This document shows, one piece after another, positions 1 to 64,000 of a stretch of DNA of 64,000 bases; within the stretch, counting starts at the first letter, position 1; every line of letters begins with the position of its first letter. This DNA is from Aliiroseovarius sp. PrR006 (GTDB taxonomy: Bacteria > Pseudomonadota > Alphaproteobacteria > Rhodobacterales > Rhodobacteraceae): NCBI RefSeq assembly GCF_010500215.1, contig NZ_JAAGOY010000004.1, positions 1,364,001-1,428,000 on the forward strand, written 5' to 3'. The position numbers and the translations under genes are program-made. The notes under the pieces are model-generated. The model did no database searches and was not told where the DNA came from. It saw nothing but the letters and a program-made list of their open reading frames with translations.

Positions 1-114
1 GGTGTCCAGACTGTCCCCGAACAAGGTCTTGGACATCTGGATCTCATTTTCGGAGAGAGGGCGCGAACAGGCGGTTAAACAGACCAGCGCGACAAGGGCG
101 GTGGGTTTCAGCAT
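1..114 (-). CDS. Lipoprotein, N-terminal 38 residues (runs off window)
   Basis: The reverse strand starts ATG at 114-112, two bases after the stop of the upstream gene, and stays open to the window edge. The visible peptide begins MLKPTALVALVCLTAC, a short Lys-containing signal sequence ending in a lipobox (LTAC), so Cys16 is the likely lipidated residue and the product should sit in a membrane facing the periplasm. The mature part starts SRPLSENEIQMSK. I do not recognise the family. It is the last visible gene of a three-gene minus-strand operon with the four-TM protein and the 2-hydroxyacid dehydrogenase. Being so short, the function stays open. Confidence 0.75.
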   Translation of the reverse strand, partial: MLKPTALVALVCLTACSRPLSENEIQMSKTLFGDSLDT

Positions 115-115
115 G

Positions 116-649
116 CTACTGCCCCTCAGAGGGTGCCTTGAAAGCTTTCCGACGTGCTGCGCGCACCTGCGCCCCCACATAGATAAGCCCGACCACCAAC
201 CCGATCATTCCCGCCATATACGAGGTGTCATGCATCATCGCCGCACGGCCATATCCGATGGGGTCCTTGGCCGCCGCAGGTACTGGGATATGCTCCATCG
301 GCGGATCAAAGGCGAGACTCACCAAGCCCAGCGCCAGCGTGATCGCGACCACCAGAAACGCCGCCCGCAGAAACACGCGCCATGCCTGTGTAGATGACGG
401 GATCCCCAGTGACATGACGGCGATCGGAATGCCGATCACCAGCCCCATCCACCAGCTGGCCTGCCAGCCGACATAACCCGCGCCAACCCGGCTTTGCAAA
501 AGCTCCGGGATGCGGAATTGCGGAAATTTCAGAGCGTAGAAATAGTCCGGCCCGACCGTGAAGCTGATCTGGTTGTGCACAATGCCATAGACACCGGCCA
601 GAACACAGGCGAAGCCTACCATCACGGGAAGGGCCAGAAGGCGGCGCAT
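116..649 (-). CDS. Four-TM membrane protein of unknown function
   Basis: This 177-residue protein has four hydrophobic segments at about residues 5-25, 66-83, 92-114 and 145-165, and ends in a basic tail (RAARRKAF), so it should be an integral inner-membrane protein. The ATG lies six bases downstream of the 2-hydroxyacid dehydrogenase stop, and its TAG at 118-116 is followed almost at once by the start of a lipoprotein, so the three are probably co-transcribed. The acidic/proline-rich loop between TM3 and TM4 (DPPMEHIPVP) is notable, but I see no catalytic or transport motif. Family not recognised. Confidence 0.75.
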   Translation of the reverse strand: MRRLLALPVMVGFACVLAGVYGIVHNQISFTVGPDYFYALKFPQFRIPELLQSRVGAGYVGWQASWWMGLVIGIPIAVMSLGIPSSTQAWRVFLRAAFLVVAITLALGLVSLAFDPPMEHIPVPAAAKDPIGYGRAAMMHDTSYMAGMIGLVVGLIYVGAQVRAARRKAFKAPSEGQ

Positions 650-655
650 ACCGGG

Positions 656-1642
656 TCAGAGCATTCCGGGCACGACCTGATCGGGCGGACGGTGACCGTC
701 GGCGAAGGTCTTGATGTTGATCAGAACCTTCTCGCCCATCTCGACGCGCCCTTCGACCGTCGCCGATCCCATATGCGGCAGAGCCACGACATTGGGCAGA
801 TCGCGCAGACGGGGATTAATTTCGTTGCCGTGTTCATACACGTCCAGACCAGCGCCGGCGATCTCGCCCGCGCGCAACATCCGGGTCAGCGCGTTTTCAT
901 CAATCACCTCCCCGCGCGAGGTGTTCACGATCACCGCATCCGGCTTCATCAGCTTAAGGCGCCGTGCGTTCATCAGGTGAAAGGTCGACGGCGTGTGCGG
1001 GCAGTTGATCGACAGGATGTCCATCCGCGCAACCATCTGATCGAGGCTTTCCCAATAGGTCGCCTCGAATTGCTCTTCGATCTGCGGATGCAGACGTTTG
1101 CGGTTATGGTAATGCACCTGCATCCCAAAAGCGCGTGCACGGGCGGCGACGGCCTGACCGATGCGACCCATGCCCAGAATGCCCACGCGGCGCCCTTGAA
1201 TACGGCGGCCCAGCATGGCTGTAGGCGACCAGCCCTCCCATTCACCGGATGCCATCATGCGAATACCTTCCGGGAAACGGCGAGTAACGGCGAGAATCAG
1301 CGCGATGGCCATATCCGCCGTGTCATCGGCCGAGACGCCCGGCGTGTTGGATACCAGAATGCCGCGCTGACGGGCCGATCCGACATCAATGTGGTCCACA
1401 CCTGCGCCATAGTTGGCGATTAAACGCAGACGTTCGCCGGCGCCCGCCAACATATTGGCATCAATTCGGTCGTTGATGGTCGGCACCAGCACGTCGCAAC
1501 GCTTCATCGCGTCGGCAAGCTCGGCTTGGCTCATCGGTTTGTCATCGTCTCGAAGCTCGACATCAAACAGTTCCATCATCCGGGTCTCGACAACCTCGGG
1601 CAACCGTCGCGTCACGACAACACTTAGACGTTCAGCACTCAT
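656..1642 (-). CDS. D-isomer-specific 2-hydroxyacid dehydrogenase (glyoxylate/hydroxypyruvate reductase-like)
   Basis: The 328-residue cytosolic NAD(P)-dependent oxidoreductase has the family layout: an N-terminal catalytic half with ANYGAGVDHID, a Rossmann NAD domain with GMGRIG (about residue 157), the catalytic Arg in NTSRGEVID, the Glu of the GLDVYE region and the His in LPHMGSAT. It probably reduces glyoxylate or hydroxypyruvate to glycolate or glycerate, or runs the reverse reaction; the exact substrate cannot be read from sequence. The ATG at 1642 follows a good ribosome site (GGGAGG). It leads a small operon with the four-TM protein and the lipoprotein downstream. Length is normal for the family. 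Confidence 0.9.
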   Translation of the reverse strand: MSAERLSVVVTRRLPEVVETRMMELFDVELRDDDKPMSQAELADAMKRCDVLVPTINDRIDANMLAGAGERLRLIANYGAGVDHIDVGSARQRGILVSNTPGVSADDTADMAIALILAVTRRFPEGIRMMASGEWEGWSPTAMLGRRIQGRRVGILGMGRIGQAVAARARAFGMQVHYHNRKRLHPQIEEQFEATYWESLDQMVARMDILSINCPHTPSTFHLMNARRLKLMKPDAVIVNTSRGEVIDENALTRMLRAGEIAGAGLDVYEHGNEINPRLRDLPNVVALPHMGSATVEGRVEMGEKVLINIKTFADGHRPPDQVVPGML

Positions 1643-1776
1643 GCCAGCCCTCCCTGCGGGTTTTCTTTTGCGCGTGTCCCTGACAAAGTGACAAGGAACG
1701 AGGCAAGGTACAAGCTCTCTCCGGATCGCAGACGAAATAAAATTGCGCGGGCGGTGTTGGGCAGCAGGAGATCACT

Positions 1777-2310
1777 GTGCGTTTTCGATTTGGCATCCGT
1801 TTTGCGGCTTCCGTTCTGGCTGTGTGCTTGGCCACGCAGGTAGGGCATGCGCAGTCTGATACAACACCCGAGGCCGCACCGGAACGCGGCGCAGTCACCA
1901 ACCTACCGATTCCCCGCTTCGTGTCCCTAAAAGGGTCCGAAGGTAACGTGCGCCGGGGACCATCGCTGCGCCACCGGATCGACTGGGTCTTCAAACAGCG
2001 CGGCATGCCCTTGCGCGTCATTGGAGAGTTCGAACATTGGCGTCAGGTGCAGGACCGTGACGGCGTCGGCGGCTGGGTACACTACTCACTTCTGTCGGGC
2101 GCGCGGACGGCGATTGTGGATCAGGATTTGATGCCGCTTTACGGCCGCGCCGACCCCGAAAGCCAGATCAACGCTTATCTTGAGGCCGGCGTGATCGCGC
2201 GGATCGAAAGCTGCGGGCCGGTCTGGTGTCGCCTGAAGGCCGACGGTATTCGTGGGTGGACGACCAAAGAAACCATCTGGGGCGTTGGCTCGGACGAAGA
2301 GATCAAGTAG
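1777..2310 (+). CDS. Exported SH3-domain protein
   Basis: The protein (177 aa) starts with GTG at 1777, eight bases after AGGAG; no ATG in frame gives a better start. Residues 1-25 form a signal peptide ending VGHAQ, so the protein is periplasmic. Two bacterial SH3-like modules follow: NVRRGPSLRHRID...GGWVHYSLLSG (about 51-105) and a second around 112-170 ending GIRGWTTKETIWGV. Such modules usually bind peptidoglycan or act as envelope scaffolds; no enzymatic domain is present. It is divergent from the 2-hydroxyacid dehydrogenase and is followed 45 bases later by the cation exporter. The spacer before that gene contains the palindrome GCCCACGTGGGC. Confidence 0.8.
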   Translation: MRFRFGIRFAASVLAVCLATQVGHAQSDTTPEAAPERGAVTNLPIPRFVSLKGSEGNVRRGPSLRHRIDWVFKQRGMPLRVIGEFEHWRQVQDRDGVGGWVHYSLLSGARTAIVDQDLMPLYGRADPESQINAYLEAGVIARIESCGPVWCRLKADGIRGWTTKETIWGVGSDEEIK

Positions 2311-2355
2311 CGGTCGCAACTTGCACACCCCGCCCACGTGGGCTAGCCCAGACAT

Positions 2356-3267
2356 ATGAACAAACCTGAAAGCACCAGATTGAACCTGTCGGCGGGCGCT
2401 GCCTCGGCACTTGTTGCCGTGACGCTTGTGGCGCTGAAGCTGTGGGCGCTAGGCGAAACGCAGGCCCTGTCCGTGGCTGCATCGCTGGCCGACAGCGCGA
2501 TGGACCTTATGGTGTCACTGGGGGCGTTGGCAGCGATCTGGTACGCCTCGCGCCCAGCGGATAAGGATCACGCCTTTGGCCATTCCTCGGCCGAGGATCT
2601 GGCAGCGTTGGGCCAAAGCCTGTTCATTCTGGTCTCGGCCGGGATCATTGCATGGGCGGCCGTGGCACGGCTGTTGTCGGGCGAGCCCGCCCCTATCATG
2701 TCCCATGAAAGCGGGATCTTTGTGATGGTCGTGTCCATCGTGCTGACGCTTGCGCTGGTCCTGTGGCAACGCCACGTGGCCACACGCACGGGGTCTGCCG
2801 TGGTGAAGGCGGATAGCCTCCATTATCTAGGCGACCTCATCCCCAATATCGGTGCGATCCTGTCGCTCTGGGCGGCTGCGTGGTTCGGGATGGAGCAGAT
2901 TGATAGCGTCGTCGCCATTGGTGCCGCGATCATGCTGGCGGTAGGTGCGCTGCGTATCTTCAAAACTGCGTGGGACGGATTGATGGACCGCGCCGCAGAT
3001 CCGGCCGTGATTGCAGGGGTCGAGGCCATCGCCCGCGACCATCCCGGCATCCACGGGTTTCACGATCTGAAGACCCGCCGGTCAGGCTCGATCACCTTTA
3101 TCAATATGCATATCGAACTGGATGGCACGCAAACGCTGGACCAAGCGCATTCTATCGGCGCCAGCCTACGCCGCACCATTCTGCATGCTTACCCGAACAC
3201 CGATGTTCTGATCCACAAGGATCCGGTGGGGGTCGAAACGCATCCGGACGACCCCCAGAAAGCTTAA
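2356..3267 (+). CDS. fieF: Cation diffusion facilitator (FieF-like) metal exporter
   Basis: This 303-residue inner-membrane protein has six predicted TM segments and the paired metal-site motifs of the CDF family: DxxxD in TM2 (ADSAMDLM) and HxxxD in TM5 (DSLHYLGD). A cytosolic C-terminal domain follows, with the regulatory HGFHDLKTRRSG stretch and LIHKDPVG near the end. CDF proteins exchange cytosolic Zn2+ or Fe2+ for protons; the DxxxD/HxxxD pattern fits the FieF-type branch, but the metal is an inference. Its TAA (3265-3267) overlaps the TAA of the convergent M3 peptidase gene: the two stops share TTAA. Confidence 0.88.
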   Translation: MNKPESTRLNLSAGAASALVAVTLVALKLWALGETQALSVAASLADSAMDLMVSLGALAAIWYASRPADKDHAFGHSSAEDLAALGQSLFILVSAGIIAWAAVARLLSGEPAPIMSHESGIFVMVVSIVLTLALVLWQRHVATRTGSAVVKADSLHYLGDLIPNIGAILSLWAAAWFGMEQIDSVVAIGAAIMLAVGALRIFKTAWDGLMDRAADPAVIAGVEAIARDHPGIHGFHDLKTRRSGSITFINMHIELDGTQTLDQAHSIGASLRRTILHAYPNTDVLIHKDPVGVETHPDDPQKA

Positions 3268-5282
3268 GTCAACCCGCGCCCCTTCAACAGCGGCTCAACG
3301 CCGGGCAAACGTCCACGGAAGGCAGTGTACAGGTCTGCTGCATCCACCGATCCGCCTTTCGACAGGATATGCTCCTCCAGCTTCTCGGCCATTGCCGGGT
3401 CGAACGCATCGCCCGTTTCGGTAAAAGCGTCGAATGCGTCAGCGTCCATGACCTCGGACCACATATAGCTGTAGTAGCCCGACGAATATCCGTCGCCTGC
3501 AAAGACATGGGCAAACTGCGGGGTGGCGTGGCGCATGCGGATCGCAGCGGGCATGCCGATGCGGTCGAGCGTTGCGGCCTGCGCCTCCATCGGATCAGCG
3601 GGCGCTGCACCGTCGTGAAAGTCCAGATCGACAATGGCCGAGGACAGGAATTCGACCGTCTGGAACCCGGTGTCGTGTGTGGACGCGGCCAGCAATCTGT
3701 CCAACAGCGCAGTCGGCATCGCCTCGCCCGTTTTCGCATGGGTGGCGAACTTGCCCAGCACCTCGGGCACTTCCAACCAGTGTTCGTAAAGCTGGCTGGG
3801 CAGCTCGACAAAGTCCCGCGCGACGGATGTGCCCGAGATCGACGGGTATGTCACATCGGACAGCATTTGGTGCAGCGCGTGACCGAACTCGTGGAACAGG
3901 GTCCGCGCGTCATCCCACGACAAAAGACCGGGCTGGCCGTCCTCGGGCTTGGCAAAGTTGCAGACATTGACCACGATGGGGCGAATGTCGCCCGCCAGTT
4001 TCTGCTGGCTGCGCATGGCCGAACACCACGCACCGGATCGCTTCGAACCACGCGCGAAGTAGTCGCCCACGAACACCGCGATGTGCTGGCCATTGCGGGT
4101 CACTTCCCACGCGCGGGCGTCAGGGTGATAGAACGTCACGTCCAAAGGCGCGAACTCCAGCCCGAATAGGCGGTTGGCGGTGTCAAACGACGCCTCGATC
4201 ATCCGGTCGAGCTGAAGGAACGGTTTGATCTCGGCCTCGTCCAGATCGTGCTCGGCCTCACGCCGACGTTCCGCGTAAAAGTGCCAATCCCACGGCTCCA
4301 GATCACCATTATGGCCGTCCGCGTGCAGCATCTCGGTCATACGGAGCGCATCCTTATTGGCCGCGTCTCGGGCCGGTTCCCAGACCTGCATCAGCAGATC
4401 GCGTACACGGTCGGGCGTTCCTGCCATCTCGGTCTCCAACTTGAATGCCGCGAAACTGTCATAGCCCAACAGACGCGCGCGTTCTTCGCGCAGAGACAGC
4501 GTTTCAGCGGCAATCGCACGGTTGTCGGTGTCACCTCCATTCGCGCCACGCGCGGTATAGGCCTTATACGCTTTCTGGCGCAGATCGCGGCGGGTGGAAT
4601 GCTGCAAGAACGGCGTGATGACCGAGCGCGAGAGCGTCACGGCAGGTCCGTCCACTCCTTTTTCTGCCCCGGCTACCCGGGCAGCATCCAGCACGAAATC
4701 GGGCAACCCGTCCAGATCATCCGCCTCCAAGGGCATGAACCAGCTGCGCTCATCCGCCAGAAGGTTCTGGGTGAACTCGGTTCCTAGCGTGGCAAGCCGT
4801 TCAAGAACCTCTTTCAACCGATCCCGATCCGCGCCTTCCAACAGCGCGCCTGACCGTACGAAATTGCGACGGGTCAGCATCAGAACGCGCGCCTGTTCAT
4901 CAGTTAATCCTAGCGCGTCGCGCGACTGCCACAGCACTTCAACCCGCTGAAACAACTCCGCGTTCATCGACACCTCGGACGAAAACGCCGCGAGCAGAGG
5001 CGAAAACGTGCGCTGCAACTCTTCCCGTGCTGGGCTGCTGTCAGCACCCGCCACGTTGTAGAACACGCCGAGCACCCGGTCGAGCGGCGCATCCGCAAGC
5101 TCCAACGCCTCGATCGTGTTGGCAAAACTCGGCGCATCCGGGTTGTCTGTGATCGCCGCAATCGCCGCACGGGTGTCGTCCAATGCAACGTGGAAAGCCG
5201 GCTCGAAATCGGCATCCGTGATCAGGTCAAACGGCGGCAGCTCAAAGGGCGTGTCCCAAGCGGACAGAAGCGGGTTGGTCAT
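3264..5282 (-). CDS. M3 family metallopeptidase (oligopeptidase A / dipeptidyl carboxypeptidase)
   Basis: This soluble zinc peptidase of 672 residues has the thimet-oligopeptidase signature HEFGHALH at about residue 463, where the two His and the Glu bind zinc and activate water, with the third ligand expected in the following helix. It degrades short peptides, including signal-peptide fragments, in the cytosol. I start it at ATG 5282 (MTNPLLSAWD), which has AGGAG five bases upstream; an upstream in-frame start at 5315 lacks such a site. Prlc and Dcp are both about 680 residues, and sequence alone does not separate them here. It follows the ACT-domain gene by 54 bases. Confidence 0.9.
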   Translation of the reverse strand: MTNPLLSAWDTPFELPPFDLITDADFEPAFHVALDDTRAAIAAITDNPDAPSFANTIEALELADAPLDRVLGVFYNVAGADSSPAREELQRTFSPLLAAFSSEVSMNAELFQRVEVLWQSRDALGLTDEQARVLMLTRRNFVRSGALLEGADRDRLKEVLERLATLGTEFTQNLLADERSWFMPLEADDLDGLPDFVLDAARVAGAEKGVDGPAVTLSRSVITPFLQHSTRRDLRQKAYKAYTARGANGGDTDNRAIAAETLSLREERARLLGYDSFAAFKLETEMAGTPDRVRDLLMQVWEPARDAANKDALRMTEMLHADGHNGDLEPWDWHFYAERRREAEHDLDEAEIKPFLQLDRMIEASFDTANRLFGLEFAPLDVTFYHPDARAWEVTRNGQHIAVFVGDYFARGSKRSGAWCSAMRSQQKLAGDIRPIVVNVCNFAKPEDGQPGLLSWDDARTLFHEFGHALHQMLSDVTYPSISGTSVARDFVELPSQLYEHWLEVPEVLGKFATHAKTGEAMPTALLDRLLAASTHDTGFQTVEFLSSAIVDLDFHDGAAPADPMEAQAATLDRIGMPAAIRMRHATPQFAHVFAGDGYSSGYYSYMWSEVMDADAFDAFTETGDAFDPAMAEKLEEHILSKGGSVDAADLYTAFRGRLPGVEPLLKGRGLT

Positions 5283-5336
5283 GGGGATCTCCTTTGAGGG
5301 AAAGCTAGGGGGCAAGGATGGGGAAGGAAGGGGTGT

Positions 5337-5732
5337 TCAGCGTTGTGACATGGCCTTTAGGACGTTCATGGCGTCCTCCTGGCGTCCATCCGGCACAAAC
5401 AAATGGTCATGAAAAAATCCAGAGACGGGATTTACGCCCATGTCATACTTTGCAAGCTCAGTGGCTATTCGAGCCATGAAGCCAACCGCTTCAAGCGACG
5501 AATGAATATTAAGAGTGATCATACGACACGGAAATTCATAGGGCAGCCCAAGCTTTTCCGCTTCGGACTTCAGCAAGATATAAGTGGTGCCTTCCGCCTC
5601 TTTGAAAGTCATACGAGGTTCGATGTCGGGCAGTGGTTGATCCGGCTGGACAGTCACAAACACATACAATCCATCAACTAGAACTGCCGACATGGACTTA
5701 ATCAGTTCGTCTAGATTGGTTTCACCACTCAT
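5337..5732 (-). CDS. ACT-domain protein (COG3602 / DUF3255-like)
   Basis: The 131-residue product begins MSGETNLDELIKSM and resembles the small ACT-fold proteins of COG3602: an N-terminal half with DGLYVFVTVQP and a C-terminal ACT-like half with LEAVGFMARIATELAK and the FFHDHLFVP segment. These are thought to be amino-acid-binding regulatory proteins, but no partner is known. I chose ATG at 5732 because GGAGG sits eight bases upstream; a TTG 15 bases earlier would place that site inside the gene. The region is slightly more AT-rich than its neighbours. Function beyond the fold is not assigned. Confidence 0.75.
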   Translation of the reverse strand: MSGETNLDELIKSMSAVLVDGLYVFVTVQPDQPLPDIEPRMTFKEAEGTTYILLKSEAEKLGLPYEFPCRMITLNIHSSLEAVGFMARIATELAKYDMGVNPVSGFFHDHLFVPDGRQEDAMNVLKAMSQR

Positions 5733-5823
5733 CTCGACGACCTCCAATGATTAGATTTTGAACAGTATTATGCTACGGTACGGCATAGGTGACGATTTGA
5801 ACGGGAAGACGTCCCGAACCCTC

Positions 5824-6855
5824 TCACCCACAACATGGACACCCCTCGCGCCGCTTCGTCTTGATCACCCGCGTCTCGGCATACATCGCGTCATAGATCA
5901 GCATTCGGCCGCGCAGCCCCTCGCCCGCGCCGGTGATCTCTTTCACCGCTTCGGTCGCCATGATGCCGCCGATGATGGCGGGCAGCGGGCCAACAACGCC
6001 CGCTTCAGAGCAGCTTGGGGCCAGCCCGGCTGCAGGAGCTTCGGGAAAGATGCATTGATAGCAGGGCGCGCCATTGGCCGGATCGAACGTGGATACCTGC
6101 CCTTCCCACTGACTGAGCGCGCCACCGATGACGGGCTTGCCCAGTTTGGCGGCGACGCGGTTCACCAGATAGCGCGTCTCGAAATTGTCCGAGCCTTCGA
6201 GGATCAGGTCGTAGTCTGCCAGCAGATCATCAGCGACGTCCTCGGTCAGACGGCGATTATACGGGCGCACCTCAATGGCAGGATTTTGCGCCTTCATCGC
6301 GGCCTCGGCCGAGAAGACTTTGGGGATGCCGATGTCGGCATCACGGTGGATCACTTGCCGCTGCAGGTTCGAGTTATCGACCACGTCGTCGTCAATCACG
6401 CCGATAGTACCGACCCCTGCCGCCGCCAGATAGAGCAGCACCGGCGAGCCAAGCCCCCCAGCCCCGATGACCAGGACCTTGGCCTCTTTCAGCGCCACCT
6501 GCCCCGGCCCGCCGATTTCGCGCAAGACGATGTGGCGGGCATAGCGGTCAATCTCGGTATCTGTGAAGGGGCCATCATCCTCGTCAGGCGTCGGCGCATC
6601 GGGCACGCGGGATTTCAGCCACGCCAAACCACGCCCGTAAAGCGCAGCCAAACCGATCGCCGCAAAAAACACCGCCCAGATGGTGAAATTGCCACCCAAA
6701 CCGGCAGCGATGGGATTGCCCGCAGGCAGGACCGCGAAGCTCAGAAGAACCACTACCGCCAGCAGCCCGGTCAAATACCAGCGCTGCACCTTGGAGAACC
6801 GCATATACGCGCCGCCCAACCAGATCAGAGCCAATGTCAGAAGAACCCACGCCAT
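5824..6855 (-). CDS. MoeB/ThiF-family adenylyltransferase with an N-terminal membrane anchor
   Basis: The C-terminal 250 residues are an E1-like adenylating enzyme: the ATP loop GAGGLGSPVL, DDDVVDNSNLQRQ, the candidate thioester Cys in APSCSEAG, and two zinc CxxC pairs (CYQC and CPCC, the latter at the very C-terminus). Such enzymes adenylate the C-terminal Gly-Gly of MoaD or ThiS in molybdopterin or thiamine synthesis. About 85 N-terminal residues are unusual: three hydrophobic stretches (residues 2-15, 27-46 and 59-75) that should tether the enzyme to the inner membrane. The start is ATG 6855, one base after the dut stop; an open extension upstream overlaps dut and is ignored. Moco use fits with xdhABC in this window. 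Confidence 0.82.
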   Translation of the reverse strand: MAWVLLTLALIWLGGAYMRFSKVQRWYLTGLLAVVVLLSFAVLPAGNPIAAGLGGNFTIWAVFFAAIGLAALYGRGLAWLKSRVPDAPTPDEDDGPFTDTEIDRYARHIVLREIGGPGQVALKEAKVLVIGAGGLGSPVLLYLAAAGVGTIGVIDDDVVDNSNLQRQVIHRDADIGIPKVFSAEAAMKAQNPAIEVRPYNRRLTEDVADDLLADYDLILEGSDNFETRYLVNRVAAKLGKPVIGGALSQWEGQVSTFDPANGAPCYQCIFPEAPAAGLAPSCSEAGVVGPLPAIIGGIMATEAVKEITGAGEGLRGRMLIYDAMYAETRVIKTKRREGCPCCG

Positions 6856-6856
6856 A

Positions 6857-7321
6857 TCAGCCGCGCCCCGTGGAGCCGAACCCACCGGCTCCGCGCGAGG
6901 TGTCGCCCAGCACGTCCACTTGAACGTACTCCGCCTGCACCACGGGGGCAATCACGGCCTGCGCAATGCGCTCGCCATGACCGATGGTAAACGGCTCGGC
7001 CCCCAGATTGATCAAGATCACCCCAAGCGGCCCGCGATAATCACTGTCAATGGTGCCCGGCGCATTGGCCAGCGTCACGCCATGCTTGGCCGCCAACCCG
7101 GAACGCGGACGGATCTGCATTTCAAACCCATCCGGGATCTCAACACGCAGACCTGTCGGCACAATCCGCCGCTCCATCGGCGCCAGAACCCACCCCGCCG
7201 CACGATCCGCTTCGGGCAGATTGGCACGCAAATCAGCACCCGCTGCCCCGGCAGTCTCGTAGGACGGCAACACCACGGACACATCTGCGCCCTCTTCACG
7301 AACAACCTTGATCTGTGGCAT
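6857..7321 (-). CDS. dut: dUTP diphosphatase
   Basis: The 154-residue enzyme hydrolyses dUTP to dUMP and pyrophosphate, keeping uracil out of DNA and feeding dTMP synthesis. All five trimeric dUTPase motifs are visible: [21 protein letters not shown] (catalytic Asp), GERIAQ and the C-terminal GGFGSTG that closes over the active site. I start at ATG 7321 (MPQIKVV), which has GAGAGG upstream; an in-frame start four codons earlier would overlap that site. It lies between coaBC and the MoeB-like gene in one minus-strand run. A coaBC-dut pairing is common in proteobacteria. Confidence 0.95.
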
Positions 7322-7330
7322 CGGCCCTCT

Positions 7331-7363
7331 CATTTTCTTGCTTCAAATATCCCCGCCGGAGGC
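7331..7363 (-). repeat. 3'-end repeat element, copy 1 (downstream of coaBC)
   Basis: Read on the minus strand this is GCCTCCGGCGGGGATATTT followed by GAAGCAAGAAAATG. It lies eight bases after the coaBC stop and just ahead of the dut start, whose ribosome site abuts it. It shares the core GGATATTTnnnnCAAGAAAA with five other copies in the window, all downstream of a gene in the same relative orientation. This copy has only a short inverted repeat (GCCTCCGGC) and no T-run. Confidence 0.7.
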
Positions 7364-7370
7364 ATGAAAT

Positions 7371-8570
7371 CTACTTCGCCAACGCATCCGCAATGCGCGC
7401 AGCCAGCTGACGGGCAACATCGTCCTTACCCATACGCGGCCAAACATCGACGCCGGTTTCAGAGATCAGCGTTACCGCATTCTCGGATCCGCCCATGATC
7501 CCGGTTTCCGGGCTGACATCATTGGCGACGATCCAGTCACAGCCTTTCCGCTCACGTTTCGCGGTGGCATTGGCCATGACGTCATCGGTTTCCGCGGCAA
7601 ATCCCACGACCAGCGGCGGACGACCTTTCTTCATCTTGGACACCTTGGCCAGAATGTCCGGATTCTCGGCAAACTTCAGAACCGGCATGCTGCCCTTGGC
7701 ATCTTTCTTGATCTTGCTATTCGACGCCGAGGCGACACGCCAGTCGGCCACAGCAGCGGCGAAGACCGCGGCATCAGCAGGAAGCGCAGCTTTCACGGCC
7801 TTCAACATCTCTTGCGCAGATTGCACCTTCACCACGGTCACGCCCTCAGGTGGGGGCACGTCCGCGGGACCGGTGACAAAGGTCACATCCGCACCAAGCG
7901 CGGCCAAGGCGCGGCCCAGCGCGGTGCCCTGCGCCCCCGATGATCGGTTGGCGATGTAGCGCACCGGATCAATCGGCTCATGCGTCGGGCCCGAGGTCAC
8001 AAGCACATGCTTGCCCTTCAAGGGTCCGTCCATCAGCGCCTCTTCAACGGCAGAGACAATTTCCAAAGGCTCAGACATCCGGCCCGGACCGTACTCGCCA
8101 CAGGCCATCGCGCCTTCGTTCGGGCCAACGAACAACACGCCGTCACCTTTCAAAGTCTCAACGTTGCGCTGGCAGGCCGGGTGCTCCCACATGCGCACGT
8201 TCATTGCGGGCGCGACCAGCACACGCTTGTCCGTCGCCATCAGAAGGGTCGAGGCCAGATCGTTCGCCAGCCCCCCCGCCATCTTGCCCAACAGGTCCGC
8301 CGTGGCGGGCGCGACCACCACCAGATCGGCAGCGCGGGACAGTTCGATATGGCCCATCTCGGCCTCGTCCGTCAGGTCAAACAGATCGGTATACACCTTG
8401 TTCGCCGCCAAACCGGACGCGGACAAGGGCGTCACGAATTCCTGCCCGGCTTTGGTGATCACGGGCGTCACCTCGGCCCCGCGTTCGCGCAGGCGTCGGA
8501 TCAGGTCCAAGGATTTAAAGGCAGCGATGCCGCCGCCGATGATCAGAAGGATGTGTTTGCCAGCCAGCAT
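7371..8570 (-). CDS. coaBC: Bifunctional phosphopantothenoylcysteine decarboxylase / phosphopantothenate-cysteine ligase
   Basis: The 399-residue flavoprotein carries out two consecutive steps of coenzyme A synthesis: joining cysteine to 4'-phosphopantothenate and decarboxylating the product. The CoaC half (1-190) shows the FMN-binding GGGIAAFKS at the N-terminus, APAMNVRMW, and ACGEYGPGRMSEP, which contains the reactive Cys of the substrate flap. The CoaB half (190-399) starts HVLVTSGPTHEPIDPVRYIANRS and contains GFAAETDD and the lysine-rich KMKKGRP segment. Both active sites look intact and the length matches E. coli Dfp (406 aa). It is followed by dut and preceded 66 bases upstream by the ChaN-like gene. 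Confidence 0.95.
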   Translation of the reverse strand: MLAGKHILLIIGGGIAAFKSLDLIRRLRERGAEVTPVITKAGQEFVTPLSASGLAANKVYTDLFDLTDEAEMGHIELSRAADLVVVAPATADLLGKMAGGLANDLASTLLMATDKRVLVAPAMNVRMWEHPACQRNVETLKGDGVLFVGPNEGAMACGEYGPGRMSEPLEIVSAVEEALMDGPLKGKHVLVTSGPTHEPIDPVRYIANRSSGAQGTALGRALAALGADVTFVTGPADVPPPEGVTVVKVQSAQEMLKAVKAALPADAAVFAAAVADWRVASASNSKIKKDAKGSMPVLKFAENPDILAKVSKMKKGRPPLVVGFAAETDDVMANATAKRERKGCDWIVANDVSPETGIMGGSENAVTLISETGVDVWPRMGKDDVARQLAARIADALAK

Positions 8571-8636
8571 GGGGATCCCCTTAGAAGTACAATCAAACAG
8601 TTACGGGAGCATGGCCTGCCTTTCAATGGGCAGGTT

Positions 8637-9410
8637 CTATTTGAGCTGCGCGCAGGGATCAGGCCGATCCGGCGCAGGCGCGTTCAGAACAAAGTCAAAC
8701 TCACCCTCGGGCGGTACGCCGTCTTCGCCCTGCCCGACCGAAATCACGCGTAACTCGGGCGCTATCCGCGCCAGATAAGCAGGCACACCCCAGTCCCTAC
8801 GCGCGTGGCCGTTCCCGGTGATGACCACCACCGGGCCGCCCGTATCCGCCACCGCCTGCACCACCCCGGCGGCCAAGGTGGCGTCCCGCAGGCGCTGCAC
8901 TTCGATCATACCGCCCATCATCTCGCGCGGCATGGCTTCGCAATGGGCTTGGAACTGCAATTCGATCCGCTGGTTTTGTTGGTCTTCCGGAAGCGCTTCG
9001 GTCAAACCATAGGCCACCGAATCCCCTTGAAAATGTGCCACGACCCCATCCGCATAGGTCGCGCGTGCCACCTCGCGGGGGACGGCGGCACCAATGATCG
9101 GCCCGTCATGCACCAGAAAGATCGGTAGATACATCTGGAAATCCGGCCAACCAGTTTCGGCCCAACGATCTGCAAACGCGGCGGGATCTGCGGCTAATGC
9201 AGTGGCGTCTTCCTGCTCCAGCATCTCGATCACAAGCGCGGCGGCGGCCAAATCCTGCACGATCTCCGCCTGCCTGTCATGGTGGGCTGGGTTGTCATGC
9301 ACCTCGCCCAAGATCACGACATCCGTAGCGGCCACACGCGACCACTCGTCATAGGTTTGCGCAGAAGCGGGCACGGCCACCAGAGTCAGGGCATAGAGCA
9401 ACTGTTTCAT
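8637..9410 (-). CDS. ChaN-like haem-binding/iron-regulated protein
   Basis: This 257-residue protein has a signal peptide (residues 1-17, ending PASAQ) with no lipobox Cys, so it is probably periplasmic. It carries the ChaN-family opening VVILGEVHDNPAHHDRQ, the VIEMLEQED segment, and the conserved GNGHARRDWGVP near the C-terminus. ChaN of Campylobacter binds haem as a dimer and is iron-regulated; the fold is related to TraB/Tiki hydrolases. No haem or TonB genes are adjacent here, so the role is inferred from family only. It is divergent from cobU, with 82 bases between the two. Confidence 0.8.
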   Translation of the reverse strand: MKQLLYALTLVAVPASAQTYDEWSRVAATDVVILGEVHDNPAHHDRQAEIVQDLAAAALVIEMLEQEDATALAADPAAFADRWAETGWPDFQMYLPIFLVHDGPIIGAAVPREVARATYADGVVAHFQGDSVAYGLTEALPEDQQNQRIELQFQAHCEAMPREMMGGMIEVQRLRDATLAAGVVQAVADTGGPVVVITGNGHARRDWGVPAYLARIAPELRVISVGQGEDGVPPEGEFDFVLNAPAPDRPDPCAQLK

Positions 9411-9492
9411 ACGATCAGGCTAGGGCGCAGTCCCACCACCCTCAAGCGCTTTCGCCTTGACGCGCCATGTGTCGCAATGCCACGTCAGATGG

Positions 9493-10035
9493 ATGAGCAT
9501 GACACTTCCCCCACTGACCCTCGTGCTGGGCGGCGCGGCCTCCGGCAAGTCTGATTATGCCGAGAATCTGGTCACGGCCACCGGTCGCCCGATGCTGTAT
9601 ATCGCTACGGCACAGTCTTTCGACACCGAGATGGATGACAAGATCGCCCGCCACCAAGCGCGACGGGGCGACGGCTGGCGCACGATCGAAGCGCCTTTGG
9701 AGGGATCCGTGGCCCTCGATTGCGCCCACGCGAACGAGGTGGTCCTGTTCGATTGCGCGACCATGTGGCTGTCAAACCAGCTGTTTGCGGAAACCGATCT
9801 GGGCGCGGCAGAAACGACCCTATTCAAAGCAATGGCAGACTGCGCGGCCCCGATCGTTGTCGTCTCAAACGAGGTCGGCGCGGGGATCGTCCCGGAAAAC
9901 GCATTGGCGCGGAGGTTTCGGCAGGCGCAGGGCGAACTGAACCAGCGCGTCGCCCAACGCGCGGATCTGGTGGTCACGGTGATGGCTGGGTTGCCCTTGG
10001 CACTGAAGGGCAACTTGCCCGATGGCGCACCATGA
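9493..10035 (+). CDS. cobU: Bifunctional adenosylcobinamide kinase / guanylyltransferase
   Basis: The 180-residue nucleotide-binding enzyme phosphorylates adenosylcobinamide and then transfers GMP to it, activating the lower-loop end of cobalamin. A P-loop is present at the N-terminus (GGAASGKS), followed by YIATAQSFDTEMDDKI and RRGDGWRTIEAP, which carries the region of the guanylylated residue, and DCATMWLSNQL. ATG 9493 (MSMTLPPL) fits the family length; open sequence upstream looks non-coding. The stop overlaps the next start (ATGA). Called cobP in some alphaproteobacteria. No other cobalamin genes and no cobalamin riboswitch are visible here. Confidence 0.92.
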   Translation: MSMTLPPLTLVLGGAASGKSDYAENLVTATGRPMLYIATAQSFDTEMDDKIARHQARRGDGWRTIEAPLEGSVALDCAHANEVVLFDCATMWLSNQLFAETDLGAAETTLFKAMADCAAPIVVVSNEVGAGIVPENALARRFRQAQGELNQRVAQRADLVVTVMAGLPLALKGNLPDGAP

Positions 10036-10616
10036 GCACGCCGGTCACTTGGTGGTGGGTCCGTCACGGGCCAACCCACGCCAAGAACATGGTGGGCTGG
10101 CGGGATCTGCCGGCGGACCTGTCGGACACCGCTGCCTTGGCACGGTTGTCGGACCACCTGCCGGATGAGGCGGCGGTGATTTCAAGCGATTTGATCCGCG
10201 CCTCGGCTACGGCAGATGCGATCGGGAACGATCGGGCCCGCCTACCGCACCACCCAGACCTGCGCGAGTTTCACTTTGGCGAATGGGACGGGCTGGGCTG
10301 GCACGAGGTCGCGGATCGCGACCCGGACCTGTCGCGCGCCTTTTGGGAAACGCCCGGGGATCACGTGGCACCAGGGGGCGAAAGCTGGAACCAACTTGCT
10401 GCGCGCGTGACCGGCGTAGTGGACGGGCTGAATGCATCCGGCCACCGGCACGTCATCGCGGTCGCCCATTTCGGCGTCATCCTGACCCAGATCGCGCGCG
10501 CGGGCGGAATGACAGCCTATGATGCGCTTGGCTACAAGATCGACAACCTGTCGGTCACGCAGCTGCATTGGGACGGGGCCGCGTGGTCGGTTGAGGCGAT
10601 CAATCACTTGCCGTGA
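10032..10616 (+). CDS. Histidine phosphatase family protein (possible alpha-ribazole phosphatase)
   Basis: This 194-residue protein of the phosphoglycerate-mutase-like superfamily has the catalytic VRHGPTH at residues 9-15, a second conserved Arg in SSDLIRASATA, the Glu region LREFHFGEWDG, and the second catalytic His in VAHFGV. It begins at ATG 10032, sharing ATGA with the cobU stop, so the two are translationally coupled. That coupling suggests a CobC-like role, removing phosphate from alpha-ribazole 5'-phosphate (or the adenosylcobalamin phosphate) in late cobalamin assembly. A generic phosphatase is possible; the coupling is the main evidence for the specific role. Confidence 0.85.
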   Translation: MSTPVTWWWVRHGPTHAKNMVGWRDLPADLSDTAALARLSDHLPDEAAVISSDLIRASATADAIGNDRARLPHHPDLREFHFGEWDGLGWHEVADRDPDLSRAFWETPGDHVAPGGESWNQLAARVTGVVDGLNASGHRHVIAVAHFGVILTQIARAGGMTAYDALGYKIDNLSVTQLHWDGAAWSVEAINHLP

Positions 10617-10673
10617 ACACCCTCGTCACAAATTGGAAATTGCACGCGGATCACATCACGTTACCGTAAGCCT

Positions 10674-11555
10674 ATGACTTACGATCTTTATATCGGCGAC
10701 CAGACATTTTCGAGCTGGTCCCTGCGCGGTTGGCTGATGTTCGAAGCGTTCAACATCCCCTTTCGCTCCCATTTGGCCGGGCTTTATAGCGGCACGTTGA
10801 AAGAAGATTTGGCCGAGCTGGCCCCCGCGCGCTTTGTACCCGTGATGAAGACGCCGGACGGCATCCCGGTAGGCGACACGCTTGCCATGGCCGAGACCTT
10901 GGCCGAAGCCCATCCCGACGCTGGCCTCTGGCCTGAGGACCCTGCCGCCCGTGCGCTGGCTCGGTGGCTTGTCGCCGAGATGCACTCGGGCTTCGGTGCG
11001 CTGCGCGGCGATTGTCCGATGCAGCTTTTGGGCGTGGTCGACGGATTTGATCCCTCCGCCGAGGTTCTGGCCGATCTCACCCGCATCGAAGAGCTGTGGG
11101 CCATCGCCCGTGCCAAGTTCGGCCGAGACAACAGCCCGTGGCTGTTCGGAGATTACTCGCTAGCCGATGTGTTCTATGCCCCCGTGGCCGCGCGGATCGC
11201 CGGGTTCGGCCTGCCGGTCAGCGCGGGTGCACATGCCTATGTGGCGGCGCATCTGGCCGATCCCGCCTTCCGCCGCTGGCGCGCAATGGGGCTTTTGAAA
11301 TCCTACGATCCGGTGCCCTATATCGACGGGCTTCCCCTGTCGGATTGGCCCGGCCCCGCCCCCTTGGCGGCCGTCGCCTGTAGTGGTCCTTCGATCAACG
11401 ACGCCTGCCCCTATTCCGGCGATCCGGTCACGGATTTTCTGAAGCTGAACGGGCAGGTCTGGGGCTTCTGCAACCCGGGATGTCGCGACAAGACGGTGAA
11501 CGACCCAGAAGCATGGCCCGCCTTCGTGGCGATGGTGGCCGCGCATAGCGGTTAA
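10674..11555 (+). CDS. Glutathione S-transferase with a cysteine-rich C-terminal extension
   Basis: The 293-residue protein starts with a thioredoxin-like GST N-domain (MTYDLYIGDQTFSSWSLRGW, with Ser in the position used to activate glutathione) and continues with an all-helical GST C-domain to about residue 215 (FGDYSLADVFYAPV is the usual N-capping region). The last 60 residues are extra: a cluster of ACSG, ACPYSGD, and GFCNPGCRDK followed by NDPEAWP, which resembles the YHS/TRASH metal-binding fold. GSTs of this type are usually about 220 aa. The reaction and the tail's metal are unknown. It is a lone gene, 57 bases after the phosphatase gene. Confidence 0.82.
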   Translation: MTYDLYIGDQTFSSWSLRGWLMFEAFNIPFRSHLAGLYSGTLKEDLAELAPARFVPVMKTPDGIPVGDTLAMAETLAEAHPDAGLWPEDPAARALARWLVAEMHSGFGALRGDCPMQLLGVVDGFDPSAEVLADLTRIEELWAIARAKFGRDNSPWLFGDYSLADVFYAPVAARIAGFGLPVSAGAHAYVAAHLADPAFRRWRAMGLLKSYDPVPYIDGLPLSDWPGPAPLAAVACSGPSINDACPYSGDPVTDFLKLNGQVWGFCNPGCRDKTVNDPEAWPAFVAMVAAHSG

Positions 11556-11563
11556 TACCACGA

Positions 11564-11578
11564 TTAACCTTTTACTAA
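11564..11578 (+). promoter_or_regulatory. Possible CtrA box upstream of comM
   Basis: The sequence TTAACCTTTTACTAA matches the CtrA consensus TTAA-N7-TTAA in seven of eight fixed positions. It lies 42 bases before the comM start. In Rhodobacter capsulatus, CtrA controls competence genes used to take up gene-transfer-agent DNA, including comM, so the location is suggestive. A single near-match can occur by chance in an AT-rich intergenic stretch. Confidence 0.35.
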
Positions 11579-11590
11579 CCATGTCGGTCT

Positions 11591-11614
11591 AGCCTGCCTG
11601 AAAAGGGGCAGGCT
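11591..11614 (+). promoter_or_regulatory. Leader hairpin directly upstream of the comM start
   Basis: AGCCTGCC (11591-11598) pairs perfectly with GGCAGGCT (11607-11614) around an eight-base loop that contains the purine stretch GAAAAGG. The hairpin ends five bases before the comM ATG and overlaps the only plausible ribosome-site sequences (AAAAGGGG or CTGGA). There is no T-run after it, so it is more likely to affect translation than to terminate. It could equally be a chance structure. Confidence 0.4.
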
Positions 11615-11619
11615 GGATC

Positions 11620-13131
11620 ATGGTGGCACGTATCAGCACGGTGGCGTTCGAAGGCATCGACGCGAAGATTGTCGAGGTCGAATGCGCCCTCTCGCCCGGC
11701 CTGCCCAGCTTTGCCATCGTCGGCCTGCCGGACAAGGCCGTATCCGAAGCGCGTGAACGGGTGCGCGCGGCGCTGGCGTCGATGTCCGTCGCCCTCCCCC
11801 CGCGCAAGATCACCATCAACATGTCCCCCGCCGACATGCCCAAGGAAGGCTCGCATTTCGACCTTCCCATCGCACTGGCCCTGCTGGCCGAGGCCGGGTT
11901 GATCCCCCGCGAAGACCTGGAGGGCAGTTTGGCCATTGGGGAATTGTCTCTCGACGGATCGCTGATCCCGGTGCTGGGCGCCCTCCCTGCGGCCCTCGCC
12001 GCCGCCGAGAACGAGCTGGACCTGATCTGCCCCAAGGCCTGCGGGGCGGAAGCCGCATGGATCGACGCGACCAAAGTGCTGGCCGCCGACAGCCTTGCGG
12101 GCGTGCTGCAACATTTCACCGGGCAGTCCCCCATCGTGCCAGCCTCGGCGGGGCAGGTTACCACTGCAGCCACATCAAAGGACCTCGCCGAGGTGAAAGG
12201 CCAAGAGCGCGCCAAACGAGCGCTAGAGATCGCCGCCACCGGACGGCACCACCTGTTGATGGTCGGCCCACCGGGGTCCGGCAAGTCGATGCTGGCCGCC
12301 CGTCTGCCCGGCATTTTGCCGCCCCTGTCCGCGCGCGAGGCGCTGGAAACCTCGATGATCCATTCGGTCTCGGGCCTATTGGATGCAGGCGGCATTTCGC
12401 AAACCCGCCCCTTCCGCGCACCGCATCACACGGCCTCAATGGCCGCAATTGTCGGCGGCGGGCGCGGCGCAAAGCCGGGCGAAATCAGTCTGGCCCATAA
12501 TGGCGTGTTGTTTATGGACGAGTTCCCCGAATTCAATCGCCAGACGTTGGAAACGCTGCGCCAACCTTTGGAAACTGGCGACGTTACCGTGGCACGGGCG
12601 AATGCGCATTTACGCTATCCCAGCCGGTTCCTTTTGGTGGCCGCTGCGAACCCCTGCAAATGTGGCTACCTGACTGACGCCGCCCGCGCCTGCAATCGCG
12701 CGCCCAATTGCGGCGCGGATTACATGAGCAAAATCTCGGGGCCGTTGCTGGACCGTTTTGACTTGCGGCTTGAAGTGCCCCCGGTCAGTTTTCAGGACCT
12801 TGACCTGCCTGCCACCGGCGAACCCTCCGCGGATATTGCCGCCCGTGTGGCCGAAGCACGTGCGCGGCAAACCGAGCGCTATGTGGATCAGCCCGAGGTC
12901 ACGACGAATTGCGACATCGAAGGCGATCTTCTGGCGCGGGTGGCCACGCCGGATCACGATGGGCGCGAAATTCTGAACAAGGCGGCGGACCGTTTTGGCC
13001 TATCCGCGCGCGGATACCATCGCGTGCTGCGCGTGGCGCGAACGATTGCGGATCTGGACGGGGCTGACTACGTCGGACGCAGCCACGTAGCCGAAGCACT
13101 GGGATACCGTCTGGTAGGTCAGACCGCGTGA
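11620..13131 (+). CDS. comM: YifB/ComM family Mg-chelatase-like AAA+ ATPase
   Basis: The 503-residue protein is a ring-forming AAA+ helicase that drives branch migration of incoming single-stranded DNA during natural transformation. The N-terminal 180 residues form the ChlI/Lon-like domain (GLPSFAIVGLPDKAVSEA), then comes the Mg-chelatase ATPase domain with Walker A GPPGSGKS (about 216), Walker B VLFMDEFPEF (about 293), and LLDRFDLRLEVP with the arginine finger region. The C-terminal helical domain ends YHRVLRVARTIADL. The length matches E. coli YifB/ComM. Its 3' end overlaps that of the convergent hydrolase by 13 bases. Possible CtrA box and leader hairpin lie upstream. Confidence 0.92.
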   Translation: MVARISTVAFEGIDAKIVEVECALSPGLPSFAIVGLPDKAVSEARERVRAALASMSVALPPRKITINMSPADMPKEGSHFDLPIALALLAEAGLIPREDLEGSLAIGELSLDGSLIPVLGALPAALAAAENELDLICPKACGAEAAWIDATKVLAADSLAGVLQHFTGQSPIVPASAGQVTTAATSKDLAEVKGQERAKRALEIAATGRHHLLMVGPPGSGKSMLAARLPGILPPLSAREALETSMIHSVSGLLDAGGISQTRPFRAPHHTASMAAIVGGGRGAKPGEISLAHNGVLFMDEFPEFNRQTLETLRQPLETGDVTVARANAHLRYPSRFLLVAAANPCKCGYLTDAARACNRAPNCGADYMSKISGPLLDRFDLRLEVPPVSFQDLDLPATGEPSADIAARVAEARARQTERYVDQPEVTTNCDIEGDLLARVATPDHDGREILNKAADRFGLSARGYHRVLRVARTIADLDGADYVGRSHVAEALGYRLVGQTA

Positions 13132-14033
13132 TCTGCAAGCGCTTGCTCGATGGCGGCCGCGATGCGGCGCACCGAGTGATTGGCCTCGGGCAGTCTTCCT
13201 GCAAACATCTGCCAGACATGCGGCAAGCCGTCCGCCTCGTGCAGATCGACGGACACCCCGTGATCTTCCAGAACCTGCGCCATGCGGCGGGCGTCATCCA
13301 AGAAAATCTCGGACCGGCTAGCGGTGATCAGGACCGGCGTTGCCCCTGTAAACTCGGCAAAAAGCGGACTGGCCAGAGGGTGGAGGGGATCAGCGCCGTC
13401 AAGGTAATACCGGGCCAGATCGTCCATCCGCTCGGCGGGTAAAACCACTTCGGTCGCATCATTGCCCTTGATCGATGCACCGCTGGTGGACATGTCCGTC
13501 AACGGCGACATAGCGACGGTCAATGCGGGTTTCGGAAGGTCCATCGCTACGATCTGCGAGAGCAACACCAGCGCCAAACCACCCCCGGCACTGTCTCCGC
13601 CCAGAATGATGGGGCGATCCGGGTGGGCAGCGATCACGTCCCGATAGGCGGCAAGCGCATCTTCTGGGGCGGCAGGAAAAGGGTGTTCCGGCGCCAGACG
13701 ATAGACGGGCAAAAGCGCGCGCACGCTGGACGCATGCGCGATACGGCCCACCATGTTGCGGACGGTTCTGGGCGAACCGAAGAAATAGCCGCCACCATGG
13801 AAATACAGCAGAATCGGCGCATCACCGGCCACACCCGGGTTAATTTCCATCACCGGGCGCGTCATGTGGTCATGCCAATCGTAACGAAGACCGCGTGGAG
13901 GAGGCAGCGTCAGACGCGTCACCCTCTCGAACCTTCTGCGTACGCGATGCACCGTTTGGGGTGTGGCGCGGGTCAACGCCGGACGCTCGGTCAGGCGCAG
14001 CCACAGATTTAAGGGGCGGCGCAGCCAGCTCAT
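13119..14033 (-). CDS. Alpha/beta hydrolase, hormone-sensitive-lipase type
   Basis: This 304-residue esterase/lipase carries the HSL-family oxyanion motif [10 protein letters not shown] (about residue 79), the nucleophile elbow GDSAGG (about 146), a candidate acid in FLDDARRM and the catalytic His in DGLPHVWQ near the C-terminus. All three triad members are present, so it should be active on short acyl or aryl esters; the substrate is not evident. Its ATG overlaps the gshB stop (ATGA), so it is translated with glutathione synthase. At its 3' end it overlaps the convergent comM gene. Confidence 0.88.
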
Positions 14034-14971
14034 GCGCGGCGGGCTTCGATGGCCTGCCAGATTTTCTCGGCCACGTTTGTGCCGTCAAAGCGCTCCAGCT
14101 CTTGAATGCCGGTGGGCGAGGTCACGTTGATCTCGGTCAGGTAGTCGCCAATCACGTCGATGCCGACGAAGATCTGACCTTTCTCGCGCAGAAGTGGGCC
14201 GATGGCAGCGCAGATTTCTAGATCACGCTCGGTCAGGCCGATCTTCTCGGGTCGCCCGCCCACATGCATGTTCGAACGCGTTTCGCCCGCTGCGGGAACG
14301 CGGTTGATCGCGCCGACAGGTTCTCCATCCACAAGGATCACGCGCTTGTCACCATTCGAGACGTCGGGCAGGAATTTCTGCGCGATCAGCGGCTCACGGT
14401 TGATGCCCGCGAACAGCTCATGCAGCGAGGCGAGATTGCGATCATATTCGTCCAAACGGAACACGCCCGCACCGCCATTGCCGTAAAGCGGCTTCAGGAT
14501 GATGTCCCCATGGTTGTGCTTGAACGATTTCAGCGTTTCAAAATCGCGCGCGATCATGGTGGGGGGCGTCAGGTCGGGGAATTCCAGAACCAACAGCTTC
14601 TCGGGGTAGTTGCGCACCCAGAACGGGTCATTCACCACCAGAGTGTCCGGGTGGATCATGTCAAGGATATGGGTCGTTGTGATATAGCCCATGTCAAAGG
14701 GCGGATCTTGCCGCAACCAGACCACATCCATGTCTGCCAGATCCATGTCCTGAAGAGCACCTAGCGTGAAGTGATTGCCTTGCTCGCGACGAACAGTCAG
14801 CGGCCAGCCGCGCGCGATTACGCGCCCTTCGCGATAAGACAGCTGATCAGGGGTGTAGTAAAACAGGCTGTGCCCCCGCGCCTGTGCCTCTTCCGCGATG
14901 CGGAAAGAGCTGTCGGCGTTGATGTCGACATGGTCGATCGGGTCCATTTGGATGGCAACTTTAAGCGACAT
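14030..14971 (-). CDS. gshB: Glutathione synthase
   Basis: The 313-residue ATP-grasp ligase joins gamma-glutamylcysteine to glycine, the last step of glutathione synthesis in the cytosol. Visible family features are the N-terminal [30 protein letters not shown], the ATP-grasp [15 protein letters not shown] and the C-terminal signature [15 protein letters not shown] that binds Mg2+ and substrate. The length is typical (E. coli 316 aa). It is coupled by an ATGA overlap to the downstream hydrolase gene. It lies 76 bases after yraN, and that spacer holds short G/C-run inverted repeats (for example CCCCATAAATGGGG at 14996-15009). Confidence 0.95.
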
Positions 14972-15047
14972 GTGGGGCTCCGTCTGAATTCAGTCCCCCA
15001 TAAATGGGGCAGAGCAGCCCGTGGCGCAATGGGGCATCCCCCCCAAT

Positions 15048-15401
15048 TCAGTAGCCCAGCGCATTTTCAACGATCTGAATTTCGCCAATGCCGTTCACCA
15101 AGGCCACATCGAAACGGCAGGGTGTCAGGTCCCCTTTGGGTTCACCGCACAGAAACTCAGCTGCCGTTTGATAAAGCCGCTTGATCTGCGCCTTGGACAA
15201 CGCTTCGGCCGCCCGCAGAAAATCGCGGGATTTCTTGACTTCGACAAAGATCACCTCGTCGCGATCGCGCACAATCAAATCGATCTCGCCACGCTTACCA
15301 CGCCAACGTCGAAACGCCACCTGCCGCCCGTTCCCCTGATAGGCACGTGCAACAGAATCTTCGGCAGCCAGACCAGACAGATAAGACACCTTACCGCTCA
15401 T
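15048..15401 (-). CDS. yraN: YraN family (UPF0102) putative endonuclease
   Basis: This 117-residue protein shows the Holliday-junction-resolvase-like PD-(D/E)xK core of UPF0102: KRGEIDLIVRDRDEVIFVEVK, where the Asp, Glu and Lys form the predicted metal site (here split as GEIDLI and FVEVK). The biological substrate in bacteria is not established. Its start overlaps the rsmI stop (ATGA). In E. coli the rsmI-lpoA-yraN neighbourhood is also conserved, which supports all three assignments. Confidence 0.88.
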   Translation of the reverse strand: MSGKVSYLSGLAAEDSVARAYQGNGRQVAFRRWRGKRGEIDLIVRDRDEVIFVEVKKSRDFLRAAEALSKAQIKRLYQTAAEFLCGEPKGDLTPCRFDVALVNGIGEIQIVENALGY

Positions 15402-16255
15402 GCGTCGCGCCCCATCGCCAATGCGGCTTGATAGACCTTGCGCCGCGGCAGGCCAGTAGCCTGTGTTACCATCGCGACCGCATCTTTCATGCTCATATCT
15501 TTCAAGGCAGTGCCCAGCATCTGTTCAAGGTCCACGACTTCTTCCCCCGCTTCTGCTGGCCCAACGACAAGGGCGATTTCGCCCTTCAACGTCATGTCCG
15601 ACAACTGATCAAAAAGTTCGTTAACCGTTCCACGCCGGATTTCTTCAAACTTCTTAGTCAATTCGCGGCAGATGGCAGCCGAGCGGGACTTCGCCTCAGT
15701 GGAACACAAATCTTCTAATAGCCGGTTAATGCGTTTGGGGCTTTCATAGATGATCAGCGTTGCGGGGATCGCCAGAAGTTCGGCCAACCATTTCTGGCGC
15801 GCGCCTTTGGAGGAGGGGGCAAATCCTGCAAAGCAGAACCGGTCCGATGGCAGGCCAGAAAGACTGAGCGCGGTGATGGCAGCGGTGGCGCCCGGAAGGG
15901 CGGTCACGAAGCCGTCGTCCTGCGCGACATCTCGCGCAAGAGCAAAGCCGGGATCCGCCACCAATGGGCTGCCTGCTTCGCTGGCATAGGCCACCGATTT
16001 GCCCTGTCCAATCAGCTTCTTGATGCCATCGCGACCCGCCTGTCCCGAGTGGTCATGATAGGCAATCAATTTGCGGTCCCCCAGCGCAATTCCGTGAATT
16101 TCCAAAAGCTTACGCGTCGTCCGGGTATCCTCGGCAGCGATCACATCAGCCGAGGCCAACACATCCAGAGCACGCAGCGTGATATCACGCGCATTTCCGA
16201 TGGGCGTGGCGACCAGATATAGTCCGGGATCAAGGGGAGTATTCAGGGGTTTCAC
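15398..16255 (-). CDS. rsmI: 16S rRNA (cytidine1402-2'-O)-methyltransferase
   Basis: The enzyme methylates the ribose of C1402 in the ribosomal P site, using S-adenosylmethionine. The tetrapyrrole-methylase fold is marked by LYLVATPIGNARDITLRAL near the start, AAEDTRTTRKL and the SAM-loop region ASEAGSPLVADPGF. I start it at GTG 16255, which gives 285 residues (E. coli 286) and an N-terminus MKPLNTPLDPGLYLV like other roseobacter homologues; open sequence upstream runs into the divergent lipoprotein gene and is not credible coding. The start is weaker than the gene: CAGG is the only ribosome-site-like sequence. Confidence 0.92.
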   Translation of the reverse strand: MKPLNTPLDPGLYLVATPIGNARDITLRALDVLASADVIAAEDTRTTRKLLEIHGIALGDRKLIAYHDHSGQAGRDGIKKLIGQGKSVAYASEAGSPLVADPGFALARDVAQDDGFVTALPGATAAITALSLSGLPSDRFCFAGFAPSSKGARQKWLAELLAIPATLIIYESPKRINRLLEDLCSTEAKSRSAAICRELTKKFEEIRRGTVNELFDQLSDMTLKGEIALVVGPAEAGEEVVDLEQMLGTALKDMSMKDAVAMVTQATGLPRRKVYQAALAMGRDA

Positions 16256-16334
16256 ACTGGACCTGCCTGTTCTGAGAGTTATTATGTAGCCGTCTGTCGG
16301 GGGGCGTTCTGCCTCGCCCGGGAAAGGATATTGT

Positions 16335-17507
16335 ATGTTTGCCGTTTTCGCACGCACCCGCAAGGCTCTGGGTGCTCTTACTATCTTCGCGTCGTTTTCC
16401 GCTCTTGTTGCCTGCACCCCAACCGGGTCGCAAATTGGGCAGAATATCAACACGTCGAAGCCCGTCCCCGTTGCTCTTCTGGTGCCGTCAGGGTCAGGAT
16501 CCGAGAACGACGAAAGCCTTGCACAATCGCTGGAAAACGCAGCCCGATTGGCCATGTCTGAACTGTCAGGAGTCACCATCGACCTGCGCGTCTACAGCAC
16601 CGCGGGCGATACGAATCAGGCCGCATCTATGGCGACGAAAGCCGTCAACGACGGTGCCAAGATCCTTCTGGGCCCAGTCTTCGCGCAAAACGCCAACGCC
16701 GCTGGTGTCGCTGTGGCCCGCCGCAATGTGAACGTGCTGAGCTTTTCCAACAACCCAAACATCGCAGGCGGAAACGTCTTCATTCTGGGCAACACGTTCC
16801 AGAACACGGCCAACCGCCTGACCCGCTATGCCACCCGTCAGGGCAAGGGCAACATCTTGGTCGTGAACGGTCAGGACCAGGCCGAAAACCAAGGCAGCGC
16901 AGCCATTCAAACCGCCATCCTGAATTCGGGTGCTACGCTTGCGGGCACATCCTCGTTCGAGCTGTCGCAGAATGGCATCGTCAACGCTTTGCCCGGGATC
17001 AGCGAACAGGTCCGCAGCTCGGGTGCTCAGTCGATCTTCCTGACCTCGGGCACATCCGGGGCGCTGCCCTTCCTGGCAGGTCTGCTGCCGGAAAACGGCG
17101 TCGATCCTGCCACGATCCAGTATATCGGCCTGCAGCGCTGGGACATTCCGGCGAACGCCATGTCGCTGCCCGGTCTGCAAGGCGGCTGGTTCGCCATCCC
17201 GGACCCGGCACTCAGCAGCCGCTTCTCGGGGCGCTATCACGCCCAGTATGGCGCCACCCCGCATCCGATTGCCGGGCTCGCCTATGATGGCATTGCCGCC
17301 ATCGGCGCACTGGTTAAAGCGGGCAAAGCCAACGCATTGACCACCACGGCTCTGACCCAGCCGCAGGGCTTTGTGGGCGTCAACGGCATCTTCCGCCTGC
17401 GCGGTGACGGCACGAACGAGCGTGGCCTCGCCATCGCCCAGATCCAGAACGGATCGGTGGTCATCATCGACCCCGCACCCAGAAGCTTTGCCGGTGCCGG
17501 ATTCTAA
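16335..17507 (+). CDS. LpoA-like lipoprotein, periplasmic-binding-protein fold (penicillin-binding protein activator)
   Basis: The 390-residue protein has a signal sequence with a lipobox (LVAC, Cys27), then a type I periplasmic-binding-protein fold typical of COG3107: VALLVPSGSG, DLRVYSTAGD, KILLGPVFAQNA and NVLSFSNNPNIAGGN. In E. coli, LpoA is an outer-membrane lipoprotein that activates PBP1A, and it lies beside rsmI and yraN exactly as here, in divergent orientation. This version has only the binding-protein domain and lacks the N-terminal helical half of enteric LpoA, so the PBP partner is inferred. Its end overlaps the glnD start by 14 bases. Confidence 0.85.
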   Translation: MFAVFARTRKALGALTIFASFSALVACTPTGSQIGQNINTSKPVPVALLVPSGSGSENDESLAQSLENAARLAMSELSGVTIDLRVYSTAGDTNQAASMATKAVNDGAKILLGPVFAQNANAAGVAVARRNVNVLSFSNNPNIAGGNVFILGNTFQNTANRLTRYATRQGKGNILVVNGQDQAENQGSAAIQTAILNSGATLAGTSSFELSQNGIVNALPGISEQVRSSGAQSIFLTSGTSGALPFLAGLLPENGVDPATIQYIGLQRWDIPANAMSLPGLQGGWFAIPDPALSSRFSGRYHAQYGATPHPIAGLAYDGIAAIGALVKAGKANALTTTALTQPQGFVGVNGIFRLRGDGTNERGLAIAQIQNGSVVIIDPAPRSFAGAGF

Positions 17508-20277
17508 GCGCGACCGGCCCGAGCCGGACCAAACGGCGGGGCGGCTGATTTGCCCCGCCAACGACATCCTTGATGAGAAGGCCCTCTGGCAGCGGCTCGA
17601 CTTTGCGTTCGAGGATGCAAAGGATGCCTCGGCCATTCGCAAGCTGACGGTTGTCGAGCTGCGCACCGCCATCAAATCGGGCCGCGCCAACATAGCCGAG
17701 GCGTTGTCGAAGGCCCCGCTAGATGCACATCCTGCCACCGCTGCGTACAGTTTTCTGACCGATTGCGTGGTGCGCTGCGTGCATCGGGTCGCGACCGAGC
17801 GCCTTCACCCCCTGCCCCTTCCCACCACGGCCGAGCGGATCGCTGTAATTGCCGTGGGCGGGTATGGCCGCGGTGAAATGGCGCCGCAGTCGGACGTGGA
17901 TCTGCTGTTCCTGACGCCCTACAAAATCACCGCCTGGGCGGAGAGCGTCATTGAAAGCATGCTCTACATGCTGTGGGACCTGCGCCTGAAAGTAGGCCAC
18001 GCCTCGCGCACGATCGACGATTGCCTGCGTCTGGGGCGCGAAGATTATACCATCCGCACCGCGCTTCTAGAGCAACGCCCCGTCTGTGGTGACGCTGAAC
18101 TGGCGCATGATCTGGACGAACGGCTGTGGAAAGACCTGTTTGACGACACGCTGGCCGAGTTCATCGAGGCCAAACTGGCCGAGCGCGACACCCGCCACAC
18201 CAAACAGGGTCAGCGCTATGTGGTTGAACCCAATGTAAAAGAGGGCAAAGGCGGGCTGCGAGACCTTCAGACGCTCTTTTGGGTGGCCAAGTATCAGCAC
18301 CGCGTGGCGCACCCGTCCGAGCTGGTCTCGAAAGGCGTGTTCACCGACGACGAGTTCGAAACCTTCCGTGACGCTGAAAGTTTTCTGTGGGCAGTGCGCT
18401 GCCAGCTGCATCTTCTGACCAATCGCCCCTCGGACCAACTGACCTTTGACCTGCAGGTCGAGGTCGCCGACAGATTGGGCTTTGAAGACACCGAAGGCCG
18501 ACGCGCGGTCGAGCATTTCATGCAAGCATATTTCCGCCACGCAACCCAAGTGGGCGACCTGACGCGGATCGTGCTGACCGCGCTGGAAGCGCAGCACCTG
18601 AAGAAGGAGCCGCGCCTGATGCGGCTTCTGAAACGTCGGCGCAAGTTAAAGCACGGCTTTGTTGTACAACAGGGGCGACTGGATGTTCCTGACGAAGCCG
18701 CATTCCTGTCCGACAAGCTGAACCTCTTGCGCATCTTCGAGGAAGGCCTGCGCACCGGCATGTTGATCCACCCGCATGCCATGCGGTTGGTCTCGCACAA
18801 TCTGCATCTGATCGACGACGAGGTGCGCGAAGACAAGGAAGCAATCCGCATCTTCCTTGATCTGCTGTTGAAACACGGTAACCCCGAACGTGCACTGCGC
18901 CGGATGAACGAGCTGGGTGTTTTGGCCGCCTTCATCCCTGAGTTCGAGCCCATCGTGGCGATGATGCAGTTTAACATGTACCACTCGTACACGGTGGACG
19001 AGCACACGATTCAGGTGATCTCGAATTTCGCACAGATCGAGCGGCACGAGCTGGAAGACGAGCTGCCGATCAGTTCCGAGATCATCAACAAGGGCGTCAA
19101 TCGCAAGACCCTGATGGTCGCGATGCTGCTGCACGACATCGGCAAGGGTCGCCCACAGGATCACTCGGTTCTGGGGGCCAAGATTGCCCGCAAAGTCGCC
19201 CCACGGCTGGGCATGACACAGAGAGAATGCGAAACAGTCGAATGGCTGGTGCGCTATCACCTTCTGATGTCCGACATGGCGCAGAAACGCGATATTTCGG
19301 ACCCGCGCACAGTGCAGGATTTCGCCAAGGCGGTCCGTTCGGTCCGGCGGCTGGACCTGCTGACCGTACTGACGGTCTGTGACATTCGCGGCGTCGGGCC
19401 GGATACGTGGAACAACTGGAAAGCCACCCTGATCCGCACGCTTTACAACCAGACGCGCCGGGTTTTGGAAGATGGGACCGAGGCACTGAACCGCGAAAGC
19501 CGCGGGGCCGACAGTAAACGCGCTTTGCGTAAAGAGCTGGCGGGCTGGAAGCCCAAAGACCTGAAGACTGAAACTGCCCGGCACTACGATGCCTATTGGC
19601 AGGGGCTGCATGTCTCGGCCCACGCAGTTTTTGCCCGGCTTCTGCGTGACATTCAGGACAACGAGGTCCGGATCGAGCTTGAGCCTGATCAAGATCGCGA
19701 CGTCACCCGTGCCTATTTCGTGCTGGCCGACCACCCCGGCATTTTCTCGCGTCTCGCAGGCGCGCTGACCTCGGTCGGGGCCAACATCGTGGACGCGCGC
19801 ACTTATACCTCGAAAGACGGCTATGCGACGGCGTGTTTCTGGGTGCAGGACGCCGACGGAAACCCGTTCGATGTGGCCAAGCAGAAACGCCTGACCCAGA
19901 TGACCCACAAGATCCTGAAGGGCGAAGTCGTCGCGCGCGACGCCATTGCAGGCCGCGACAAAATCAAGAAACGCGAGCGCGCCTTCAAGGTGCCCACCAC
20001 GATCACCTTCGACAACGAAGGTTCGGAAATCTACACGATCATCGAGGTCGACACCCGCGACCGCCCCGGTCTGCTCTATGACCTGACCCGCACCTTGGCC
20101 GATGCCAATGTCTACATCGCGTCTGCCGTGATCGCGACCTATGGCGAGCAGGTCGTCGACAGCTTTTACGTCAAGGATATGTTCGGCCTGAAATACTACG
20201 CCGAACACAAACAGGATCTGCTGGCAGGCAAGCTGCGCACGGCGATCGAAAAAGGCGCGGAAAGGGCGACAGCGTAA
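17494..20277 (+). CDS. glnD: Bifunctional uridylyltransferase / uridylyl-removing enzyme
   Basis: The 927-residue nitrogen sensor modifies the PII proteins according to glutamine level. The order of domains is nucleotidyltransferase (GGYGRGEMAPQSDVDLLF at about 122, Asp pair binding Mg2+), GlnD-specific helical region, HD hydrolase (LLHDIGKGRPQDH at about 545, the uridylyl-removing site) and two ACT domains (about 740-830 and 850-920; DHPGIFSRLAGAL and RDRPGLLYDLTRTL) that sense glutamine. I start at GTG 17494, which gives the usual alphaproteobacterial length; an upstream ATG is buried in the lipoprotein gene. It overlaps lpoA by 14 bases and murJ by one, so all three are co-translated. Confidence 0.95.
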   Translation: MPDSKRDRPEPDQTAGRLICPANDILDEKALWQRLDFAFEDAKDASAIRKLTVVELRTAIKSGRANIAEALSKAPLDAHPATAAYSFLTDCVVRCVHRVATERLHPLPLPTTAERIAVIAVGGYGRGEMAPQSDVDLLFLTPYKITAWAESVIESMLYMLWDLRLKVGHASRTIDDCLRLGREDYTIRTALLEQRPVCGDAELAHDLDERLWKDLFDDTLAEFIEAKLAERDTRHTKQGQRYVVEPNVKEGKGGLRDLQTLFWVAKYQHRVAHPSELVSKGVFTDDEFETFRDAESFLWAVRCQLHLLTNRPSDQLTFDLQVEVADRLGFEDTEGRRAVEHFMQAYFRHATQVGDLTRIVLTALEAQHLKKEPRLMRLLKRRRKLKHGFVVQQGRLDVPDEAAFLSDKLNLLRIFEEGLRTGMLIHPHAMRLVSHNLHLIDDEVREDKEAIRIFLDLLLKHGNPERALRRMNELGVLAAFIPEFEPIVAMMQFNMYHSYTVDEHTIQVISNFAQIERHELEDELPISSEIINKGVNRKTLMVAMLLHDIGKGRPQDHSVLGAKIARKVAPRLGMTQRECETVEWLVRYHLLMSDMAQKRDISDPRTVQDFAKAVRSVRRLDLLTVLTVCDIRGVGPDTWNNWKATLIRTLYNQTRRVLEDGTEALNRESRGADSKRALRKELAGWKPKDLKTETARHYDAYWQGLHVSAHAVFARLLRDIQDNEVRIELEPDQDRDVTRAYFVLADHPGIFSRLAGALTSVGANIVDARTYTSKDGYATACFWVQDADGNPFDVAKQKRLTQMTHKILKGEVVARDAIAGRDKIKKRERAFKVPTTITFDNEGSEIYTIIEVDTRDRPGLLYDLTRTLADANVYIASAVIATYGEQVVDSFYVKDMFGLKYYAEHKQDLLAGKLRTAIEKGAERATA

Positions 20278-21815
20278 TGGCGTCGCGACTTGCCAGAGGT
20301 TTCATGACCGTTGGCGGCTGGACGATGGCCAGCCGTATCTTGGGCTTCGTGCGCGACATCATGATCGGTGCATTTCTGGGGTCCAGCGCGGTGGCCGAGG
20401 CCTTCCTGATCGCCTTTTCCCTGCCCAACATGTTCCGCCGCTTCTTTGCAGAAGGCACGCTGAACGTGGCCTTCGTGCCGATGTTCGCCAAGAAACACGA
20501 GGCCAGAGACGGCGCGTTGGAATTCGCCCGCGATGCATTTGCGGGACTGGCCTTTATCTTGGTCATATTCTCAATCATCGCGCAGATCTTCATGCCCGCG
20601 CTGGTCTATGCCATGGCCTCGGGCTTTACCGAGGATAATCGCTTCGACCTCGCCGTCACCTATGGCCGGATCGCGTTTCCCTATATCCTGTTTATCTCGC
20701 TGGCCGCCCTTTTATCGGGCGTTCTGAACGCCACCGGGCGCTTCATGGCCGCCGCCGCCGCCCCGGTGCTTCTGAACGTGATCTTCATCGCAGCGATGCT
20801 AATCGCGGACCTGATGGGCGGCGACATCGGCTTGGCCATGACATGGACCGTCCCCATCGCCGGCATTGCCCAAGTCGTGCTGGTCTGGATCGCCGCCAGC
20901 CGCACCGGATACCGCCTGATTCCGCGCATACCAAAAATGACGCCCGAGCTGAAACGGCTCGCCATAATTGCCGCCCCGGCAGCCCTTGCGGGCGGTGTCA
21001 CCCAGATCAACCTTCTGGTGGGCCGTCAGGTCGCCAGCTTCTTTGAAGGCGCGGTGGCGTGGCTCTACTATGCCGATCGCCTGTACCAACTGCCCTTGGG
21101 CGTGGTCGGCATCGCCATCGGCATCGTGCTGCTGCCGGAACTCTCGCGCAACCTGCGCGCCGGAGATATGGCCGCCAGCCGCGACGCGCTCAGCCGAGCG
21201 GGCGAGATGTCACTGGCTCTGACTGTCCCCGCCGCCGTCGCCCTGATGGTGATCCCGATCCCGCTGATCGAGGTGCTGTTCCAACGCGGCGCCTTCACGC
21301 TCGACGATACGAAATGGACCGCACTTGCCACCGCGATCTACGGCGCAGGCCTGCCCGCTTTCGTGCTGCAAAAAGTACTTTCCTCGGTGTATTTCGCCCG
21401 CGAGAACACCCGCGCGCCTTTCCATTTCGCGCTTGTCGGCATGGTCGTGAATGCCGCCATCGCCATCGGGCTCAGCTACCATCTGGGTTTCATCGCCGCC
21501 GCCATCGGGACAACACTGGCCGGCTGGACCATCACCACGCTAACATGGATCGGCGCAACGCGGATGGGCGAGGAAACCCGCTTTGACACGCGCTTCTGGT
21601 CCCGCCTGTGGCGCATCTGTGCCGCCAGCGCCATCATGGGTGCTGCCCTCGTCGCGGCAACCTTCGTCATAACACCGCTTTTCGCAATCGCAGGCGTAAA
21701 GATCGCAGCCCTGGCCGTACTCGTCCTTGGTGGGATTGCAATCTACGGTCTGGCGGGGCAAATGCTTGGCGCCTTCCACATGGCAGACATCAAATCCGCT
21801 TTCCGCCGCGGCTAA
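20277..21815 (+). CDS. murJ: Lipid II flippase
   Basis: This 512-residue MOP-superfamily transporter carries lipid-linked peptidoglycan precursor across the inner membrane. The protein has fourteen predicted TM segments and the typical motifs: FVRDIMIGAFLGSS at the N-terminus, FRRFFAEGTLNVAFVP, and the second-lobe VLSSVYFARENTRAPFHF. The essential Arg residues of the lateral gate region (RFFAEG and AREN) are present. Its ATG shares the A of the glnD TAA, a one-base overlap, a pairing (glnD-murJ) common in alphaproteobacteria. It is followed by the 3'-end repeat shared with the rhomboid-like gene. Confidence 0.95.
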   Translation: MASRLARGFMTVGGWTMASRILGFVRDIMIGAFLGSSAVAEAFLIAFSLPNMFRRFFAEGTLNVAFVPMFAKKHEARDGALEFARDAFAGLAFILVIFSIIAQIFMPALVYAMASGFTEDNRFDLAVTYGRIAFPYILFISLAALLSGVLNATGRFMAAAAAPVLLNVIFIAAMLIADLMGGDIGLAMTWTVPIAGIAQVVLVWIAASRTGYRLIPRIPKMTPELKRLAIIAAPAALAGGVTQINLLVGRQVASFFEGAVAWLYYADRLYQLPLGVVGIAIGIVLLPELSRNLRAGDMAASRDALSRAGEMSLALTVPAAVALMVIPIPLIEVLFQRGAFTLDDTKWTALATAIYGAGLPAFVLQKVLSSVYFARENTRAPFHFALVGMVVNAAIAIGLSYHLGFIAAAIGTTLAGWTITTLTWIGATRMGEETRFDTRFWSRLWRICAASAIMGAALVAATFVITPLFAIAGVKIAALAVLVLGGIAIYGLAGQMLGAFHMADIKSAFRRG

Positions 21816-21827
21816 CGCGCGTATCGC

Positions 21828-21875
21828 ATTTTCTTGTCTTAAATATCCCGGGGTCCGGGGCTGGCCCCGGTCCCG
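21828..21875 (-). repeat. 3'-end repeat element, copy 2 (between murJ and the rhomboid-like gene)
   Basis: On the minus strand this begins three bases after the rhomboid-like stop with a hairpin (CCGGGGC-CA-GCCCCGG), then CCCCGGGATATTTAAGACAAGAAAATG. It is identical over about 47 bases to copy 3 after trpS, in inverted orientation. It also sits between convergent genes, so it could serve murJ too. The hairpin lacks a following T-run. Confidence 0.8.
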
Positions 21876-21877
21876 CT

Positions 21878-22564
21878 TCACCGCTGCCGCAAGCGCTGCA
21901 CCACACGCGACCAGCCGCCGGGACTGACCAGAAAACTCAGGCCGAAGCCAGCGACAAAACCCGAAACCTCGCTGACCCAGTTCAGCCCAGCCCCGAACAG
22001 CAGACTAAAGATCAGCTGAATACCCAGGAGGAACGCGATGATCCGGAAGGCGGACAGCTGATTGCCACCCGTCGCGCCCAACTCGGCCCACAGGATGAAC
22101 GTGTAGGCTCCGATCAGGCCGTAAACCGCCGGATAGCCGCCGAACAGCACGACGCCCGTGTCCCACACCAGCCAATAGACCAGCGCGCCCACGATGGCCG
22201 AGCCGAAATAAACCACCAGAAAGGCAAGGGCCGAGAAGACCTCGCCCACCATTTTGCCAAGCGCCAGAAGGAAGACGAGCACGAAGAGCAAGTGGGTAAA
22301 ACTGAGATGCAAGAACGGATAGGTGAAGAACCGCGCCACATCCTTCAGGGGATAGCGGCCGTTTTCGACCATCCACGCGAACAGAGGTTCGCGAAAGCCC
22401 CAGTTTTCGATCGTGGCGATCCGCCACCCGGCGGCTTCGGGTCCGCCAACCAGACCAGAATTCCCCGCGACGAACACAAGTTCAATCCCGACTAGGAAAA
22501 CCGCAAGGGCAATCACCACCGGCGGCAGTGGATTGACGGGATTTTCATCATGCGGATGGGTCAC
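21878..22564 (-). CDS. Rhomboid-family membrane protein lacking the catalytic residues
   Basis: This 228-residue protein has six or seven TM segments with the rhomboid topology (conserved FFTYPFLHLSFTHLLF in TM2, GSAIVGALVYWL in TM3). The nucleophile loop that normally reads GxSG is GYPAVYG here, with no Ser, and the TM6 position that normally holds the catalytic His (as in AHLGG) reads VSEVSGFVAG. So it is predicted to be a non-proteolytic rhomboid, as known for iRhoms and derlins in eukaryotes. It may act as a chaperone or trapping factor for membrane proteins. Its 3' end is followed by repeat copy 2. It is divergent from trpS. Confidence 0.78.
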   Translation of the reverse strand: MTHPHDENPVNPLPPVVIALAVFLVGIELVFVAGNSGLVGGPEAAGWRIATIENWGFREPLFAWMVENGRYPLKDVARFFTYPFLHLSFTHLLFVLVFLLALGKMVGEVFSALAFLVVYFGSAIVGALVYWLVWDTGVVLFGGYPAVYGLIGAYTFILWAELGATGGNQLSAFRIIAFLLGIQLIFSLLFGAGLNWVSEVSGFVAGFGLSFLVSPGGWSRVVQRLRQR

Positions 22565-22662
22565 GGGCTGCTCCTTTGCCCGCGTTTGTCCGGGCTTTCC
22601 TTGACGGTCTCTGCCCAGCTAGGTAATCGACATGGGCACAGAATTCCAGACGGAGCATACAC

Positions 22663-23688
22663 ATGACCAATCACACGCCGCGCGTATTTTCGGGGATCAA
22701 ACCCTCGGGCGGGCTGACGCTGGGCAACTACCTTGGCGCCATCAAGCGTTTCGTGGACATGCAGGCACAGGATTTCGAGACCATTTACTGCGTCGTCGAC
22801 CTGCATGCCATCACCGTCTGGCAAGACCCGAAAGAGCTGACGGACGCCACCCGCGAAGTGGCCGCCGGGTTCCTGGCCTCGGGCATTGATCCCAGCCAGT
22901 CGATCCTGTTCAACCAAAGTCAGGTTTCGGCCCATGCCGAGCTTGCGTGGCTGTTCAACTGCGTCGCGCGCGTGGGGTGGATGAACCGGATGACCCAGTT
23001 CAAGGACAAGGCCGGTAAGAACGCCGAGCAAAGCTCGCTTGGGCTGTACGCCTATCCGTCGCTGATGGCCGCCGACATTCTGCTGTATCACGCGACCCAC
23101 GTCCCCGTGGGCGAGGATCAGAAGCAGCATGTCGAGCTGACGCGCGATATTGCGGCGAAGTTTAACCACGACTTCAAGGCGGAAGGCTTCTTCCCACAGC
23201 CCGAGCCGATCATCGAAGGCCCGGCGACCCGTGTGATGAACCTGCGTGACGGCACCAAGAAGATGTCGAAATCGGGTGAAAGCGATATGGAACGCATCAA
23301 CATGACCGATGATGCCGACAAGATCGCCAAGAAGTTCAAAAAGGCGAAGACGGACCCCGAGCCTCTGCCCGAAACTTTGGATGGCCTTAAGGACCGCCCC
23401 GAGGCGAAGAACCTTGTGGACATCTATGCTGGCCTATCGGGTCTGACCAACGAACAGGTGATCACCGAATACGCGGGCGCTGGCTGGGGCCGGTTCAAGC
23501 CCGCGCTGGCGGATCTGGCGGTCGAGAAGCTGGCACCGATCTCGGAAGAGATGTCGCGCCTGATGGGTGACAAGGCCGAGATCGACCGCATTCTGGGCGA
23601 GGGTGCCGACAAGGCCGAGGCGATCGCTCAGCCCATTCTGGACCAGGCCTATGACATCACGGGCTTCCTGCGTTCGCGCAAGCGGTGA
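22663..23688 (+). CDS. trpS: Tryptophanyl-tRNA synthetase
   Basis: The 341-residue class I synthetase charges tRNA-Trp. It shows the Rossmann signature [13 protein letters not shown] (HIGH equivalent) near the N-terminus, the Trp-binding VVDLHAITV region, [24 protein letters not shown] and the KMSKS loop as KKMSKSGES at about 203. All core elements are intact and the length is normal. It is a monocistronic plus-strand gene, preceded by a 98-base divergent spacer with the rhomboid-like gene, and followed first by repeat copy 3 and then by an intrinsic terminator. Confidence 0.96.
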
Positions 23689-23739
23689 GGCCGGACCGGG
23701 GCCAGCCCCGGACCCCGGGATATTTAAGACAAGAAAATG
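23689..23739 (+). repeat. 3'-end repeat element, copy 3 (downstream of trpS)
   Basis: It starts at the base after the trpS stop: a CCGGGGCCAGCCCCGG hairpin, then ACCCCGGGATATTT, AAGACAAGAAAATGA. About 47 bases match copy 2 exactly in inverted orientation. A true Rho-independent terminator follows four bases later, so here the element itself does not need to supply termination. Confidence 0.8.
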
Positions 23740-23742
23740 AGA

Positions 23743-23768
23743 GGCGTCCGACAGCGGGCGCCTTTTTT
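23743..23768 (+). terminator. Rho-independent terminator of trpS
   Basis: GGCGTCC (23743-23749) pairs with GGGCGCC (23756-23762), seven pairs with one T-G wobble, around the loop GACAGC, followed directly by TTTTTT (23763-23768). Classic layout for a plus-strand terminator, 55 bases after the stop of trpS. Confidence 0.85.
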
Positions 23769-23829
23769 CGTGATTTTGTGATTTCCCGGGGCTGGGCTAG
23801 GCTGGCAGATGCCAGCATGGGAGCCAGAT

Positions 23830-24474
23830 ATGACACGTAAAGAGTATACGGGTGAAGAGATCACGGTCACCTTTGACCTGAAGCGCTGCATTCACGCGCG
23901 GAACTGCTTTCTTCAACTGCCCGATGTGTTTGATCCCTCGAAGCGGCCTTGGGTGCAGCCCGACAAGGCCAGCGCTGAGGAAGTGGCCGCGATGATCCGG
24001 ACCTGCCCCTCGGGGGCACTGGCATTCCGGCGCAAAACTGGCGTTGAAGAGCGTGCACCGAAGATCAACCGGCTGGCGGTACTGGAAAACGGGCCGTTGG
24101 TGCTGGCCGGTGACGTCTGCGTCGAAGGCGGCGATCGTGAAACCCGCGTGGCGCTCTGTCGCTGTGGGTTGTCGAAGAACAAACCCTATTGCGACTACAG
24201 CCATGTGGAAGGTGGATTTGAAGCCACTGGCGAACCTGACCCCAAAACGCCCCCAGAGATCGAAGAAGCAGGTGGCCCGGCGGATGTCTCGCGCCGCCAG
24301 AATGGGCCGCTGATCATTGATGGGAATCTTGAGCTGTGTTCGGGTACCGGGCGACGGATTGGCACTGTGGACAAAGCATTTCTATGCCGCTGCGGACATT
24401 CGAAGAACAAGCCGTTCTGTGATGGCAGCCACAAGGCTGCCGGGTTCAAGGACCCGGCCGAACCGACGTCATGA
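23830..24474 (+). CDS. Iron-sulfur protein: mono-cluster 4Fe-4S domain plus two CDGSH domains
   Basis: The 214-residue protein begins at ATG 23830 (MTRKEYTGEE), preceded by GGGAG. Residues 10-75 match the 4Fe-4S mono-cluster family (LKRCIHARNCF...MIRTCPSGAL). Two CDGSH 2Fe-2S units follow: CRCGLSKNKPYCDYSH (about 112-127) and CRCGHSKNKPFCDGSH (about 188-203), each with the three-Cys one-His ligand set; the first has Tyr where the motif usually has Gly. It is a soluble protein likely to act in electron transfer or redox/iron sensing; the partner is unknown. It is coupled to the DUF2461 gene by an ATGA overlap. Confidence 0.85.
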   Translation: MTRKEYTGEEITVTFDLKRCIHARNCFLQLPDVFDPSKRPWVQPDKASAEEVAAMIRTCPSGALAFRRKTGVEERAPKINRLAVLENGPLVLAGDVCVEGGDRETRVALCRCGLSKNKPYCDYSHVEGGFEATGEPDPKTPPEIEEAGGPADVSRRQNGPLIIDGNLELCSGTGRRIGTVDKAFLCRCGHSKNKPFCDGSHKAAGFKDPAEPTS

Positions 24475-25124
24475 CCTGGTTCAGCGACGAAACTCTGTCG
24501 TTTCTTCGCGACCTGTCCCAGCACAACACCCGCGACTGGTTTCATGAGAACAAGCCGCGCTATGAGGCGCATATCAAAGACGCCGCCGCTCAGTTTGCGG
24601 ATGCGCTGACCCAAAAGCTCGCCGCGGCCTATGCAACCGGCGTGACCGCGCGGATTTTTCGGATGCATCGCGACCTTCGATTCTCAAAGGACAAAACGCC
24701 CTATAACACGCATATCCATATCGGCTTTGCAGACGCGCAGACCGGGGCCAGTTGGATGGTCGGGTTGCAGACCGAGCACCTTGTGGTGGGCTTCGGGGTC
24801 TTCGCCTTCGAACGCGAGGCGTTGGATCATTGGCGCGAGAGCGTGGCCGGGCCGCAGGGCGAAGTCTTGCAGGTGCTGCACACGAAAGCGGAATCCGATG
24901 GATTACGGATTTCCGAACCCGAGCTGAAACGCGTCCCGATGGCGTGGGAGGCAGACCATCCGCATGGCGATCTACTGCGCCGCAAGGGAATCGTCTGGTG
25001 GAACGATCACGTCCCGCAGACCGAGATCATGGGGCCGGACGGACCGGCCATGATCGCAATCGAACTTCGCGCCATGGAGCCATTGCGCAACTGGATGGTC
25101 CTTGCGCTGGATCCGTCGTCTTAG
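24471..25124 (+). CDS. DUF2461 family protein
   Basis: This 217-residue protein matches DUF2461 (TIGR02453), recognised by DLSQHNTRDWFHENKPRYEAH near the N-terminus, IFRMHRDLRFSKDKTPYNTH and the glycine-rich core VGFGVFAFERE. The function is unknown; a nuclease- or hydrolase-like fold has been suggested, but no catalytic motif is evident to me. It starts inside the stop of the CDGSH gene (ATGA), so the two are co-translated, which may hint at a redox-linked role. Its TAG shares bases with the hisG stop: the two convergent genes end in the four bases TTAG. Confidence 0.85.
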   Translation: MTWFSDETLSFLRDLSQHNTRDWFHENKPRYEAHIKDAAAQFADALTQKLAAAYATGVTARIFRMHRDLRFSKDKTPYNTHIHIGFADAQTGASWMVGLQTEHLVVGFGVFAFEREALDHWRESVAGPQGEVLQVLHTKAESDGLRISEPELKRVPMAWEADHPHGDLLRRKGIVWWNDHVPQTEIMGPDGPAMIAIELRAMEPLRNWMVLALDPSS

Positions 25125-25819
25125 GACTGAAGGCCCAGCTTCCCGGACAGCGTAGCTAGGGTCGCGCGGGTTGACTCGTTCCAATCCGCATTGCGCGACT
25201 TGAACAGGGTGGCTTGCGATTTGTGCACAGGTTTGCCCGCCAGGATCTTCAGGTGGTTGGCGCGCAGGGTTTCCCCGGTCGAGGTGATGTCGGCCACGGC
25301 CTCGGCGGTTTCGTTCTTGACGGTGCCTTCGGTCGCACCTTGGCTGTCCACTAGCTGATAATCCGCCACGCCATGATCGCGCAGGTGATCGCGAATCAGG
25401 CGGTGGAACTTGGTGGCAATGCGCAGACGGAACCCGTGTTGCGCGCGGAAAGCCGCTGCAGCGGCATCCAGATCGTCCAGCGTGTTCACATCAACCCAGC
25501 ATTTGGGCACGGCAATGATCAGGTCCGCGTGGCCAAATCCCATCAGGGCCAGTTCAGATACTTTGTCCTGCCAGCCGCCCAGCTTCTCGCGCACAAGGTC
25601 CGAGCCCGTTACGCCCAGATGGATGCGACCCGCGGCCAGCTCGCGCGGGATTTCACCGGCGGACAGCAAAACCAACTCGATCCCATCGATCCCGTTAACC
25701 GCAGCCGCATATTCGCGGTCCGATCCGGTCCGGGCCAGTTCCACACCACGGGCACCGAACCAGTCAAAGGTCTTCTCCATCAGACGGCCCTTCGAGGGCA
25801 CACCAATCTTCAGGGTCAT
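25121..25819 (-). CDS. hisG: ATP phosphoribosyltransferase, short form
   Basis: The 232-residue enzyme catalyses the first committed step of histidine synthesis, joining ATP and PRPP. It is the short HisG_S form, lacking the C-terminal ACT-like regulatory domain, and so requires the HisZ partner encoded just upstream. Typical segments are [27 protein letters not shown] and LVDSQGATEGTVKNETAEAV, the last covering the PRPP site. Its ATG overlaps the hisZ stop by four bases. It is the last gene of hisS-hisZ-hisG. Confidence 0.95.
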   Translation of the reverse strand: MTLKIGVPSKGRLMEKTFDWFGARGVELARTGSDREYAAAVNGIDGIELVLLSAGEIPRELAAGRIHLGVTGSDLVREKLGGWQDKVSELALMGFGHADLIIAVPKCWVDVNTLDDLDAAAAAFRAQHGFRLRIATKFHRLIRDHLRDHGVADYQLVDSQGATEGTVKNETAEAVADITSTGETLRANHLKILAGKPVHKSQATLFKSRNADWNESTRATLATLSGKLGLQS

Positions 25820-26913
25820 TTTGCACCCCCTGCGTTCAGTTCCAACACGATCTCGGGGCGGATGACGCCACCGACGGCGGGGATCTCATGCCCCTTGGCA
25901 CGGCCCAACACGCGGGTCAGCGCGTCATAGCGCCCCCCCGTGGCCACCGGGGGCAGGTCGGGGCGGGTTTCGGCATAGAAACCGAAGACGAACCCGTCAT
26001 AGTATTCCATCGAGGTGCGGCCATAGCTGCCTTCGAAATCCAGATTGTCCACGTCAACGCCGCGCTGATAAAGCGCCTCGGCGCGCGCTTCCAACCGGTC
26101 GACGGCATCCGCGATGGCGGGCATGTCGACCGCGATGTCGCGCAGACGCGACAGCACATTCACCGTGGTTTCGCGCAGACCCAGCAGATCATCCAGAAGC
26201 TCGACTTCCTGCGTCGAGATCGGAGCAGCAGCGGCATCTTCGCGCAAGGCTTCTATCCGGTCAGCGATTTCAGCCGCCGAGCGCAAGCCGATCTGAGGAC
26301 CTGCATCCTGCATCGGATCGTCCTTCGCCAGCATCGCCTCGCGGCCTTCCGGCAATGGCGCACGCCCGGCGAACCGATCCAGCAAAGCGCGGAAACGGCG
26401 TGGACGCCAGATGTGGCGCAGCAGGGCTGCCTTGCGGCGGTCCGTGGTTTTCAGCCCGCGCACAGCGGCCAGAAGCAGGCCCATATCGCCAGTGGCAGCC
26501 CGCAGCGACAAAGGCGATAGCGCGTCTTGGATAAAGGCAAAAACCTCGGCATCTGCTTCGATGGGGGCGTCGCGGTCAAAAACCTCGTAGCCCACCTGGA
26601 AATATTCGGAGGCGCGATGGGTGGCCTCTTCCTGCGCGCGAAAGACCTCGCCCATATAGGTGTAGCGGGCGGGTTCAGCTCCGTCGGCCATGTGCATTTG
26701 CACGACAGGCACGGTGAAGTCGGGGCGCAGCATTGCCTCGCCCCGGATGGGGTCATGGGTCACGAAGGCACGGCCCCGGATGTCTTCGCCGTAAAGGTCC
26801 AGAAGCGTGCCTGCGGGTTGCAGGATGTCGGCCTCGACCGCGGTGGCGCCTTTGGCTTCAAAGACCCCCATTAGGCGGGCGGCTTCGGCCCGGATCTGTG
26901 CCTTATCCGTCAT
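25816..26913 (-). CDS. hisZ: ATP phosphoribosyltransferase regulatory subunit
   Basis: HisZ is a catalytically inactive class II aaRS paralogue that pairs with short HisG in a hetero-octamer and mediates histidine feedback. The 365-residue product has the HisRS-like motif 2 region [28 protein letters not shown] and motif 3-like [13 protein letters not shown], but only a partial histidine-binding site. I start at ATG 26913 ([11 protein letters not shown]), overlapping hisS by 11 bases; an open stretch upstream is a frame shadow of hisS. Order and overlaps with hisS and hisG show one transcriptional unit. Confidence 0.93.
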
Positions 26914-28501
26914 CAGATGCCTCGATGATTTCACGGACCTTGGCGACCATATCGGCGCGGTCGCATTCGAACTGGCTGGGGCGTTCTTTCCATTCCTCAA
27001 GCGTGGCGCTTTCGGCGATCTTGGCGCCCAGCACCAGATCCTTGATCTGCACCTTGCCCGCGTCGAACTCGTCCGAGCCTGCAATCACCGCGACAGGCGA
27101 GTTGCGCTTGTCCGCGTATTTCAGCTGGTTGCCAAAGTTCTTGGGGTTGCCCAGATAGACCTCGGCCCGGATGCCCGCGTTGCGCAGGTCGGACACCATC
27201 GCTTGGTAATCCGCGAGGCGCGATTTATCCATGACGGTGACGACAACGGGACCGACGGCCTTGCCGCCCATCCGGCCCTTGGCGCGGAGTGCTGCCAGAA
27301 GGCGGTCGACACCGATCGAAACGCCGGTGGCCGGAACGGCCTGCCCGGTGAAGCGCTTGACCAGATCGTCATAACGACCACCACCCGCGACCGAGCCGAA
27401 CTGACGCGGACGGCCTTTTTCGTCTTGAATTTCGAAAGTCAGCTCGGCCTCGAAGACGGGGCCGGTGTAGTAACCAAGGCCGCGCACGACGGACGGGTCG
27501 ATTTCGATACGGTCGGGTCCGTATCCCTGTGCTGAAAGCAAGTCGACAATTTCACCAAGCTCTTTCAGTCCTTCAAGTCCGACTTCGGAGTTTCCGACCA
27601 ACCGCATAAGATGGTCAAGAACACCCCATTGCATCGCTCTTCCGGCTTCAACAGAACCATCTTCTGGATCGTTATAGGTAATTCCCATTCCACCCGGAAT
27701 CCGATCATCAGGATTTGGCGGACCGTTTTTGATTTCTTCAGCTACGATTTTTTTCGACGTCAGGAATGAGATAGCGGTCTCGATCTGTTCATCCGACAGA
27801 CCCACGCCGTCGATATACGCACCCGAGGCATCCAGACGCCCCTTGCCCAACAGCTCGCGCACGCCGGCCTCGCCCACTTTGTCGAACTTGTCGATGGTGC
27901 GCAGAACCGCGTCACGTTCCGGGCCGTCTTCGACCCCCATAACCTCAAGCACACCGTTCATGACTTTGCGGTTGTTCACCCGGATAATATAGTCGCCATT
28001 TAGGCCCACAGTTTCCAGCGTGTCGGCCAACATGGCGCAAATCTCGGCGTCTGCGGCCATCGAGGCCGTACCAACCGTATCCGCATCACATTGATAGAAC
28101 TGACGAAAACGCCCCGGACCGGGCTTTTCGTTGCGCCACACGGGGCCCATCGCGTAGCGACGATAGGGCGTCGGCAGATCGTTGCGATGCTGCGCATAGA
28201 CGCGGGCCAAGGGCGCGGTCAGGTCATAGCGCAGGGCCATCCAGTCGCCATTGTCCTTCTCGTCGAACTCTTGCCACGCAAAGACGCCTTCGTTCGGGCG
28301 ATCCACGTCGGGCAGGAACTTGCCCAGCGCCTCGACCGTCTCAACAGCCGAGCTTTCCAGCGCGTCAAAGCCATAGCGATGATACACCGCCGCAATCTGG
28401 TCGAGCATATGTTTACGCTCGTCCACTTCCGCTCCGAAATAGTCGCGAAATCCCTTGGGCGTGATTGCCTTGGGGCGGGGCTGTTTTTTCTGCTTGGCCA
28501 T
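26903..28501 (-). CDS. hisS: Histidyl-tRNA synthetase, long alphaproteobacterial form
   Basis: The 532-residue class II synthetase charges tRNA-His. Motifs are [20 protein letters not shown] (motif 1 area; positions about 39-58), [28 protein letters not shown] (motif 2), the histidine loop RGLGYYTG and [10 protein letters not shown] (motif 3), followed by the anticodon domain. E. coli HisS is about 424 residues; alphaproteobacterial HisS is longer, with an insertion of about 100 residues between motif 2 and the histidine loop. The DNA of this insertion (about 27537-27770) is visibly more AT-rich than its flanks. It is followed by hisZ and hisG. Confidence 0.95.
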
Positions 28502-28644
28502 GTCTGGTCCCGGTTCATATATGTGTCGCGGGCGGTCTAGCGGATGGGGGCGTCAGGGGCAAGGAAAGCCTGTGTTTCTTCACAATTTACCGCCACATGT
28601 GGATTTCGCTGGGTCTTGCCCGACAGACACGCTATCACGCCGCC

Positions 28645-28854
28645 ATGTCACAAGATCGCATCACTCAGCTTGAAGAAACCATCGCGCATCTGACCCTTGT
28701 GGTCGATGATTTGAACGAGGTTGTAACCAAACAGGACGCGGAACTTGCCCGTCTGTCACATCTTGTACGCATTCTGACCGAGCGCGAGGCCGAGCGCGAG
28801 CAAGGCAATTCGGGTGGTGTTGTTTTGGGCGATGAACGGCCGCCGCATTACTGA
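28645..28854 (+). CDS. slyX: SlyX family coiled-coil protein
   Basis: This 69-residue protein is almost entirely a predicted coiled coil: heptads run through DRITQLEETIAHLTLVVDDLNEVVTKQDAELARL, here given as the segments DRITQLEETIAHL and LNEVVTKQDAELARL. It ends in the P-P-H-Y tail (DERPPHY) that marks SlyX proteins. Function is unknown in all bacteria. ATG 28645 is chosen because the 60 upstream codons look non-coding and the family starts here. It is convergent with dnaE, separated by the paired repeat elements. Confidence 0.85.
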   Translation: MSQDRITQLEETIAHLTLVVDDLNEVVTKQDAELARLSHLVRILTEREAEREQGNSGGVVLGDERPPHY

Positions 28855-28932
28855 CGCTCCCGCCCGTATCCCCTATCTGACGACGCGGATTTCGGCTGGG
28901 GGGGTAGCCTCGCTTCGCTCGGCGGATTTGAG

Positions 28933-28964
28933 GCCTCCGGCGGGGATATTTACAACAAGAAAAA
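28933..28964 (+). repeat. 3'-end repeat element, copy 4 (downstream of slyX)
   Basis: GCCTCCGGCGGGGATATTT followed by ACAACAAGAAAAA, plus-strand orientation, 78 bases after the slyX stop. It matches copy 1 best (same GCCTCCGGCGGGG head). It faces copy 5, so the two together form a broad imperfect palindrome around the GAGCTC at 28965-28970. Confidence 0.75.
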
Positions 28965-28972
28965 GAGCTCAG

Positions 28973-29032
28973 CGCCTTTTCTTGTCATAAATATCCTGGG
29001 GTGAGGCCGCTGGCCGAGGGGCAAAGCCCCTA
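28973..29032 (-). repeat. 3'-end repeat element, copy 5 (downstream of dnaE)
   Basis: On the minus strand the element starts within the dnaE stop codon: TAGGGGCTTTGCCCCTC (hairpin GGGGC-TTT-GCCCC), then a second small GGCC/GGCC stem, then CACCCCAGGATATTTATGACAAGAAAAGG. Copy 6 downstream of the HDAC gene has the same build, also starting at a stop codon. The stem with an AT loop but no T-run is an unusual terminator shape. Confidence 0.75.
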
Positions 29033-32000
29033 CACTTCCTCCACGTCAATCACATCATTTAGCGATTTCAGCGCGCCTTTGACCTGTGGATTCAGCGGGT
29101 ATGACTGGCCGAGTGTCATCTCGACCTCGCCCGGCAGGCTGGGATCCATCAAACAGACCGAGACCTCGCCGGGACGGGCATTGCGCGCTTTGTCCGCTGC
29201 ATCTTGCAGGACCGAAGCCACCTGCGTCAAAGCCGAGGCGTTTTCGAGGTAAAGCTTCAGCGCCATCCCCCCCACATCCGACACCACATTGTCGATGGGC
29301 GAGATTGAGCGGGCCAGAAGTTTTAGCTGATCGGCCTCCATCGTCGCCTCGACTGTGACGACCACGTCAGACCCGGTCTCCAGATAATCGCGACATTTCT
29401 CCAAGACATCCGAGAAGATCGTGACCTCATACTGCCCAGTTGGATCGGTCAACTGGGCGAAGGCAAAACGGTTGCCACGGGCGGATTTGCGTTCCTGACG
29501 GCCTGCCACGGTTCCCGCCAGTTTCGCCACCATCGCCCCGCGTTCGGCTTTCTTTTCAAGTTCTTGCAAGGACAGAACCTGCTTGCGTTTCAGCGCAGCC
29601 ATATAGTCATCCAGCGGGTGGCCCGACAGGTAGAAGCCAATCGCTTTCTGCTCTTCCGCCAGCCGTTCGCTGGGCAGCCAATCCCCCACAGGGGACAAGC
29701 GCGGTTCGGGCAGGTCGTCGCCTGCCTCGCCAAACAGCGACACCTGATTGGAGGCGCGCTGTTCGTGGATCGCTGCGGAATAGCTGACCAGCCCATCGAG
29801 GCTGTCAAAGATGCGGCGGCGGTTTTTGTCGAGCTGATCGAAGGCCCCAGCGCGGGCCAGCATCTCCATCGGGCGTTTGCCGACGCGTTTCAGATCGACC
29901 CGGCGTGCGACGTCGAACAGTGTCGCGAAGGGCTTGTCGACACCGTCCACCTTGCGGCCTTCGACCACTAGTTTCATCGCCTCGATGCCGACGTTTTTCA
30001 GCGCACCCAGACCGTAGACGACCTTGCCATCCTTCACGCTGAACGTCTCGAGCGAGCGGTTTACGCAAGGGGGCACGATCTCGATATCCATGCCGCGACG
30101 AACTTCGTTGGCGTAGACCGACAGCTTGTCCGTCAGGTGGATATCGCAGTTCATCACGCCGGCCATGAACTCGACCGGGTGGTTCGCTTTCAGCCATGCG
30201 GTTTGATAGCTGACCACGGCATAGGCGGCGGCGTGGGATTTGTTGAAGCCGTAGTTGGCGAACTTTTCCAGAAGGTCGAAAACTTCCGAGGCCTTCTTTG
30301 CAGGCACTCCGTTCTCTGCAGCCCCCTTTTCGAACTTCGGACGCTCAGCGTCCATCGCCTCTTTAATCTTCTTACCCATCGCACGGCGCAGCAGGTCAGC
30401 GCCGCCAAGCGAATAGCCCGCCATGACCTGTGCGATCTGCATAACCTGTTCCTGATAAACGATAATGCCCTGAGTTTCCTCAAGAATATGGTCGATCAGG
30501 GGGTGGACGGATTCAATCTCGCGCTGACCATTTTTGACCTCGCAATAGGTCGGGATGTTCTCCATCGGGCCGGGGCGATAGAGCGCCACGAGGGCCACGA
30601 TGTCTTCGATACAGGTGGGTTTCATGCGCCGCAGCGCGTCCATCATGCCCGTCGATTCCACCTGGAACACGGCGACGGTTTTGGCAGCGGCATAGAGCTT
30701 GTAGGTCGGTTCGTCATCCAGCGGGATGGCGTTGATTTCGTTCACCGCGCCTTCAGGCGGATCATAGAGCGTATCGCCCCCGGGAGCCACATGCAGATCA
30801 CGCCCTTGCCCCCGGATCAGATCGACAGCGTTTTGAATGACGGTAAGGGTTTTCAGACCCAGAAAGTCGAACTTAACGAGGCCCGCTTGCTCGACCCACT
30901 TCATGTTGAACTGGGTGGCGGGCATGTCGGATCGCGGATCCTGATAGAGCGGCACCAGTGCGTCCAACGGACGGTCCCCGATCACAACACCCGCCGCGTG
31001 GGTCGAGGCGTTGCGAAGCAGCCCTTCGATCTGCTGGCCGTATTTCAGAAGACGATCAACGACCTCCTCCGCGCGGGCTTCTTCGCGAAGTCGCGGTTCA
31101 TCGGCCAAGGCTTTCTCGATTGAAACGGGTTTCACGCCCTCAACCGGGATCATCTTGGACAGGCGGTCCACTTGCCCGTAAGGCATCTGCAACACCCGGC
31201 CCACGTCACGCACGGCGGCTTTTGACAAAAGCGCACCGAAGGTGATGATCTGGCCCACCTTGTCGCGGCCATACTTTTCCTGAACGTAGCGAATGACTTC
31301 CTCGCGGCGATCCATACAGAAGTCGATGTCGAAATCCGGCATCGACACACGTTCGGGGTTCAAGAAGCGTTCGAACAGCAGTGAATAACGCAGGGGATCA
31401 AGGTCGGTGATCAACAGGGCATAGGCAACAAGGCTACCCGCACCGGACCCACGACCCGGCCCCACCGGAATGCCCTGATCTTTGCCCCATTTGATAAAAT
31501 CCGCAACGATCAGGAAATAGCCCGGGAAACCCATCCCTTCGATGATGTCGAGCTCGAAATCGAGCCGCTTCTTGTATTCCTCGACGCTGACCGCATGGGG
31601 GATCATTGAGAGGCGATATTCCAGACCTTCCTCGGCCTGACGACGCAGTTCGGCCACCTCGTCATCCGCAAATTTCGGCAGGATCGGGTCGCGGCGATAG
31701 GCCATGAAGGCGCAACGCTTGGCGATCTCGACAGTATTTTCGATCGCCTCGGGTAGATCCGCGAACAGCGTGATCATCTCTTCGGGCGATTTGAAATAAT
31801 GCTGCGGGGTCAGGCGGCGACGGCCCTCCTGCTGGTCCACATAAGCGCCTTCTTTAATGCAGATCAGCGCATCATGGGCTTCGTAAAGCTTCTGGGCAGG
31901 GAAATAGACATCATTGGTCGCGACAAGCGGAATGCCCATCGCGTAGGCCATTTCGACGAAGCCGCGCTCGGTCAGACGTTCAGGCTCGGTGGGCTGGCCA

Positions 32001-32545
32001 CCCTCGCCCGGATGGCGCTGAAGCTCGACATACAAACGGTCACCATAGGTCGCGTGCAAGCGGCGCATCAAGGATTCGGCCTTGTCGCGCTGACCGTTTT
32101 GTAACAGCTGCCCCACCGGACCTTCCGCCCCGCCTGTCAGGCAAATCACGCCTGCAGCATTGGCCTCCAAATCCTCCAACGTGACCTGCGGCAGCGCGCC
32201 GTTCTTGTCCACATAAAGGCACGTATTCAGACGCATCAGGCCTTCGTAACCTTCCTCGTTCTGGGCCAAAAGCACCACCGCAGCGGGGGCTTTCGGGGCC
32301 TCGCCCGGCGCGGGCGGGTCAAAGCAGACATCCACCTGACAACCAATGATCGGCTGCACGCCTTCACCCGCCGCGGTCACGGAAAATTCCAATGCTGCGA
32401 ACATGTTATTGGTATCCGTCATGGCGACGGCGGGCATGTCATGCGCGGCACAAAGACCGGGCAATTTCTTGACCGGAACCGCCCCTTCCAGAAGCGAGTA
32501 TTGCGTGTGGGTGCGAAGGTGGATGAATCGGGGCTGGCTGCTCAT
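29030..32545 (-). CDS. dnaE: DNA polymerase III alpha subunit
   Basis: The 1171-residue replicative polymerase has an N-terminal PHP domain ([20 protein letters not shown]; about 1-220), the C-family polymerase core with [16 protein letters not shown] and the catalytic Asp pair in PDFDIDF (about 404-408), RRAMGKK, the fingers and thumb ([16 protein letters not shown]), a helix-hairpin-helix region and a C-terminal OB fold and tail that contact the clamp and tau. The length matches E. coli DnaE (1160 aa). It is an essential, single-gene unit, divergent from the xdh operon across a 197-base spacer in which I see no recognisable site. Repeat copy 5 begins within its stop codon. Confidence 0.97.
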
Positions 32546-32742
32546 CCGGGCAGGTTAAACCAGCGCCCGATCATACGAAAGGGCGCCCAGCGCTCAGCGA
32601 CAAGATTTTGCCACAGGGCTTGACCGATCCCACTTTCCCGGCTTTCCTATAGGCATAAAAACATACACCCGCGCGTTTTCTACGCCGCATCGAGGACGCG
32701 GACATCGGGGCCACCAACAGGGTAAGGCGGCAGGACGATCCA

Positions 32743-34104
32743 ATGAACATCACCTTTCTTCTGAACGGAGAGAGCGTGACCCTGCGCGATGTTGACCCCA
32801 CGCAATCCACGCTGAATTGGCTACGCGACACGCGTGGTTTGACCGGTACGAAAGAAGGCTGCAACGAAGGTGATTGCGGAGCCTGTACGGTTATGCTGCG
32901 GGATGCGGACGGTGCGCGGGCAGTGAATGCCTGTATCCTGTTTCTGGGGCAGTTGGATGGCAAATCCCTGACCACGGTCGAGGCCTTGGCAGATGGTGAT
33001 ACCCTGCATCCAGTGCAAGAGGCATTGGTTGAAGAACACGGCTCGCAATGCGGGTTCTGTACGCCGGGGATCGCGGTATCTTTGGCCACGGCGCATCTAA
33101 ACGGAGACCGGGCGCATGACGATGTGCTGGCCGGGAACCTGTGCCGGTGCACGGGCTACGCGCCGATTGTGCGCGCTGCCGAACGAGCTACCGAAGCTCC
33201 GGTGCCCGAGGGCTTCGCCGCTACGCCAGCCCTGCCCGATACGGACAACACTCCGATGCGCCCCAAGACGGCGGACGCTTTGGCGCACGCGCTGATGGAG
33301 CATCCCCACGCCACGCTGGTCGCCGGAGCGACAGATGTGGGGCTGTGGTCGACCAAGGCACTGCGCGATATTCGCCCGGCGATCTTCCTGAATGGCGTCA
33401 CGGATCTGAAACAGATTGAGATCACGGACACCCATATCCATATCGGCGCGGGCGTCAGCATTGAGGCGTTGCGCCATCTGATGCTAGACCACCACCCCCA
33501 TTTTGCCGAGATGCTGCGCCGTTTCGCGTCCACTCAGGTGCGCAACGTGGCCACCATCGGCGGCAATATTGCCAATGGCTCGCCCATCGGGGACGGGCCA
33601 CCACCTCTGATCGCGCTGGATGCGGTGCTGCATCTGCGACGCGGGGACGTCCGGCGGCAGGTCGCACTGGAAGACTTCTTCATCGACTACGGCAAACAGG
33701 ACCGCCAACCGGGCGAATTTGTCGAGGCGATCTCGGTCCCGAGTGGACCAGACAACCTGCGCGTCTACAAGCTGTCGAAACGCTTTGATCAGGACATCTC
33801 GGCCGTGCTGGGCGCGTTTAATATCGCGGTTGAGGATGGCAAAGTCGCCACCGCACGGATCGCCTTCGGGGGAATGGCCGGGACGCCGAAACGGGCATCC
33901 CATGTCGAGGACGCCTTGATCGGACAGCCGTGGGAGCTAGCGACCGTTGAAACCGCCGCGCAAGAGTTCTCCAAGGACTATACGCCCATGACCGACATGC
34001 GTGCCTCTGCTGACTACCGCTTGCGCACGTGCCAAAACATGCTGATCCGCTGTTTCCATGAAGGGTCCGGGGCCAAAACTTCGGTGCTGGAGGTGACGTC
34101 ATGA
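32743..34104 (+). CDS. xdhA: Xanthine dehydrogenase small subunit (Fe-S and FAD)
   Basis: The 453-residue subunit takes electrons from the molybdenum site through two 2Fe-2S clusters to FAD and NAD+. The plant-type cluster ligands are in GCNEGDCGACTV and the preceding region, the second cluster in CGFCTPG and NLCRCTGY, and the FAD domain follows (VAGATDVGLW, TIGGNIANGSPIGDGPP). The domain order matches R. capsulatus XdhA (462 aa). The stop overlaps the xdhB start by four bases. It is the first gene of a long purine operon. Confidence 0.95.
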   Translation: MNITFLLNGESVTLRDVDPTQSTLNWLRDTRGLTGTKEGCNEGDCGACTVMLRDADGARAVNACILFLGQLDGKSLTTVEALADGDTLHPVQEALVEEHGSQCGFCTPGIAVSLATAHLNGDRAHDDVLAGNLCRCTGYAPIVRAAERATEAPVPEGFAATPALPDTDNTPMRPKTADALAHALMEHPHATLVAGATDVGLWSTKALRDIRPAIFLNGVTDLKQIEITDTHIHIGAGVSIEALRHLMLDHHPHFAEMLRRFASTQVRNVATIGGNIANGSPIGDGPPPLIALDAVLHLRRGDVRRQVALEDFFIDYGKQDRQPGEFVEAISVPSGPDNLRVYKLSKRFDQDISAVLGAFNIAVEDGKVATARIAFGGMAGTPKRASHVEDALIGQPWELATVETAAQEFSKDYTPMTDMRASADYRLRTCQNMLIRCFHEGSGAKTSVLEVTS

Positions 34105-36377
34105 GCGCCGGAGCCCCTCTGCCCCACGACGCCGCGGCCCTCCATGTGACGGGTGCCGCGCGCTATGTGGATGACATCCCGATGCCCGCGAACTGCCTGC
34201 ATCTGGCGTTCGGTTTGGCGGACTGCGCCCGTGGCGTGATCACGCAAGCGGATCTATCGAAAGTACGCGAAGCCGACGGCGTGGTCGCCGTTCTGACCGC
34301 CGCCGATCTGCCGTTCGAGAACGACGTCTCGCCCTCGATCCACGACGAACCCTTATTGGCGCAAGGCGAGGTGTTCTATCACGGCCAACCCATCTTTCTA
34401 GTCGTCGCCACCAGCCATCTGGCGGCGCGCAAAGCCGCGCGCTTGGGGCAGATCACCATCGACCCGCGCCCGGCCATCCTGACAATTGACGAGGCATTGG
34501 CCGCTGACAGCCGGTTTGAGAACGGGCCTGTTGTGTGGTCGCGCGGCAATGCAAGCACGGCGATGAACACCGCCCCGCACATCATCGAAGGCAGCTTTGA
34601 GATGGGCGGGCAAGAGCACTTTTATCTGGAAGGCCAAGCCGCGCTCGCCGTGCCGCAGGATGATGGAGACATGCTGGTTCACAGCTCGACCCAGCACCCG
34701 ACCGAAATCCAACACAAAGTGGCCCACGCGATCGGCGTTCCCATGAACGCCGTGCGGGTCGAGACCCGCCGGATGGGCGGCGGGTTCGGCGGCAAAGAGA
34801 GCCAAGGCAACGCGCTGGCCGTGGCATGTGCCGTCGCTGCGCGCCAAACCGGGCGCCCTTGCAAGATGCGTTATGACCGGGATGACGACATGGTCGTCAC
34901 CGGCAAGCGGCACGACTTCCGGATTACATACCGTGCAGGCGTGGATGAGGACGGGCGGCTGGTCGCGCTGGACGTCACCCAGCTGGCCCGCTGCGGCTGG
35001 GCGCAGGACCTGTCACTACCAGTGGCGGATCGCGCAATGCTGCACGCGGACAATGCCTATTTCCTGCCGGATGTGCGGATCGAAAGCCACCGGCTGAAGA
35101 CACACACCGCCTCGGCCACCGCGTTTCGCGGGTTTGGCGGTCCGCAGGGTGTGTTCGGAATCGAACGGATCATGGACCACATCGCCCGCGCCCGCGGGCT
35201 GGACCCGATGGATGTACGCCGGGTGAATTTTTACAGCGACGGACAGACCACCCATTACGGGCAGGAAATCCAAGGCTTCCATATCCCCGCCATGACGGAT
35301 GCTCTGTTGAGGCGTGCGGACTATGCCCAGCGTCGCAAAGACATCGCGGCCTTCAACGCGGAAAATCCGTTGCTGAAGAAAGGTCTGGCCTTCTCGCCGG
35401 TCAAGTTCGGGATCAGTTTCACCCTGACCCATCTAAACCAGGCGGGGGCGCTGGTGCATGTGTATCAGGACGGCTCGATCCAGATGAACCACGGCGGGAC
35501 CGAGATGGGACAGGGCCTGTTCCAGAAGGTCGCGCAGGTGGCCGCGCGCAGTTTTGGGGTGCCGCTGGAGTTGGTGAAAATCACCGCAACGGACACGGCG
35601 AAAGTGCCCAACACCTCGGCCACGGCAGCGTCGTCTGGGTCGGACCTGAACGGGATGGCAGTGCAGAAGGCCTGCCTGACGATCCGCTCGCGGATGGCCG
35701 AGCATCTGGCGCAGATGTGGCAATGTACGACTGCCGAGATCACCTTTGTAGACGGTCAGGTGCATGGCCCTGCGCAAAGCATCTCGTTCCAAGAGGCCGC
35801 GCAGATGGCTTATGAAGCGCGGGTCAGCCTGTCGGCCACCGGCTTTTACAAAACGCCCGAAATCACATGGGATCGCGTCAAAGGACAGGGGCGACCGTTC
35901 TTCTATTTCGCCCATGGCGTGGCGCTGACCGAAGTGGTGATCGATACGCTGACCGGCGAAAACCGCGTTTTGCGGGCCGATATCCTGCATGACGCGGGCA
36001 CCAGCCTGAATCCGGCCTTGGATATCGGGCAGGTCGAGGGCGGCTATGTGCAAGGTGTGGGTTGGTTGACGACCGAAGAATTGGTCTGGGACGACAAGGG
36101 CGTTCTGCGCACCCATGCGCCGTCAACCTACAAGATCCCGGCCTGTTCCGACCGGCCGCGTGTCTTTAACGTGGACCTGTGGGATCAGCCCAACCACGAA
36201 GACACGATTTTCCGTTCCAAGGCCGTCGGAGAACCACCCTTCATGCTGGGGATCTCCGCATGGCTGGCGCTGGCAGATGCCGTTGCGGCTTGCGGCGACG
36301 GGTTCCACGACATGAACGCGCCTGCGACGGCGGAAGAAGTTCTATCCGCTGTGAAAAGGGTGCGCGATGGCGATTGA
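34101..36377 (+). CDS. xdhB: Xanthine dehydrogenase large subunit (molybdopterin-binding)
   Basis: The 758-residue subunit oxidises hypoxanthine and xanthine to uric acid at a molybdopterin cofactor. Family markers are AARYVDDIP at the N-terminus, MGGGFGGKESQGN (about 229), the arginine loop TAFRGFGGPQG (about 341), GGTEMGQGLFQK, and the catalytic Glu in GEPPFMLG near residue 712. R. capsulatus XdhB is 777 residues, so it is full length. It is overlapped by xdhA upstream and by xdhC downstream (11 bases). The cofactor probably has an unmodified Mo=S, supplied with the help of XdhC. Confidence 0.96.
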   Translation: MSAGAPLPHDAAALHVTGAARYVDDIPMPANCLHLAFGLADCARGVITQADLSKVREADGVVAVLTAADLPFENDVSPSIHDEPLLAQGEVFYHGQPIFLVVATSHLAARKAARLGQITIDPRPAILTIDEALAADSRFENGPVVWSRGNASTAMNTAPHIIEGSFEMGGQEHFYLEGQAALAVPQDDGDMLVHSSTQHPTEIQHKVAHAIGVPMNAVRVETRRMGGGFGGKESQGNALAVACAVAARQTGRPCKMRYDRDDDMVVTGKRHDFRITYRAGVDEDGRLVALDVTQLARCGWAQDLSLPVADRAMLHADNAYFLPDVRIESHRLKTHTASATAFRGFGGPQGVFGIERIMDHIARARGLDPMDVRRVNFYSDGQTTHYGQEIQGFHIPAMTDALLRRADYAQRRKDIAAFNAENPLLKKGLAFSPVKFGISFTLTHLNQAGALVHVYQDGSIQMNHGGTEMGQGLFQKVAQVAARSFGVPLELVKITATDTAKVPNTSATAASSGSDLNGMAVQKACLTIRSRMAEHLAQMWQCTTAEITFVDGQVHGPAQSISFQEAAQMAYEARVSLSATGFYKTPEITWDRVKGQGRPFFYFAHGVALTEVVIDTLTGENRVLRADILHDAGTSLNPALDIGQVEGGYVQGVGWLTTEELVWDDKGVLRTHAPSTYKIPACSDRPRVFNVDLWDQPNHEDTIFRSKAVGEPPFMLGISAWLALADAVAACGDGFHDMNAPATAEEVLSAVKRVRDGD

Positions 36378-37323
36378 TCTGCCTCAGCTAGACCGCACGA
36401 TTGCCACCCACGGCCCCGTGGCCCGCGTCGTGGTGGCCGACACTGCCGGTTCCACTCCACGCGAAGTTGGGGCGGCGATGCTGGTCTGGACAGACGGGCA
36501 ATCTGGCACGATTGGCGGTGGAGAGCTAGAGTTCCGCGCTGCACGCGACGCACGCACGCAGCTTCAGCAGGGGCAGAACCTCAAAACGGTGCGCCTGCCC
36601 CTTGGCCCCGCGCTGGGGCAATGCTGCGGTGGTGCCGTGACGCTTCTGACCGAGATCTACTGCGCCGAGGATATCACCCGCCTGGCAGATACCAGCATCC
36701 ATGCGCGCTCAACGACCGGTAACGACACCGCGCCGCTTGCCGTCAGCCGCACACTCGCGAAGGCCCGCAATCAGGGCGTGCTGCCCGAGCCCACACTAAT
36801 GCAAGGCTGGATGATCGAACCTGTCGCTCGCCCCCAAACCCCAGTCTGGATCTATGGCGCGGGTCATGTGGGACGTGCGCTGGTCCAGACCCTCGCGCCG
36901 CTGCCTGATCTGGCGATCACGTGGGTCGATGTGGACCTCTCGCGCTTCCCAAAGAACGTACCCGAGGGCGTCACTTGCCTGCCCGCCTCCGATCCGGCCA
37001 AAGCCGTCGCGCTTGCGCCCGCCGATGCCCATCACCTTGTGCTGACCTATAGCCACGTCATGGACCTTGAGATCTGTCACGCGATTCTTTCGCATAGGTT
37101 TGCCAGCGCCGGACTGATCGGATCCGCCACCAAATGGGCGCGTTTCAGATCGCGACTGACCGCCTTGGGGCATAGCCGCACAAAAATTGATCAAATCAAC
37201 TGCCCAATCGGTGATCCGAGCCTGGGAAAACACCCTCAAGCCATTGCTCTGGGGGTTGGGACCGCGCTACTTAAGAGCGTCGCATATAACAATAATCTCG
37301 ACAGGGGAGTGTTAACCAAGTGA
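36367..37323 (+). CDS. xdhC: Xanthine dehydrogenase accessory protein XdhC
   Basis: This 318-residue chaperone binds molybdopterin, helps sulfurate it, and inserts it into XdhB. The N-terminal XdhC/CoxI domain is visible as VVVADTAGSTPREVGAAMLV and the cysteine loop GPALGQCCGGAVTL, and the C-terminal Rossmann domain as VWIYGAGHVGRALV with the conserved HLVLTYSHVMDLEI and LIGSATKWARF. Its ATG lies inside the end of xdhB, and its stop overlaps the GTG start of the ABC ATPase, so all are co-translated. Confidence 0.95.
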   Translation: MAIDLPQLDRTIATHGPVARVVVADTAGSTPREVGAAMLVWTDGQSGTIGGGELEFRAARDARTQLQQGQNLKTVRLPLGPALGQCCGGAVTLLTEIYCAEDITRLADTSIHARSTTGNDTAPLAVSRTLAKARNQGVLPEPTLMQGWMIEPVARPQTPVWIYGAGHVGRALVQTLAPLPDLAITWVDVDLSRFPKNVPEGVTCLPASDPAKAVALAPADAHHLVLTYSHVMDLEICHAILSHRFASAGLIGSATKWARFRSRLTALGHSRTKIDQINCPIGDPSLGKHPQAIALGVGTALLKSVAYNNNLDRGVLTK

Positions 37324-38852
37324 CAGGGGATCTACGCCAAAGTGATGCGCTAATGACGTTGGAGGGCCTGACCAAGGCCTATCCCGGCGTCTTGGCCAAC
37401 GATCAGGTTTCGTTTTCGCTCTTACCCGGCGAAGTACACGCCCTTTTGGGAGAGAACGGCGCGGGCAAATCCACGCTGGTCAAAATGATCTACGGGCTGG
37501 TGAAGCCCGACGCGGGTCAAATGTCCCTGAACGGCGAAGAATTCACCCCTGTGAACCCCGCCGCAGCCCGCGCTGCCGGTGTTGCGATGGTGTTCCAGCA
37601 TTTCAGCCTGTTTGACGCGCTGTCAGTGGCGGAAAACATCGCCCTTGGCATGGACAACCCACCCAGCACGCGCGAATTGGCCAGCCGCATTCGCGACGTT
37701 AGCCAAGCCTATGGCCTGCCCTTAGACCCTGACCGAATTGTTGGCGATCTGTCCGCCGGTGAACGCCAACGGGTCGAGATCATTCGCTGCCTGCTTCAGA
37801 ATCCGAAGCTTTTGATCATGGATGAACCGACCAGCGTTCTAACCCCGCAAGAGGTCGAGATCCTGTTCGAAACCCTGCGGAAGCTGACCTCCGAGGGGAC
37901 CTCGATCCTCTATATCTCGCACAAGCTGGAGGAAATCCGGTCGCTTTGTGAACACGCCACGATCCTGCGTCACGGCGTGGTGGTCGACACCTGCGACCCG
38001 CGCGAAAAATCCGCCCGTGAACTGGCCGAGCTGATGGTGGGTGACAAGCTGCACGTCCCTTCGCGCGATCCTGCCGAACCCGGCGACGTCGCACTGTCCT
38101 TGTCCAGCGTCTCGATGCCCTCGCCCAGCGAGTTTGGCACCGATTTGCGCAATGTCTCGCTTGAGGTGCGCAAGGGCGAAGTCTTGGGCATCGGCGGCGT
38201 GGCCGGCAACGGGCAGGACGAGCTGTTAGCCGTCATGTCGGGCGAAGCGCGTGCGCAAGATGGGTCCATTACGCTGGCCGGAGAAGAGATTAACACGCTG
38301 TCCCCCGGCGCACGCCGCGCGCGTGGATTGCTGACCGCACCAGAAGAACGGCTGGGCCATTCTGCGGCCCCCGAGATGAGCCTGATCGAGAACGCTCTGC
38401 TGACCGGCTCGGTGCGCGAGAAGCTTGTGGACCGTGGGTTCCTGCGTTGGAGCAAGACCGAGAAATTCGCCCGTCGCATCATCGAAGCGTTCGACGTCCG
38501 CACCCCCGGCCCGGACAATGCCGCCGGATCGCTATCGGGCGGCAACCTGCAGAAATTCGTCATTGGCCGCGAGGTGTTGCAAGACCCTGATGTCTTGGTG
38601 GTGAACCAGCCCACATGGGGTGTGGATGCGGCGGCTGCGGCCTCGATCCGGCAATCGCTGCTGGATTTGGCGCATAAAGGCGCGGCGGTCATCGTGATCT
38701 CACAGGATTTGGACGAATTGATGGAAATTTCAGACCGCTTCACGGCGCTGAACGAAGGGCGCTTGGCTCGTCCGGTGCCGATGCAAGGGCTGAGCGTTGA
38801 AGAAATCGGCCTGATGATGGGTGGCTCAGAAGCAGACGAGGTGGCCGCATGA
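37320..38852 (+). CDS. ABC transporter ATP-binding protein, nucleoside/purine importer (double ATPase)
   Basis: This 510-residue protein has two fused ABC ATPase domains, as in sugar and BMP-type nucleoside importers (YufO/NupA, RbsA). Domain 1 has Walker A GENGAGKST (about 44), signature LSAGERQRVEI and Walker B LLIMDEPTSVLTPQE; domain 2 has a degenerate P-loop (GVAGNGQDEL) and LSGGNLQKFVIGRE. GTG 37320 overlaps the xdhC stop and has GGGGAG ten bases upstream; the ATG at 37353 has no such site. It works with the two permeases and the BMP binding protein downstream. It probably imports purine nucleosides or bases for XDH. Confidence 0.92.
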   Translation: MTGDLRQSDALMTLEGLTKAYPGVLANDQVSFSLLPGEVHALLGENGAGKSTLVKMIYGLVKPDAGQMSLNGEEFTPVNPAAARAAGVAMVFQHFSLFDALSVAENIALGMDNPPSTRELASRIRDVSQAYGLPLDPDRIVGDLSAGERQRVEIIRCLLQNPKLLIMDEPTSVLTPQEVEILFETLRKLTSEGTSILYISHKLEEIRSLCEHATILRHGVVVDTCDPREKSARELAELMVGDKLHVPSRDPAEPGDVALSLSSVSMPSPSEFGTDLRNVSLEVRKGEVLGIGGVAGNGQDELLAVMSGEARAQDGSITLAGEEINTLSPGARRARGLLTAPEERLGHSAAPEMSLIENALLTGSVREKLVDRGFLRWSKTEKFARRIIEAFDVRTPGPDNAAGSLSGGNLQKFVIGREVLQDPDVLVVNQPTWGVDAAAAASIRQSLLDLAHKGAAVIVISQDLDELMEISDRFTALNEGRLARPVPMQGLSVEEIGLMMGGSEADEVAA

Positions 38853-39949
38853 TCCGTTTGGAAAAACGACCCCAGCCGTCCAAGGTCTGGGGCGCACTGA
38901 CACCGGTTTTGGCCGTGGTTGCAACTATGATCGCTGGCGGCATCCTGTTCTGGATGCTGGGGAAAGACCCGCTTGAAGCCATTCGCACGATCTTCTGGGA
39001 TCCGCTGTTTCACGAGACTTTTGGGCCGTATTCACGCCCGCAGTTGTTGGTAAAAGCCGGTCCGCTGATCCTGATCGCCATTGGCCTGTCCTTAGGCTTC
39101 CGCGCCGGGATCTGGAACATCGGGGCCGAGGGTCAGTACATCATGGGCGCCATCTGCGGCGCTGCTGTCGGGCTGGCCTTCTACCCGTCAGAAAGCATTC
39201 TGATTTTCCCGGCCATGGTGCTGGCAGGGGCCATCGGCGGCTGGGCTTGGGCCATGATCCCCGGTGTTTTGAAGGTGAAATTCGGCACCAACGAAATTTT
39301 GGTAAGCCTAATGCTGGTCTATGTGGCGGAAAACATTTTGGCCTCGGTCAGTCAGGGGTTGTTGAAAAACCCTGACGGCATGGGCTTTCCCGGCTCGCGT
39401 AACTTCCGCGACTTCCCGGCTGCTTACAACACTGATCTGATCGAGGGCACGGGCATGCATTGGGGTGTGGCTGCGGCCTTCATCGCTGTCATTCTGGCCT
39501 ATATCCTACTGACCCGTCACATGCTGGGCTTTCAGGTCCGTTTGACCGGCGAAGCCCCGCGGGCCGCGAAGTTCGCGGGCGTGAACCCGACACGGCTGAT
39601 CCTGTTCTGCCTTGGCACATCCGGCGCGCTGGCCGGTTTGGCGGGACTGTTCGAGGTCTCGGGGCCCTCGGGTCAGGTCTCGATCGACTTTAACGCAGGC
39701 TACGGCTTCACCGCGATCATCGTGGCCTTCCTTGGCCGCTTGCACCCGATCGGCATTCTGCTGGCGGGGCTCTTGATGGCGCTGACCTATATTGGCGGCG
39801 AGCTGGCGCAGCTGATGCTGGGTCTGCCCGGTGCCGCGATTCAGATGTTCCAAGGGATGCTGATGTTCTTCCTACTGGCGATGGACATGCTGTCACACTA
39901 TCGCGTGCGGTGGAAAGCGCCGGTGGCTGCGCAAGAAGGAGCGAAATAA
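38849..39949 (+). CDS. ABC transporter permease, nucleoside/purine importer (subunit 1)
   Basis: This 366-residue permease has eight to ten TM segments and the branched-chain-amino-acid/nucleoside permease signature GFRAGIWNIGAEGQYIMGAI (about residues 87-106). It resembles YufP and NupB. The ATP-binding coupling loop is around LTGEAPRAAKFAGVNPTRL. The ATG overlaps the ATPase stop by four bases, and its TAA shares one base with the ATG of the second permease. The pair forms the membrane channel of the importer. Confidence 0.92.
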   Translation: MIRLEKRPQPSKVWGALTPVLAVVATMIAGGILFWMLGKDPLEAIRTIFWDPLFHETFGPYSRPQLLVKAGPLILIAIGLSLGFRAGIWNIGAEGQYIMGAICGAAVGLAFYPSESILIFPAMVLAGAIGGWAWAMIPGVLKVKFGTNEILVSLMLVYVAENILASVSQGLLKNPDGMGFPGSRNFRDFPAAYNTDLIEGTGMHWGVAAAFIAVILAYILLTRHMLGFQVRLTGEAPRAAKFAGVNPTRLILFCLGTSGALAGLAGLFEVSGPSGQVSIDFNAGYGFTAIIVAFLGRLHPIGILLAGLLMALTYIGGELAQLMLGLPGAAIQMFQGMLMFFLLAMDMLSHYRVRWKAPVAAQEGAK

Positions 39950-40872
39950 TGGATCTTGGACAAATTAATCCGCTTCTGCTTCTGGCGTCCCTCATGGTGG
40001 CCGCAACCCCTATCCTTCTGGCCGCAATCGGTGAAGCCGTGGTCGAGAAATCGGGCGTTCTGAACCTGGGCGTGGAAGGCATGATGATCACCGGTGCGGT
40101 GGTTGGCTTCGCGATTGGTGTGACCACCGGCGCGCCGTCGATTGGCTTTGTCGCGGCTGCGGTCGCGGGCGCTGCGCTGTCGATGCTGTTTGGCGTGCTC
40201 GTCCTGTATCTGAAGTCGAACCAAGTGGCGACCGGTCTGGGCCTGACGCTGTTCGGGCTGGGGCTGTCTGCCCTGATCGGCAAGCCGTATGAGGGCATCA
40301 AAGCCCCCACTATGGCCAAGTGGGAGATCCCGCTGCTGTCCGACATTCCAGTGCTGGGCCCAATCATGTTCCGCCATGACCCGATGGTCTATGTCAGCCT
40401 GATTATCGTCGCCCTGACATGGTACGTGCTGACGCGCACCCGTGCGGGCTTGATCCTGCGCGGTGTCGGTGAAAACCACAACGCCGCCCACGCGCTTGGC
40501 TATAAGGTCATCCGGGTGCGCTTGATGGCGATTGCCTTTGGTGGCGCCTGCGCGGGGATGGGCGGTGCCTATATCAGCCTAGTGCGCGTGCCGCAGTGGG
40601 TCGAAGGCATGACGGCAGGCGCGGGCTGGATCGCGCTGGCCATTGTGGTCTTCGCCAGCTGGCGCCCATGGCGTGTGCTTCTGGGCGCATATCTCTTTGG
40701 GGGAATCTCGGTTCTGCAGCTGAACCTTCAGGCCGCCGGTGTCCCCATCCCGGTCGAGATCCTGGCCATGAGCCCCTATATTATCACCATCCTTGTGCTG
40801 GTTGTGATCTCGCTACGTGGCAATCACGGGGCCCCCGGATCCTTGGGGCGCGAATTCCACGCCACCCATTAA
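39949..40872 (+). CDS. ABC transporter permease, nucleoside/purine importer (subunit 2)
   Basis: This 307-residue permease starts at ATG 39949 (MDLGQINPLLLLASL), with AAGGAG eight bases upstream; an in-frame start inside the first permease gene is not used. It has about nine TM segments and the signature SGVLNLGVEGMMITGAV. The coupling loop is LILRGVGENHNAAHALGYKV. It partners the first permease, as YufQ does YufP. The K+ channel gene follows after 15 bases on the same transcript. Confidence 0.92.
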   Translation: MDLGQINPLLLLASLMVAATPILLAAIGEAVVEKSGVLNLGVEGMMITGAVVGFAIGVTTGAPSIGFVAAAVAGAALSMLFGVLVLYLKSNQVATGLGLTLFGLGLSALIGKPYEGIKAPTMAKWEIPLLSDIPVLGPIMFRHDPMVYVSLIIVALTWYVLTRTRAGLILRGVGENHNAAHALGYKVIRVRLMAIAFGGACAGMGGAYISLVRVPQWVEGMTAGAGWIALAIVVFASWRPWRVLLGAYLFGGISVLQLNLQAAGVPIPVEILAMSPYIITILVLVVISLRGNHGAPGSLGREFHATH

Positions 40873-40887
40873 CCCGCAGGATCCCTG

Positions 40888-41667
40888 ATGAACAAAGCAG
40901 ACATTCACGACATTCTGGACGGACACAAGCCGCTTGGCGGTGTGAACGTCGCGCGTGTCATGGATGTGCTGATCCTGCTGTCGGCAATCGCCATCGCGTT
41001 GGAAACCATGCCTGAGCTGCCCGAACATCTGCGCGGGCTTTTGTTCAAGTTCGAGGTGCTGCTTTTGGTGGTTTTCGCGGCCGAGTATGTCTTGCGATTG
41101 GTCACGTCTCCGCGTCCGCTGCGCTATGCGTTCAGCTTCTGGGGACTGGTCGATTTTCTGGCCTTTGCTCCGGCCATAGCGCTTTTGACGCCGCAATGGC
41201 AGGTGGTGCGCGCCTTCCGCCTTCTGCGCCTCGTCCGGCTTTTGAAGCTGTTCCGCGGATCACACGCGATGGAGCGCCTTGTCGTGGCCTTCAGGCAGGT
41301 TCGGGGAGAGCTTTTGATCTTTGGTATCATCGCCGCTCTTATGCTTTATGTTTCGGCAGTAGGAATCTATATTTTCGAACATGAAGCCCAACCCGAAGTT
41401 TTCTCGTCTATTCCCAACAGCCTATGGTGGGCCGTCGCCAGTTTCACCACCGTGGGATATGGCGATATGTTCCCTATCACAGCCGGAGGTCGGATCTTCA
41501 CCACCTTCGTCCTGTTCATCGGACTGGGTGTGATTGCCGTGCCATCGGCGATCATCACCACTGCGCTTCTCGAAAGCGAAACGAACATCCAGCGTCGTCT
41601 GCGCGAAGCCCGCGAAGAGGCCGCTGATGAAACCAATAATACTGCTCAAGACACCAAGGGAGATTAA
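40888..41667 (+). CDS. Voltage-gated-type potassium channel (six TM) inside the purine importer operon
   Basis: This 259-residue protein has six TM segments. S4 is a run of regularly spaced Arg residues (RAFRLLRLVRLLKLFR, about 111-126), the pore helix leads to SLWWAVASFTTVGYGD with the K+ selectivity filter TVGYGD (about 189-194), and a short cytosolic tail follows. The layout is that of the Kch/Kv family. It lies 15 bases after the second permease and one base before the BMP protein gene, so it is almost surely co-expressed with the importer. It could offset charge or act as an ion-driven switch for the transporter; this is inference. Confidence 0.9.
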   Translation: MNKADIHDILDGHKPLGGVNVARVMDVLILLSAIAIALETMPELPEHLRGLLFKFEVLLLVVFAAEYVLRLVTSPRPLRYAFSFWGLVDFLAFAPAIALLTPQWQVVRAFRLLRLVRLLKLFRGSHAMERLVVAFRQVRGELLIFGIIAALMLYVSAVGIYIFEHEAQPEVFSSIPNSLWWAVASFTTVGYGDMFPITAGGRIFTTFVLFIGLGVIAVPSAIITTALLESETNIQRRLREAREEAADETNNTAQDTKGD

Positions 41668-41668
41668 C

Positions 41669-42754
41669 ATGCGTGTATTGAAATCACTTCTGGCTACGGC
41701 GGCTTTGGCCACCGGTCTGGCCGGGGCGGCCATGGCCGAGGACAAGACCAAGGTCGGCTTTATCTATGTCGGCCCCGTGGGCGACGGCGGCTGGACCTAT
41801 GAACACGATCAGGGCCGTAAAGCCGTAGAAGCCGCATTCGGCGACAAGGTTGAAACCGTCTATGTTGAAAGCGTGTCGGAATCGAACGCAGAAGGCCCAA
41901 TCACGCAGATGGCCCTGTCGGGTGCTGACCTGATCTTCACCACCTCGTTTGGTTTCATGGACGCGACTCTGGCCGTGGCCGAGAAGTTCCCGAACGTGAA
42001 GTTCGAGCACGCCACCGGCTATAAGCAGTCGGACAACGTGTCGGTCTATTCGGCGCGCTTCTATGAAGGTCGCGCCGTACAGGGTCACATCGCAGGCAAG
42101 ATGACCAAGTCGAACATCATCGGCTACATCGCCTCGTTCCCGATCCCGGAAGTTATCCGTGGCATCAACTCGGCCTATATCCACGCCAAGAAGGTTAACC
42201 CGGACGTACAGTTCAAAATCATCTGGGCCTACACTTGGTTTGACCCGGCCAAAGAAGCCGACGCTGCCAAAGCTCTGATCGAACAAGGCGCTGACGTGAT
42301 CCTGCAGCACACCGACTCGACCGCGCCGCAGGCCGCTGCGAAAGAAGCCGGCAACGTGATCACCTTCGGTCAGGCCTCGGACATGAGCGACTACGCCCCC
42401 TTCCCGCGCGTATCTTCGATCATCGATGACTGGGCACCTTACTATGTCGCACGCACCAAAGCCGTTATGGACGGCACCTGGGAAAGCGTCTCGACCTGGG
42501 ACGGTATCGGCGCTGGCATGGTTGGCATCGGCGATATCTCGGACGCCGTACCAGCTGACGTGAAAGCCGAAGCAGAAGCCCTGCGTGATGCACTGGCTTC
42601 GGGCGAATACCACGCCTTCACTGGCCCGCTGAACAAACAGGACGGCTCGGCTTGGCTGGCAGACGGTGAAACCGCTTCCGACTATGGCGACGATGGTCTG
42701 GCTGGCATGGGCTTCTACGTAGAAGGCATCGAAGCCGAGATCCCGTCGAACTAA
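41669..42754 (+). CDS. BMP-family periplasmic nucleoside-binding protein
   Basis: The 361-residue product begins at ATG 41669 with a signal peptide (MRVLKSLLATAALATGLAG, cut after AMA), no lipobox, so it is a soluble periplasmic protein. The mature part starts DKTKVGFIYVGPVGDGGWTY and matches the Bmp/PnrA family of purine nucleoside-binding proteins (GADLIFTTSFGFMDA, GYIASFPIPEVIRGINS). It is the last gene of the xdh-importer operon, and its high-abundance role fits its own terminator directly after it. Confidence 0.93.
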   Translation: MRVLKSLLATAALATGLAGAAMAEDKTKVGFIYVGPVGDGGWTYEHDQGRKAVEAAFGDKVETVYVESVSESNAEGPITQMALSGADLIFTTSFGFMDATLAVAEKFPNVKFEHATGYKQSDNVSVYSARFYEGRAVQGHIAGKMTKSNIIGYIASFPIPEVIRGINSAYIHAKKVNPDVQFKIIWAYTWFDPAKEADAAKALIEQGADVILQHTDSTAPQAAAKEAGNVITFGQASDMSDYAPFPRVSSIIDDWAPYYVARTKAVMDGTWESVSTWDGIGAGMVGIGDISDAVPADVKAEAEALRDALASGEYHAFTGPLNKQDGSAWLADGETASDYGDDGLAGMGFYVEGIEAEIPSN

Positions 42755-42777
42755 TCGACCCTACACAAAGCATCAAA

Positions 42778-42806
42778 ATGCCCTGCCGAAAGGTGGGGCA
42801 TTTTTT
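42778..42806 (+). terminator. Rho-independent terminator of the purine operon
   Basis: ATGCCCTGCC (42778-42787) pairs with GGTGGGGCAT (42792-42801), ten pairs with two G-T wobbles, closing a GAAA tetraloop, followed by TTTTT. It lies 24 bases after the binding-protein stop. Confidence 0.9.
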
Positions 42807-42878
42807 ATGCAAAATGCGCGACGGAAACCCGGTCACATTCCGTAATACGAATATAGGGACAACAAACGGAGCGTAACG

Positions 42879-43385
42879 ATGCGCAAGACAACACCATTTC
42901 TGGCCACTGCGGCACTTGTATTTGCACTGCCTGCACTGGCACAAAACCAGCCCGGCGCCCATTTTATCGAGATGTGGGATCTGGATGAAAACGGCTCGGT
43001 CTCGATCGAGGAAGCCCGTGAACGCCGTGGCGACATTTTCCACACCTTCGACGCCGACGATGACGGTGTGCTGAGCGCCGAGGACTATGTTCTGTTCGAC
43101 GAAGCCCGCGAGGCGGACATGAAAGAACACGGGATCGGCCAAGGCGGCGGTCAGGGTCAAGGCAAGGGTCAAGGCCAAGGTCAGGGTAAAGGCCAAGGAA
43201 AAGGCAAGAGACAGGGTATGGGCGAGCACAGCGCCGCCATGTCCATGACCCGTGAAAACGCAGACCTTGATGGCGACGGGCAAGTCACCCGTGAAGAGTT
43301 CCTTGCAGGTGTAGATCTGTGGTTCCCAAAGCAGGATCGCAACGGCGATGGCGTAATCTCGCAAGAAGATTTCGGCCGACAGTAA
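42879..43385 (+). CDS. Exported four-EF-hand protein with a Gly-Gln-Lys repeat linker
   Basis: The 168-residue protein has a signal peptide (residues 1-21, ending ALAQ) and four canonical EF-hand loops in two pairs: DLDENGSVSIEE, DADDDGVLSAED, DLDGDGQVTREE and DRNGDGVISQED. All carry the acidic residues and central Gly needed for Ca2+. Between the pairs (about 86-110) sits a low-complexity G-Q-G-K run (QGQGKGQGQGQGK). It should be periplasmic or secreted and bind calcium, like calsymin-type proteins; no enzyme domain is present. GGAG precedes the start. It is a single gene between the purine operon and the aldo/keto reductase. Confidence 0.85.
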   Translation: MRKTTPFLATAALVFALPALAQNQPGAHFIEMWDLDENGSVSIEEARERRGDIFHTFDADDDGVLSAEDYVLFDEAREADMKEHGIGQGGGQGQGKGQGQGQGKGQGKGKRQGMGEHSAAMSMTRENADLDGDGQVTREEFLAGVDLWFPKQDRNGDGVISQEDFGRQ

Positions 43386-43484
43386 GTGCCCCATTTCGCG
43401 CGCTGACAAAGCGCACCAAAGAAGATCTGGCCCCGTATCACGCGAGCCCTTTTCCTTTATCGAACCGCGTGGCAATGTCGCGCC

Positions 43485-44420
43485 ATGACCGACCTGATTT
43501 CCCTTGATGGCACCCCAGCCCAGCGCTTTGCCTTTGGCACCATGCAATTTGGCGAGAACGCTGATGAAGCCGCCTCGCGCGCGATGTTTGACGCCTGTAT
43601 CGATGCTGGCATCACGCATTTCGACACGGCGAACCTGTATACGGGCGGGGCCTCGGAAGAAATCCTCGGACGGCTGATTGCACCCCTCCGCGATCGTCTG
43701 ATCATCGGGACCAAGATCGGCTATGACGCGCCCGACAATGCTGCTGTGCTGCGGTCTCAGTTCGACGCCTCTCGAACCCGGCTAGGTTTGGATGCGGTGG
43801 ATATCCTCTATCTGCATCGCTTCAACCCGAACATGGCGATGGAAGAGCAAATCGAACTTCTGGCTGAGCTTCAGGCGTCTGGACAAACCCGCTATCTGGC
43901 TCTGTCTAACTTTGCCGCGTGGCAAGTGATGAAAGCGCAGGCGATCGCACACAGACTGGACACGAAGATCGACGTGATCCAGCCCATGTATAGCCTTGTG
44001 AAACGTCAGGCCGAGGTCGAATTGCTGCCCATGTGCGCCTCCGAGGGCATTTTGGCGGCTACCTACTCTCCCTTGGGCGGAGGGCTTTTGACTGGCAAAT
44101 ACGCAAAAGGCGGTTCGGGCAGACTCTCCGAAGATCACCGCTACGCTGCGCGCTATGGTCTGGACTGGATGCACAATGCAGCCAAGGCACTGCCCGAGAT
44201 CGCACTGGACCTGAACACACATCCGGCCACTTTGGCCGTGGCGTGGACAGCCAGCCATCCGTCCCGCCCCGCACCCATCCTATCGGCACGATCTCTGGAC
44301 CAATTGCAGCCATCTCTGGACGCGCTGACCTTCGAGATGCCCCCCGAGTTGCGCGATAGATTGACCGCGCTAACCCCCACACCTGCCCCCGCAACGGATA
44401 GGATTGAAGAGAATGTTTGA
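43485..44420 (+). CDS. Aldo/keto reductase
   Basis: The 311-residue NADPH-dependent reductase has the (beta/alpha)8-barrel family features: FGTMQFGENADEAAS near the start, the catalytic Asp and Tyr in FDTANLYTGGASEE, the Lys in IIGTKIGYD and the His region LYLHRFNP. It reduces aldehydes or ketones in the cytosol; the substrate is not evident. The FAD oxidoreductase gene starts inside its 3' end (8-base overlap), so the two should act together. Confidence 0.88.
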   Translation: MTDLISLDGTPAQRFAFGTMQFGENADEAASRAMFDACIDAGITHFDTANLYTGGASEEILGRLIAPLRDRLIIGTKIGYDAPDNAAVLRSQFDASRTRLGLDAVDILYLHRFNPNMAMEEQIELLAELQASGQTRYLALSNFAAWQVMKAQAIAHRLDTKIDVIQPMYSLVKRQAEVELLPMCASEGILAATYSPLGGGLLTGKYAKGGSGRLSEDHRYAARYGLDWMHNAAKALPEIALDLNTHPATLAVAWTASHPSRPAPILSARSLDQLQPSLDALTFEMPPELRDRLTALTPTPAPATDRIEENV

Positions 44421-45486
44421 TTTCGTCGTTATCGGCGGTGGCATCGCCGGAATATCCGCAGGCGCACGGCTGTCGCAACTGGGCAGTGTTTGCGTGTTGG
44501 AAGCCGAGAACGCATTGGCCTATCACGCCTCTGGCCGGTCAGCTGCAATGTACGAGGCAACCTATGGCGCGCCATCCGTGATCGCCTTGAACCTAGCGTC
44601 GCGCGAGTATCACGAAACCGTAAATGGTGGCGTGTTGTCCCCGCGAGGGCTGATGATTGTTGGTGGCAAAGGACAGGATAAAGAGCTCGCCCACGACCTT
44701 GAAGTAATGAAGATGGATCCCCTTTCCACGGACGAGGCATTGGATCTATTTCCCATCCTTAATCCTGACGCGATGATTGGTGCAGGCTATCATGCCGACG
44801 GATGGGACATCGACACGGATCTCCTGTTGCAAAACTTCGCGCGCGACATTCGCGCAAATGGTCAGGTGCACACACGCACCAAAGTCACGGCCATCACGCG
44901 CTTGCCAAACGGGTGGGAGGTCACGACGCCGAAGATGACGGTTCAGTGCAAAACACTGGTCAACGCGGCTGGGCCATGGGTCGATCAAGTCGCAGCCCTG
45001 GCCGGAATCAAGCCCATCGGCATTCAACCTTATCGGCGCTCCATGGCACGAATTGCCGCTCCCGAGGGCATGGATGTTTCGGGCTGGCCTATGGCAATGG
45101 GCGCGGGCGAAAGCTGGTATGCGAAACCGGATGCTGGTGCGCTATTGGTGTCACCCGAGGAAGAAGACCTGATAGAGCCCATGGATGCTTGGGCCGATGA
45201 CATGGTGCTGGCAGAAGGGATCGCCCGCTATGAAGAAATGGTGACCCAACCGGTCACGCGCATGATCGCAAACTGGGCCGGGCTGCGTAGTTTCGCGCCG
45301 GATCGTAATCTTGTGCTGGGACCAGCGCCCGAAGATCGCAGCTTTATCTGGTGCGCCGGGCAAGGAGGATACGGGTTCCAAACCTCGCCCGCTGCGTCAA
45401 AACTGCTGGCAGACCTCGTCGCTGGGCGCACACCGGAGATCGAAGCCGAAACCGTGGCAAAAATCGTTCCGGACCGGTTCGCATAA
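44413..45486 (+). CDS. FAD-dependent amino-acid/amine oxidoreductase (DAO family)
   Basis: This 357-residue flavoenzyme begins MFDFVVIGGGIAGISAGARL, the FAD-binding GGGIAG at about residue 8, then SGRSAAMYEATYG and a C-terminal CAGQGGYGFQTSPA that closes over the flavin. It belongs to the DAO superfamily (D-amino acid dehydrogenase, glycine oxidase, sarcosine oxidase type); the substrate is not clear. I use ATG 44413, as the only longer start is a TTG nine bases earlier. It overlaps the aldo/keto reductase stop. Confidence 0.87.
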   Translation: MFDFVVIGGGIAGISAGARLSQLGSVCVLEAENALAYHASGRSAAMYEATYGAPSVIALNLASREYHETVNGGVLSPRGLMIVGGKGQDKELAHDLEVMKMDPLSTDEALDLFPILNPDAMIGAGYHADGWDIDTDLLLQNFARDIRANGQVHTRTKVTAITRLPNGWEVTTPKMTVQCKTLVNAAGPWVDQVAALAGIKPIGIQPYRRSMARIAAPEGMDVSGWPMAMGAGESWYAKPDAGALLVSPEEEDLIEPMDAWADDMVLAEGIARYEEMVTQPVTRMIANWAGLRSFAPDRNLVLGPAPEDRSFIWCAGQGGYGFQTSPAASKLLADLVAGRTPEIEAETVAKIVPDRFA

Positions 45487-45507
45487 CCGATCTGACCCGT
45501 CCTTTCG

Positions 45508-45568
45508 CATTTTCTTGTCACAAATATCCTGGGGTGAGAGCCACAGGCTCGAGGGGCAAAGCCCCTTA
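45508..45568 (-). repeat. 3'-end repeat element, copy 6 (downstream of the HDAC gene)
   Basis: On the minus strand this starts with the HDAC stop codon: TAAGGGGCTTTGCCCCTC (hairpin GGGGC-TTT-GCCCC), then GAGCCTGTGGCTC (a second hairpin), then TCACCCCAGGATATTTGTG, ACAAGAAAATG. It is nearly identical in build to copy 5 at dnaE. It separates the convergent FAD oxidoreductase and HDAC genes. Confidence 0.78.
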
Positions 45569-46489
45569 CCCCAGCAACACGTCGAGATGCTTCACCACTG
45601 ATCGCGCCAGAACGTCAGGTTCGTACCCGCCTTCCAACATTGACACGATCCGACCGTCTGCGAACTCGTCCGCCACGGCCTTTAGCTCGCGCGTGACCCA
45701 CTCGTAATCCGCGTCCGTTAGCTGAACGCTGGACATATCGTCAGCCACATGGGCGTCAAAGCCTGCCGAGATAAAGACGAATTCCGGTTTGAAGTCGCGC
45801 AGATGCGGAATCCAGTGGCCGGACACGGCCTCGCGGAACTCGGCACTGCCAGCGCCTGCGGACAGAGGGATATCGACCAAATTGTCGGTTTCTTTCTCGT
45901 GCCCGGTGAAGGGATAGAACGGGTGCTGGAAGCTGGAGCAGAACAGCACGCGCGGCTCAGCCTTGAAGATCTCTTCCGTGCCGTTTCCGTGGTGCACATC
46001 GAAGTCGATGATCGCCACGCGGGACAGTCCGTGTGCTTCCAACGCGTGGGCGGCAGCTACGGCAATGTTGTTGAACAGGCAGAACCCCATCGCCTTGTCG
46101 CTTTCCGCGTGGTGGCCCGGCGGACGGACCATGCAGAAGATTGGATTGGCCTCTTTCGACATAACCAGATCGACACCCATGCAGCCCGATCCGGCCGAGC
46201 GTTCGGCGGCCTTCAGTGTTCCGGGGCTCATCACCGTGTCCCCGTCGACCTCGACGCTTTCCATCCCCTGCCCTGGTGCCAGCGCATAGACGCGATCCAG
46301 ATAATTGCTGTCATGCACGCGCTCCAGCTGTTCGCGGGTGACCAGCGGCGCATCGTGATGGCGCACCACATAGTCCATGCCCGACATGATCAACTGGTTG
46401 TTGATCGCATCCAGCCGCGCCTTGCTTTCCGGGTGCAATGGCCCCGCATCGTGGTCACGGCATTCACTATGCGAAATGATGGATAGCAT
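45566..46489 (-). CDS. Histone-deacetylase-family protein (AcuC/acetylpolyamine amidohydrolase-like)
   Basis: The 307-residue zinc hydrolase has all class II HDAC signatures: HPESKARL near the N-terminus, the charge-relay His pair in RPPGHHAE, the zinc ligands Asp and His in DFDVHHGNGTEE, the third ligand in SAGFDAH, and a Tyr-region LEGGYEPDVL at the end. It should remove acetyl groups from lysine or from small amides such as acetylpolyamines. It lies 24 bases after the acyl-CoA-synthetase/GNAT gene in the same direction, an arrangement reminiscent of acuA-acuC in Bacillus, so a protein-lysine role is likely. Repeat copy 6 starts at its stop. Confidence 0.88.
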   Translation of the reverse strand: MLSIISHSECRDHDAGPLHPESKARLDAINNQLIMSGMDYVVRHHDAPLVTREQLERVHDSNYLDRVYALAPGQGMESVEVDGDTVMSPGTLKAAERSAGSGCMGVDLVMSKEANPIFCMVRPPGHHAESDKAMGFCLFNNIAVAAAHALEAHGLSRVAIIDFDVHHGNGTEEIFKAEPRVLFCSSFQHPFYPFTGHEKETDNLVDIPLSAGAGSAEFREAVSGHWIPHLRDFKPEFVFISAGFDAHVADDMSSVQLTDADYEWVTRELKAVADEFADGRIVSMLEGGYEPDVLARSVVKHLDVLLG

Positions 46490-46513
46490 TCGGTCTCCTC
46501 CCTCAATACTTCT

Positions 46514-49195
46514 TCAAAGCCAGCGTTCAACGATGACCACATCACGGTCATCGGGGTCTGGCCGCTGAGTAAAGCCCAGCTCTTTCATTAGGCGCAGCAT
46601 CGGGTCGTTCTTCTTCAGAACCGTCCCTTCGATCACGTCCAATCCATGATCTTGTGCCGCGCTGAACAGCCCCTTCATCAGGCGTGTCCCAAGCCCCTGA
46701 TGCTGGATCCGGTCCGACACGACGATGGCAAATTCACAGCTTTTCTGATCGGGGTTGATCACATAGCGTGCGACACCTACCAACACATCCTTCCCGTCAA
46801 TTTCCGCCATGGCACACAGCGCCATTTCGCGGCGATAATCGATGGCCGAGAACTGGGCGAGCATTTCAGGGCTGAGTTCATTCACCGAGCCCATGAAGCG
46901 CATCTTCTTGGCCTCGGGCGACAGGTCGCGCATGAAGGACTGCAGATACTCGGCATCTTCGGGGCGGATTGGACGAATTACCAGAAGCGTGCCGTCCGAC
47001 AAGAACGTCTCGCGCGCAAGATGGCGCGGATAGGGGTGAATTGCCATGTGGTCATAGGGGCCATCCTTCGCAGGCGCCCGCTGGATTGAAATGCGCGCAT
47101 CCACCGCCAAAACCCCATCGGGGCTGACGAACAGTGGGTTGATGTCCAGTTCGGTGATTTCGGGCAGCTCGCTGACAATAATGGACACGCGTTTCAGCAC
47201 ATCAACCAGCGCGTCACGATCCACGGGCGCGGAATCGCGGAAGCTTTCCAGTGCCTTCGCCACCCGCGTTTTGTTGATCAGCCGCTCGGACAGAACCGCG
47301 TTCAGCGGCGGTAGGGCAACGGCGCTGTCTTTCATCACCTCAACCATGGTGCCACCCGCCCCAAACAAAACCGTAGGGCCAAAAACCGGGTCGCGACTTG
47401 CGCCGATCACCAGCTCGCGCGGGTCTTTTAGGCGCGCCATCGGCTCGACCGTGACCCCGTTGATCTGCGCGTCGGGGCGTGCGGCTTTGGCGGATTTAAC
47501 CAGCTCGTGAAACACCCGCGAGACCGAGGTCGCATGCGCCACGTTCACCCGCACGCCACCCACATTGGTTTTATGCGTGATATCGGGCGAGGCGATTTTC
47601 ATCGCCACCGGATAGCCAACAGATTCCGCAGCAACCAAGGCTTGCGAAGGCGTTGTCGCCTCGATTGTCATATTCACCGGAATGTTGAAGGCCTTCAGCA
47701 GCGCCTTGCTTTCCGTGTCCGACAGCATCTTGCGTCCGTCCGACAGGGCAGACGCGATGATCAGGTGCGCGCCGTCCAGATCCAACCCTTTCTCGAACGC
47801 ACGGGCGCGGGGAACCTCCAGTGCCAGTTTGCGGTTGCGACGGTGTTGAACCAGATAGCTAAAGCCCTCGACCGCGCGTTCGGGCGTTTGGAAATCCGGC
47901 ACGCCCGCTTTGGACAGGATTGCGCGACCTTCTTCGACGGACGGTTCACCCAGCCAGCAGGCCAGAACGGGCTTCTTGCGCCGCTTTGGCAGGGCATCCA
48001 CCACTGCTTGCGCGGTTGCCACCGAGTCAGTCATCGCCTGTGGGGTCAGCATCACCAGCACCCCGTCGTTATCCGGGTCGGCAATGGCAGCTTTCACGGC
48101 GGCGGCATAGGTTGCGGGGTCCGCGTCTCCCAGAATATCGACCGGGTTGGCGTGGCTCCAATAGGGGGGCAAGACCTTGTCCAGCGCGTCTTTGGTTGCG
48201 TCAGACAGCGGCGGCAGCGCAATGTCCAGATCGCCTGCTCGGTCGGCGCCCAAAACCCCAGCGCCGCCGCCATTGGTGATAATGCACAGGCGATTTCCGC
48301 CGACTTTGCGGGTGTTGGCGAGGATCTCGGCCGCAGCGAAGAGCTGACCCAGAGTGCCCACTCGCACCGCACCGGCGCGTTCCAGCGCGGCATCAAACAC
48401 ATCATCCGAGCCAATCAACGCGCCAGTATGCGTATGCGCCGCTTGCGAGCTGGTCGCGTGGCGGCCTGATTTCAGCACGATCACCGGCTTCAGACGCGAC
48501 GCCCGACGAAGCGCCGACATGAAGTTCTGCGCGTCTTTGATACCCTCAATATAGAGCAAAATGGCGTCCGTGCGCGGGTCCATCGCCAGAAAATCCAGCA
48601 CGTCCCCGAAATCAATGTTGGTTGAATTGCCAAGGCTAACCATGGCGGAGAAGCCCGAATGATGCGGCCCGGCCCAGTCGGCGATCGCAGACACCAATGC
48701 GCCAGATTGCGACACAAACGCCAGCCGCCCCTTCGGCGGGTCAGAACGCAGGAAGCTCGCATCCAGCCCCAACCACGGGCGAACCAGACCCACGCAATTC
48801 GGCCCCATGAACCGGATGCCAGCCTTGCGTGCGGCGGCCACGACCTGAGCTTCCAGATCCTTGCCGCGCCCGTCGCCTTCTCCGAACCCTGCGGACAGGA
48901 TGATGGCGGATTTCACGCCAGCCTCGGCGCAGTCGCGCATGATCCCCGGCACGGTACGCGCAGGCGTTGCGATCACAGCAAGATCCACTTCGTCCGGCAG
49001 ATCAGTCACCTTGCGATAGCAGGTCGCATCACCAATGGCTTTATGCTTGGGATTGATCGGATAGAGCGGGCCTTCGAACCCGCCGGCCACCAGATTGCTC
49101 CACGCCATTGCGCCAACCGAGTTTCCGCTGGGGCTGGCCCCGAACACGGCGACCGAGGTGGGATCGAAAAGCGGGGTCAGAGGGCTTTTGTCCAT
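46514..49195 (-). CDS. Acyl-CoA synthetase (ADP-forming)-like protein with C-terminal GNAT (protein lysine acetyltransferase, Pat-like)
   Basis: The 893-residue protein has an N-terminal CoA-binding domain (VAVFGASPSGNSVGAMAW), a succinyl-CoA-ligase-like domain with the HTG motif of ADP-forming synthetases (AHTHTGALIG), an ATP-grasp domain (about 490-710) and a GNAT domain from about 740 with the acetyl-CoA loop QHQGLGTRLM. This is the architecture of Salmonella Pat, which acetylates and shuts off acetyl-CoA synthetase. Unlike a purely regulatory relic, it keeps the His position used for phosphoryl transfer. It is upstream of and probably co-transcribed with the HDAC-family gene. Confidence 0.9.
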   Translation of the reverse strand: MDKSPLTPLFDPTSVAVFGASPSGNSVGAMAWSNLVAGGFEGPLYPINPKHKAIGDATCYRKVTDLPDEVDLAVIATPARTVPGIMRDCAEAGVKSAIILSAGFGEGDGRGKDLEAQVVAAARKAGIRFMGPNCVGLVRPWLGLDASFLRSDPPKGRLAFVSQSGALVSAIADWAGPHHSGFSAMVSLGNSTNIDFGDVLDFLAMDPRTDAILLYIEGIKDAQNFMSALRRASRLKPVIVLKSGRHATSSQAAHTHTGALIGSDDVFDAALERAGAVRVGTLGQLFAAAEILANTRKVGGNRLCIITNGGGAGVLGADRAGDLDIALPPLSDATKDALDKVLPPYWSHANPVDILGDADPATYAAAVKAAIADPDNDGVLVMLTPQAMTDSVATAQAVVDALPKRRKKPVLACWLGEPSVEEGRAILSKAGVPDFQTPERAVEGFSYLVQHRRNRKLALEVPRARAFEKGLDLDGAHLIIASALSDGRKMLSDTESKALLKAFNIPVNMTIEATTPSQALVAAESVGYPVAMKIASPDITHKTNVGGVRVNVAHATSVSRVFHELVKSAKAARPDAQINGVTVEPMARLKDPRELVIGASRDPVFGPTVLFGAGGTMVEVMKDSAVALPPLNAVLSERLINKTRVAKALESFRDSAPVDRDALVDVLKRVSIIVSELPEITELDINPLFVSPDGVLAVDARISIQRAPAKDGPYDHMAIHPYPRHLARETFLSDGTLLVIRPIRPEDAEYLQSFMRDLSPEAKKMRFMGSVNELSPEMLAQFSAIDYRREMALCAMAEIDGKDVLVGVARYVINPDQKSCEFAIVVSDRIQHQGLGTRLMKGLFSAAQDHGLDVIEGTVLKKNDPMLRLMKELGFTQRPDPDDRDVVIVERWL

Positions 49196-49285
49196 CAGAC
49201 GATTCCTTTACGAATGCGCGAACATGCTCCGCACAGCTTCGCCCATGGATAAACGCCACGGCAACCCGCGCGTCTTTGATGTGCC

Positions 49286-49687
49286 TCAAGCTTTTGGCAC
49301 AGAGTTGGCTTCGAGCCCCTTCAGGATCGGGCAGTCCGGGCGGTCATCGCCAGCGCAGGCCTGCACCAGATGCGACAGCGTATCACGCATGGCGATCAAG
49401 TCTGCGATCTTCGCCTCGATCTCGTCCAGATGGGTGCGCGCGATGCGTTTGACATCGGCGCTGGCACGGGATTGATCTTCGTACAAAGCCAGAAGAGCGC
49501 GGCAATCCTCGACCGAAAACCCCAGGGCGCGAGAGCGGGCAAGGAAGGTCAGCTTGTGCAGTTCGGTCTCGCCGAAGACACGATAGCCATTGGTGTCGCG
49601 CAAAGGCGTAACCAGCCCGATATCCTCGTAGTAGCGGATTGTTTTGGCGGGCAAGCCAGTGTGTGCAGCAGCACCGGAAATATTCAT
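49286..49687 (-). CDS. cueR: CueR-type MerR-family copper-responsive activator
   Basis: The 133-residue regulator begins MNISGAAAHTGLPAKTIRYYEDIGLV, the winged-helix DNA-binding domain of MerR proteins (shown here in parts: helix NISGAAAHTGLPAKTIRYY). A long dimer helix follows, and the metal loop CAGDDRPDC has the C-x7-C spacing of CueR, which binds Cu+ in a buried site. I start at ATG 49687, which overlaps the copA stop (ATGA). It is thus co-translated with copA, and it should act at the copA promoter at 52171-52201. An alternative is a silver or gold sensor; copper is the best fit. Confidence 0.9.
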   Translation of the reverse strand: MNISGAAAHTGLPAKTIRYYEDIGLVTPLRDTNGYRVFGETELHKLTFLARSRALGFSVEDCRALLALYEDQSRASADVKRIARTHLDEIEAKIADLIAMRDTLSHLVQACAGDDRPDCPILKGLEANSVPKA

Positions 49688-52146
49688 GATGCGTCCTCCA
49701 AAACCGGTTTGATGAAGCGCAGGCGCAGGGCGTTGGTCAGAACCAGAACCGAGGACGCCGCCATCGCCCCTGCCCCCAACATTGGTGACAAAAGCACGCC
49801 CCATGCCGGGTAGAGAACCCCCGCCGCCACGGGAACCAGCGCCACGTTGTAGCCGAACGCCCAGAAGAGGTTCTGGCGGATGTTGGTCATGGTGCGGCGG
49901 CTGACCTGAAGCGCATTCACCACGCCCGATAGCGCGCCCGAGGACAGGACCACGTCGGCGGCCTCGATCGCCACATCCGTGCCCGTGCCGATGGCGATGC
50001 CCACATCCGCTTGCGCCAATGCAGGCGCGTCGTTGATGCCGTCGCCAACAAAGGCGACGGTCTTTCCCTCGGCCTGCATGGCGGCGATGGTTTGCAGCTT
50101 CTCACCGGGAACAACACCCGCGAGCACGCGGTCGATTTCCAGCCGATCAGCGATAGCGGCGGCGGTAGCCGGGTCGTCGCCGGTGATCATCAGCAGTTCT
50201 TTGCCCAAGGCCCGCAACGCCTCCAGCGCTTTGGTGGTGCCGGGTTTCACCGGATCGGCCACGCCGATCAGCGCGGCAAGCTGTCCGTCATAGGCCGCGA
50301 AGAACACGGTCTGCCCGTCCGCGCGCATCGGGTCGGCGCGTTCGATGATATTCGTCAGAGGGACCCCCTCGCGGGCCATGTATTGCTGCGAACCGATCAA
50401 CAGGCGCTTGCTGTCAGCCTCGGCCGACAAGCCAAAACCAGTTTCTGTTTGAACGTTGCTGACGGTGGCTGGCGTGACGCCGCGATCAACCGCGCCAGAT
50501 AGAATGGCTTGTGCCAAGGGGTGTTCGCTTTGTGCCTCGGCCCCCGCGATCAGGGCGAGGAGCGCGTCGGCATTCTGCCCGTCTGCGACCTCGAAAGCGG
50601 TCAGCGCGGGGCGGCCTTCGGTCAACGTGCCTGTCTTATCAAAGGCCACCACGTCCACAGATTGTAACGCTTGCAGAGCGTCCCCGCGTCGAAACAGCAC
50701 ACCCAACTGCGCGGCACGGCCGGTCCCCACCATGATTGAGGTCGGCGTGGCCAAGCCCATCGCGCAGGGGCACGCGATGATTAGGACCGAGACACCCGCG
50801 ACCAGCGCCAGACCCAACGCAGGGTCCGGGCCGATCAAAAGCCATACCGCAACAGTCAACGCAGCAACCGCCATAACGACAGGCACAAACACGGCGGTGA
50901 TCTTGTCGACCAGCGCCTGAATGGGCAGCCGTGCGCCTTGGGCGTCTTCGACCATCCGCACGATCTGGGACAGCATCGTGTCAGGGCCAACGGCGGTTAC
51001 GCGGGCCTTCAGGGCGCCGGTGCCATTCACCGTGCCGCCAGTCACGGGACTGCCCGGTGTCTTCGCGACGGGCACGGGTTCCCCAGTGATCATGCTTTCA
51101 TCCACAAGGCTCTCACCCTCGATGATTTCGGCATCCAGAGGGACGCGTTCGCCGGGGCGGATCACGATGATCTCTCCAGTGATAACCTGTGCGACGGGGC
51201 GGGTGATCTGGCGGCCCTCAACTTCAACCGTGGCTTCGTCCGGGGCCAGTTCGACCAGCGCGCGGATCGCTTCACCGGTGCGGCCTTTGGCGCGGGCTTC
51301 CATCCAGCGGCCCACAAGGATCAGGGTGACGATGACGGCGGCGGCCTCGAAATACACGTTCACGGTGCCTTCGGGCAGGATGCCGGGGGTGAGCACAGAC
51401 ACCAGCGAATAGAGATAAGCCGCCGAGGCGCCCAGCGCGACCAGCGCGTTCATCTCGGGCGCGCCGCGCAAAAGTGCCGGAATACCCTTGGCGAAGAACA
51501 GGCGGCCGGGACCGAACAGGACAATCGTCGTCAGGATCAGTTGGAGCCAATGCGACACCCCCTGCCCGATATTGTGCATGATCCAATGGTGGAACGGCGG
51601 GTACAGGTGTCCGCCCATCTCGATCACAAAGACCGGCAGGGTCAGGGCGGCAGCAAGCAGTGCTTTGCGTTTCAACACCCGCGCTTCGTCCGCTTTGTCA
51701 CGCGGGCCGGTGGTGCTGCTGTCGGTACGCGGGGTGGTCGGGAACCCTGCCTTGGTGATCTTCGCCGACAGCGCCTCGGGCGTCACGGATCCGGTCAGGA
51801 AGGTGACAAAAGCGCGTTCCGAGGCAAGGTTTACCCGCGCGTCCAGCACGCCCGGTGTGGCTTTCAACATGCGCTCGACCCGGCCCACGCAGGCGGCGCA
51901 GGACATCGACTGGACATCCAGAACCACCGTGTCCCGCCGCGCCGGATAGCCTGCGCGGTCAAGCGTGGTGGCAAGGCTTTCTGTGTTGGCAGGGGCTGCG
52001 AAGGAAACCCGCACGGTTTCCGTTGCAAGGTTCACGGGGGCCGCGTCCACGCCCTCGACCGCGTCCAAGGCACGCTCGGCCCGCCCGACGCAGGACGCGC
52101 AAGACAGGTTTTCCAGCTCGAGTGTGAGTGTTTTCAAGGCAGCCAT
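49684..52146 (-). CDS. copA: Copper-exporting P1B-type ATPase
   Basis: The 820-residue pump moves Cu+ out of the cytosol. Two N-terminal metal-binding domains carry LSCASCVGR and MSCAACVGR, then eight TM segments with the ion-binding CPCAMGLATPTS (about residue 470), the actuator loop ITGEPVP, the phosphorylation site DKTGTLTEG, the SEHPLA motif specific to P1B pumps, and GDGINDAPAL. Everything needed for activity is present. Its stop overlaps the cueR start, and a CueR-type promoter precedes it. Confidence 0.96.
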   Translation of the reverse strand: MAALKTLTLELENLSCASCVGRAERALDAVEGVDAAPVNLATETVRVSFAAPANTESLATTLDRAGYPARRDTVVLDVQSMSCAACVGRVERMLKATPGVLDARVNLASERAFVTFLTGSVTPEALSAKITKAGFPTTPRTDSSTTGPRDKADEARVLKRKALLAAALTLPVFVIEMGGHLYPPFHHWIMHNIGQGVSHWLQLILTTIVLFGPGRLFFAKGIPALLRGAPEMNALVALGASAAYLYSLVSVLTPGILPEGTVNVYFEAAAVIVTLILVGRWMEARAKGRTGEAIRALVELAPDEATVEVEGRQITRPVAQVITGEIIVIRPGERVPLDAEIIEGESLVDESMITGEPVPVAKTPGSPVTGGTVNGTGALKARVTAVGPDTMLSQIVRMVEDAQGARLPIQALVDKITAVFVPVVMAVAALTVAVWLLIGPDPALGLALVAGVSVLIIACPCAMGLATPTSIMVGTGRAAQLGVLFRRGDALQALQSVDVVAFDKTGTLTEGRPALTAFEVADGQNADALLALIAGAEAQSEHPLAQAILSGAVDRGVTPATVSNVQTETGFGLSAEADSKRLLIGSQQYMAREGVPLTNIIERADPMRADGQTVFFAAYDGQLAALIGVADPVKPGTTKALEALRALGKELLMITGDDPATAAAIADRLEIDRVLAGVVPGEKLQTIAAMQAEGKTVAFVGDGINDAPALAQADVGIAIGTGTDVAIEAADVVLSSGALSGVVNALQVSRRTMTNIRQNLFWAFGYNVALVPVAAGVLYPAWGVLLSPMLGAGAMAASSVLVLTNALRLRFIKPVLEDAS

Positions 52147-52170
52147 GAGATTCTCCGCTATGACGGAGTA

Positions 52171-52201
52171 TAGATAGAGATTCCAGTGACTGGAAGGTCA
52201 A
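52171..52201 (-). promoter_or_regulatory. CueR-type promoter of copA (19-bp spacer with dyad)
   Basis: Read on the minus strand: -35 TTGACC (52201-52196), a 19-bp spacer containing the perfect dyad TTCCAG-TCA-CTGGAA (52195-52181), then -10 TATCTA (52176-52171). The over-long 19-bp spacer and a central dyad are the hallmark of MerR-family operators, and this dyad closely matches the E. coli copA operator bound by CueR (CTTCC...CTGGAAG). It lies 25 bases before the copA start. One TSS and copper induction are expected. Confidence 0.85.
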
Positions 52202-52214
52202 GGGCAAAGCGGCA

Positions 52215-52242
52215 TTGACCCGCGCGATTGCTGCGCTATTCA
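52215..52242 (+). promoter_or_regulatory. Possible copZ promoter
   Basis: TTGACC (52215-52220) and TATTCA (52237-52242) are separated by 16 bp and sit 24 bases before the copZ start. The spacing is that of an ordinary sigma-70 promoter, not of a MerR operator, so copZ may be expressed without direct CueR control. The -10 match is modest. Confidence 0.4.
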
Positions 52243-52266
52243 GTTGGCAAACCAATAGGAGCCCCC

Positions 52267-52458
52267 ATGACCACTTTCCACGTCCCCGATATGAGCTGCG
52301 GCCACTGCAAAGCCTCGATCACCGAAGCGCTGGAAGGGCTGGGCGAGGTGACCCTGAGCTTCGACATGGACACCCGCGAGGTGCAAGTGGACGGGCTGGA
52401 GCCCGCAGCCGTCATCGACGCGCTGGACGAGATCGGCTTTTCCTCCACCGTCAAATAA
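52267..52458 (+). CDS. copZ: CopZ-like copper chaperone (single HMA domain)
   Basis: This 63-residue ferredoxin-fold protein has the metal loop MSCGHC near the N-terminus (residues 9-14; the GxCxxC site) and otherwise just one heavy-metal-associated domain, ending in DEIGFSSTVK. It should carry Cu+ in the cytosol to CopA. The start is ATG 52267 after AGGAG; a longer open stretch upstream is not credible coding. It is divergent from copA, with CueR's operator in between. An intrinsic terminator for the opposite strand lies just after it. Confidence 0.92.
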   Translation: MTTFHVPDMSCGHCKASITEALEGLGEVTLSFDMDTREVQVDGLEPAAVIDALDEIGFSSTVK

Positions 52459-52480
52459 AAACCCCGGCATGTAGCCGGGG
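52454..52480 (-). terminator. Rho-independent terminator of the opp remnant (minus strand)
   Basis: On the minus strand CCCCGGC (from 52480) pairs with GCCGGGG (to 52462) around TACAT, followed by TTTTTATTT. A clean seven-bp stem with a T-run. It closes the broken oligopeptide operon and lies against the copZ stop on the other strand, and may help insulate copZ. Confidence 0.8.
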
Positions 52481-52486
52481 CTCCCA

Positions 52487-52723
52487 TTAGCGTTTGTGAC
52501 AGGCCACTTGCTGCCCGTTGCCGCGATCCGTCAGGGGCGGCTTGGTTTCCGCGCATTCCAGCCCGTATTTCGCCTCGATATTGGCGAGGACCTGCGCAGG
52601 CAAGGGACGTTCCGATGTGAACGCTTCGCCGGGCGCTGTCTGCATCAGCCAAAACGAGGCGACCAGAAGAATGATAAGAGTGGGGATCGCGACGGCGACC
52701 CTGCGTATGATGAAGTCAAGCAT
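52487..52723 (-). pseudogene. Deletion-fusion remnant: oppB N-terminus joined to oppF C-terminus
   Basis: The 78-residue frame begins MLDFIIRRVAVAIPTLIILL (residues 1-20), which is the N-terminal TM segment of an OppB-type permease, continues to about residue 56 (LANIEAKYGLE), and then changes to ECAETKPPLTDRGNGQQVACHKR-type sequence (shown as CAETKPPLTDRGNGQQVACH), which resembles the C-terminal tail of an OppD/OppF ATPase. So one in-frame deletion seems to have removed most of oppB, all of oppC and oppD, and most of oppF. The operon terminator is still in place. It lies downstream of an oppA fragment. No function is expected. Confidence 0.7.
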
Positions 52724-52859
52724 CTTTACCCCTAGGAGATGCGGCGTTGTCGGACCCACGATACACGAAATGGCGAACCCTACGTAAAGCCGGATTAAGC
52801 GCCTAGGACAGTTTGGTTAACGGCCTTCGTTGATCTGGATCAGAAACGCAGATGCGGGT

Positions 52860-52888
52860 GGGGCACCGCACGCGATGCGCGGTGCCCC
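52860..52888 (-). other. Long hairpin between the oppA and oppB remnants
   Basis: GGGGCACCGC (52860-52869) pairs perfectly with GCGGTGCCCC (52879-52888) around nine bases. Stem-loops in this place, after the gene of a binding protein and before its permease gene, usually stabilise the upstream mRNA to raise binding-protein levels. It supports the view that the flanking fragments were once a normal oppA-oppB operon. Confidence 0.65.
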
Positions 52889-52908
52889 AGTTTCAGATCA
52901 GATCCGGC

Positions 52909-53580
52909 TTACTTCGCGACCTTGTACAAGTCTTTCGAGCACCAGTTCTGTTCCACGTTTTCGACGGGCCAGCTGCCTGCAATCGAAGGCTGCAGCATGT
53001 AGTCTTCGGTGTAGTGATAGATCGGAATGATTGGCATGTCGGCTGCGATGATTTCCTCGACCTTGGTGTAGTTCGGTTGAGGGTTGTCCATCGTCTTGGC
53101 GTCTGCCAGCAGGCTATCGACCATATCGTTGGCATACTTGGCGTCGTTGTAGCCCGACCCAGAATGAACCAAATCCAGGAAGGTCGAAGCCTCGTTATAG
53201 TCACCACATCAACCGGCACGGGCAACTTCATAGTTTTGCTCGCCGCGAGTGGTCAGGTAGGTCTTCCATTCCTGAATTTCCAGCGTCGCATTCACGCCCA
53301 GATTCTGCTTCCACATCTGGCTAGCTGCCAGGGCCACTTTCTTGTGAGCCTCGGACGTGTTGTACAGCAGGGTCAGGTCGATCGGGTTGTCCGCACCGTA
53401 ACCAGCCTCAGCCATCAGCTCGACAGCATTGGCGTTGCGTTCGTCCTGACTCCAACCTGCATATTCAACCGACGGCACTCCAAAGCCAGCGGTTGCGCCC
53501 GGAGTAAAGGTACAGACGGTCTTGCCGTCATTGGTGGTGTGGCTCGGCGCAACACAAAGAGGGAAAAAACCATTTACGGC
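52909..53580 (-). pseudogene. oppA remnant: C-terminal third of a peptide-binding protein with an in-frame TGA
   Basis: Two frames on the minus strand are in the same register, split by one TGA at 53211-53209. The upstream part (from about 53580) reads TPGATAGFGVPSVEYAGWSQ and on to EWKTYLTTRGEQNYEVARAG; the downstream part continues CGDYNEASTFLDLVHSGSGY and ends VEQNWCSKDLYKVAK. In OppA proteins the residue after ARAG is Trp (ARAGWCADYN in E. coli), so TGG has become TGA. The N-terminal two thirds are missing. No signal peptide or start is seen. Readthrough or selenocysteine is not supported. Confidence 0.8.
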
Positions 53581-53780
53581 GCGGCAAGCCATCCACCCGT
53601 CTGCCCCGCTTTTTCGGCGTATTTCATGCTGCCCGCCGTCATAATCACATCGACCTCCGTCAAAATGTCGATTGTTTGCGTCACCACCCCTGACGTCACG
53701 GTGATTATTGCCATTCCCGGTCGCGCGTGCGACCATTTGGTAAAACTTTGACCACAACACATGCCCAAGGGGTGAAATCC
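53581..53780. other. Unassigned spacer between the opp remnant and deoC
   Basis: These 200 bases hold no gene I can support. A minus-strand open stretch (53846-53574) includes the peptide VVTQTIDILTEVDVIMTAGS, which looks protein-like, but it has no start context and matches nothing I recognise; it may be scar material from the event that truncated oppA. The deoC promoter must lie here, but no clear -35/-10 pair is visible. Confidence 0.5.
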
Positions 53781-54800
53781 GTGAAAAGCGAACCGCAGAC
53801 AACCTCGGATGAGGGGCTGAAAGCGTCGTCCGACCAGCTGCCGCAACTGGCCTTGCCCCGCAATCCGGGGATGGATTTGGACATGAACTGGGTGCGGGCC
53901 GTGCAGGCCAACACATCCGCCATTGAACGCCGCTGTGCGACCCTATCGGGGCGGCGCAGCGTGAAGAAGGACTATCAGGCCGCATGGCTTCTGAAGGCGA
54001 TCACCATGATCGACCTGACCACCCTATCGGGCGACGATACCGAAGGCCGCGTGCGCCGCCTGTGCGCCAAAGCCGCCCAGCCCGTCCGGCCCGAGATCAT
54101 GGCTGCCCTGGGGATGGAGCCTGTGACCACCGGCGCCGTGTGCGTCTATCACGACATGATCGAGACCGCCGTGTCGTCCCTGAAATCGCTTGGTGTAACC
54201 ATGCCGGTCGCCGCTGTGTCGACGGGCTTCCCGGCTGGCCTTAGCCCCTATCACCTGCGGGTCGAGGAAATCCGCGAAAGCGTGCGCGCCGGTGCCGAGG
54301 AGATCGACATCGTGATCTCGCGCCGCCATGTTTTAACCGGCAACTGGCAGGCTCTGTATGACGAGATGCGCGACTTCCGCGAAGCCTGTGGCGATGCCCA
54401 CGTGAAAGCCATTCTGGCGACCGGAGAGCTGGGCAGCTTGCGCAATGTCGCGCGTGCATCGCTGGTGTGCATGATGGCGGGCGCAGACTTCATCAAGACC
54501 TCGACCGGCAAAGAAAGCGTCAACGCCACCCTGCCCGTCAGCTTGGTCATGATCCGCGCCATTCGCGACTATTTTGACGCCACCGGATACAAGGTGGGCT
54601 ACAAGCCTGCCGGCGGGATTTCGAAGGCCAAGGATGCGCTGGTTTACCTGTCGCTGATCAAGGAAGAGCTGGGCGATGACTGGCTGGACCCGCACCTGTT
54701 CCGCTTCGGCGCCAGCTCGCTTCTGGGCGACATCGAACGCCAGCTGGAACACCACGTGACCGGCCACTACTCGGCCACCTACCGCCATCCGATGGGATAA
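53781..54800 (+). CDS. deoC: Deoxyribose-phosphate aldolase
   Basis: The 339-residue class I aldolase splits 2-deoxyribose 5-phosphate into acetaldehyde and glyceraldehyde 3-phosphate. The Schiff-base Lys region is visible as DFIKTSTGKESVNAT, the second Lys in VGYKPAGGISKAKDA, and the Asp in MIDLTTLSGDD. The N-terminal 65 residues are longer than in E. coli DeoC (259 aa), as is usual in this group. I start at GTG 53781 with AAGGGG eight bases upstream; a GTG nine bases earlier is the alternative. The aldehyde dehydrogenase follows after 10 bases, which accounts for the acetaldehyde. Confidence 0.93.
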   Translation: MKSEPQTTSDEGLKASSDQLPQLALPRNPGMDLDMNWVRAVQANTSAIERRCATLSGRRSVKKDYQAAWLLKAITMIDLTTLSGDDTEGRVRRLCAKAAQPVRPEIMAALGMEPVTTGAVCVYHDMIETAVSSLKSLGVTMPVAAVSTGFPAGLSPYHLRVEEIRESVRAGAEEIDIVISRRHVLTGNWQALYDEMRDFREACGDAHVKAILATGELGSLRNVARASLVCMMAGADFIKTSTGKESVNATLPVSLVMIRAIRDYFDATGYKVGYKPAGGISKAKDALVYLSLIKEELGDDWLDPHLFRFGASSLLGDIERQLEHHVTGHYSATYRHPMG

Positions 54801-54810
54801 GGACAAAGAC

Positions 54811-57162
54811 ATGACCGTGAAAGAAAAATTCGACAGCATGGATTATGGTCCCGCACCGGAAAGCGCGGGCGAGGCGTTAGAGTGGATCGCGGCGCGCGAC
54901 AGTGCGTTTGGCCTTTATATCAACGGCGAAATGACCAAACCGGGCGCGCTGTTCGACAGCCGCAACCCGGCGACGGGCGAGGTTCTGGCGCAGGTCACGC
55001 AAGCCAGCGCAGATGATGTGGACGTGGCGGTGATCGCCGCCCGCAAGGCGCAAAAAAGCTGGGGGGCTCTGCCCGGCCATGCCCGCGCAAAATACCTCTA
55101 TGCGCTGGCGCGTCTGGTGCAGAAGCATTCGCGCCTTTTCGCCGTGCTGGAAAGCATGGACAATGGCAAGCCGATCCGCGAAAGCCGCGACATCGACATC
55201 CCACTGGTCACGCGTCACTTCTATTACCATGCAGGCATGGCGCAACTTCAGGACGCCGAGCTTCCCAACCGCGAGGCCTTGGGTGTCTGTGGCCAGATCA
55301 TCCCTTGGAACTTCCCGCTTCTGATGCTCGCGTGGAAAATCGCGCCCGCAATTGCGATGGGCAACACGGTGGTGCTGAAGCCCGCCGAGTATACCTCGCT
55401 GACCGCACTTCTGTTTGCGCAAATCTGTGACGAAGCCGGACTGCCCAAAGGCGTCGTGAACATCGTGACCGGTGACGGTCGCGTGGGCGAGGCGATTGGG
55501 ACCCATGAAGGCATCGACAAAATCGCCTTCACCGGGTCCACCAATGTAGGCCGCCACATCCGCCGCGCAACCGCCGGGTCGGGCAAGTCGCTGACGTTGG
55601 AGCTGGGCGGCAAGTCGCCCTACATCGTGTTCGACGACGCCGATCTGGATAGCGCGGTTGAGGGTCTGGTCGACGCGATCTGGTTCAATCAGGGCCAAGT
55701 CTGCTGCGCAGGCTCGCGCCTGATCGTGCAGGAGGGCATCGCGGATCGCTTCTATGCCAAGCTGAAAGCCCGCATGGGCAAGCTGCGGATTGGCGACCCG
55801 CTGGACAAATCCATTGATGTCGGCGCCGTGGTCGACCCGATTCAGCATCAACGGATCACCGATATGGTGAACGCAGGCGCGGGCGAAGGCGAGCTTTACC
55901 AAGCCCCCTGCCCGCTTCCCGATCAGGGCTGCTTCTATCCGCCCACGCTGATCACCGGATTGTCCTCGGCCTCGACCCTGATGCAGGAAGAGATCTTCGG
56001 CCCGGTACTGGCCGCAACCACTTTCCGCACGCCGGGTGAGGCGGTCGAGATCGCCAACAACACCCGCTACGGGCTGGCAGCCTCGGTCTGGTCCGAGAAT
56101 GTGAACCTGACGCTGGACATCGCCCCGAAACTGGCCGCTGGCGTGGTCTGGGTGAACGGCACCAACATGTTTGATGCGGCTGCTGGTTTCGGGGGCGTGC
56201 GCGAAAGCGGGTTTGGGCGCGAAGGCGGATGGGAAGGACTGCAGGCCTATACCAAGCCGCGCGGCAAAGCTGTGGCATTGAAGCCGGTTGCCCCCGTAGC
56301 CGCCCCGAAGGACGCCAAGGTAGATGCGCTGGACCGTACTGCCAAGTTCTATGTCGGCGGCAAGCAGGCGCGCCCAGATGGCGGGTACAGCCAAGCAATT
56401 TGGGCGAAATCCGGCACGCTTCTGGGCCATGTGGGTATCGCCAATCGCAAGGACATCCGCAACGCGGTCGAGGCAGCGACGGCCGCCAAAGGGTGGGCGA
56501 AAACCACCGGGCATGCCCGCGCGCAGATCCTCTATTACATCGGCGAGAACCTCTCGGCCCGTGCAGGCGAGTTCGCCGCCCGGATCGACGCCATGACTGG
56601 CGGCAAGTCCGGCAAGAAGGAAGTTGAGGCCGCCATCTCGCGCCTGTTCACCTATGCCGCATGGGCTGACAAGTTCGACGGCGCTGCCAAACCCGTACCG
56701 ATGCGCGGTGTGGCGCTGGCGATGAACGAACCGGTGGGTGTGATCGGCGGGTTCTGCCCGGACGAAGCGCCGCTTCTGGGCCTCGTGTCCCTGATGGCGC
56801 CCGCGATTGCGATGGGCAACCGCGTGGTGCTGGCAGCCTCACAACCCTACCCGCTGGCGGCCACGGATTTCTATCAGGTGCTGGACACCTCGGACGTCCC
56901 CAGCGGCGTGGTGAACATCATCATCGGCGATCACGTCACGCTGGCCGCCCCCTTGGCCGGTCACTTGGGCGTGGATGCGATCTGGTCGCATTCCGGCGCC
57001 GACATCTCGGCCACGGTCGAGCTGGAAAGCGCCGGCAACCTGAAGCGCAGCTGGGTCAACAACGCCAAAGCGCGGGACTGGATGGGCGCTGCCGGTGAAG
57101 GGCGAGAGTTCCTGAGCCACGCGACCGAGGTGAAGACCGTCTGGGTACCCTACGGCGAATAA
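54811..57162 (+). CDS. Two-domain aldehyde dehydrogenase
   Basis: The 783-residue protein is a full ALDH (about 1-490: IIPWNFPLLMLAWKIAPA, FTGSTNVGRHI, LELGGKSPYIV and catalytic Cys in FNQGQVCCAG) fused to a second, shortened ALDH-like domain (about 505-783: GVIGGFCPDEAPLLG, VNIIIGDH) that has the NAD-fold elements but no catalytic Cys segment. It probably oxidises the acetaldehyde made by DeoC to acetate; the second domain may stabilise the enzyme or control oligomer state. The gene lies 10 bases after deoC, and a strong bidirectional terminator follows. Confidence 0.9.
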   Translation: MTVKEKFDSMDYGPAPESAGEALEWIAARDSAFGLYINGEMTKPGALFDSRNPATGEVLAQVTQASADDVDVAVIAARKAQKSWGALPGHARAKYLYALARLVQKHSRLFAVLESMDNGKPIRESRDIDIPLVTRHFYYHAGMAQLQDAELPNREALGVCGQIIPWNFPLLMLAWKIAPAIAMGNTVVLKPAEYTSLTALLFAQICDEAGLPKGVVNIVTGDGRVGEAIGTHEGIDKIAFTGSTNVGRHIRRATAGSGKSLTLELGGKSPYIVFDDADLDSAVEGLVDAIWFNQGQVCCAGSRLIVQEGIADRFYAKLKARMGKLRIGDPLDKSIDVGAVVDPIQHQRITDMVNAGAGEGELYQAPCPLPDQGCFYPPTLITGLSSASTLMQEEIFGPVLAATTFRTPGEAVEIANNTRYGLAASVWSENVNLTLDIAPKLAAGVVWVNGTNMFDAAAGFGGVRESGFGREGGWEGLQAYTKPRGKAVALKPVAPVAAPKDAKVDALDRTAKFYVGGKQARPDGGYSQAIWAKSGTLLGHVGIANRKDIRNAVEAATAAKGWAKTTGHARAQILYYIGENLSARAGEFAARIDAMTGGKSGKKEVEAAISRLFTYAAWADKFDGAAKPVPMRGVALAMNEPVGVIGGFCPDEAPLLGLVSLMAPAIAMGNRVVLAASQPYPLAATDFYQVLDTSDVPSGVVNIIIGDHVTLAAPLAGHLGVDAIWSHSGADISATVELESAGNLKRSWVNNAKARDWMGAAGEGREFLSHATEVKTVWVPYGE

Positions 57163-57183
57163 CCCGCCCCATCAAAAAGCAGA

Positions 57184-57218
57184 AGCGCCGCGCGAGGGTC
57201 TCTCGCGCGGCGCTTTTT
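57184..57218. terminator. Bidirectional intrinsic terminator between the aldehyde dehydrogenase and DUF1523 genes
   Basis: AGCGCCGCGCGAG (57184-57196) pairs perfectly over 13 bp with CTCGCGCGGCGCT (57202-57214) around GGTCT. TTTTT follows on the plus strand (57214-57218), and AAAAAGCAG on the left gives T-rich sequence on the minus strand, so it can serve both converging operons. Confidence 0.9.
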
Positions 57219-57235
57219 CATGCAGCCATAAGCGC

Positions 57236-57916
57236 TTACTTCTTCTTGCGCCACGTCCCCAGCCAGCGGGACACGCGACCCTTAGCTTCATCAGCGCGGG
57301 CATCGACGGCATCCCATGCCTCACTGGCATCCTCAATCGCGGGGTCGATCGAGCGCTGGCGGAACTGCCGCCACAGCGCGCGCACAAAGCCCAGCGCGAC
57401 GGCGAGGAACAGGAAGAAGGCGATGTTGAACCACGGAATGATTGTCACGTCCGGCCCGGCCACGGGGCGAATGCCCACAGCGTTCGGGAAAGTCGACAGC
57501 AGCTCGTTCCGCCAGCCGTAATGCGTGATCACCGCCCATTTTGGCTCTTCCGCAGTCGAGCGAAGGTCGTCGACTTCAGTCTGCAAGCTGGCGGTGTCAA
57601 ACTTGAAATAGAACGGCCAAGACCAGCCGGTATCCTCGTTACGATAGACCATGACCTCGTCCGCATCCGCGCGAATGAAGCCCAGCAGATAGGTCTTCTT
57701 TTTCACCGTCTGTACGAACTGCACATCACGGTTGATCAGGCCTGCGGATTGGTCATCCGGTTTGGACCAGAAAATCCGGGTCCAGTCGTCCAGATCCTGA
57801 CGTTCCTGATAGGTGTTCACAACACGCACCACGTCATGTTGCGGCAGCGTGTAATGCAGCACGCCAAACAGGATAAGCGCGATCAGGCTGCGGATGATGA
57901 TACGGAAACGGCGCAT
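57236..57916 (-). CDS. DUF1523 family membrane protein
   Basis: The 226-residue protein has an N-terminal TM (residues 9-25) and a second one near 163-182 (IPWFNIAFFLFLAVALGFV), with a conserved exported-side domain between: LHYTLPQHDVVRVVNTYQER, DVQFVQTV, VMVYRNEDTGWSWPFYFKF and HYGWRNELLSTFPNAV. This is the DUF1523 pattern, known to me mainly from Rhodobacterales; its function is unknown. The C-terminal tail is basic (WRKKK) and cytosolic. It is the last gene of the operon starting at the window edge, eight bases after the small membrane protein. Confidence 0.88.
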   Translation of the reverse strand: MRRFRIIIRSLIALILFGVLHYTLPQHDVVRVVNTYQERQDLDDWTRIFWSKPDDQSAGLINRDVQFVQTVKKKTYLLGFIRADADEVMVYRNEDTGWSWPFYFKFDTASLQTEVDDLRSTAEEPKWAVITHYGWRNELLSTFPNAVGIRPVAGPDVTIIPWFNIAFFLFLAVALGFVRALWRQFRQRSIDPAIEDASEAWDAVDARADEAKGRVSRWLGTWRKKK

Positions 57917-57924
57917 ATTAAACC

Positions 57925-58191
57925 TCAGTTAATAAGTATAATCGACAGCAGTACCAGCAGCGCAGGCACCACATAAACCAGCAAGATCAGCTTGGGGCGG
58001 AAGCTTTTTTGATAGTCCTCCATCCCCTCGCGCAACCACGCTTCGCGGTCGCTTTCATTGCCATTGGGATGTTCTTCGGCCCACTGTTCTTCCAGCTTTT
58101 CCAGACGGACCGAGCGGGAATAGAGGCTGACCAGCAGATAGATGATGCTAAGCCCCACAAAGCCGAAAATGATCAGACGTAGAAATCCCAT
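57925..58191 (-). CDS. Small two-TM membrane protein
   Basis: The 88-residue product has TM segments at about 3-22 and 68-86, joined by a highly charged stretch (EKLEEQWAEEHPNGNESDREAWLREG). Both ends are probably on the same side. I start it at ATG 58191 (MGFLRLIIFGF), two bases after the previous stop and with AAAGG upstream, rather than at an earlier ATG inside the DUF6638-like gene. Family not recognised; conserved position between the DUF6638-like and DUF1523 genes would suggest a shared role. Confidence 0.78.
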   Translation of the reverse strand: MGFLRLIIFGFVGLSIIYLLVSLYSRSVRLEKLEEQWAEEHPNGNESDREAWLREGMEDYQKSFRPKLILLVYVVPALLVLLSIILIN

Positions 58192-58193
58192 CC

Positions 58194-59555
58194 CTATTTT
58201 CCTTTCACCGCGCCCCAAGGGCCGACCATTTCAATCACTTGCTCACGCGTACGTTTGCGCGTCGTCGTCGGCACTTTCAGCGCGTCTTTGCGCCCGCCAA
58301 ACAGCTTATCACGGGCACCGGCCTTATTTGCCATATAGTCACGATGCAGGAACTCTGCCACAAACTCGCGTTTTTCGTCAGGCCATGTGGCGTAGGAGGC
58401 ATAGAAAAGCTCTTTGTGGCAGATGAACAGCTGGCGGAAGTCCATCGGTGCCAATTCGGACAGAAGACGGTTGATCAAGTCGCGATCTGGATGATCAGGC
58501 CGCGCGCGCAGGGTGTAAAAATAGGCCGGATGACGGCTGTCGATCCGCGGCCATTGCCCGCCCGCCTCGGCCCAGCGCACAAGTGCTGCCAGCCCGTGGA
58601 AGGCCTGCGGCAGATTACGTCCCATCCGCTGCGCCACGTGCCGCAAGGTGCGCGAGGACATGTCGCCCAGCTCCATCCCGGCCGAGGTCGAGGCGTCCAC
58701 CAAGATGAACTCCATCTTCTGACGCAGAATTCGCGCGCCCGCTGCACCGCGCTCACGCACCAGCGGCTCGACCAGATCGTTCTTGCGCAGGAAGCTGGCG
58801 ATGCGGTTGGGCTCGGTCGTGTCGACAAAGGGCAGACGGGGGAAGCGTTCCATCCGGTCCTTATCGCCCGAGACCACCACGCAGGGGCTTTCCACATCGC
58901 GAAAGATGTACAGCCCGCCGAAATGCGCCGTCCAGAAATTGCCCTGCTCGTATTCCTGCACGCCCAGATCGACCGGAACCTTGGTCACGTCCCCGGTTTC
59001 GCGGGCCAGATCGATCATCTCGGCAATCAGATCATCGTCATACCACGCGTTCGGCGCGGTCTGGAAATAGTCGATCTTTTCGGCCAGCACGCGGGCGTTT
59101 TTGACGTGGCTTTGGGTTGTATCGGCCTCGATCACGATCTTGCGGATGTCGAACAGCCGCGACGGGTCGGAGATATCATAGACCGAGTTCATCAGCTCGC
59201 CCGCCACCGCGTCATGGGCGGTCAGCGCAAAAAGCTTCGCCTCGTTATCCGCAATGAACTGCCGCAGGATCCCGCGCGAGGTCGAGAACATGGCGTTCAA
59301 GAGCGGCGCCTTCTTCTGGTCCACCGTCAGAATGATGAACTGCCGATTGCAGCCATTGGGGTTCAGGTAGAGCGGATCGTTCAGCTCCTCCCCCACCTCA
59401 GGCGAGAAGCCGGAAATGTCTATGTGAAACTCAGTCAGCCCGGTGCGCTTGCCCGCAAGGGAATGCAGCGCGCGGTTATACCGCTCGATCAGCGCAGGGC
59501 TGTCGACCCGGATCAGATTGCCAAACATGAGGCCGCGTTGGATGAGGCGTTTCAT
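58194..59555 (-). CDS. DUF6638-like protein
   Basis: The 453-residue soluble protein starts MKRLIQRGLMFGNLIRVDSP and includes AALTEF-type and DISGFSPEVGEELNDPLYLNP segments, then VVSGDKDRMERFPRLPFVD and, near the end, FICHKELFYASYATWPDEKREFV (each visible in the translation; the last given here as KELFYASYATWPDEKR). I recognise it as the DUF6638 type seen in roseobacters, unknown function. Its ATG overlaps the stop of the AT-rich two-TM gene upstream (ATGA). That coupling matters: the host operon is now translated through the inserted pair. Confidence 0.75.
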   Translation of the reverse strand: MKRLIQRGLMFGNLIRVDSPALIERYNRALHSLAGKRTGLTEFHIDISGFSPEVGEELNDPLYLNPNGCNRQFIILTVDQKKAPLLNAMFSTSRGILRQFIADNEAKLFALTAHDAVAGELMNSVYDISDPSRLFDIRKIVIEADTTQSHVKNARVLAEKIDYFQTAPNAWYDDDLIAEMIDLARETGDVTKVPVDLGVQEYEQGNFWTAHFGGLYIFRDVESPCVVVSGDKDRMERFPRLPFVDTTEPNRIASFLRKNDLVEPLVRERGAAGARILRQKMEFILVDASTSAGMELGDMSSRTLRHVAQRMGRNLPQAFHGLAALVRWAEAGGQWPRIDSRHPAYFYTLRARPDHPDRDLINRLLSELAPMDFRQLFICHKELFYASYATWPDEKREFVAEFLHRDYMANKAGARDKLFGGRKDALKVPTTTRKRTREQVIEMVGPWGAVKGK

Positions 59556-60094
59556 GCGTATTGGGAGTTCGTGTGCGTTTCTCTAGATGATCTACCCTTG
59601 AAACGATCCAATACAGCTTCGGCTTCCGCAATCCGAATTTCAAAAGTGAAGTCCAACCTAGAGCTATTGTGGTCTACTAGTTGAACCGCACGGGATACAA
59701 TTCGCTCCAGAATTTTGGCCGAAAACTGAATATCGTGTGAAAACTTTTTCTGCTGTGCTCGAGAAGCGATACTAATGATGGGAACAGAGGCGGCTAGTCC
59801 AGCGATAATTCCAATCATCGCGACAAATGAACTTAATTCTACTGAAGCTACGAAGTTCTCGTGCGTGTTTCTAGTTAACAGTCCCACGACCAAGGTTGCT
59901 ACCGTACCTGCAAGAGCGACTGCGATCAGGAGATTACGAAGAGCGACGCCTCGCGATTCCAGCCGTGCTTCAAGCTCCAGCGCCCGTTTTACGTCCTCTG
60001 TGTATTCTTCGAGCAACTTCAGAAGCTCCGCGCGTGCGGAAGAGTAGCTCGTTTCAATCGACGCTAGATCATTTTCATTTTCAAGCGAGTTCAA
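59552..60094 (-). CDS. Two-TM protein with coiled-coil ends, partner of the GTPase-like gene
   Basis: This 180-residue protein has a predicted coiled coil (about 18-50: LLKLLEEYTEDVKRALELEA), two TM segments (about 53-73 and 88-110) and a second helical, charged C-terminal region (FSHDIQFSAKILERIVSRAVQ). Both termini should be cytosolic. It starts at TTG 60094, which overlaps the GTPase gene's TGA (TTGA), so the two are translationally coupled; its own stop overlaps the DUF6638-like ATG. The DNA is clearly AT-richer than its operon neighbours. The build recalls membrane effectors controlled by a nucleotide switch, but I know no matching family. Confidence 0.75.
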   Translation of the reverse strand: MNSLENENDLASIETSYSSARAELLKLLEEYTEDVKRALELEARLESRGVALRNLLIAVALAGTVATLVVGLLTRNTHENFVASVELSSFVAMIGIIAGLAASVPIISIASRAQQKKFSHDIQFSAKILERIVSRAVQLVDHNSSRLDFTFEIRIAEAEAVLDRFKGRSSRETHTNSQYA

Positions 60095-60963
60095 AGCTTT
60101 TTCCCTTCAAGTAGATCATTGAACCTACGAGTTAGATTATACAAGTGCTTGATGTGTTCGTCCAAATCATATCCTGCAGAAGTCGGGGCAAGGATTTGAC
60201 CGTCCGGACCCAAAAAATTTGAAACCACATGCGAAACAGGCACAAAATGATGACTGAAAGCCAATCCGCGAGCACCTAAGTCATTCTCGATTTCTGCCAG
60301 CAACTGAGCATACTCACTACCATCCGCATCAGTATAGTGCTTGATAACCTTCTCTCTGCTGCTCCACCACAAGTCTTGTTTGCCTACGACGGTCATCATC
60401 CACACGTTTCGTTTAACTTCGGATATGCCATCCTTCAATGCATGAAGCCGTTCCAACTCTATCCCGCGTCGCTGCTCAAGATAGGCCTCAAGAAATTTTT
60501 CCTCCGACATCCCCGGCGTAAACAATTCAAACTCTTCAAAGGAACTCAGATCAAAAGAATGGTAGCCAAAGGCGACCAAGTTTATGATCGCCAGCGACTT
60601 TTTCTTCTCTAATGTATCGAAAATCCGCGGCCAAACTTCCGAAACGTACCTTGCCTGTCCAGGGGCAACCAGTAGTCTTGCAGATACTTTCCCAGGAAAT
60701 TGAACGTTTTTCTGCTCGATGTCCGACTCGTAAGTGCTGTCGAAATGAAGCGGATTGTCTGAAGTAATGACGTGAGCAAAGGTGGATTTTCCTGTCCCAC
60801 CTGCACCAAGCACTGCTATTTGAGTTTCACCGTTCAAGATGGCATCCAATGTCCTTTTCGCGTAATTCTTAATCGCCTCCGATTTCGAAACTGCCTTTGC
60901 AAGCTCTATGGCCAGTTTTGCTGGATCTAAGTTTTCCGGCGATAGCCAGTTCGCATCACTCAT
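60091..60963 (-). CDS. P-loop GTPase-like protein
   Basis: This 290-residue protein has a Walker A loop GAGGTGKST at 53-61, a switch-II-like APGQ at 100-103, and a GKQD motif at 194-197 that fits G4 ([N/T]KxD with Gly in first place), the order of motifs for a Ras-like GTPase. There is no Walker B Asp triad of AAA+ type. Residues 155-185 are helical and charged. It starts at ATG 60963, five bases after the AAA+ gene stop, and is coupled to the two-TM gene. Its low GC sets it apart from neighbours. Function unknown; a nucleotide switch driving the membrane protein is an inference. Confidence 0.78.
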   Translation of the reverse strand: MSDANWLSPENLDPAKLAIELAKAVSKSEAIKNYAKRTLDAILNGETQIAVLGAGGTGKSTFAHVITSDNPLHFDSTYESDIEQKNVQFPGKVSARLLVAPGQARYVSEVWPRIFDTLEKKKSLAIINLVAFGYHSFDLSSFEEFELFTPGMSEEKFLEAYLEQRRGIELERLHALKDGISEVKRNVWMMTVVGKQDLWWSSREKVIKHYTDADGSEYAQLLAEIENDLGARGLAFSHHFVPVSHVVSNFLGPDGQILAPTSAGYDLDEHIKHLYNLTRRFNDLLEGKKL

Positions 60964-60968
60964 GAATT

Positions 60969-62897
60969 CTACTCCTCTAAATACCTTTTCTTCGCCTCTT
61001 CCTGACGGCCAAGGTCTCGGACCATTGCCTCGATGGCGACCTCGTCGGATTTGTCGGCATAGCGGAATTCTGAATCGGCGTAGCGGTTGACCTCTTGGAT
61101 CACCATGTCGGTGGTGATGGGCACGCGCAGTTCAGAAATCATGTCTTTCTTGGTGTCATAGTCTTTGACCAAGAACAGTTCGGGGTTTTCCATCCATTCG
61201 TCGGGCAGCTCAAAGTCCATCGCGCGGACTTTCACCGCGTCGGTGATGTTCTTGATCGAGCGGCCCGTGAAGCGCTCGTCGGCTTCCTGAATGCCTTTCA
61301 GATAGGTGCCGATTTTTGCGATATCGTCCAGCTCTCCGATCTGGTCATAGACCTTGTCAAAGACGTTCATCAGGCCGGTTTCCTGCGGCTTGTTATGCGC
61401 CTCGAAGCTGCGGGCGACAGCGGATTTGATTTCCTGCGCGCCGTACAGGTCGTGGTTCCCCAGCGGGATGTCGTGGTTCTTGCCCATGAGCAGATGCAGG
61501 ATGTCGATATAGTCCTCGCGCGTTTGGGGACCATCCACCAAGAAGCGCGCGCCGGCGCGTTGGCGCAGGGCGTCGTCCACGTTCTCGGGATAGTTCGAGA
61601 ACATGCCGAAGGTGCAGTTCCCGCGCACTACGGTGTTAGCGCCCGCGAAGCTTTCCATCAGAACCGCCGTGACCTCTTGCTGACCGGCCGAGGATTGACG
61701 ATCCCCGCGTTTGCCCGCGATCTGGTCGATGTCATCCACGGTGCCAAAGCCGATCACATTGGGGTCGAGCACGTTGTTGATAAATGCCTTGGCGTTCTGG
61801 CCCGACTTGCCCTGATAGCTGTCGATATTGTCGATGCCGAAATTCTGGTACCGGAACGGATAGCCCGCCACCGCGCAGTAGTCATTGATCAGCCCGGCCA
61901 TCATCTGGATCAGCGTGGTTTTACCCGTGCCCGGCTTGCCGTCGCCCATGAAGGTGAAGATGAAGCCACCCAGTTCCGCGAAGGGGTTCAGTTTGCGGTC
62001 GAAGTCATAGGCCATCAGCATCTTGGCCAGCTTCATCGCTTGGTATTTCGCGATGTGGTTGCCCACGACTTGATGCGGTTTCTTGAAGGTCATCGTCAGT
62101 TTCGAGCCGCGATGGGCGCGGGGCGGCGTGAAGCCCGAGATGGTCAGATCATCTGCCTCGACCCGGTAGTTGGCCGAGGTGAACGGACCAAGGTGGCTGG
62201 CTGTTTGGGCACGAAGCGCGACCTTCTCCATCAGCTGTTCGACATAGGCCAGCACCGTGGGCACCAGCTTGTCTTCGGAGGTCACGAAGGTGGCAAGCTC
62301 CTGATCCAGCTCCCACAATGCGCCATTCAGGGCGAGTGGGGCGTTGTCGGTCAGGATCTCTTCGACCGCGCCGACCTCAATCGGGGTTCCGCTGGCGTGG
62401 TCAGCCAGAAGGTACGAGGTCGCGTTGCCGAAGACGTAAAGGACGATCAGCGCCTCGGCGGTCAGAAGTTCCGAGAACGCAGTGGATTTGTCTGCGCCTA
62501 GACGGCCCTCGAGGTTCGCGCGACGCAGGGCGGCGAGTTCGGTTTGCTCGGCAAACCCCTCACCCACCGCCAAAGCAATCGCAATGGCGCGGCGCAGCGT
62601 GTGCAGGACGGTTGCCTGCATGGGGGACACCAGCGGATCATCCCCGTCCGAGCCTTCGATCCGTTCGACCAGATGCACGCCTTCGGGCCGCGCGGTGGAC
62701 CGCGTGACCAGACCCGGCGTGGTCGACCGGAACCGTCGCGCGCGTCCAATGCCGGGGCTGCGTTCCGCCTTGGGCGCTTCCTTCGGCTTGGCAATCCGGG
62801 GCGTGTGATCGAACCCGTCCAGATGCCCCGCCGCAGCCGCATAATGCGCGCGGATTTCCTCTTCGCGAAGCTCCATCAGATCAGCGGGGTGAGACAT
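60969..62897 (-). CDS. AAA+ ATPase of unknown pathway
   Basis: The 642-residue protein has a long N-terminal region (1-300, with EEEIRAHYAAAAGHLDGFD and a proline/basic linker, then a helical domain) and a C-terminal AAA+ module: Walker A GDGKPGTGKTTL (about 318), Walker B GFGTVDDIDQ (about 379), a sensor region GMFSNYPENVDDALRQRAGAR and helical lid. It resembles roseobacter AAA ATPases in operons with DUF6638 and DUF1523 genes; the pathway is unknown. It may remodel a protein complex, perhaps one involving the product of the next gene. It follows the edge gene by 17 bases. Confidence 0.85.
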   Translation of the reverse strand: MSHPADLMELREEEIRAHYAAAAGHLDGFDHTPRIAKPKEAPKAERSPGIGRARRFRSTTPGLVTRSTARPEGVHLVERIEGSDGDDPLVSPMQATVLHTLRRAIAIALAVGEGFAEQTELAALRRANLEGRLGADKSTAFSELLTAEALIVLYVFGNATSYLLADHASGTPIEVGAVEEILTDNAPLALNGALWELDQELATFVTSEDKLVPTVLAYVEQLMEKVALRAQTASHLGPFTSANYRVEADDLTISGFTPPRAHRGSKLTMTFKKPHQVVGNHIAKYQAMKLAKMLMAYDFDRKLNPFAELGGFIFTFMGDGKPGTGKTTLIQMMAGLINDYCAVAGYPFRYQNFGIDNIDSYQGKSGQNAKAFINNVLDPNVIGFGTVDDIDQIAGKRGDRQSSAGQQEVTAVLMESFAGANTVVRGNCTFGMFSNYPENVDDALRQRAGARFLVDGPQTREDYIDILHLLMGKNHDIPLGNHDLYGAQEIKSAVARSFEAHNKPQETGLMNVFDKVYDQIGELDDIAKIGTYLKGIQEADERFTGRSIKNITDAVKVRAMDFELPDEWMENPELFLVKDYDTKKDMISELRVPITTDMVIQEVNRYADSEFRYADKSDEVAIEAMVRDLGRQEEAKKRYLEE

Positions 62898-62914
62898 GAA
62901 ATACTCCTAAAAAA

Positions 62915-64000
62915 TCAACGATATGACAGCACCCGGCCACCCGGGCTGACAACAAATTTGCGTACGTCGTGGAACCCGGCGGGGTTCTTTTCGGCCAGCA
63001 CCTGAAACGGGCGCTCGGGCATGATGATGGCGCGTTCCATGCTGGTCGCGCCGATGGTGGACCCCGCCCCGGCAAACGGATCGAGCGCGAAGACCTGACG
63101 TTCCACCTTCCCGAACCAGCCGGATTTCTCCTCCTTCACCGAGGCGCTTTTCAGCTCTTCCACGGTCCATGCCAACGCCCAGTCTTCGCCGGGCGGGCTT
63201 TTGGCTTGCTCCAAAACCTCACGCAGAGGGCCGGTTTGACGGGTAAACGTATGGCTGTACATCGGGCCGACATGGAAGCGGCGCAGACGTTTCGGGTGCA
63301 GGTCGTCGAAATCCTTATCGAACCCGGTGGCGATGGTCACAAGTTGCAACCCAGCCATCGACTGCGCCATCAAATGCGACTGGACCTGAGGCCAACGGCG
63401 TTCGTCTTTGGGCAGCGCGGTGCGGCCGGTGTCTTCCAGTTCCATCAGATAGATGGTGGGCAGGTTGACCTCGCTGTCATAGACCGCCCAATGGGCCAGA
63501 TAGACGCGGCGGGGATCGCGGCCCTCGCCCTTGTTGTGGCGCCAGATCACGTCGGGATGCATCTGGGGCCAGAAAAGGTCGCCCTTTTGCAGCTCTTCAT
63601 AATAGAGCCGCTGTGACAGGGCGTATTGCAGCTTCTTCGGCACGCTCAGATCACCGACAATCTGGCTGACCATCTGGCTTTTCAGATCGCGGGCGGAGGC
63701 CATGCCCTTCAGATGCGTATCCGCCTGCGCGGCGTCGGACGCCATTTGCAGAAGTTCCGCATGGATCGGAAACCCGCTGTCGCGCCTATCAAAGGTCAGC
63801 GTCGCCCCGCCCAGCCCATAGGCCGTTTCGGACATGTGATACTTGTTGGCCAGCGCCTTGAAGCTAAGGCCCAGCTTGATCAGGTAGCGGGCGAGCACGT
63901 CGACCTCGTCGCGGCTCAACTTGCCCTCGACCTCCATCTGCCCGGCCACACGGGCCAGATGCGCGGTTATCTTCTCGAATTTCGAGAAGTAGCGCCGCGT
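62915..64000 (-). CDS. Unrecognised protein, first visible gene of the AAA+ operon (N-terminus beyond window)
   Basis: The reading frame is open from 64000 to the stop at 62915 (361 residues visible), and upstream codons (RRYFSKFEKITAHLARVAGQ) are protein-like, so the real start lies outside the window; GTG 63949 should not be taken as the start. Visible parts: GLGGATLTFD, YEELQKGDLFWPQMHPD, a segment with TIYLMELEDTG, and an end with MPERPFQVLAEKNPAG. No catalytic motif or TM is seen. It is 17 bases ahead of the AAA+ gene and should be its functional partner or substrate. Confidence 0.75.
   Translation of the reverse strand, partial: TRRYFSKFEKITAHLARVAGQMEVEGKLSRDEVDVLARYLIKLGLSFKALANKYHMSETAYGLGGATLTFDRRDSGFPIHAELLQMASDAAQADTHLKGMASARDLKSQMVSQIVGDLSVPKKLQYALSQRLYYEELQKGDLFWPQMHPDVIWRHNKGEGRDPRRVYLAHWAVYDSEVNLPTIYLMELEDTGRTALPKDERRWPQVQSHLMAQSMAGLQLVTIATGFDKDFDDLHPKRLRRFHVGPMYSHTFTRQTGPLREVLEQAKSPPGEDWALAWTVEELKSASVKEEKSGWFGKVERQVFALDPFAGAGSTIGATSMERAIIMPERPFQVLAEKNPAGFHDVRKFVVSPGGRVLSYR

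Follow-up and report, generated by a model that had tools for sequence, protein, structure and literature searches.

Several described systems bear on the locus considered here. Integron gene cassettes are single ORFs exchanged at one fixed position and expressed by the host, and defence pairs of the RexAB and Eleos types combine a sensor or a GTPase with a membrane-acting protein. Recombination hotspots are described as spots between core genes in general (Oliveira 2017, PMC5635113), and the core defence hotspots (cDHS) of Pseudomonas aeruginosa as holding several systems, with a median length of 6 kb (Johnson et al. 2023, PMC10250203).

The window, a stretch of 64,000 nucleotides from Aliiroseovarius sp. 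PrR006, carries two short genes between an AAA+ ATPase gene and a gene for a DUF6638 protein (Table 1). With a probability of roughly 80%, this junction is a hypervariable slot in a conserved operon, whose cargo turns over chiefly through homologous recombination; the pair is the present cargo of the window strain. The site matters more than the pair.

Table 1. Features of the conserved operon and of the slot, in operon order (window coordinates)
Feature	Position	Strand	Basis
UP (name used here), operon gene upstream of AAA+	62915..63949	minus	ORF
AAA+ ATPase, left flank gene, 642 aa	60969..62897	minus	PF00004, E 3.3e-11
Left slot border, AAA+ gene 3′ end, GAGGAG-TAG-AATTC	60964..60977	minus	
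Cargo gene 1, GTPase-like protein, 290 aa, ATG start	60091..60963	minus	ORF and motifs
Cargo gene 2 (two-TM protein), 180 aa, TTG start, two hydrophobic segments between predicted long helices	59552..60094	minus	Long helices: low-confidence model
Right slot border, ATGA, cargo stop overlapping DUF6638 start	59552..59555	minus	
DUF6638 protein, right flank gene, 453 aa	58194..59555	minus	PF20343, E 1.3e-207
sTM, 97-aa small membrane protein encoded in the conserved operon	57925..58218	minus	ORF
DUF1523 protein	57236..57916	minus	PF07509

A sequence-only reading of the window had singled out two adjacent low-GC genes between an AAA+ and a DUF6638-like gene, joined to each other and to their neighbours by five-base, TTGA and ATGA junctions. 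Both ORFs lie on the minus strand at the positions in Table 1, Pfam matches identify the two flank genes as named, and the junctions are as that reading wrote them: TAG-AATTC-ATG from AAA+ into the GTPase-like gene, TTGA where the stop of this gene overlaps the TTG start of the two-TM gene, and the ATGA overlap with DUF6638. The GC content is 0.462 for the GTPase-like gene and 0.477 for the two-TM gene vs 0.603 for the two flanking genes (GC3 0.48 and 0.46 vs 0.77–0.78). Across the 64 kb, the GC of the pair stretch (0.468) is the lowest but for one step among 626 overlapping 1400-nt windows, and the minimum (0.466) falls inside the pair stretch. These data support a module of two genes, a nucleotide switch and a membrane protein, that is foreign in composition, inserted in frame with the conserved operon and placed so as to use it for expression. 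The sequence-only interpretation is thus supported in part; what had not been foreseen is that it is no one-off, the same junction being filled in 21/21 Aliiroseovarius genomes. At the left border most other genomes of the genus read ...TTGGAGGGGAAG followed by a stop codon. The GAGGAG at the AAA+ 3′ end also reads as a Shine–Dalgarno sequence for the cargo and may act in ribosome binding.

The AAA+–DUF6638 gap spans 386–1416 bp in the 21 Aliiroseovarius genomes. The pair was not found in the 20 other genomes of the genus, which carry other cargo at the same junction. Clustering of the 27 Aliiroseovarius cargo proteins of ≥65 aa gave 23 clusters (50% identity over 70% of the length), and a cargo cluster is shared in 4/210 genome pairs, with one more pair (G007/G020) by DNA. 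The cargo differs across the family as well. Here 79 of the 111 other family genomes with DUF6638 were fetched and 74 measured; of the remaining five, three stop at a contig end (G323, G185 and G210) and two have no upstream AAA+ match (G173 and G277). Among 156 deduplicated loci, mostly Rhodobacteraceae, in which the named loci are the best 80 of at least 529, the slot gap has a median of 760 bp and reaches ≥200 bp in 138/156, vs 15/154 for UP–AAA+, 0/154 for DUF6638–sTM and 0/153 for sTM–DUF1523. The flank genes abut or overlap, closing the slot, in 7/156 loci (four family genomes and three Halomonas or Billgrantia loci). Filled slots hold one to three short genes each by mechanical gene calls (longest sense ORFs), and because the calls are mechanical, small or GC-rich ones may be wrong. 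The cargo lies on the strand of the operon, often coupled on one or both sides; its end overlaps DUF6638 by four bases in 92/145 slots, and in 97/145 filled slots the called ORFs lie flush with the borders on both sides.

It is conceivable that the junction merely tolerates insertions, and that the cargo is random short foreign DNA with no common role. This would fit the many small membrane proteins among the cargo, the possibility that some small GC-rich calls are not genes, and the Pfam matches, which cover at most 21/108 cargo proteins. However, gaps of ≥200 bp are never seen at two other junctions of this operon, the ORFs are flush with both borders in two thirds of the filled slots, and nuclease, HEPN and Abi families occur in the cargo vs one desaturase among 35 window proteins. 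Together these observations make neutral landing improbable.

The slot is a variant of a recombination hotspot. It shows the marks of hotspots of the kind described by Oliveira (2017), i.e., conserved flank genes, high turnover and extra recombination in the flanks (3/4 genera; one control gene). Both combine rapid turnover at one place with conserved flanks, raised flank recombination and no integrase seen; unlike those hotspots, the slot holds one to three genes, sits inside one compact operon, is kept across genera and often has start and stop codons flush with both neighbours. With the cDHS (PMC10250203) it shares fixed core-gene borders and diverse cargo that is mostly functionally unknown, and it differs in its far shorter median gap and in cargo whose expression appears to rely on the operon. 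Among the papers listed in the literature searches nothing concerned this slot, and searches for DUF6638 and putAbiC returned no papers.

The swapping of single ORFs at a fixed place under host expression is likewise found in integron cassettes. In contrast to these, the slot has no integrase found and no cassette array, its borders are the flanking operon genes, and a GC-rich palindrome present in some slots is missing from that of the window strain. This palindrome (106 nt) was considered as the mark of a mobile element. The reading was dropped, since the close copies (97–100% identity, five genus genomes) all lie in the slot before one cargo class, weaker copies occur elsewhere, and the slot of the window strain has none.

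How the cargo is replaced can be approached through the flanks. Identity at fourfold sites falls with distance from the slot in 3/4 genera tested. One-sided block-permutation P values, taken separately for AAA+ and DUF6638, are 0.0005 and 0.0035 in Aliiroseovarius (16 closest of 21 genomes), 0.001 and 0.001 in Marivita (4), and 0.032 and 0.0025 in Shimia (7, leaving out L223, a near twin of L195); in Leisingera (6 loci) the gradient is not significant (0.15 and 0.27). Within Aliiroseovarius, identity climbs toward the 3′ end of AAA+ and peaks in the first ~200 codons of DUF6638, where constraint at translation starts could account for part of it. Moreover, among 20 genus genomes, the DNA near the slot is more alike than the far DNA in 189/190 pairs for AAA+ and in 161/190 for DUF6638, and the trees built from near and far DNA are mutually rejected (AU 0.0004 and 4e-10). 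Recombination is general in these genomes: in the control gene, ALDH, each half likewise rejects the tree of the other, though with less strength (RF 16, delta lnL 46–74); the conflict between the two parts of AAA+ is larger (RF 22, delta lnL 76–135), measured against this one control gene.

Two further observations concern the slot DNA itself. Of the 58 pairs of loci with slot DNA in common, 10 have a slot of higher identity than either flank (e.g., G001/G019, 94.8% over 1021 bp vs 82–84% in the flanks); in the other 48 the slot does not exceed both flanks. In addition, pieces of the DUF6638 5′ end (73, 72, 32 and 31 nt) lie inside 4 of the 149 slots searched. Matches in G252 and G240 were rejected as such scars, because the G307 query was an AAA+ gene carrying the same small ORF as an in-frame fusion; matches in G020 and G152 and a second one in G007 were set aside as short or low in identity.

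Both the G007 and the G157 scars end at 72–73 nt of DUF6638. This coincidence, along with the good conservation of the first ~24 DUF6638 codons in the aligned rows inspected, raises the alternative that the cargo consists of mobile cassettes, which a recombinase inserts at an att-like site in the DUF6638 5′ end, the 5′ fragment being a duplicated att half. We regard such site-specific insertion as very improbable. The remaining 145/149 slots are without a DUF6638 scar, the Pfam and PHROG hits of the 108 cargo proteins name no integrase or transposase (although most PHROG hits have no assigned function), and the raised identity extends over hundreds of codons to either side of the slot, a span that site-specific insertion does not produce.

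Collectively, the turnover of the slot, the overlap with DUF6638, the flank gradient and the DUF6638 pieces point to replacement of the cargo by homologous recombination in the flanks. In such an event, incoming DNA from a relative would pair with the conserved 3′ part of AAA+ and 5′ part of DUF6638, and the stretch between would be exchanged. The AAA+ 3′ end would then serve as the ribosome-binding site of the new cargo and the last cargo stop, often overlapping the DUF6638 start, would provide coupling, so that any ORF that fits is expressed and the operon stays unbroken. Selection by phages or rivals probably drives the turnover; gene transfer agents or transformation may have brought the DNA, although we hold this to be somewhat less than an even chance.

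What the slots carry was surveyed in 108 of 113 calls of ≥65 aa (G008_1, G014_1, G149_1, G149_3 and G307_1 were left out, and calls <65 aa excluded). Most cargo matches nothing. The families matched include Mrr, DUF559, putAbiC, AbiJ_NTD4, Hypoth_Ymh, HNH and PD-Lambda-3_B, of which several are defence-related (Mrr, putAbiC, AbiJ), and further types are GHKL-like, 3TM and thioredoxin-like proteins. PADLOC models matched 7/20 cargo proteins that were hand-picked as likely candidates, some weakly, and, in a small control from one window (3/37 called ORFs left out, UP added), 1/35 other proteins, by a desaturase model. The word defence thus rests on a minority of the cargo, given how few of the proteins match Pfam; from this other cargo, a defence role of the window pair is plausible.

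A more integrated arrangement can also be envisaged, in which the conserved operon (a coiled-coil protein, UP, AAA+, DUF6638 and two membrane proteins) forms the core of a defence or stress machine and the slot gene is its interchangeable effector, with the AAA+ or DUF6638 protein acting on whichever cargo is present. The constant place, strand and frequent coupling of the cargo would suit such a machine, as would weak hits of AAA+ to the models for TRIP13 (E 5e-4) and IetA (E 0.004). These matches are, however, far weaker than the AAA match, the cargo is mechanistically unlike (Mrr nuclease, DUF559, AbiJ, GHKL-like, 3TM, thioredoxin-like), and closed slots exist in the family, Halomonas and Billgrantia loci given above. 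A modular immune machine therefore appears quite unlikely.

With respect to the pair, the motifs first read from the sequence (GAGGTGKST, APGQ and GKQD) are all present and align with those of five relatives. The P-loop GxxxxGK[ST] aligns in all six proteins; at G3 (DxxG) the window protein reads VAPGQ and the relatives DTPGQ, DTPGN, VVPGQ or VIPGQ, and at G4 ([NT]KxD) it has GKQD where the relatives have TKAD, SKAD, NKYD, TKSD and NKSD. Because the usual G3 Asp is missing and G4 is GKQD, use of GTP is uncertain. The suggestion that no known family fits needs qualifying, as four of five relatives of the GTPase exceed the MMR_HSR1 cut-off (PF01926, 21.9) with scores of 37.1, 28.4, 28.9 and 27.4 (the fifth scores 17.7). 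On this basis, the window protein is most likely a divergent TRAFAC-type GTPase. It differs from that family in not passing the cut-off, in lacking the G3 Asp and in being followed by a membrane-protein gene.

This last feature holds in 6/6 full-length members examined, and the GTPase gene recurs with a following membrane gene in five other contexts. The two TM segments first proposed for the second protein correspond to two hydrophobic segments. Single-sequence AlphaFold2 models of the two proteins are poor (pLDDT 36.1 for the GTPase-like and 46.5 for the two-TM protein). The pair was not seen in any other slot; it is a two-gene module with relatives located elsewhere in other genomes. When the class, phylum and family were searched with the GTPase profile, short hits confined to the P-loop were not counted as members; among the few inspected, two belong to proteins that we take to be ABC-F-like (G111) and an Era-like GTPase (G327).

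In two genomes the GTPase relatives adjoin seemingly ordinary genes, presumably a 2-oxoacid dehydrogenase E2 (G047) and a HemW-like gene (G648), as would be expected if the pair were a housekeeping signalling or transport module of the window strain and not a conflict system. Its distribution speaks against this: full-length GTPase members were found in 3/394 family and 2/398 phylum genomes (E 1e-5, own genome counted in both), and one is carried by a Rhodococcus plasmid. A housekeeping module is thus unlikely. Neither of the two outcomes that would have spoken against the sequence-only reading was found: most relatives lack the pair, and neither protein has a housekeeping match over a cut-off. 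No GTPase relative was found in phages or viral contigs, nor in genome contigs, in a search limited to close relatives, and the two-TM protein had no plasmid match. With RexAB- and Eleos-type pairs, the window pair shares the logic of a sensor or NTPase and a membrane protein, a likeness in logic alone; PADLOC gave 0 families for either protein at E 1. Tentatively, the pair may be a small conflict system, in which the nucleotide-bound GTPase-like sensor would control a coiled-coil two-TM protein which, once set off, disturbs the inner membrane.

A broader and rather doubtful proposal is that the Rhodobacteraceae maintain a dedicated expression slot for exchangeable conflict genes. Here the operon would supply the ribosome-binding site and the stop–start overlaps, gene transfer agents would supply short homologous fragments, and a pool shared by the whole population, comprising many dozens of kinds of cargo and consisting largely of unknown defence genes, would pass through the slot. 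If so, a single PCR or database query over the junction would yield many candidate anti-phage genes, most without any family, from a common marine group, and the GTPase-like and membrane pair would be one testable member. The slot would also offer a clean natural system for measuring gene replacement by homologous recombination, since its borders are defined, its cargo is short, its flanks are known and gene transfer agents are a plausible vehicle. If AAA+ or DUF6638 acts on the cargo as well, the whole would be a modular immune system with a swappable effector.

As to the operon, DUF6638 is present in 21/21 Aliiroseovarius genomes, where AAA+ bounds the slot opposite to it, and no match to DUF6638 was obtained in 136/248 family genomes. 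In G173 and G277 the 3.2 and 5.9 kb of sequence available upstream of DUF6638 contain no AAA+ match, so that the arrangement does not hold everywhere. UP, which matched no Pfam family, runs past the window and is 396 aa at full length in locus L156. At the other end, the DUF1523 gene is followed by a terminator-like hairpin (57215–57183), the longest of the scan.

On sequence comparison, the junction between the AAA+ gene and the DUF6638 gene (the slot) is widespread in the family. In the window, its cargo is a pair, a GTPase-like gene followed by a two-TM gene. The lower GC of the pair relative to its neighbors, noticed in the sequence-only reading, is borne out by GC3 values of 0.48 (GTPase-like) and 0.46 (two-TM) versus 0.77-0.78 for AAA+ and DUF6638, and this stretch is the AT-richest part of the 64-kb window at this scale. 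The junctions around the pair (five-base, TTGA, and ATGA) are also exactly as that reading had them.

Genes of the operon in the window, in operon order
Gene	Position	Strand	Place
UP	62915-63949	minus	first window gene of the operon
AAA+	60969-62897	minus	after UP
GTPase-like	60091-60963	minus	cargo gene 1, after AAA+
Two-TM protein	59552-60094	minus	cargo gene 2, after GTPase-like
DUF6638	58194-59555	minus	after the two-TM gene
Small membrane protein (sTM)	57925-58218	minus	after DUF6638
DUF1523	57236-57916	minus	last, after sTM

The 3′ end of the AAA+ gene includes a GAGGAG, a putative Shine-Dalgarno sequence by its distance from the start of cargo gene 1. Scans gave promoter and terminator numbers close to those of shuffles (4 vs 2.8 and 8 vs 6.9, respectively). 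A promoter-like site (60164-60136, minus strand, 10/12) precedes the two-TM gene, so this gene may have a promoter of its own; on the strand of the operon, no hairpin is longer than the one after DUF1523. Beyond the window, upstream of UP on the same strand, a 358-aa gene of coiled-coil look (L156:8825-9901) matched no Pfam family and is possibly the first operon gene.

A check for the pair at this site among relatives found it missing from the other Aliiroseovarius genomes. The site, however, is not vacant in them: DUF6638 is present in 21/21 genus genomes, and the junction is occupied in all of them (386-1416 bp from the last aligned AAA+ codon to the DUF6638 start). Apart from the pair, the genus cargo comprises eight "NE(I/V)GDTLAG" two-TM and coiled-coil proteins with variable C-terminal parts, a weakly GHKL-matching protein in two genomes (G001 and G019), a protein that we take to be HEPN-like (G009), a Hypoth_Ymh/PD-Lambda-3_B protein (G012), small one- to four-TM proteins, and others. 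The 27 cargo proteins form 23 clusters, and 4 of 210 genome pairs have a cluster in common; a second cargo common to G007 and G020 (91% DNA identity over 338 bp) was missed by the coverage limit of the clustering. The NEIGDTLAG family (L034:10398-11243, L040:4699-5553, L029:5986-6864) appears mosaic: G008 and G014 are alike in the N-terminal part and unlike after it, and G003 and G008 have a C-terminal part in common. In five genus genomes, a 106-nt GC-rich imperfect palindrome (L036:7771-7886 and the slots of G003, G006, G011, and G013; MFE -63.8 kcal/mol, z -3.9) comes immediately after the AAA+ stop, with 97-100% identity and always ahead of NEIGDTLAG cargo. When weaker matches are counted too, it is found in 18/21 genus genomes, with many of the matches lying elsewhere than in the slot.

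In the wider family, PF20343 was found in 112/248 genomes (one per genus). A first sample (79 of the 111 other PF20343 genomes, 74 of them measured, plus the 21 genus genomes) gave 95 loci, four without a gap, four with 70-126 bp and no called gene, and 87 with called ORFs; two of the 79 sampled genomes (G173 and G277) have DUF6638 with no detectable AAA+ upstream. The best 80 of 529 named contigs, taken as a further sample, agree on the slot. With duplicates removed, 7 of 156 loci have a closed slot (flanking genes abutting or overlapping), 4 a short gap without a call, and 145 called genes: one in 92, two in 41, and three in 12. Among the 145 filled slots, a four-base overlap joins the AAA+ stop to the first cargo gene in 68 and the last cargo gene to the DUF6638 start in 92, with both overlaps present in 41; under looser limits, both borders are flush in 97. 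Gaps of at least 200 bp are found in the slot in 138/156 loci, compared with 15/154 at UP-AAA+, 0/154 at DUF6638-sTM, and 0/153 at sTM-DUF1523. The UP-AAA+ junction is variable too, but more rarely: it measures 300 bp or more in 12/154 loci (e.g., L250, L219, L192, and L133), and in several it holds a small lipoprotein-like ORF. The largest slot (L220, Lentibacter; 2382 bp) carries an ORF of 412 aa that runs against the operon, along with a short piece of the DUF6638 5′ end. In the G307 slot (L140), the AAA+ frame stays open beyond the normal stop position and takes in a small ORF as cargo fused in frame; in G240 and G252, this ORF is a separate cargo. Three gammaproteobacterial loci (L215, L228, and L229; Halomonas or Billgrantia) also have the operon. 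Their AAA+ shows 74-75% identity to that of the window and their slot is closed by a four-base overlap, suggesting that the whole operon moved between classes.

Several observations point to cargo exchange by homologous recombination in the slot flanks. Fourfold-site identity, compared among the 16 closest Aliiroseovarius genomes, is 0.80 in the 100 AAA+ codons beside the slot versus 0.56 in the farthest 150; for DUF6638, it is 0.77 (near) versus 0.62 (far). One-sided block-permutation P values, calculated separately for AAA+ and DUF6638, were 0.0005 and 0.0035 in Aliiroseovarius, 0.001 and 0.001 in Marivita, and 0.032 and 0.0025 in Shimia; in Leisingera, the gradient was non-significant (0.15 and 0.27). 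Judged by eye, no such gradient was seen in UP or the control gene ALDH. Trees of near-slot and far DNA (20 genomes) reject each other. The two ALDH halves (19 genomes) do likewise, with smaller differences; recombination is therefore widespread in these genomes, and what sets the slot apart is only how strongly it is concentrated there. Slot DNA of at least 200 bp is common to 58 locus pairs; the slot is more alike than both flanks in 10 and not in 48. Among the 10 are G001/G019 (94.8% vs 82-84%), G007/G020 (91% vs 80-85%), and G001/G177, from different genera (76% vs 71% and 58%). DUF6638 5′ pieces inside 4/149 slots (G007, 73 nt; G157, 72 nt; L220, 32 nt; G149, 31 nt) are read as failed or stacked exchanges. 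The exchange might be carried out by gene transfer agents: the marker domain PF13547 is present in 20/21 genus genomes, and the RcGTA load of about 4-4.5 kb (PMC11841831) leaves room for the observed cargo sizes and some of both flanks. Core-gene hotspots with exchange by double recombination are a known kind, and core defence hotspots have been described (PMC5635113 and PMC10250203, respectively). Relative to these, the slot's own features are a single compact operon, many genera, and one to three ORFs each time; no description of this combination was found in the open-licence literature searched, which is weak evidence.

A search with the GTPase-like protein matched 3/148 genomes: its own, G047 (34% identity), and G111, whose protein we take to be ABC-F-like and which was therefore rejected as a false match. 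Directly behind the GTPase gene lies a gene for a membrane protein of about 150-182 aa in G047, Rhodococcus plasmid pDK4, G459 (where two membrane genes follow), G210, and G648, and thus in 6/6 full-length members examined, the window included. The membrane partners are alike in size and layout but little in sequence (9-19% identity to the window's two-TM protein), so they are at most candidate homologues. Invariant across the six aligned members are G, G, and K of the P-loop, PG of the switch-II region, and K, D, and L of KxDL. The view that no known family fits needs qualifying: the window protein does not pass the MMR_HSR1 cut-off in the Pfam scan, but 4/5 of its relatives do. A three-sequence profile placed Ras-type GTPases at the top of the PDB list (E 3e-4). 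The G3 Asp is missing in the window protein, G210, and G648; MglA-type GTPases are likewise described as lacking it. In a possible mechanism, the GTPase-like protein would, depending on its bound nucleotide, gate oligomerisation of the two-TM protein; a trigger would then compromise the membrane, and the infected cell would stop.

Among 108 cargo proteins, Pfam matches (E 0.001) include Mrr_cat, DUF559, putAbiC, and AbiJ_NTD4 (two each) and Hypoth_Ymh, DUF2188, DUF3825, a thioredoxin-like domain, and HATPase_c_2 (one each); member counts sum to 21, so at most 21/108 were matched. PADLOC on the cargo gave 20 families with members. In single PADLOC scans, 7 of 20 proteins chosen as likely candidates matched: type IV restriction (three), AbiP (two, weak), PD-Lambda-3_B (one, E 5.7e-77), and CARF-HEPN (one, weak); of 35 other window proteins used as a control, one matched, to a desaturase model. 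Most cargo has no family match, and this holds especially for the small 3TM proteins, 19 of which fall within one cluster.
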